Positions 1-22,287 of a DNA stretch of 22,287 nucleotides are shown in pieces (positions within the stretch are counted from its first letter, which is position 1; every line of letters starts with the position of its first letter). Source of the DNA: a bacterium Ga0077546. Lineage in GTDB: Bacteria; Cyanobacteriota; Vampirovibrionia; Obscuribacterales; Obscuribacteraceae. The translations under genes were made by a program, and so were the position numbers. Location: positions 1-22,287 of the forward strand of contig LNEX01000279.1 of NCBI GenBank assembly GCA_001464165.1, read 5' to 3'. The notes below the pieces were generated by a model, which saw only the letters and a program-made list of their open reading frames with translations, searched no databases and had not been told where the DNA came from.

Positions 1-1
1 G

Positions 2-982
2 AATAAACCAGAAGACCTATTACCGCATTTTGCTCCCCCACTCGGTTTTCTCCTTTCATCGCTAGAGAAAAGAAAAAATAGACCATTAACAGCCGAAGAA
101 ATTATCGAATGTCGCGACAATGCTCCCTGCATAATGATGCAGCGCGAGCATATAGAGAAGCTGCAAGAAACTGCAGGAATTGATATTGATCCCGAGAATG
201 TACTGGTAGACTGGCAGCGGAGAAGAATTGAATTCGTTGACGCCTACTGGCCAAGCATTGTGCTGTATGTGCTCACCAACGACTTCGCTACCAAAGAATG
301 CTGTGCTTTGCTCGACCTAAAAGGCATTGAGTACGAAGTAGAAGAATACGACGAGCAACTACCTGCGCTCATAACCCGCTATGCAAGCCACTACAATCCG
401 ATGATTGACGAACAAGAAAAATCCAGCTTAGAAGGATACACCAATAATTTAGTAGTGCGTAGCAAACCTTTCAAGAGCTCGGAAGCAATTGAAAATGCCA
501 AGTTTATTCTTCAGCTGATAAGCGAACTCATCAGCAAAGGTGCCCTTGGCATTTCAGCAGAAAGCTCGTCTGTGATGCACTCAAAAGCAGCCTGGAGACT
601 CTTCAATGAAACACTAGAAGAGGCGCCGATCCACGCACTTATCTATTCTTTCGTTCACATACCGGTCATCATCGATGGCGCATACATGTCTGTTGGAATG
701 AACAGCCTTGGCCAAGCAGACTACATAATCGAAACAAAAACGCTCAAAGCATTTGGGAATGCAGATACAGCTGAAGAACTGTCGAATGTAGCCTATGAAC
801 TGTTTAGAACCCTAGCCATCTATAAACTTGAAGAATGCCCACCCAATGAGTTCTTATCAGGTCAAACATTCAGCATGACACCTGAAAGCCAGCGTTTAAG
901 GCTTCACATAGAACCTTGCAAATTCTTCCAAGAATCAGACATTCGCTACAACCCATTTGGCGTGTGGCGACTAAGCCTATAG
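2..982 (+). CDS. Uncharacterised protein, 5' end outside the window (DUF4261-like C-terminus?)
   Basis: The reading frame is open to the left edge: codons from base 2 encode NKPEDLLPHFAPPLGF and run without a stop into the methionines at 134 and 137. The true start is therefore probably upstream, and the ATG at 134 is likely internal. The visible part is about 326 residues, soluble and acidic, with no signal peptide or membrane segment. The C-terminal half (GALGIS, then VGMNSLG, then a long helix ending in AIYKL, then SGQTFSMTPESQ) reminds me of DUF4261 proteins, in which a GM-x-LG segment precedes a G-x-T strand. This is a resemblance from memory, not a search result. It is followed 12 bases later by a same-strand gene, so it probably heads an operon of three. 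Function unknown. Confidence 0.75.
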   Translation, partial: NKPEDLLPHFAPPLGFLLSSLEKRKNRPLTAEEIIECRDNAPCIMMQREHIEKLQETAGIDIDPENVLVDWQRRRIEFVDAYWPSIVLYVLTNDFATKECCALLDLKGIEYEVEEYDEQLPALITRYASHYNPMIDEQEKSSLEGYTNNLVVRSKPFKSSEAIENAKFILQLISELISKGALGISAESSSVMHSKAAWRLFNETLEEAPIHALIYSFVHIPVIIDGAYMSVGMNSLGQADYIIETKTLKAFGNADTAEELSNVAYELFRTLAIYKLEECPPNEFLSGQTFSMTPESQRLRLHIEPCKFFQESDIRYNPFGVWRLSL

Positions 983-994
983 TGAGAAGGTAGA

Positions 995-1312
995 ATGCGA
1001 AAACTAATATTGTTGAACCGCGAAGAAATTGACGTATGGATAGATCCAAGGCTATCAAACGGCGATAACCCATTCGAAGACTTGCCAACACTAGAAGGTT
1101 TTCCTGGAGTTATTAAGGCTAAAGAAGCCATCTCTATCGATATCTTCGACTTCTCTGAGCTACTTTATCGGAGATCACTGTCAGACAAACCTGAATATAT
1201 CTATTTCCTTTACCGTATCTCTCTGCCACTTGATCGCAATGAAGTAAACGGCAACATCTGGAAATCGCCATTTGTAGTCCCAAAGACACACACGAATCAG
1301 AAAGATGAATAA
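995..1312 (+). CDS. Small hypothetical protein, 105 aa
   Basis: The ATG at 995 follows a good ribosome binding site (GAGAAGG about 6 bases upstream) and lies 12 bases after the previous stop. The product is acidic and soluble, without signal or membrane segments: an N-terminal strand-rich part (MRKLILLNREEIDVWID) and a core containing SIDIFDFSELLYRRS. No family recognised. Its stop overlaps the next start by eight bases (ATGAATAA), so the two are probably translationally coupled. The spacing argues that it works with its neighbours on both sides. It could be an antitoxin or immunity-type small protein, but nothing in the sequence shows this. Confidence 0.6.
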   Translation: MRKLILLNREEIDVWIDPRLSNGDNPFEDLPTLEGFPGVIKAKEAISIDIFDFSELLYRRSLSDKPEYIYFLYRISLPLDRNEVNGNIWKSPFVVPKTHTNQKDE

Positions 1313-2021
1313 AAAACTTATTGAAGAAGTTTCCATATACGCAACAGAGAACGATCCAGACGGAAACGGCGCGAGGATAGCTCTGACACTGCTAGCTATT
1401 CTCAGATTCGAATATCAGTACAAACTAGCGCGATATGATTATGTACGCATATTTGCCGGTGATGGCCCGCCAGGTGAACTAAAAATATTAGGCGTAGATA
1501 AATTCTCTACTCGTTTGTTCTTTGTAGAAATGGGGCGATTCAAAGACTTGGTCGAGCCAATGTCTTTTGACTACTGGCTCGACCTGCTTTCAAATCTTCT
1601 GAAGACGTTAGCTCAACAAGAAAATTCTGAAATTGAACCAATTGAAGAAGCACGATTGAGAATCAGTGCCGATAAAAATTGCACGACGGTCAAAATGACC
1701 AAGCTTGTAAAACAAACGCGTAAATACTTGATCGAACCAGAGTTGAAACTCAAAGCTAATTACTTCGGCCTCCTTCTCTATGTGCGGCTCACAGAGTTAG
1801 CTACAGGCTTGGTTGCCTATCGGTTCATTGCGCAAGCTGGTTATCTAGACATCATTGGGATGTGTGATCATTTCTCGATAACTGATGATCAACTAGTCTT
1901 GCAACCCAAACCACAATGGTCTGGTGTGGCTCAATACAGAAGTCACGGCTTTGCTGTGCCCCTCAAAATCCCACTAGCAAATTTTCAGTTCTCAAATCAA
2001 ACCAGCCAAAACATCCAATAG
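1305..2021 (+). CDS. Hypothetical protein, 238 aa
   Basis: Third gene of the leftmost + strand group. It starts inside the end of the preceding gene (ATGAATAA overlap) with only a weak purine stretch (AGAAAG) upstream, which fits coupled translation. The product is soluble, mainly helical in appearance, and lysine-rich in the middle (about residues 115-150, with TVKMTKLVKQTRKYL). The C-terminal half is rich in aromatic residues. No motif of a known enzyme family is visible. Its 3' end overlaps the 3' end of the convergent gene at 1992-2531 by 30 bases, so no terminator fits between them. Function unknown. Confidence 0.65.
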   Translation: MNKKLIEEVSIYATENDPDGNGARIALTLLAILRFEYQYKLARYDYVRIFAGDGPPGELKILGVDKFSTRLFFVEMGRFKDLVEPMSFDYWLDLLSNLLKTLAQQENSEIEPIEEARLRISADKNCTTVKMTKLVKQTRKYLIEPELKLKANYFGLLLYVRLTELATGLVAYRFIAQAGYLDIIGMCDHFSITDDQLVLQPKPQWSGVAQYRSHGFAVPLKIPLANFQFSNQTSQNIQ

Positions 2022-2531
2022 CGCATCACCAATAGGAAGTCCCGAGCTCCACTCCACTTTTTCACTTTCGGAACCTTCAAATACTTCGATGCCAAAACCT
2101 GTACCATCAATTGTGATCGGTAAGCGCGCAACACTGCGAACATGCTGTAAGACCCGATTGGCCTCATTGTGACCACGTTCCAACATTTCGACACTGATGT
2201 GCCGATCACTAAACGACAGTGTCGGACTTGGCTTGAACTTATTCAAATGCTTTAGTCCAGCGTCCGGAAAAGAAAAACGTTGAGCGTCTTCGTGCCTCTG
2301 CCACACGGTCTTCAGCAACAGGATTGGATGATACTCAGAAGTCAGTTGAGAGTTGTAGAAATTCCAACTTTGGGAATCTCCAAACGATTCGAACATCCAG
2401 AATCGCAGACTCAGCGCATAACCGGCAGGCAGTGGCGAACCACCAGACAACTCTGGCTTCTCCATCGCGGCCAGAGCTTTCAACTCAAGTTCAGCCCAAG
2501 TTTCTTCATAACCTTTCATCCGCTCAACCAC
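1992..2531 (-). CDS. Hypothetical protein, about 175-179 aa
   Basis: Minus-strand frame convergent with the preceding operon. The longest version starts at a GTG (2531). An ATG four codons later (2519) is an alternative, and neither has a convincing Shine-Dalgarno sequence. The product has an amphipathic N-terminal helix (KGYEETWAELELKALAAME), a central tryptophan/phenylalanine-rich part (FWMFESFGDSQSWNFYN) and a C-terminal strand region (LPITIDGTGFGIEVFEG). I recognise no family. The competing + strand frames over 2280-2612 have low-complexity translations full of Q, S and H, so I prefer the minus frame. With the three left-hand genes it forms a block of unknown function that could be accessory DNA. 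Confidence 0.55.
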   Translation of the reverse strand: MVERMKGYEETWAELELKALAAMEKPELSGGSPLPAGYALSLRFWMFESFGDSQSWNFYNSQLTSEYHPILLLKTVWQRHEDAQRFSFPDAGLKHLNKFKPSPTLSFSDRHISVEMLERGHNEANRVLQHVRSVARLPITIDGTGFGIEVFEGSESEKVEWSSGLPIGDALLDVLAGLI

Positions 2532-2696
2532 TCATCTGCCCAATTTGTCCATTCTGCACGCATCAGCTGTCCTCACGAGAATAAACCACAAGCCAAACCC
2601 AAATCCCACTAAAGAAATGTAGCAATTGACAATCCGCAGCACCCAGTAGCAACAGACTTTAGGCATAATATAGCTCTTCAGGAGCACAGGAAAACC

Positions 2697-3416
2697 ATGG
2701 CTAATCCATTTCACGGTCGGAGAAAAGAACTCACCGTCTTCCCCACTGGCGGCGTGACAGTTAACTGCAAGGCGATTCTAAGCGACTTGGACGGCACCCT
2801 GATAGATTCTACTATCTGCGTTGACTATGCCGTTAATACTTGGGCAGAAGAGCACAATTTGCACCTGGGTGACTTGGTCGAGAAAGCTCACGGTAGACGC
2901 ACCATCGATATTGTCCAAATGTTCACCCCTGATGCCGATATTGACGCTGAAGTGAAACACTTGGAAAATCTAGAAACTAGCTGCACGAAAGGTCTAGTTC
3001 CAATCGATGGCGCTGCTGAACTACTATCGCGCCTATCGCCCCATCATTTTGCCGTGGTCACTTCAGGCAGTCACAGACTGGCCACACACAGACTGACTCA
3101 TACAAAACTACCAATACCAAAAGTTTTTATCACCGCCGATGATGTCACTTTAGGAAAGCCAAATCCTGAACCTTATATTCTCGCCGCTAATCGCTTAGGA
3201 CTAGAACCAAAAGATTGCGTAGTTTTTGAAGATTCACCGAACGGCATAAAAGCAGCTAAACAAGCAGGCATGCGCGTTATTGCCGTGGCTGTTCGCTCAG
3301 CTGATCACAACATCACAGAAGCCGATTACGTCGTGCACGATCTTACCTGGGTAACTGTGCGCGTCAAACCAGATAGCACCCTAGAACTAACGCTGCAAGC
3401 CGCAGACGAAGTCTAA
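2697..3416 (+). CDS. HAD-superfamily (subfamily IA) phosphatase
   Basis: All four haloacid-dehalogenase motifs are visible: motif I DLDGT (nucleophile D30, acid/base D32), motif II TSG (122-124), motif III lysine K154 in GKPNPEPY, and motif IV EDSPNG (E178, D179). A helical cap lies between motifs I and II, as in HAD-IA sugar-phosphate phosphatases of the Dog1/Gpp1/YfbT type. It most likely dephosphorylates a small phosphorylated metabolite in the cytoplasm; the substrate cannot be read from sequence. The ATG at 2697 has an AGGA site five bases upstream but gives about 24 residues before the first core strand. A GTG at 2754 would give the usual family N-terminus, so the start is uncertain. 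Transcribed alone. Confidence 0.9.
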   Translation: MANPFHGRRKELTVFPTGGVTVNCKAILSDLDGTLIDSTICVDYAVNTWAEEHNLHLGDLVEKAHGRRTIDIVQMFTPDADIDAEVKHLENLETSCTKGLVPIDGAAELLSRLSPHHFAVVTSGSHRLATHRLTHTKLPIPKVFITADDVTLGKPNPEPYILAANRLGLEPKDCVVFEDSPNGIKAAKQAGMRVIAVAVRSADHNITEADYVVHDLTWVTVRVKPDSTLELTLQAADEV

Positions 3417-3491
3417 ACCTAGCAGCACGCCTCAATGCAAGCACAGAGATTGATTAGCGCGCATCAAGATCAAGCAATCGGCTAGCCGAAG

Positions 3492-4184
3492 CTAATTCAA
3501 CTCGCCTAGAGTGTAGGCCTTAATCACCTTGGTGTTTTCAGGCCTAAATAGATGATCTGTCTTGATCAATTCCATAGTCTCAAACGACAGCGCGCCCAGG
3601 CTCTCATTGCCGTGTTCTATAACATAGTCTAAAAACTCTCTTGCCTGATTCGCCCCAATTCGGGCAGCAGTAAGCCAAAATATCTCTGTATGCAAACCGA
3701 TCATATTGGTGATATCCACGCCATCGCCGTAGAGTTCTTCTGTCAACTCAATTACAGCACTTTTGTTGAACTGCAATAAATTACCAATTGGGTCAAACGC
3801 CTTAAAAACCAGCGTATTGCCAACAATCGACAGCCCGCCAAGAGGAAGAGTTACCGGCTTCACTGCACACACATGCGAAGAGAGATAGCGGTCAAAATGA
3901 CGATGAACTAGAGGGCTGCTGTCAAGATTTGGCAAGCCAAATACAGTCAAATGCAGATTTTTCTCGCCATAATAGATATTATCTGGAAAGAGTTCGGCCA
4001 CCAGTCGCAAACGCTCAGCCAAAAGCTCACGGCTTTCTTCGGATGGGCGCATTATTAAGGCAAAGCACTGTTTGTCCAACTGCGAATTTGTATAGGCTAT
4101 GGGTGGCCAATTGGCCTCAGCTTCTTGCAGAAGCTTTTCAAAGTGTTGTGCCTGAAGGGCGACGCAAGAATCTATAATGTGCAT
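3492..4184 (-). CDS. 2H-phosphoesterase-like protein (RNA ligase/cyclic phosphodiesterase fold)
   Basis: A 230-residue protein with two histidine motifs in 2H-type spacing: HLT at 78-80 within NLHLTVFGLP, and HTE at 165-167 within GLHTEIFW, about 87 residues apart. In the 2H superfamily (2'-5' RNA ligase/LigT, cyclic nucleotide phosphodiesterases) two HxT/S motifs form the active site. Here the second has Glu where Thr/Ser is expected, so it is a divergent or altered member. Family enzymes act on 2',3'-cyclic or 2'-5' phosphodiesters; no substrate can be assigned. The ATG at 4184 lacks a clear Shine-Dalgarno sequence. It is divergent from the LOG gene, with 60 bases between the starts. Confidence 0.6.
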   Translation of the reverse strand: MHIIDSCVALQAQHFEKLLQEAEANWPPIAYTNSQLDKQCFALIMRPSEESRELLAERLRLVAELFPDNIYYGEKNLHLTVFGLPNLDSSPLVHRHFDRYLSSHVCAVKPVTLPLGGLSIVGNTLVFKAFDPIGNLLQFNKSAVIELTEELYGDGVDITNMIGLHTEIFWLTAARIGANQAREFLDYVIEHGNESLGALSFETMELIKTDHLFRPENTKVIKAYTLGELN

Positions 4185-4244
4185 CTGATAATGGTAGCAA
4201 GGCCAGTCAAATTAAAGTAAGACCGTTAATTGAGGTTGTCATAA

Positions 4245-4802
4245 GTGAAATCAGTGGCCATATTTTGCGGAGCCAGCATGGGCAACAATCCCGCTCACCG
4301 CGAAATAGCTGAAAAAACTGCAGAACTGATTGCTGAACGCGGAATGACCCTTGTATACGGCGGCGGCAACGTGGGCCTCATGGGCGTTATCGCTGATGCA
4401 GCCATAGCCAAAGGTGGCAATGTCATCGGCGTTATTCCCCACTTCCTTCACAGAAAGGAAGTCGCCCACCAGGGCCTGACCAAGATTCACTATGTAGAAA
4501 CGATGCACGAGCGCAAGGCCTTGATGGCCGACCTTTCAGACGCATTTTTGGCACTTCCTGGCGGCTATGGAACACTTGATGAGTTTTGTGAGATTCTCAC
4601 GTGGGGCCAACTAGGTCTGCACAAAAAGCCCATGGGCATTCTCAACGCCTATGGCTACTATGATTCTTTGTTGTCATTCTTCGACGATGCAGTCACTGCT
4701 GGATTCATCTCAGCCAGCCTAAGAGCTACTATTCTTGAGGGTTCTACCCCAGAAAATATCATTGAGCAGTTGGCCATGCATGAGAAAACCCGCATTTCGT
4801 AG
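4245..4802 (+). CDS. LOG-family protein (nucleoside 5'-monophosphate phosphoribohydrolase, TIGR00730 type)
   Basis: A 185-residue Rossmann-fold protein with the full LOG signature: an N-terminal strand followed by FCGAS (residues 7-11), the GGGNVGLMG nucleotide-binding loop, an ERK triad at MHERKALM, and the catalytic PGGYGTLDE motif. Family members cleave the N-glycosidic bond of (N6-modified) AMP to release base and ribose 5-phosphate. Older annotations call them lysine decarboxylases, which is wrong. Length matches the family. The start is a GTG with GAGG nine bases upstream. The stop lies ten bases from the convergent lipoprotein gene's stop, leaving no room for a separate terminator. Confidence 0.93.
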   Translation: MKSVAIFCGASMGNNPAHREIAEKTAELIAERGMTLVYGGGNVGLMGVIADAAIAKGGNVIGVIPHFLHRKEVAHQGLTKIHYVETMHERKALMADLSDAFLALPGGYGTLDEFCEILTWGQLGLHKKPMGILNAYGYYDSLLSFFDDAVTAGFISASLRATILEGSTPENIIEQLAMHEKTRIS

Positions 4803-4811
4803 ACTACAGCC

Positions 4812-5873
4812 CTACTTACTCACTTCAGCTGGCTTAGCAACACCACCAGACTTGACGATTTTATCGAGCTCTCCAATTTTGCCTGACCACTGAGCCTTCT
4901 CAGGCGATAAAGCTGAAGCAATAACGTAATTATCTAAAGCCTCTTTATAATTTTTCGCTCGCTCAGCAATTGCTGCGCGCATAGCCCAAGCCATAGACTG
5001 ACTGGGGCTTGCAGTGGTACATCGAGTAAAATATTCGACTGCTTTCTTGCTGTCGCCTATGGCATCGTATAACAAACCATAGCCAATCAATACTCGCGGG
5101 CTGTCCGGCCTGAGCTTATTGGCCTTATCAAATGCATCCAGAGCAACTGGCACGTTAAGCAAGCGTGTCTGAAAAAGACCCTTATTGACGAGCAAATCGT
5201 AGTCGTCTGGTTTTTCCCGTAAGAAGTGCTCATTAATTGAATCAGCTACAAAAGCTGCATTAGGCTCTGTCGATGAGCTTGCAAGAGTTTGCACACGCGG
5301 TACAAACTCATCTTTATCAAGTCGATGCAAAACGCCAACGAGATTATCCCAACTGCCTTTGTGAGTAGGATCAATTGACAATGCCATCAAATAAAAGCGC
5401 AGTGCTTCGGCATCATGAATACCCATGCGCGTATCGGCATATCCGATCGATTCCATATTGCCAATTTCATAGACATCAAGCTCATGCGAGCGCAGAAAGG
5501 CATTACGAGCACTTTCCATTTTGTCGGAAAACTGATATGCAGTACCTAGGCTGTTCCAATAACCTTTTTTTGTAGGATCTAATTCGCAGCTCTTTGTATA
5601 ACAATAAATGCACTGCGGCCACTCTTGCTTTGATTGATAATCAAATGCAAGCTGCGCCCACGCTTCTGGATCTTTAGCATTCTTCGGAGGAGTAACCGGA
5701 TTACTCTTCAAATCTGGCGCATCAAAAGTAAACACTCTCGACTCAGTCAGACCATTCTTATCAGATTCGCAGCCAGTCAAAACTACAACCAAAGCCGCGC
5801 TACTCAAAAGTACTGGCAGAGATTTCAAAAAAAAGAATTTCAAATTTGAGTCTCGCATTAAATAGTTAAACAC
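4812..5873 (-). CDS. Tetratricopeptide-repeat lipoprotein
   Basis: The N-terminus is a lipoprotein signal peptide: a lysine (KS), a hydrophobic stretch (LPVLLSSAALVVVL) and a lipobox LTGC with the lipidated cysteine at position 35, or 30 if translation begins at the ATG at 5858 rather than the GTG at 5873. Neither start has a clear ribosome binding site. The mature part is built of TPR units (for example CYTKSCELDPTKKGYWNSLGTAYQ-like helix pairs near residues 85-120 and 230-330), with the usual alanine/glycine and proline spacing. It is probably membrane-anchored and acts as a protein-protein interaction scaffold; partner unknown. It lies downstream of clpC on the same strand but behind a terminator hairpin, so it may be transcribed separately. 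Confidence 0.88.
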   Translation of the reverse strand: MFNYLMRDSNLKFFFLKSLPVLLSSAALVVVLTGCESDKNGLTESRVFTFDAPDLKSNPVTPPKNAKDPEAWAQLAFDYQSKQEWPQCIYCYTKSCELDPTKKGYWNSLGTAYQFSDKMESARNAFLRSHELDVYEIGNMESIGYADTRMGIHDAEALRFYLMALSIDPTHKGSWDNLVGVLHRLDKDEFVPRVQTLASSSTEPNAAFVADSINEHFLREKPDDYDLLVNKGLFQTRLLNVPVALDAFDKANKLRPDSPRVLIGYGLLYDAIGDSKKAVEYFTRCTTASPSQSMAWAMRAAIAERAKNYKEALDNYVIASALSPEKAQWSGKIGELDKIVKSGGVAKPAEVSK

Positions 5874-5939
5874 TCATCAGTATCAAGTTATAGTCGAAAA
5901 TTCTCAGCACTGTGTCAGTCTAAAGGTCTATTTTTCAGA

Positions 5940-5967
5940 AAAGGGAGCAGCGTTAGCTGCCCCCTTT
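5940..5967 (-). terminator. Hairpin terminator after clpC
   Basis: AAAGGG and GCAGC on the left (5940-5945, 5947-5951) pair with GCTGC and CCCTTT on the right (5956-5960, 5962-5967), with one A/C mismatch and a GTTA loop. Read on the minus strand, the stem is followed by TTTTCTG, which fits a rho-independent terminator about 30 bases after the clpC stop. It separates clpC from the lipoprotein gene. Confidence 0.7.
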
Positions 5968-5997
5968 AAATCAATCATTTTGTTCTGCCGACATAAG

Positions 5998-8553
5998 TTA
6001 TTCGACTGTCTCTTTCTCAGACGATTTCTCGCTGTCTTTAGACTTAGAGGCTTTCTCTGGCTTGTCTGTTTTCTCAGTCTTGCTAGTTTTGGCTTCTTCT
6101 TTGTCTTTATCTTTGTCGCCTTTCTCAACCGGCTTGGATACTTTGCCCGGCACCTTAACGAAGACGACTTTACCGTCTTCAACCATGGTATCGATGACAT
6201 CACCTTCTTTGAAGGTTCCTTGCAGAACCTGTTCAGAGATTGCATCTTCAAGCATACGTTGGATTGCTCTACGCAACGGTCTGGCACCATAAGCAGGATT
6301 GTAGCCTTCTTTGGCGATAAGGTCTTTGCTCTCGGTAGAGATGACCAATTCCATTCCGTTTTGCTTGATGCGCTTTTGTAGATCGGACGACATGATGTCG
6401 ACGATGTAGCGAATCTCTTCTTTGGTCAACTGTTGGAAGACGATGATCTCATCTACACGGTTGAGGAACTCTGGTCGGAAGGTCTTCTTCATCGAATCCA
6501 TAACAAGATCTTTGATCTTCTTATAACGCTCTGAGTGTTCTGCGTCCTCTGTCTGAACTTGGAAGCCCAATGTGAGAGACGTCTTGTCGATGAATTGAGC
6601 ACCGACGTTAGAGGTCATAATGATGATAGTGTTCTTGAAGTCTACGGTGCGACCCTTACTGTCAGACAAGCGGCCGTCATCCAAAATTTGGAGAAGAACG
6701 TTGAAGACATCTGGGTGAGCTTTTTCGATTTCATCGAAGAGCACTACAGAGTAGGGTTTGCGACGAACAGCTTCTGTCAGCTGACCACCTTCTTGGTAGC
6801 CAACATATCCAGGAGGTGAACCAATCAACTTAGAAGTTGTGTGGTGCTCCATGAATTCTGACATGTCAATTCTGATCAAGTTGTCTTCTGAACCGAAGAA
6901 GTAACCAGCCAAAGCCTTAGCCAATTCGGTTTTACCAACACCGGTTGGTCCGGAGAAGATAAAGCTGCCGATTGGTCTATCTGGATTCTTCAAGCCAACT
7001 CTTGCGCGGCGAATAGCTTTGCAAACAGCTTCAACAGCGTCGTTCTGACCAATTACTCGTTGGTGCAGTACATCAGCCATGTGCAGCAATCTTTCAGATT
7101 CGCCTTCGGTCAGCTTGAGCAGCGGGATGCCTGTCCATGCGCTTACTACGTGGGCTACTTCCTCAGGAGTAACTGTTGGTTTTTCTGATTCTTGCTTGGC
7201 TTTCCAAACAGCTTGAATTTCGCGAATCTTCTCAGAAAGCTTGGTCTCTTGCTCTCTCAAAGAAGCTGCTTTTTCGAACTCTTGGTTGCGAATTGCCATT
7301 TCTTTATCGCGGCGAACAGCACGCAATTCTTTCTCAACTTCTTTGCCTTCTGGTGGCAAGCTAGATGCTCTCAAACGCACTCTAGATGAAGCTTCGTCGA
7401 TGATGTCGATAGCTTTATCTGGAAGGAAACGGTCAGAGATGTAGCGGTCAGAAAGTTTGCAAGCAGTGTCGATTGATTCATCAGAAATGATCAATCTGTG
7501 GTGCTCTTCGTACTTAGGACGAAGACCGCGCAAGATTTCAATTGTTTCTTCAACAGATGGTGGATCAACAATAACTGGCTGGAATCTACGTTCTAGAGCA
7601 GCATCGCGCTCGATGTGTTTGCGGTACTCATCCATCGTTGTAGCGCCGATGCATTGCAGCTCGCCCCGAGCAAGAGCTGGTTTGAGAATGTTAGCAGCGT
7701 CGATAGCGCCTTCCGCAGCACCAGCACCAATCAAGGTGTGAAGCTCGTCGATAACCAACATGACGTTGAATTCGCCTCTATATTTGGTACCAGCAACTAG
7801 CAGACCGATATCAAGCATGACAATTTTCTTGTCGAGCAAGATTTCAGGAACGTCTGAGTTAGAAATGCGAATGGCCAAACCTTCTGCAATCGCTGTTTTA
7901 CCAACGCCTGGTTCACCAATCAATACTGGGTTGTTCTTGGTACGACGACCGAGAATCTGAATAACCCGTTCAATTTCTTTTTCACGACCAACCACTGGGT
8001 CAAGCCTATTTTCTTGAGCAGCTTGGGTCATGTTGACGCCAAACTCGTCAAGGGTAGGGGTCTTAGAGCGACCAGTTGAAGTCGAACTGCCAGAACCAGA
8101 ACCAGTAGTAGCAGCGCCACTTTCGCCCAGTAAGCGAATGACATGGCTTCTAACTTTAGTCAGGTCAACACCAAGATTCTCTAAGACGCGGGCAGCAACG
8201 CCCTCGCCTTCACGAATCAAGCCAAGCAGCAGGTGCTCTGTACCAATATAGTTGTGACCTAATTGGCGAGCCTCATCCCAAGACAATTCGAGCACTCTTT
8301 TGGCTCTAGGTGTAAATGGAATTTCTACAGCGACGAAGCCGGAGCCACGACCGATGATTTTTTCTACTTCGACACGTGCATCTTTAAGGTTGACGCCCAT
8401 AGACTTGAGAGTCTTGGCGGCGATACCGGTACCTTCACCGATCAAACCTAGAAGAATTTGCTCTGTGCCCACAAAATTGTGACCAAGCCTGCGCGCTTCT
8501 TCTTGAGCGAGCATGATTACTTTGATCGCTTTTTCCGTGAACCTTTCAAACAT
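5998..8553 (-). CDS. clpC: ATP-dependent Clp protease ATP-binding subunit ClpC, with a 15-residue gap in D1
   Basis: AAA+ unfoldase that feeds substrates to ClpP. Order: Clp_N domain with two half-repeats (about 1-145); short Gly/Ser linker; D1 with Walker A GEPGVGKT (213-220), pore loop KYRG (257-260) and Walker B VIDE; UVR-like coiled middle region around NQEFEKAA (423-430); D2 with Walker A GPTGVGKT (535-542), pore motif GYVG and a ClpP-docking LGF loop (662-664); and a long Lys/Glu/Asp-rich tail. The Clp_N part is nearly identical to cyanobacterial ClpC as I remember it. Oddity: after KYRGEF the sequence goes straight to NVMLVIDE. The roughly 15 residues that family members carry there (an EERLKKIMDEI-type helix) are missing, in frame, at about base 7767. 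The start ATG has GGGGG eight bases upstream. Confidence 0.96.
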
Positions 8554-8969
8554 GGCGGTTAGCCCCCGAACAGTTAGTTATCCCTAATCGTGATTACATT
8601 CTAACATCATGCTATCTACATATTGCCAGCGGTTGCGGCGCTGTTACGGCAAGTTGGGCGAACTTCAGAATGGCCACAGTTGGAAGAAATGATGAAGAAA
8701 ACCAGTTTTGAACATGTCATTTGGTAAAGGCCACTTTTGCGACTACCACCTAAAACCAAGGCTCTCTGCTGATTTTGACAATACCAGCCAAAACCAGCCA
8801 GTCGCTTGGCAGCCTCTTGCAGCAAATTTGAACAAGGTTAAATCGTCGAAGTAAACAGCTTAACTTTGTTGGTAACCTCGGAAACACAGGCTATTCGGTT
8901 ATTGCCAAGTGTATATTTCTTGACAATCAGCACACCGCATTGGGAAGACTCATCAAGTTGGGAAAACTT
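8554..8969. other. Gene-free stretch upstream of clpC
   Basis: About 415 bases with no convincing reading frame on either strand. It must hold the clpC promoter (minus strand; TAGAAT near 8600 is a possible -10 but lacks a good -35) and that of the membrane-protein pair at 8991. TTGACA occurs at 8775 and 8920 on the + strand, but neither has an acceptable -10 at 16-18 bases. TTGGGAA occurs twice (about 8940 and 8959), 19 bases apart. No CIRCE element and no CtsR-type heptad repeat is visible in front of clpC. Confidence 0.5.
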
Positions 8970-8992
8970 ATATATGGGGAGTGCCCATATAT
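8970..8992 (+). promoter_or_regulatory. Perfect 9-bp inverted repeat over the ribosome binding site and start codon
   Basis: ATATATGGG (8970-8978) and its exact reverse complement CCCATATAT (8984-8992) flank the loop GAGTG. The right arm ends inside the ATG start at 8991, and the likely Shine-Dalgarno GGGGAG spans the left arm and loop. In RNA it would form a hairpin hiding the start. As DNA it could be an operator for a dimeric repressor. Confidence 0.55.
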
Positions 8993-9314
8993 GAAAAGCT
9001 TGTCTCCGTTCTTCCTCACCCAAAACGCCTCTGCCTTGCAGTGGTCTTTTGCATTAATTGTGCTAGACCTAATAGTCGGTAGCTTCTTTGCCAATCAAGG
9101 TTACTGGGACATTGAAAGTACAGCAGCAGAAGTTTTTTTCAACACTCTGTCTGCTTACCTCTACTTATGTGTTCTCTACCGCATACTCAGGCCCCAAGGA
9201 TCCGAACACCTGCAAGTCATGAGGAAGGGCAAGAAACCACTGCAAATCCAAGGTTGCGACAATTTCAGGGGCAGAGACATTGTCACCACCAATAGTACCA
9301 GCATAAATGAATAA
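8991..9314 (+). CDS. Small membrane protein, related to the next gene
   Basis: I chose the ATG at 8991 because GGGGAG lies about nine bases upstream; a longer frame from a TTG at 8940 has no ribosome binding site. The 107-residue product has two hydrophobic stretches (around WSFALIVLDLIVGSFF and LSAYLYLCVLYRI) and a basic hydrophilic tail. Its first 70 residues align with those of the downstream gene (shared W-x(2)-ALIV, F-x(2)-QG, LS-x(1-2)-LYL), so the two are tandem paralogues and this one is a short form. The stop overlaps the next start by eight bases (ATGAATAA). No family or function recognised. Confidence 0.6.
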   Translation: MKSLSPFFLTQNASALQWSFALIVLDLIVGSFFANQGYWDIESTAAEVFFNTLSAYLYLCVLYRILRPQGSEHLQVMRKGKKPLQIQGCDNFRGRDIVTTNSTSINE

Positions 9315-9975
9315 GCTTAGCAAACTAGCCACTTATTTTACGTCTCATGCCAAATCGTTGACTTGGGCTATGGCTCTTATCGTAATCTATCTCCTAATCG
9401 ATGGCTTCTATGAGCAGCAAGGTCATGTGGAATTTGATAGCAAGACCATCTCCAATATCTCAAACTACCTATCTGGATTTCTCTACCTCTTTATTATTTT
9501 TCGCCTTGGGAAACCAAACAATGTCCAAGACATTCAAGCCCTGATGCTAATTTTTATTCTGCCCAACATGGACTTCCCATTAATGTACCTGGGCAAGCAG
9601 CTCCTCTTTCTCATAGTTATCACCTTAAGATGGACAAACCTTAGTCGTAAGATAGGCCTAGGAATTGTAGCGCTAGCTTTGTTCAACGCTCCGACTCTTT
9701 TAATCGGAATATGCAGCATTCCATGCGGCTACCCATACACACCCAAAACTGGTGAGTTCTACAGTAAAACCGATGAGGTTTATGATTTATACAAATATCA
9801 CTACGCGACGACTCCCACTCCGACATACGGACTTTTTCGGCAAGTACCGATCCTCCCCGGAGTTCGTCTTGTCAAACCAATTGATAATCTTTCCAGCAGC
9901 AGAAATGTCTGCGTCTGTCGCACCCCAGAAGGCAATTACACAATAGTTGATGGCCCACCAGAAGTTTACAAATAG
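9307..9975 (+). CDS. Multi-pass membrane protein of unknown function, 222 aa
   Basis: Hydrophobic segments fall at about residues 18-34, 50-66, 78-92, 97-108 and 116-137. They are followed by a polar C-terminal part with several prolines and cysteines (GICSIPCGYPYTPK; NVCVCRTPEG) that probably lies outside the membrane. The N-terminal 70 residues match the preceding gene. There is no Shine-Dalgarno sequence before the ATG, which overlaps the upstream stop (ATGAATAA), so translation is likely coupled. It converges on the glycosyltransferase gene with 25 bases between the stops. No family recognised. Confidence 0.65.
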   Translation: MNKLSKLATYFTSHAKSLTWAMALIVIYLLIDGFYEQQGHVEFDSKTISNISNYLSGFLYLFIIFRLGKPNNVQDIQALMLIFILPNMDFPLMYLGKQLLFLIVITLRWTNLSRKIGLGIVALALFNAPTLLIGICSIPCGYPYTPKTGEFYSKTDEVYDLYKYHYATTPTPTYGLFRQVPILPGVRLVKPIDNLSSSRNVCVCRTPEGNYTIVDGPPEVYK

Positions 9976-10000
9976 CTCTTTGCCGAGGGCTCCAAGCATG

Positions 10001-11671
10001 TCAATTCGGCGAAGTAATCACATCACGACGAATATAAATTCGGTGATCATCAACAACACCAGCAAACTGATACTGCTCAAAGATGGGGTCTTCGATAAAT
10101 TTAGAATGTTCCAGTATGTCCCATATGCGCATGTTTTGAATCATTATCAACTTGGGCTTAGTGCGGCGTATATCAGCCTTGTAATCCGCCAAGACCTTAG
10201 CTCTAAAGCCATCCATCTTAGCTTGAACCAACTTGGCTCTAGCTAATTCTGAGCCGGCGTTGTCACTGGCGTATAGCAAAGTGGGCAATAACATGCCGTG
10301 CAGATAGCGTGACGCTGGCTCGCGCTTGGTTTGCAACAGTAGCGGATATCCAGGTGCGATGCTTCTAGTGATAAACAGAACCCGATCACCAATGTTAGTA
10401 AAGCGAAGAATGACAGCATAAAGCGATTCGCTATCGGCTCTAGCAGCTTGACCTTTGTAGCCGACCAAAGCTAGATCCAGCTTCTCTGCTTCAGCAGCCC
10501 GCTGCACCTGCTCCGAAATTTCCCACACTGCAATTTGCCCCTGCCAAACAACAAGGGCGACCATGCAAACAATATCGAACACTCTACCAGAGCCCCTAAA
10601 AACAGTCAGCGCATACTGCCGCAGCACGCAAGCAGCAATGGCCGCCTCAACGCCTATTAGCATGTACGATCCAGCGACAAAGGGCAGAGCATGATTGAGC
10701 CAAGGCTGCCCCTGAAGCAGATATGCAGACAGAGCAAACAAACTAAAAGCTACCAACGGCATAATCAAAGTGGAATAGCGCATCATCGCCATACCAAGAG
10801 CACAAGCGATGATCAACAAATAAATGCGGTCATTCCACATCTGCGCAAAGCCCACAAGCTGGAACATAATTGAAGTGCCATACTCGTTATAACCGGCAGC
10901 GAAAATCGGCACCATAAAAGAGAAGTAGCCATCTTTCATGTCTTGTGGCATAAGCAAAAGGCAGCAAGCGTAAATCACACCCAATAACACACAGACAATC
11001 GTTTCTGGAGCCACGAGATTGCGCCAGCGTGGTCTTTCCATAAACCAGAGTAGCTCGAGTATTAGCGCAGCACCAAGATAATATTGTTTGAAAAACAGAC
11101 CGATAGCAGCAAAAGTTCCCGCAACGATTGCTGCTTTAGAGCTAGTGGCATAGCCATTCCAACGCAGCCACCTGATTATAAAGAAAGGGAAGAACAGCAA
11201 AAGGAATATATGCTCTCGCTGACCAAACTCATCCAGTTGAGAGAGCCAAAGTGTCAGACAAGAGAACGACACCACAAGCGGCACAAAAACAAAAGCTTCT
11301 TTGTGCTTAGATTGCCGCCACACCAGCCACAAGCTAAAGCCCACGCTATAAAGCCAGCATGCAATTATGGTAAAGGCAAAAGCTTGCGGCGCTGGAATAG
11401 CGAATAATCTCGACACCATTGCCGGTACCGTATGCACATAAAAGGCCAAAGGCGGGTTAACATCAAAAACATCGACGTAGAGCCGCTTACCCTGCAATAG
11501 CTGCTCCCCTATAGCAACAAACATAGATTGATCTGGCGATATCTGCAGAGGAAACAACAGCGGAAACGTCAGCAAGCGCACAAAAACAAGCAGCAACAGA
11601 AGGCCGCCCAACAGGAACATAGAGTTTCTAGTGGGAGTGTCCATCACTAAAGACAAAGGTCGCTTTTTCAT
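10001..11671 (-). CDS. GT39/ArnT-like polytopic membrane glycosyltransferase (second of tandem pair)
   Basis: A 556-residue protein with about ten or more membrane segments and a soluble C-terminal tail. The layout matches GT-C glycosyltransferases (Pmt/ArnT/RgtA type). After the first membrane segment comes a periplasmic loop with an acidic residue (SPDQSMF, candidate catalytic Asp), followed by YVDVFDVNPPL, reminiscent of the NPPL/KPPL motif in ArnT-like enzymes. Such enzymes move a sugar from a polyprenyl-phosphate donor to lipid, protein or glycan outside the cytoplasm; donor and acceptor are unknown. FFIIRWLRWNG and the tail motif APGYPLLLQTKR recur in the upstream gene, so these are paralogues. 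The start overlaps the upstream stop (ATGA), showing an operon. Confidence 0.8.
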   Translation of the reverse strand: MKKRPLSLVMDTPTRNSMFLLGGLLLLLVFVRLLTFPLLFPLQISPDQSMFVAIGEQLLQGKRLYVDVFDVNPPLAFYVHTVPAMVSRLFAIPAPQAFAFTIIACWLYSVGFSLWLVWRQSKHKEAFVFVPLVVSFSCLTLWLSQLDEFGQREHIFLLLFFPFFIIRWLRWNGYATSSKAAIVAGTFAAIGLFFKQYYLGAALILELLWFMERPRWRNLVAPETIVCVLLGVIYACCLLLMPQDMKDGYFSFMVPIFAAGYNEYGTSIMFQLVGFAQMWNDRIYLLIIACALGMAMMRYSTLIMPLVAFSLFALSAYLLQGQPWLNHALPFVAGSYMLIGVEAAIAACVLRQYALTVFRGSGRVFDIVCMVALVVWQGQIAVWEISEQVQRAAEAEKLDLALVGYKGQAARADSESLYAVILRFTNIGDRVLFITRSIAPGYPLLLQTKREPASRYLHGMLLPTLLYASDNAGSELARAKLVQAKMDGFRAKVLADYKADIRRTKPKLIMIQNMRIWDILEHSKFIEDPIFEQYQFAGVVDDHRIYIRRDVITSPN

Positions 11672-13425
11672 TGGTGCTGCCTTCGTGGCAAGAAGACATC
11701 AATGTTGTAATTAAAACCTGCGTGCTCTACAGGCTCTGCATTGGCACCCTTCAAGCGAGCCCGGCCACGCAGTTCGTAATACTTAAGCAAAGTTTCAGCC
11801 ACTTTATGCTTTTTCAGTAAATCGCCAACAGTCACGTCTTGCACAAAAATCATCTTCGCTCGCCGACTGGCAATATCGCGCTCAATACGAGGGTAGAGAC
11901 TTCCTGCATAAGATTGAAACGACTTTGGCTGAAGACTCTCGCGCTCGCAGGCCTCAAGCTCCACCAAACAATCAGACTGTAATAAATAGCCACTAGGTTG
12001 TCGCTTCATCTGCAACATCAGCGGATAGCCAGCCGCTAAACTATCGGTGAGAAACAAGACTTCATCATGTTCGCGAGAGTACTTGGCCAGCCAAGACGCG
12101 CAGTTAGCTGGTTGTGAATTTTTCATTGAGCCTTGTCCGTCATACGAGCTTGAAGTCCGCCCAAGCCCTCGCCCCGAATTATCTTCACTGAGCATGTCAG
12201 GAATCATCTCACTAACCACTTCGCTAGCCAGCGGTAAACCGCGATCAATCTTACTTTCTTGATGCTTTAAGAAAAATCCCGCGAGCAGTAAAACACTTAC
12301 AGCATAGGCAATCAAGGCTACCTTGCCACCAAAAAGTTGCATCCAAAGACCGCTACCAACACAACCAGTGCGACCAATTCTCAGAATTCGTCTAGCAATA
12401 ACTCCGGCTATAGCGAGGTCGATTGAGAGCAAAAGCGCAATAGCAAAAATCATCGGAATGGCGCTGTGACTCAACCCTTTCAATTGACTTAAGTACAGAC
12501 CGAAACCAACCAAGAACATAACAACAAGCGGTGCGGCCAAGCTGGTGCGCCTTATGAACGGCAGTACAAACAAAATGGCAGCAATAGCCACGTAGAAAAT
12601 ATCGCGCCGGTCAGGCACACTGCCGTTGCCATAGATAGACCAATCATGGCACTGGTAGCCCAAATATAGCATTGGAAACACAAGCGAAATATATTTATTT
12701 CTGGCAGCATCTGGAAGAGACAATGCCGTGAGCAAACAAATAGATGCAGCACAAATACAAGCGCGAACTTCAAGCGCCAAAAGAGGTCGAATCTTACGCA
12801 AAGAGAGCAGCCAAAAGACTTCCAGAACGGCTGCGATGTAAAAGAAACCTTGCCACAAGCAAAAACCAAGTCCAGCAAATACTCCACTGGCAATGGCTTC
12901 TCTTCTAGAAACTTTATGACCATTCCAGCGTAACCACCTAATGAGAAAATAGGGCATAAATACGAGCATAGTAAAATGCTCACTCTGACCAAGCTGAAAC
13001 AGCATCAAGACATTTACCAGAGCTAGGGCCACGATAAAGAGCGGAAAGCAATGCCACTCTCTGTGGTGTCGCCTTGGTAGCAAAATTGCTGCACACGACA
13101 ATACCGAAGCAAGAGCAAGAGACCAGGCAAGCAGATTACAGGCCAAAATTGGAGGAATACCCAGAGTTTGCGCCAACAACATTGGTACAAGACTGCCATA
13201 TAGCAGCAGCGGCGAAGATAGACAGAAGAAATCTACATAAGGAATTTTGCCAAGCGCAATCAACTTAGCAGCTTCAAGGTTGAGAGCTACTTCTGGAGCA
13301 ATCATCAACGGGTGCGCGCAGATAACCGCAAAAACCATCACGAACAGAATCACAACCAGAGCCAGGCTGACTAGTGAATATTTTGCCTTATTGTCTAACG
13401 GCATTTTTGCTGCTCTGGCCTGCAT
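11668..13425 (-). CDS. GT39/ArnT-like polytopic membrane glycosyltransferase (first of tandem pair)
   Basis: A 585-residue multi-pass membrane protein paralogous to its downstream partner. Shared landmarks are the first loop (IAPEVALNLEAAKLIALGK, with Glu where the partner has Asp), YVDFFCLSSPLLLY in place of YVDVFDVNPPL, FLIRWLRWNG, and AAGYPLMLQMKRQPS in the tail. Because the DVNPPL-type motif and the acidic residue are altered, this copy may differ in specificity or be less active. Either the ATG at 13425 or the one six codons later (13407) could be the start; neither has a good Shine-Dalgarno site. The ATGA overlap with the next gene argues for coupled, perhaps heteromeric, expression. 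Confidence 0.75.
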   Translation of the reverse strand: MQARAAKMPLDNKAKYSLVSLALVVILFVMVFAVICAHPLMIAPEVALNLEAAKLIALGKIPYVDFFCLSSPLLLYGSLVPMLLAQTLGIPPILACNLLAWSLALASVLSCAAILLPRRHHREWHCFPLFIVALALVNVLMLFQLGQSEHFTMLVFMPYFLIRWLRWNGHKVSRREAIASGVFAGLGFCLWQGFFYIAAVLEVFWLLSLRKIRPLLALEVRACICAASICLLTALSLPDAARNKYISLVFPMLYLGYQCHDWSIYGNGSVPDRRDIFYVAIAAILFVLPFIRRTSLAAPLVVMFLVGFGLYLSQLKGLSHSAIPMIFAIALLLSIDLAIAGVIARRILRIGRTGCVGSGLWMQLFGGKVALIAYAVSVLLLAGFFLKHQESKIDRGLPLASEVVSEMIPDMLSEDNSGRGLGRTSSSYDGQGSMKNSQPANCASWLAKYSREHDEVLFLTDSLAAGYPLMLQMKRQPSGYLLQSDCLVELEACERESLQPKSFQSYAGSLYPRIERDIASRRAKMIFVQDVTVGDLLKKHKVAETLLKYYELRGRARLKGANAEPVEHAGFNYNIDVFLPRRQHQ

Positions 13426-13618
13426 TCATAAAAAGTCTTGACCCGTATACCCATTCACCCTTTCTTGACTCTCGTGCGCTTAGCAAGTCAATACTATCAA
13501 CAGATAACAAACTTATATAACTTCTGTTCTTGACAAGAGCCAGCCGCGAGCCAATTGATATCGCAGATAACGTATACTGCGTGGCCGGATTGCTACAACC
13601 TGCCATGGAGAACTTTCA

Positions 13619-14293
13619 ATGTCGCCAGTGTCACTAATTTCGCTAAGGAAAATAGTCTCTACTTCGGCACTCTGTGCACTACTAGCGTGCACTACGAGTT
13701 CCAATCTGGCACAAGGGGCAGAGCAGCAACAACCTTATCTAGTCATGAGTCAAGCCAACAAAGTCTCTCCTATGCTAGGCGCGACCACATCAGAGAAAGA
13801 CCTGATTGCCTATTTCGGCACGAAAAATGTCAAACGCCAGGCAGTCCACGTGGCGGAAGGTGAAACCAGCAACGGCACTGTCATTTATCCTAACGACCCG
13901 AAGCGACGAGTTACATTTATCTGGAAGAACGTCAAAAAGCGTGATCTGCCAGAAGTTATTCGCATTGAAGACCAGCCCAGTTTATGGATTTTGCCGAATA
14001 GAATTACAACTGGCACCACATTAATTGAACTAGAAAAGATGAATGGCAAAGTCTTCAAAATGTCAGGCTTTGATTGGGATTACGGCGGAAATATATTGTC
14101 ATGGAATAATGGCAAACTGGAATCGCTGCTCAAGTCTAAGTCAGGAAAAGTCAGTGCCACAGCATGTCTAGCGCCACCCAAAGACAAGAATAGCTCGGAC
14201 GAACTATCAGGCGACAAAGAGATACTATCTAGCAACGCCAGTATGCATAAGTTGAACCCAGTGGTGGTAACGATCTCGATACTGGCACCCTAA
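13619..14293 (+). CDS. Exported protein, probable lipoprotein, 224 aa
   Basis: The ATG has GGAGA seven to eight bases upstream. The N-terminus is a secretion signal (RKIVSTSALCALLAC): LLAC at 21-24 is an acceptable lipobox, and a signal peptidase I cut after AQGA (31-34) is the alternative. The mature part carries a mixed strand/helix domain with DLIAYFG, then RRVTFIWKN, then LPNRITTGTTLIELEKMNG and FDWDYGGNILSW. The ELEKMNGKVF-type motif followed by a tryptophan/glycine-rich turn looks like a small periplasmic domain I cannot name. It is divergently transcribed from the glycosyltransferase operon. Function unknown; possibly an envelope protein. Confidence 0.72.
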   Translation: MSPVSLISLRKIVSTSALCALLACTTSSNLAQGAEQQQPYLVMSQANKVSPMLGATTSEKDLIAYFGTKNVKRQAVHVAEGETSNGTVIYPNDPKRRVTFIWKNVKKRDLPEVIRIEDQPSLWILPNRITTGTTLIELEKMNGKVFKMSGFDWDYGGNILSWNNGKLESLLKSKSGKVSATACLAPPKDKNSSDELSGDKEILSSNASMHKLNPVVVTISILAP

Positions 14294-14374
14294 GACCAAA
14301 AAAAGAAAAAATTTGGAAAACACAACGAAATCATTCGTGGAATTTCGCTTCTGCCCACAACGCCAGTCCCTTGC

Positions 14375-14403
14375 TTGACATACGATTGCGCACAACCAAT
14401 ATT
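14375..14403 (+). promoter_or_regulatory. Candidate sigma70-type promoter
   Basis: TTGACA (14375-14380), a perfect -35 consensus, is separated by 17 bases from AATATT (14398-14403), which matches the -10 consensus at four of six positions. Transcription would start near 14410, at the edge of the palindrome at 14411-14430, and run towards the 3' end of the large Clp_N gene on the opposite strand. Confidence 0.45.
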
Positions 14404-14410
14404 AGGTACA

Positions 14411-14430
14411 TGACGTTGTACACTACGTCA
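14411..14430. promoter_or_regulatory. 20-bp imperfect palindrome, likely operator
   Basis: TGACGT-N8-ACGTCA, with additional symmetric bases inside (GT and AC). It lies seven bases after the candidate -10, where a bound dimeric repressor would block initiation. No regulator gene is adjacent, so the protein that would bind is unknown. Confidence 0.4.
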
Positions 14431-14477
14431 AAACATACCTACACTTACAATCCGAAAGGACCCAAAAGTAACCGACA

Positions 14478-14585
14478 ATGAGCAAATACGTAAGATTCAA
14501 TCTGACATTTATGAGGTTAGTTCGCGGCAAACTAACACAGCTAAGGTACTTGGCCTGGCTGGCCTTAAAGCAAGCCACCACCTAG
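14478..14585 (+). CDS. Possible 35-aa cationic small protein
   Basis: ATG to TAG frame encoding [20 protein letters not shown]... and ending LALKQATT. It has seven Lys/Arg and no Asp/Glu, alternating with hydrophobic residues, as in an amphipathic basic helix. It lies downstream of the candidate promoter and palindrome. Its TAG stop overlaps the stop of the convergent 1414-residue gene (CTAG shared). Against it: the only purine-rich stretch (AAAGGA) is 17 bases upstream, too far for a normal ribosome binding site, and a frame of this length occurs by chance. It may instead be a non-coding or antisense transcript. Confidence 0.25.
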
Positions 14586-17500
14586 CGAACTGGGCGCAGA
14601 CTAAGAGCTACCAAGAACGGCAAAAACCGCTCATTCTCACTCTCACCCAAGGCCAACAATAAGTGCTTGGTCCGCACCCAGCCGTCTCCTTCAAAACGAG
14701 AAAGCTGGAATGCCCGTAAAAGCGCTTGCTTAGCCAGATTGTTAAATGCTACAAAAGTGGAAATTTTGTCTTGGTCAATGCCTGTTATCAACTTGTCGAG
14801 CTTATCGCGGATAGCAAATCTGTCGATACTGATCGATTCTAAGTAGTGAGCACAAGAATCTGTCGGCAAATTAACGAGTGCAAACAATAAATGCGGCGCA
14901 TCAACAATGCCTTTATTTCGGCTGCATGAATCAGCCTTGGCTCCATTTATCACAGTACGTAGATTGGCTGTGAAACGATCTTCTAGCAAAGACCAATCGT
15001 CTTCAGGTTGTTCAAGGCCTAGTTCTCGAAATTGATAAGGCGATTTACAAATTGCTGCTTGATAGTTAAAAATTGGCTCGACAACTGCGTTCTTGAGCAT
15101 TGCTAAGTCAGCTCCTCGCCATTGAAGAATAATACATGCCAACGATTGCTTGTCATCTAAAAGGCTCCGCAACAAATGTTCAGTTGTCACAGGCCCATTG
15201 TCCAAAGCCGCCATCTCTCTCGCTCGCTCAAATAGCTGCTGCGCTTTCAATGTATAGGAAGCTCTTACAACACCTGGTGTCGACTCAATTCCAACAAATC
15301 TTTCAACTAGTGATATCAATATCGTTGGCGTCAAACCCAGCAGTTTTAATGCTGTAGCCGTTTTGCCTTCATCAACGAAGAAAAGTCCGATCAAAACCTG
15401 CTCGCTTCCAACCAGGCTATATCCGCACGCTCTAGCGGCCTCCTGTGCCACCATAACCACTTGTAGCGAGTCTGCAGAAAAATTGACAAAGCGACTAATA
15501 GCATCAGGGAAGAAATTAGAAATCTCCTTTTGTAGCTCAGACTGAGCGACAATAGGCTTTTTAGCTTCATCAACGATAGCACTTGTTTGCTCCAAAAGAA
15601 GCTTACGCAACTGCAAGAGATCCACGCCTAGGGTTCTAAGTATTGTCACCCCAGCGCAATCTTCGCGATTGAGGCTGCCGCAGTCTACAATCCTCTGCAA
15701 ATCAAGAATTCCAAGCAGAAGTTGGTCTGCCCCGACAATATCCGAACCAAAAGTTTGAGCTTCTTTAAAGGCTTTCTCAATGGCAAGTGTGGCATTTCTA
15801 CTGAAAGGTAAATCACCACTAGAATGATCGGTGCCTTTTCCGAATTGTTCTTCGTTGGTGAGTCGGAGCAAGGTGTCTGTAACACCAAAGGCATTTAAGG
15901 CCCTAGCAGCAACAGTGGTACCTTCAGCACAAATACCAACTTGTAAGTGGTCGGTGCCAACTTCGTTTCGCCCCAAACGCTGTGCTTCTTCTACAGCCAG
16001 CTTAATCACTGCTGTAAAGCTGCAATCGAAATGCTTTGCCCGCATGTCTTCCGCTGTAAGCTCAACTTTAATAGGTGTTTTGATCTCTGCAAGACCCAAC
16101 TCAGAAACGCTGCCTTGTAGCGGTGAACCTGCAAGATCAAACGGTTCAAGACTTTCTGTAGCCAGTACTAACTTCGATCTATTTTCGCCAAGCAGCTCAA
16201 GAACAGTTTCCTTAAACGTTTTAAGGTCTAGTCTTCCCCAACGAAAAAGCTCTGTACAAGCGTTAATTTCAAGTATGCTTAACAGCAAGTGATCAGAATC
16301 AATAGCGATACTTTTGCGCTGTTCCGCTATATCAAATGCTCTCTCAAGAGCGTCCTTCGTCTGGCTCGAAACTTTAAGAGTTTGCGGTCTAGACGAGCTT
16401 TTGGCGTCCAAATGCTGAGCGCTACTGCGCAATTGATGTAACTCAATACCACTGATATTCAGAGCCTTTGCAGCAGTGCTTTCTTTGTCACCAGCCAAAC
16501 CAAGCAAAATATGATCAGGCTCAAAACAACTATGAAGTAAAGTCACCGCCTCAGACTGAGCCCGAACTAGCGCATCAATGGCAGGCATTGTAAAAAGTTC
16601 ATCCATGTCTGACTCTGTTAAACAAAGGAGCTGTCTCACTTTCTCAAGGTGAGAAGCAGCAACAGAATCAAGGGTTGGTTTTCTTAGATTGAGAGCCATA
16701 TTCTCTCGCAATCTCTCAACGCTGATATTGAATTTTTGCAATAGGTCAAAGACTGTTCCACTATCTTGAACAATTATGCCAACAAACAAATGCTCTGGCC
16801 TTACTAGCTCAAGGCCGACTGCAGCCACTTGGTCAAACGCATATTGCATAGCTTGCAATGAGTGTTCGCCAAAGACTACATCGCTGCTGCAATCACCCTC
16901 ACCGTAGCCAGTAAGGTCCTCAACTTCGAGGCGAAGTTCATCAAGTGATACACCCAGCTTTCTGAGCCGCTCAGCCCCTTTGTTTAGTCGTTCGTCGCAA
17001 ATACCGAGCAGCAAAAATTGCGAATAAATCTGCGAATGACCGAGCCTAAAAGCCTCTTCTTTGGCGAACATTAGTGCTTTTATTGCTTCATCAGAAAAAC
17101 GCTCAAAGCCTTTTTGCTTTGAAAGAGGCACTAGAGCTGAATACTTCGCGCCCAACTGCGGTGGGGTGTTAGCTCTTTGAAGCATTTTCTTTAGTCGTTC
17201 TAGGTCAATCGACAAATTGCGCAACACCTTAAGACCAGCGCTCTCCTCGTCTGCTAATAGAGCTAGCAACACGTGATCAGTACCGACATAGGTTCGCTTT
17301 GCTTCTCTTGCCAGCTGCCGCGCTGCCAAAATCAGTTCGTTAACCTTAGAACCACACTTAGACTCACACGGAGACTCGCACTTCTCACGACCCGGCATCT
17401 TCTCAGATTCTTGCCGCAACTCTTTAGTCTTCACATCCCAGACATGCAAAGCCAGAGAAGCTAAACCATCTGCTTCTGTCATCAGGCCAAGCAAAAGATG

Positions 17501-18826
17501 ATCAGTATCGACTTCAGCATGACCAAGCCGGTGAGCCTCTTCTCTTGCCAAGGAAATAGCGTGTTCGACCATGGTGGTAAGTGTCAGGGTGGGTTGAAGT
17601 AAGTCGTTCGCATCAGCCTTTTTCTCTTCCGCAGCAGCGAACTTATCCCCTTTTTGCTCTGCCTCAACAACTGGACTAGCAACTTGGGGCGATTCAACAG
17701 TATTCTCTTCCGAAAAAGCTTTCTCTTGGACAACAGACAAAGCCTTAATCACATTTCGCAGCTCATCCACAAACAGCTCAATGTTCACACCGAGCTTCTG
17801 AAGCCCCTTAACCGCTCTACTTTCCTCATAGCTCAGCAAAGCAAAAAGCAAGTACTCCGGGGTAATTAACGAACTACTTGCTCGCCGTGCTGCAACCGAA
17901 GCCATTTCCACGGCAAAAAAGACTTGTTTAGACAATTCAAAATCTTGAGGATCAGACTCAGAAACTTTTTCTTCATCCTCTGGTGTTGTTGCCAATCTCA
18001 AATCTTCAAGCGCAACAGACTGTCCGGAGAGAAGTCTAGCGGCCTCGCTGCTACCCTCCGACAATATCCCCAGCAATAGGTGATGCAGCTCAAGCTTTTT
18101 ACTACCGACCAGACAAGCCTCTTGCTGAGCTAACTGCATTGCAATAATGGCAGTTTCAGAAAAAAGAGTGGCGACATCAGGCCTTGCCGCTTGATCGTTA
18201 GTAGGCGGACCTGCCACTGGGCCGTTTGCCGAGCGAACTAGGGCCTGAGACGTAACAGGAACACCAGACTCAACCAGAGGGTCAGGGTGAACCTGAGCAG
18301 GCGCCGGAACAGAAGTAGCAGAAGTAGTAGAAGTAGCAGCGTCAATAGAAGCATGCGCTGGATTTGTACTTCCTATTTGCTGCTGCTTGCTTGCCTTCTG
18401 AATACGAACAAGAACATCATCATTGACTTTTTCGAGATTTACTTTTCTGTTTTTCAGTACTTTGTGGGCAACTCCATCATCAACTGCAAGCAGTCCTAAC
18501 AACAAATGTTCTGTACAAATATAGTTATGTCCCAAATCCCGTGCGGCATTCCAACCCGCCTCAAGAATTCTCCTTGCTCTTGGCGTGAATGGTATTTCAG
18601 CCCCAACTACGTCCTTGCCTTTACCAATCAGCTCAAATACGGCGATTCTTAAATCTTTCAAGTTCAATCTATGTGCACGAAGAACTTTAGCGGCAATACC
18701 AGCACCTTCTCCCTGCAAACCTAGCAAGACATGCTCAGAGCCGACAAAGTTATGACCCGTGCGGCGGGCCTCTTCTTGAGCCAACATCAGCACTCTAATG
18801 GCTTTCTCAGTGAAACGTTCGTACAC
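14582..18826 (-). CDS. Giant ATPase-less protein of eight tandem Clp_N domains (1414 aa)
   Basis: By my reading the whole protein is Clp N-terminal domain: 16 half-repeats of about 60-75 residues pairing into eight domains (about 1-150, 216-366, 414-551, 571-715, 741-882, 932-1081, 1104-1250, 1280-1412). Each half-repeat has the A-x(2)-EA helix, an acid-His turn (T-E/D-H), the LLLGLL helix and the L-x-xLGVdL-x-xLR helix. There is no Walker A, Walker B or other AAA+ motif. The first domain is closest to ClpC in this window (39 of the first 50 residues identical by my count); later ones are increasingly degenerate. Linkers are Ala/Ser/Thr/Pro-rich (151-215) or Glu/Lys-rich (367-410). In Clp unfoldases this domain binds clients and adaptors, so a capture scaffold or competitor for ClpC is plausible but unproven. 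GTG start, coupled to the upstream gene by TAGTG. Confidence 0.93.
18311..18337. repeat. Three 9-bp tandem repeats in a linker-coding stretch
   Basis: AGAAGTAGC, AGAAGTAGT and AGAAGTAGC follow each other directly. On the minus strand they encode ATSTTSATS (residues 164-172), part of the flexible linker after the first Clp_N domain. Length is divisible by three, so copy-number change would keep the frame. Confidence 0.7.
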
Positions 18827-19275
18827 TAAACCACCCCATCGGGCGGATTAATCTCATCTTGCACCCACTGCTGCAAGCGGGCCATATCAACTTTGAGATT
18901 GCGCAGAGTTTTACAAGCAACACCATCGCCCACGCGCAAAAGACCAAGAATTAAATGCTCGGTGCCAATATGATCGTTGCGAAACCGACGAGCCGAGTCC
19001 CAAGAAAGCTCTAAAACCCTCTTTGCCCTTGAATCAAAAGGCATTTCGTCAGTGGCTTTTTCACGACCACGACCAATTTCTTTCTCTACAGCCGACCGCA
19101 GAGCCTCCAAAGTAACGCCTTCTTCAGTCAATGCCTGAGCAGCAATGCCTTCTTCTTGCGCCATCAAACCCAACAGTATTGCCTCTGTACCAACGCGGTT
19201 GTGACCCAAAGCAGCGGCTTCTTGTTGTGCCAGCCTAATAGTCTCAATAGCGCCCTCGTTAAAACGCTCAAACAT
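18826..19275 (-). CDS. Stand-alone single Clp_N-domain protein, 149 aa
   Basis: The entire product is one Clp_N domain of two half-repeats: [19 protein letters not shown] with GTEA at the first turn, then [19 protein letters not shown] with [10 protein letters not shown] at the second. It ends after a short acidic tail with no ATPase domain. It resembles the first 145 residues of ClpC encoded 10 kb away on the same strand and is probably a duplication of that part. Known stand-alone Clp_N proteins (ClpT/ClpR-associated in plants and cyanobacteria) bind the Clp core, which makes a similar role possible. I prefer the ATG at 19275 (GAGG eight bases upstream); a TTG just before it could also serve. 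Its TAG stop overlaps the GTG of the 1414-residue gene by one base, so the two are one operon. Confidence 0.92.
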
Positions 19276-19300
19276 CAACTGAACCTCACGGGATAATGCT

Positions 19301-19314
19301 CATAAAGCTTTATG
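19301..19314. promoter_or_regulatory. Perfect 14-bp palindrome upstream of the Clp_N operon
   Basis: CATAAAGCTTTATG equals its own reverse complement. It lies 26 bases before the ATG at 19275, in the divergent region between the Clp_N operon and the HD-GYP gene, next to a possible minus-strand -10 (CATTAT, 19293-19298). Position and symmetry suit an operator for a dimeric regulator. Confidence 0.4.
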
Positions 19315-19352
19315 CCCAAGACGCCTGCATCCAGATCACCCCTGGTCACTTC

Positions 19353-19381
19353 TTGACAATCGCAAGTATTGCCTCTAACAT
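19353..19381 (+). promoter_or_regulatory. Candidate sigma70-type promoter for the HD-GYP gene
   Basis: TTGACA (19353-19358) and TAACAT (19376-19381) are separated by 17 bases; the -35 is perfect and the -10 matches at four of six positions. Transcription would start near 19388, about 45 bases before the ATG at 19434. Confidence 0.5.
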
Positions 19382-19433
19382 GGCCAGGTAGACAATTTAG
19401 TCCCCCACGCCAAAATCGACAGCACACAAATTA

Positions 19434-19748
19434 ATGCCCTTCGGAGAAACACATTCTGCGGTTGGCCATTCTGAATCTGCAGCTGAAAATTCTGCATCGT
19501 CAGATAAATCAGACTCGGGGTTATCTAATGCTCAGCGCCTTAGCCGCGAAGCAAATTTAATAGTTGAAGTCGGCCGCGGCGTCGTCAATCGTGTCGACGA
19601 GCTAACCGATAATCCAGGCCAGGTCGCCGCCCAACTAGGTGGCTCAATGCTGATTGGCGCAGGTTTAGCTCTAGCCCAAGGGAAAGCCGGGGTGGCCCGC
19701 GAAGTAGCGCAAATCGTGGGCGCATCTATGACTGCAAAACTCAATTGA
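19434..19748 (+). CDS. N-terminal fragment of an HD-GYP-type protein, ended by an apparent frameshift
   Basis: The frame begins with a Ser/Glu/Ala-rich stretch (residues 1-35), then a helix (LIVEVGRGVVNRVDELTDN) and a hydrophobic Gly/Ala helix (LGGSMLIGAGLALAQG), and stops at TGA 19746-19748. Immediately downstream, the +1 frame is open from 19732 without a start codon until 19891 and continues the same style (SIESTWKNPDGENREAKNA, then an Ala/Gly-rich helix) into the HD domain. Removing one A from the AAAA run at 19736-19739 fuses the two frames into one protein of about 411 residues (19434-20670). It is therefore part of a broken gene or a sequencing error, rather than a separate small gene. 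Confidence 0.65.
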   Translation: MPFGETHSAVGHSESAAENSASSDKSDSGLSNAQRLSREANLIVEVGRGVVNRVDELTDNPGQVAAQLGGSMLIGAGLALAQGKAGVAREVAQIVGASMTAKLN

Positions 19749-19890
19749 GAGTACCTGGAAAAACCCCGATGGTGAAAACAGAGAGGCCAAAAATGCCGCC
19801 AATGCTCTGGGCGCATTTATTGCTGATACCGCCATTTTTAGTGCGGGTGGAATAGTTGGCGTAAAAGTTGCCCGCAACTCTAGCGTATAC

Positions 19891-20670
19891 ATGGGCGTTC
19901 ATCACAGTATCGACAAGGCTCTGGGTATCCGCACCCAAGAGCAGCACGCACTCTTGCGCCAGCAAATGTTGGGCTATCATCCATTGACGGCGCACCATCA
20001 AGATCGCGTAGGTAACATGAGCCGAATCATCGCTGAAGGCATGCGCCTTCCACCTGCTTCAGTTGAGAAAGCATACCTGGCAGGAAAAATGCACGACATT
20101 GGTAAGCTCAAGACACCAACCGAAATTCTCAATTCACCGGGCAAATTAGACGGCCACGAGCGGGCAGTGATCAATCACCACGCCACTGACACTGGTGTCA
20201 TTCTCAAAGGAAAAGTTGACTACCCCAAACGTCTTGCCGATCTGCCCACAGTAGCGCAGAATCACCATGAGCGCTTGGATGGCCGCGGCAGCCCCAATCA
20301 ACTTAGTGGTGATCAAATTGCCGTTGAAACAAGGGTCAATACTGTTGCTGATGTCTTTGACGTGCTTTCTCACGGTCGCTCATACAAGACTCCTACCCCG
20401 GTTTCAAAACTAATTGACGTGTTTGACCGCGGTCGGGGTACTCAATTTGACGGCAAGGTCTTAGATGCTTTTCTGCACCAACCAGCCTCAAAGGTTCTGC
20501 CACTGATGCTTTCAGAGGGTGGTAGTATCTCTAGAGTGTCCCCAACTTTTAGAAAAGTTGAAATTGGTGATCTCTTGCGCTCAGTCAAAGACCATAAACC
20601 TGTACCCGGCAGTTCAGTGACAGTGGATCATATCAATCAGTTCAATTCACTCTATCTGGGCGCACAGTAG
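19891..20670 (+). CDS. HD-GYP-type phosphohydrolase domain (C-terminal part of the frameshifted gene)
   Basis: The metal-binding HD-GYP landmarks are present: HHQDRV (35-40), the HD dyad with lysine in KMHDIGKLK (67-74), paired histidines in INHHA, HHERLDGRGSP (125-135) and VADVFD (152-157). HD-GYP proteins usually hydrolyse cyclic di-GMP (or cGAMP) with a di- or tri-iron centre. Here the hallmark GYP reads GSP, so substrate handling may differ. ATG 19891 is simply the first start available after the frameshift; the natural protein probably begins at 19434. It is convergent with the DUF4143 ATPase gene (60 bases between the stops) and divergent from the Clp_N operon. If translated only from 19891 it still contains the complete catalytic domain. 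Confidence 0.85.
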   Translation: MGVHHSIDKALGIRTQEQHALLRQQMLGYHPLTAHHQDRVGNMSRIIAEGMRLPPASVEKAYLAGKMHDIGKLKTPTEILNSPGKLDGHERAVINHHATDTGVILKGKVDYPKRLADLPTVAQNHHERLDGRGSPNQLSGDQIAVETRVNTVADVFDVLSHGRSYKTPTPVSKLIDVFDRGRGTQFDGKVLDAFLHQPASKVLPLMLSEGGSISRVSPTFRKVEIGDLLRSVKDHKPVPGSSVTVDHINQFNSLYLGAQ

Positions 20671-20730
20671 CGTTCTAAACAGTTTGCGAATTGCTGTCTA
20701 AGAGCGCACAATGCTATTTCGTTATCCCTG

Positions 20731-22017
20731 TTAGAAAAACGACCATAGCATCGACAGAGGTAAGCAAACTCGGCCTGGACCCATAGTGAGCAGTTGATCG
20801 CCGAGGTAGACCACGAACCCAATCGAGTTAGGCGCATATGATTTACCTGGCCCCTCACCAAGGAACCAATCAATAGACTTGAAGTCAGTTCGTGCCACTG
20901 TAGATGATGCCTTAATCTCAAAGAGAGCAAGACATCTTCCGGGCCCTTCAGCTATAATGTCAATCTCAGCCTTGTCCGAACGCCAATGAGAAAGATGCCA
21001 TTGACTGCTAAGCAACGGCAGTGATTTCTCAAGTTCCTGATGAACAAAACTTTCAAGAATCGCACCTATGGCTGTCGGATCGGCTCCAAGATCAAAACTG
21101 GCCGCCGTCTCATTACGTAACGCTGAGGCACAACCAGTATCAAGGAAATGCAGCTTCGGCCAGTGCACAGCCCGCTTGACGGCTGAAGATGCCCATGAAG
21201 GCAAGCGCTGAACCAGGCATACTTGCTCCAACCTATCCAGCCAGCCGCCAACTGTTTCTTTTCGTGCGCCAACGGCATTGCAGAGGTTGGATATATTGAG
21301 CTCCTGCGCAGTCCGCGCTGCCAGCTGGTCGATCAGGCGACGCAGCAGATCGGGCTTTCGAACCGCTGCCACAATCGGAACATCTCTCACAATCAGACTG
21401 TCAATGTAGCTGCTGTAACGTGCTATGCGCTGACGATCATCAATAGTGCGAATTTCAGGGAATCCTCCCCTCAGAATCAAATCAATGGCTGTATCTCTCA
21501 AGTACGATTGAACAGAGGGCAGAGCAGCCATAATTGCAGCTGGGCCCGACTCAACAGCATCCAAAAGTAGACAAGGGCCTGCACCTTTTATTTCAGCAGC
21601 ACTAAAGGGCCGTAACATGAGAGTATGAACGCGACCAGCAAGGGAATCGCCGGCAGTGACTAGGCCGAAGACATCGGCAGAGCCAGTCAATATAAACTGT
21701 CCCTTGCGATTATCTTCGTCAACTATCCTTTTTAGAGCTAGGACGATTTCGGGAACCCTCTGTACTTCATCGATCACGATCGGGAGACCACTTTCTTTGT
21801 GGCGATCCGCCATAGTGCGAAGTTGAGCATAGGGGTCCGCACTCAATGCATTGCGGATGCTATCGGTGTCCATTGTGACGTATTCGGCGATCGGCACCTG
21901 ACGCTGAACCAGCGTGCTTTTCCCAGCTTGCCGTGGACCGACTATATTGACGATGCGACTGATTTCGAGTGCCTCAGCTACTTTCGGAGCAAGATGACGT
22001 TTTACTAGATTGGTCAT
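20731..22017 (-). CDS. AAA ATPase with DUF4143 domain
   Basis: A 428-residue protein of the ATPase/DUF4143 family. Walker A is GPRQAGKST (27-35), Walker B is IVIDEVQRVPE (80-90), and a sensor-like ILTGSAD is at 109-115. A helix-turn-helix-like stretch (LSNL..AVGARKETVGGWLDRLEQ region) is typical of DUF4143. The C-terminus has a PD-(D/E)XK-like core: EIDIIAE followed by LALFEIKAS. Family members are widespread, often mobile or patchily distributed, and their physiological role is not firmly known; some annotations link them to toxin-antitoxin-like or defence functions. ATG 22017 gives the normal family length. No partner gene is coupled to it. It sits between the Clp_N operon and another Clp_N gene at the right edge. 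Confidence 0.9.
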   Translation of the reverse strand: MTNLVKRHLAPKVAEALEISRIVNIVGPRQAGKSTLVQRQVPIAEYVTMDTDSIRNALSADPYAQLRTMADRHKESGLPIVIDEVQRVPEIVLALKRIVDEDNRKGQFILTGSADVFGLVTAGDSLAGRVHTLMLRPFSAAEIKGAGPCLLLDAVESGPAAIMAALPSVQSYLRDTAIDLILRGGFPEIRTIDDRQRIARYSSYIDSLIVRDVPIVAAVRKPDLLRRLIDQLAARTAQELNISNLCNAVGARKETVGGWLDRLEQVCLVQRLPSWASSAVKRAVHWPKLHFLDTGCASALRNETAASFDLGADPTAIGAILESFVHQELEKSLPLLSSQWHLSHWRSDKAEIDIIAEGPGRCLALFEIKASSTVARTDFKSIDWFLGEGPGKSYAPNSIGFVVYLGDQLLTMGPGRVCLPLSMLWSFF

Positions 22018-22153
22018 CGATTTCTTAACCCCGACGCAGTGAACAACTGTTCTGAAAATAGTCTATTAGATAGGCTAAAAAAAAGCTAGTAGGTAGATAA
22101 TAACTGAACAACCAGCAATCACCGATGGTTCAAAGTGCAAAACCTTGCGAAAC

Positions 22154-22287
22154 CTAATTGGCCAATGCTTCCAAACTACCAAACTGTTCATCAGCCAAAA
22201 TCTTGTTGCGCAGCGCGCCCTTATCCACAGCAAAATCTTCAAGTATGCGCCCGGCCACACCTTCGTGCTCGCGCAACAAGACCAATA
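22154..22287 (-). CDS. C-terminal end of another Clp_N-domain protein (truncated by the window edge)
   Basis: The minus frame entering from the right edge reads LVLLREHEGVAGRILEDF, then AVDKGALRNKI, and stops at TAG (22154-22156) after 43 residues. The order LL-RE-x-EGVA-x-R-x-LE-x-x-x-VD-x-x-x-LR matches the second half of a Clp_N repeat: ClpC in this window has [18 protein letters not shown] and then LGVD. The domain is followed only by a short acidic tail, so the protein ends on a Clp_N domain, not on an AAA+ module. Its N-terminal part and length are unknown. The longer alternative frame at 22075-22260 gives an unlikely Trp/Cys-rich peptide and is a shadow. Confidence 0.75.
   Translation of the reverse strand, partial: LVLLREHEGVAGRILEDFAVDKGALRNKILADEQFGSLEALAN

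What the first reader, a model, noticed from the sequence alone, without database searches (positions are those of the whole stretch)
14582..18826. A 1414-residue protein that is nothing but eight tandem Clp_N domains
Seen: 16 half-repeats of the Clp_N type in regular pairs, linked by flexible segments, with no AAA+ motif from end to end. Known: Clp_N is normally a single N-terminal domain on ClpA/B/C that binds clients and adaptors; stand-alone proteins usually carry one. Inference: an octavalent capture device. It could collect clients for ClpC, hold them as a chaperone, or act as a sponge that competes with ClpC for adaptors. I know of no described protein with this architecture.
Basis: partly seen in the sequence, partly recalled or inferred. 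Interest (0 to 1): 0.92.

Follow-up and report, generated by a model that had tools for sequence, protein, structure and literature searches.

The report
Eight-fold Clp_N protein beside clpC
A bacterium that appears to be a non-photosynthetic relative of cyanobacteria carries, near the gene for the protein-unfolding machine ClpC, a large protein made of eight copies of ClpC's client-docking domain and no motor; it is conserved in relatives and looks like a multi-site docking hub or decoy for the ClpC system.

Summary
On the minus strand, 18826-14582 encodes 1414 aa with eight Clp_N domains (weakest i-Evalue 1.6e-9; best of 1000 shuffles 8.7 bits) and no AAA+ domain. It belongs to a family of 21 retrieved proteins with 6-10 Clp_N domains; named relatives point to Candidatus Obscuribacterales. 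The window copy lacks the last domain of the 9-10-domain members. The domains are not interchangeable: positions form their own clades. Domains 1, 3 and 4 are under strong purifying selection (dN/dS 0.04-0.08); the rear half and linkers are more relaxed. In the window protein the two aromatic residues of the ClpC ligand groove occur together only at domains 1, 4 and 7, and so in 13, 14 and 14 of 14 family rows. A one-domain Clp_N gene lies directly upstream and overlaps by one base. In 5 of 5 genomes where array and clpC share a contig, the array is upstream on the same strand. Best reading: an ATPase-free, hetero-multivalent docking hub of the ClpC system; a ClpC2-like decoy is the main rival. 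Eight equal sites are not supported. Clp_N repeats occur elsewhere, so: new variant of a known kind.

The parts
14582..18826 (-). Multi-Clp_N protein, 1414 aa, eight Clp_N domains, no ATPase
18371..18826 (-). Domain 1 (res 1-152): ClpC-like (59% to own ClpC N-domain), keeps groove aromatics Y2/F80 and both pArg-type Glu (E31, E106)
   Evidence: dN/dS 0.042
17696..18163 (-). Domain 2 (res 222-377)
17156..17569 (-). Domain 3 (res 420-557): most conserved of the family, 81 of 138 columns invariant in 14 rows; no groove aromatics
   Evidence: dN/dS 0.035
16673..17107 (-). Domain 4 (res 574-718): groove aromatics F574/F652 in 14 of 14 rows
   Evidence: dN/dS 0.082
16181..16600 (-). Domain 5 (res 743-882)
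15575..16015 (-). Domain 6 (res 938-1084)
15074..15490 (-). Domain 7 (res 1113-1251): groove aromatics F1113/Y1191 in 14 of 14 rows
14648..14980 (-). Domain 8 (res 1283-1393), last helix missing in the window protein
18826..19278 (-). One-domain Clp_N protein, 150 aa; its TAG stop shares one base with the GTG start of the large gene (TAGTG, seen in the sequence printed)
   Evidence: same overlap in L001, L002, L050; dN/dS 0.045
5998..8553 (-). clpC (851 aa), 6.0 kb downstream, same strand

Best explanation
The gene makes an ATPase-free docking protein of the ClpC system: a chain of eight (in relatives six to ten) Clp_N domains on flexible linkers, probably made together with a one-domain Clp_N protein. 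Shown: the domain content, the conserved domain order, the selection pattern, the groove aromatics at domains 1, 4 and 7, the one-base gene overlap and the clpC linkage. Inferred: domains 1, 4 and 7 bind the hydrophobic segments or peptides that the ClpC N-domain binds; domains 2, 3, 5, 6 and 8 bind other partners or each other, with the domain 3-4 block as the specific core; the whole gathers clients and adaptors on one chain and holds them for, or passes them to, ClpC. Delivery versus mere holding is not decided.
For: Eight domains, no AAA+. Linkers of low confidence and low pTM (0.45, 0.38), as for separate modules on a string. Domain positions 1-6 and 8 form clades across the window protein, P0004, P0007, P0016 and L002, position 9 across the four that have it, all with ultrafast bootstrap 100; position 7 does so only together with the G107/G053 domains (99); G107/G053 domains also join positions 2, 8 and 9 (100, 100, 98). 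dN/dS against L001: whole 0.25, D1 0.042, D3 0.035, D4 0.082, 150-aa gene 0.045. Groove aromatics together at D1, D4, D7 in 13, 14 and 14 of 14 rows; in ClpC2 the two conserved Phe largely mediate peptide binding (PMC10030653, section read). Array upstream of clpC, same strand, at 0.36, 1.2, 6.0, 6.3 and 11.5 kb in 5 of 5 genomes where both lie on one contig. All ClpC adaptors characterised to date bind the N-domain (passage of PMC12583610).
Against: No binding partner was shown. D6-D8 and linkers have higher dN/dS in the window/L001 pair (0.28-0.58) and the window protein lacks the last domain of its 9-10-domain relatives. Only 4 of 53 genomes of the order score above ClpC level with this family's profile, one of them by a contig-edge fragment. 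D5 also has both aromatics in 2 of 14 rows (P0017, P0018), so the 1-4-7 pattern is not strict. D6 with G107_4 was not recovered as a clade. G003 holds other Clp_N arrays but no ClpC ortholog was found in it, so arrays need not serve ClpC; the genome may be incomplete.
Confidence: 0.42

Rival explanations
1. Decoy or sponge: the array and the one-domain protein offer ClpC-like docking sites that soak up peptides, phage proteins or surplus adaptors which would otherwise misdirect ClpC, as mycobacterial ClpC2 does for cyclomarin A.
For: ClpC2 precedent (PMC10030653: abstract, introduction, one results section and discussion read). D1 (59%) and the 150-aa protein (54%) stay close to the own ClpC N-domain and keep the groove aromatics. 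ClpC itself is nearly unchanged between window and L001 genome (dN/dS 0.006) while arrays vary in domain number.
Against: Domains 2-8 are only 25-36% identical to the ClpC N-domain, and the best-conserved block, D3-D4, is not ClpC-like; a decoy needs mimicry, not position-specific divergence.
Confidence: 0.27
2. General Clp_N sensor or scaffold module not tied to ClpC: Clp_N repeats are used in many bacteria as a protein- or peptide-binding scaffold, and this array serves a signalling or stress role of its own.
For: Clp_N repeats fused to TIR, protein kinase plus bifunctional nuclease, sigma-70 plus DinB, cNMP-binding and carbamoyltransferase domains; one Clp_N fused to a kinase in G003; ClpN repeats fused to vWA proteins in conflict systems (PMC7159879, passage); arrays in G003 where no ClpC was found.
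Against: Linkage to clpC in 5 of 5 genomes that can be judged, and D1 grouped with ClpC N-domains (ultrafast bootstrap 80).
Confidence: 0.17
3. Regulator of ClpC assembly: the array contacts ClpC M-domains or the ClpP ring, as the own N-domains do in the resting state or as plant ClpT does with the ClpP ring.
For: ClpC N-domains stabilise the resting state through the pArg sites and K85 (PMC12583610, passages); D1 keeps T6, K8, E31, T81 and E106 and has conservative changes at 85 (K to R) and 122 (R to K). ClpT2 is among the fold matches.
Against: Most of these residues are changed in most other domains; nothing here tests contact with ClpC or ClpP.
Confidence: 0.09
4. Decaying duplication of clpC's first domain without function.
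For: Rear half less constrained and one domain fewer in the window lineage.
Against: Open frame of 1414 codons, strong purifying selection on D1, D3, D4 and the 150-aa gene, conserved order.
Confidence: 0.05

Closest known systems
ClpC N-terminal domain (ClpC/MecB, ClpC1; PF02861)
   Same: Same fold, domain 1 59% identical to the own ClpC N-domain; Foldseek top hits are ClpC N-domains for both model halves
   Different: Eight domains in a row, no AAA+ modules
Mycobacterial ClpC2
   Same: AAA-free Clp_N protein beside a full ClpC in the same cell; 8b9o is a fold match, 8ad9 and 9p2p match the 150-aa protein by sequence
   Different: ClpC2 has one Clp_N plus an N-terminal dimerisation part and represses its own gene (PMC10030653); here eight diverged domains
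Plant ClpT1/ClpT2
   Same: AAA-free protein; ClpT2 4y0c is a fold match
   Different: Associates with the ClpP ring (PMC7966870, passages); ClpT2 chain is 142-158 residues, one domain's length
ClpN-repeat vWA proteins of the FtsH ternary conflict systems
   Same: Repeats of the ClpN domain are mentioned (PMC7159879, passage)
   Different: There fused to vWA; no vWA or MoxR found among the window ORFs scanned
Multi-Clp_N proteins of Paractinoplanes globisporus (P0033, P0037, P0049), Planctomycetaceae (P0034) and unnamed sources (P0039, P0040, P0042, P0094)
   Same: Three to six Clp_N domains; precomputed Pfam lists PF02861 alone
   Different: Fewer domains and retrieved through P0022, not through the window protein; not placed in my trees. 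P0022's own six domains form a clade of their own (ultrafast bootstrap 100)

Membership tests
Clp_N domain family (PF02861) | Profile match over the gathering score | tested here: met
   343.2 bits against 20.7; eight domains
Clp_N domain family (PF02861) | Two-half helical fold | tested here: met
   AF2 and Foldseek: TMt up to 0.96 (first half) and 0.92 (second half) to ClpC N-domains
ClpA/B/C AAA+ unfoldases | Two AAA+ modules with Walker motifs | tested here: not met
   No AAA family; NCBIfam unfoldase scores 97-179 bits, far under cut-offs of 885-1900
ClpC2-type stand-alone Clp_N | Clp_N without AAA+ in a genome that also has ClpC | tested here: met
ClpC2-type stand-alone Clp_N | Single Clp_N with an N-terminal dimerisation part | tested here: not met
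   Eight domains; domain 1 starts at residue 1
ClpC2-type stand-alone Clp_N | Binds peptide ligands of ClpC and shields ClpC | not testable with these tools
   Groove aromatics kept at D1, D4, D7 are consistent only
ClpT | Single Clp_N fold | tested here: not met
   Eight domains
ClpT | Bound to the ClpP ring | not testable with these tools
   No interaction data
pArg reader like the Firmicute ClpC N-domain | Both pArg glutamates (E32, E106 in ClpC numbering) | tested here: inconclusive
   Both kept in D1 (14 of 14) and in D7 (E1142 14 of 14; E1216 12 of 14, else D); one or both altered in D2-D6 and D8 of the window protein
pArg reader like the Firmicute ClpC N-domain | McsB arginine kinase in the genome | tested here: inconclusive
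   PF00217 in 0 of 53 genomes, but it rang in 0 of 14 control genomes too
ClpN-repeat conflict systems | vWA fusion and MoxR/FtsH partners | tested here: not met
   Not in the 19 window ORFs scanned with Pfam (3, 10, 6); only 22 kb seen

The most novel reading that the evidence does not exclude
A distinct class of motor-free Clp_N arrays: long chains in which every third domain (1, 4, 7) is a ClpC-type ligand groove and the domains between are fixed, position-specific partners, forming a programmable client hub beside ClpC; with the TIR, kinase and sigma-factor fusions elsewhere, Clp_N repeats would be a general bacterial docking module that has gone largely unnoticed.
Probability: 0.3. Interest if true: 0.82.

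Novelty: new variant of a known kind. Interest (0 to 1): 0.62.

Why it matters
Clp_N is the control point of ClpC: adaptors, marked substrates and antibacterial peptides act through it (PMC12583610, passages). A natural protein that strings eight to ten diverged copies together without a motor, near clpC, suggests that docking can be separated from unfolding, and offers native multivalent binders to test how ClpC inputs are collected, shared or blocked. The conserved order and the 1-4-7 groove pattern give concrete, mutable predictions.

Tried and rejected
Chance or low complexity: rejected by 1000 shuffles. Cut-off AAA+ part or ninth domain downstream: the gene's frame over 14200-14612 shows stops and no continuation; tblastn with the ninth domains of P0004 and P0017 over 13000-14700 found nothing but an 11-residue match at the gene's own end. 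Recent tandem duplication: rejected, domains group by position. Arginine-phosphate system: McsB search empty but its control was silent, so left open. ClpS link: ClpS in 50 of 53 genomes; the three without are G001, G002 and G113, two of which carry the array, but G101 (array fragment) and G107 have both array and ClpS, so no rule. Promoter and terminator patterns were at shuffle level. A check in the window's own genome was not possible.

Weak points: the Clp_N profile was built from nine ClpC-type sequences, among them the window's ClpC and 150-aa protein, so hits on those two are by construction. Of the 21 family proteins, 13 went into A1 with the window protein; left out were P0001 (99% identical to the window protein but from another record and not letter-for-letter the same), P0003, P0006, P0009, P0010, P0011, P0013 and P0015. 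The 14 rows are related, so invariant columns are not independent events. The bootstrap tree used 73 of the 91 domains; dropped were the G003, G079, G087 and L002 three-domain-gene domains. One search listed the best 120 of 6105 matches. The correspondence of the ClpC2 phenylalanines to F2 and F80 is my reading, not stated in a passage I saw.
Full report
What is there. The ORF lies on the minus strand, 18826 down to 14582, 1414 aa, GTG start. Pfam gives Clp_N at 343.2 bits with 13 separate stretches and no AAA+ family. A profile of the whole ~150-residue Clp_N domain resolves eight domains, i-Evalues 5.3e-55 to 1.6e-9; 1000 shuffled copies reach at most 8.7 bits against 28.8 for the weakest real domain. 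AlphaFold2 models of residues 1-725 and 726-1414 (22-row alignments; mean pLDDT 75.5 and 71.7, pTM 0.45 and 0.38) show repeated four-helix halves at pLDDT mostly 70-96, with linkers under 50 such as 149-217, 368-411 and 883-931; the last half lacks its fourth helix. Foldseek matches both to ClpC N-domains (TMt up to 0.96 and 0.92). I read this as a string of beads.

Neighbours. Directly upstream is a 150-aa one-domain Clp_N gene whose stop shares one base with the start of the large gene; the same one-base overlap between the one-domain gene and the next Clp_N gene is seen in L001, L002 and L050, so in 4 of 4 loci with that gene ahead of another Clp_N gene. In L048 (G087) a one-domain gene stands last in the row and is not counted. 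clpC lies 6.0 kb further on the same strand. In the five genomes where array and clpC share a contig (window, G001, G002, G107, G053), the array is upstream on the same strand, at 6.0, 11.5, 6.3, 1.2 and 0.36 kb; the G107 and G053 arrays are more distant relatives. In L001 and L002 a further two-domain gene stands between topA and the array, and L002 has a three-domain gene as well.

The family. Of 32 proteins, I take P0001-P0021 as the family; P0001 is 99% identical to the window protein but differs at several residues, so it is another record. Scores run from 2751 down to 1070 bits, then drop to 250 (P0022) and 56 for ClpC. Domain counts of the 21: six in one, eight in four, nine in nine, ten in seven (P0015 is named 'partial'). 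Named relatives: bacterium isolate Gw_Eff_bin_360, a Candidatus Obscuribacterales MAG, 'Cyanobacteria bacterium PR.023' and a soil metagenome; the order belongs to the Cyanobacteriota/Melainabacteria group. With the family profile, 4 of 53 genomes of the order score above ClpC level, one by a 221-residue contig-edge piece; a draw of 382 genomes of the class gave the same four on top, the other matches shown being ClpC-like N-domains by their frame length. Other Clp_N arrays occur in G053 (4+1+3 domains over three ORFs), G087 (1+2+2) and G003 (3+5).

Not interchangeable repeats. Domain trees group by position: positions 1-6 and 8 each form a clade across five proteins and position 9 across the four that have it (ultrafast bootstrap 100); position 7 forms one at 99 only with the G107 and G053 equivalents; positions 2, 8 and 9 also take in their G107/G053 equivalents (100, 100, 98); D6 with G107_4 was not recovered (73 of 91 domains used). 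The ten-domain P0007 and P0016 have one more domain inserted after position 2. Domain 1 groups with ClpC N-domains (80). Against L001 the whole gene has dN/dS 0.25; D1 0.042, D2 0.22, D3 0.035, D4 0.082, D5 0.13, D6 0.37, D7 0.28, D8 0.43, linkers 0.58; the 150-aa gene 0.045 and clpC 0.006 (Nei-Gojobori, one pair). Invariant columns over 14 rows: D3 81 of 138, D4 63 of 145, D2 43 of 156, D1 33 of 152, D6 28 of 147, D7 23 of 139, D5 17 of 140, D8 1 of 111 (two rows lack it), linkers 16 of 286. So the front half, with a D3-D4 core that is not ClpC-like, carries most of the constraint.

Ligand sites. The ClpC N-domain has two phospho-arginine pockets (E32, E106), K85 and a hydrophobic groove (PMC12583610, passages). 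In ClpC2 two conserved phenylalanines largely mediate peptide binding (PMC10030653, section read); by my reading, helped by the F2Y and F80Y mutant entries listed, they correspond to F2 and F80 of ClpC. Both positions are aromatic in D1 (13 of 14 rows), D4 (14 of 14) and D7 (14 of 14); both in D5 in 2 of 14 (P0017, P0018); in D2, D3, D6 and D8 in 0 of 14. The one-domain protein keeps both; the G107 protein has the pair at its first and fifth domains, the equivalents of D1 and D7. The Glu pair is kept in D1 and D7 (E1216 in 12 of 14) and changed at one or both sites in the other domains of the window protein. This 1-4-7 pattern is the sharpest functional hint found.

Mechanism. I take the array for a motor-free docking hub of the ClpC system with three groove domains and five specialised ones, gathering or holding clients and adaptors. 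Shown: anatomy, order, selection, groove pattern, linkage. Inferred: ligands, ClpC contact, direction of effect. The chief rival is a ClpC2-like sponge (PMC10030653: abstract, introduction, one results section and discussion read). A third reading is that Clp_N repeats are a general scaffold: elsewhere they are fused to TIR, kinase plus nuclease, sigma-70 plus DinB, cNMP-binding and carbamoyltransferase domains, ClpN repeats are mentioned in conflict systems (PMC7159879, passage), and G003 has arrays although no ClpC ortholog was found there.

Partners. ClpS is in 50 of 53 genomes of the order; McsB in 0 of 53 with a silent control, so undecided. A full ClpC at 96-100% identity was found in 5 of 8 genomes checked (G001, G002, G053, G079, G107).

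Known or new. No paper on Clp_N arrays of this kind appeared in the listings (only open-licence full texts are held). AAA-free Clp_N proteins (ClpC2, ClpT) and a mention of ClpN repeats exist, hence 'new variant of a known kind'.

Noticed in passing
window 5998-8553 (-): The window's ClpC is 851 aa, 15 shorter than the 866-aa ClpC of L002, L051 and L053; the missing stretch lies in the first AAA+ module before the Walker B region. Real deletion or assembly artefact.
   Followed up: partly
window 19434-20670 (+): The HD-domain gene (HD_5) is two ORFs here but one 426-aa ORF in L001:8603-9883 (-), so it is broken or mis-assembled in the window.
   Followed up: no
P0022, P0035, P0036, P0038, P0043, P0047: Two to six Clp_N domains together with both carbamoyltransferase (OTCase) domains; in the four scanned (P0022, P0035, P0043, P0047) the enzyme part is C-terminal.
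   Followed up: partly
P0044, P0045, P0050, P0051, P0052; L057:900-2348 (-): Clp_N repeats fused to TIR, protein kinase plus bifunctional nuclease, sigma-70 plus DinB, cNMP-binding; in G003 a single Clp_N fused to a Ser/Thr-type kinase.
   Followed up: partly
L056:1787-2968 (-), L059:2178-3359 (+), L058:1638-2756 (-): A 372-393-aa protein with two Clp_N halves and a C-terminal part without Pfam match (only L056 was scanned), on contigs other than those of the arrays.
   Followed up: no
G001 and G002 (genomes of L001, L002): No ClpS match and no ClpA-type Clp_N frame seen in these two genomes, while 50 of 53 of the order have ClpS; loss or assembly gap.
   Followed up: no
window 10001-13425 (-): Two adjacent large proteins, membrane-type by eye, without Pfam match, between the array and clpC, kept in L001 and L002.
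   Followed up: no
window 20731-22017 (-): An AAA_14 plus DUF4143 protein stands beyond the HD gene, on the side where L001 and L002 have the two-domain Clp_N gene and topA.
   Followed up: no
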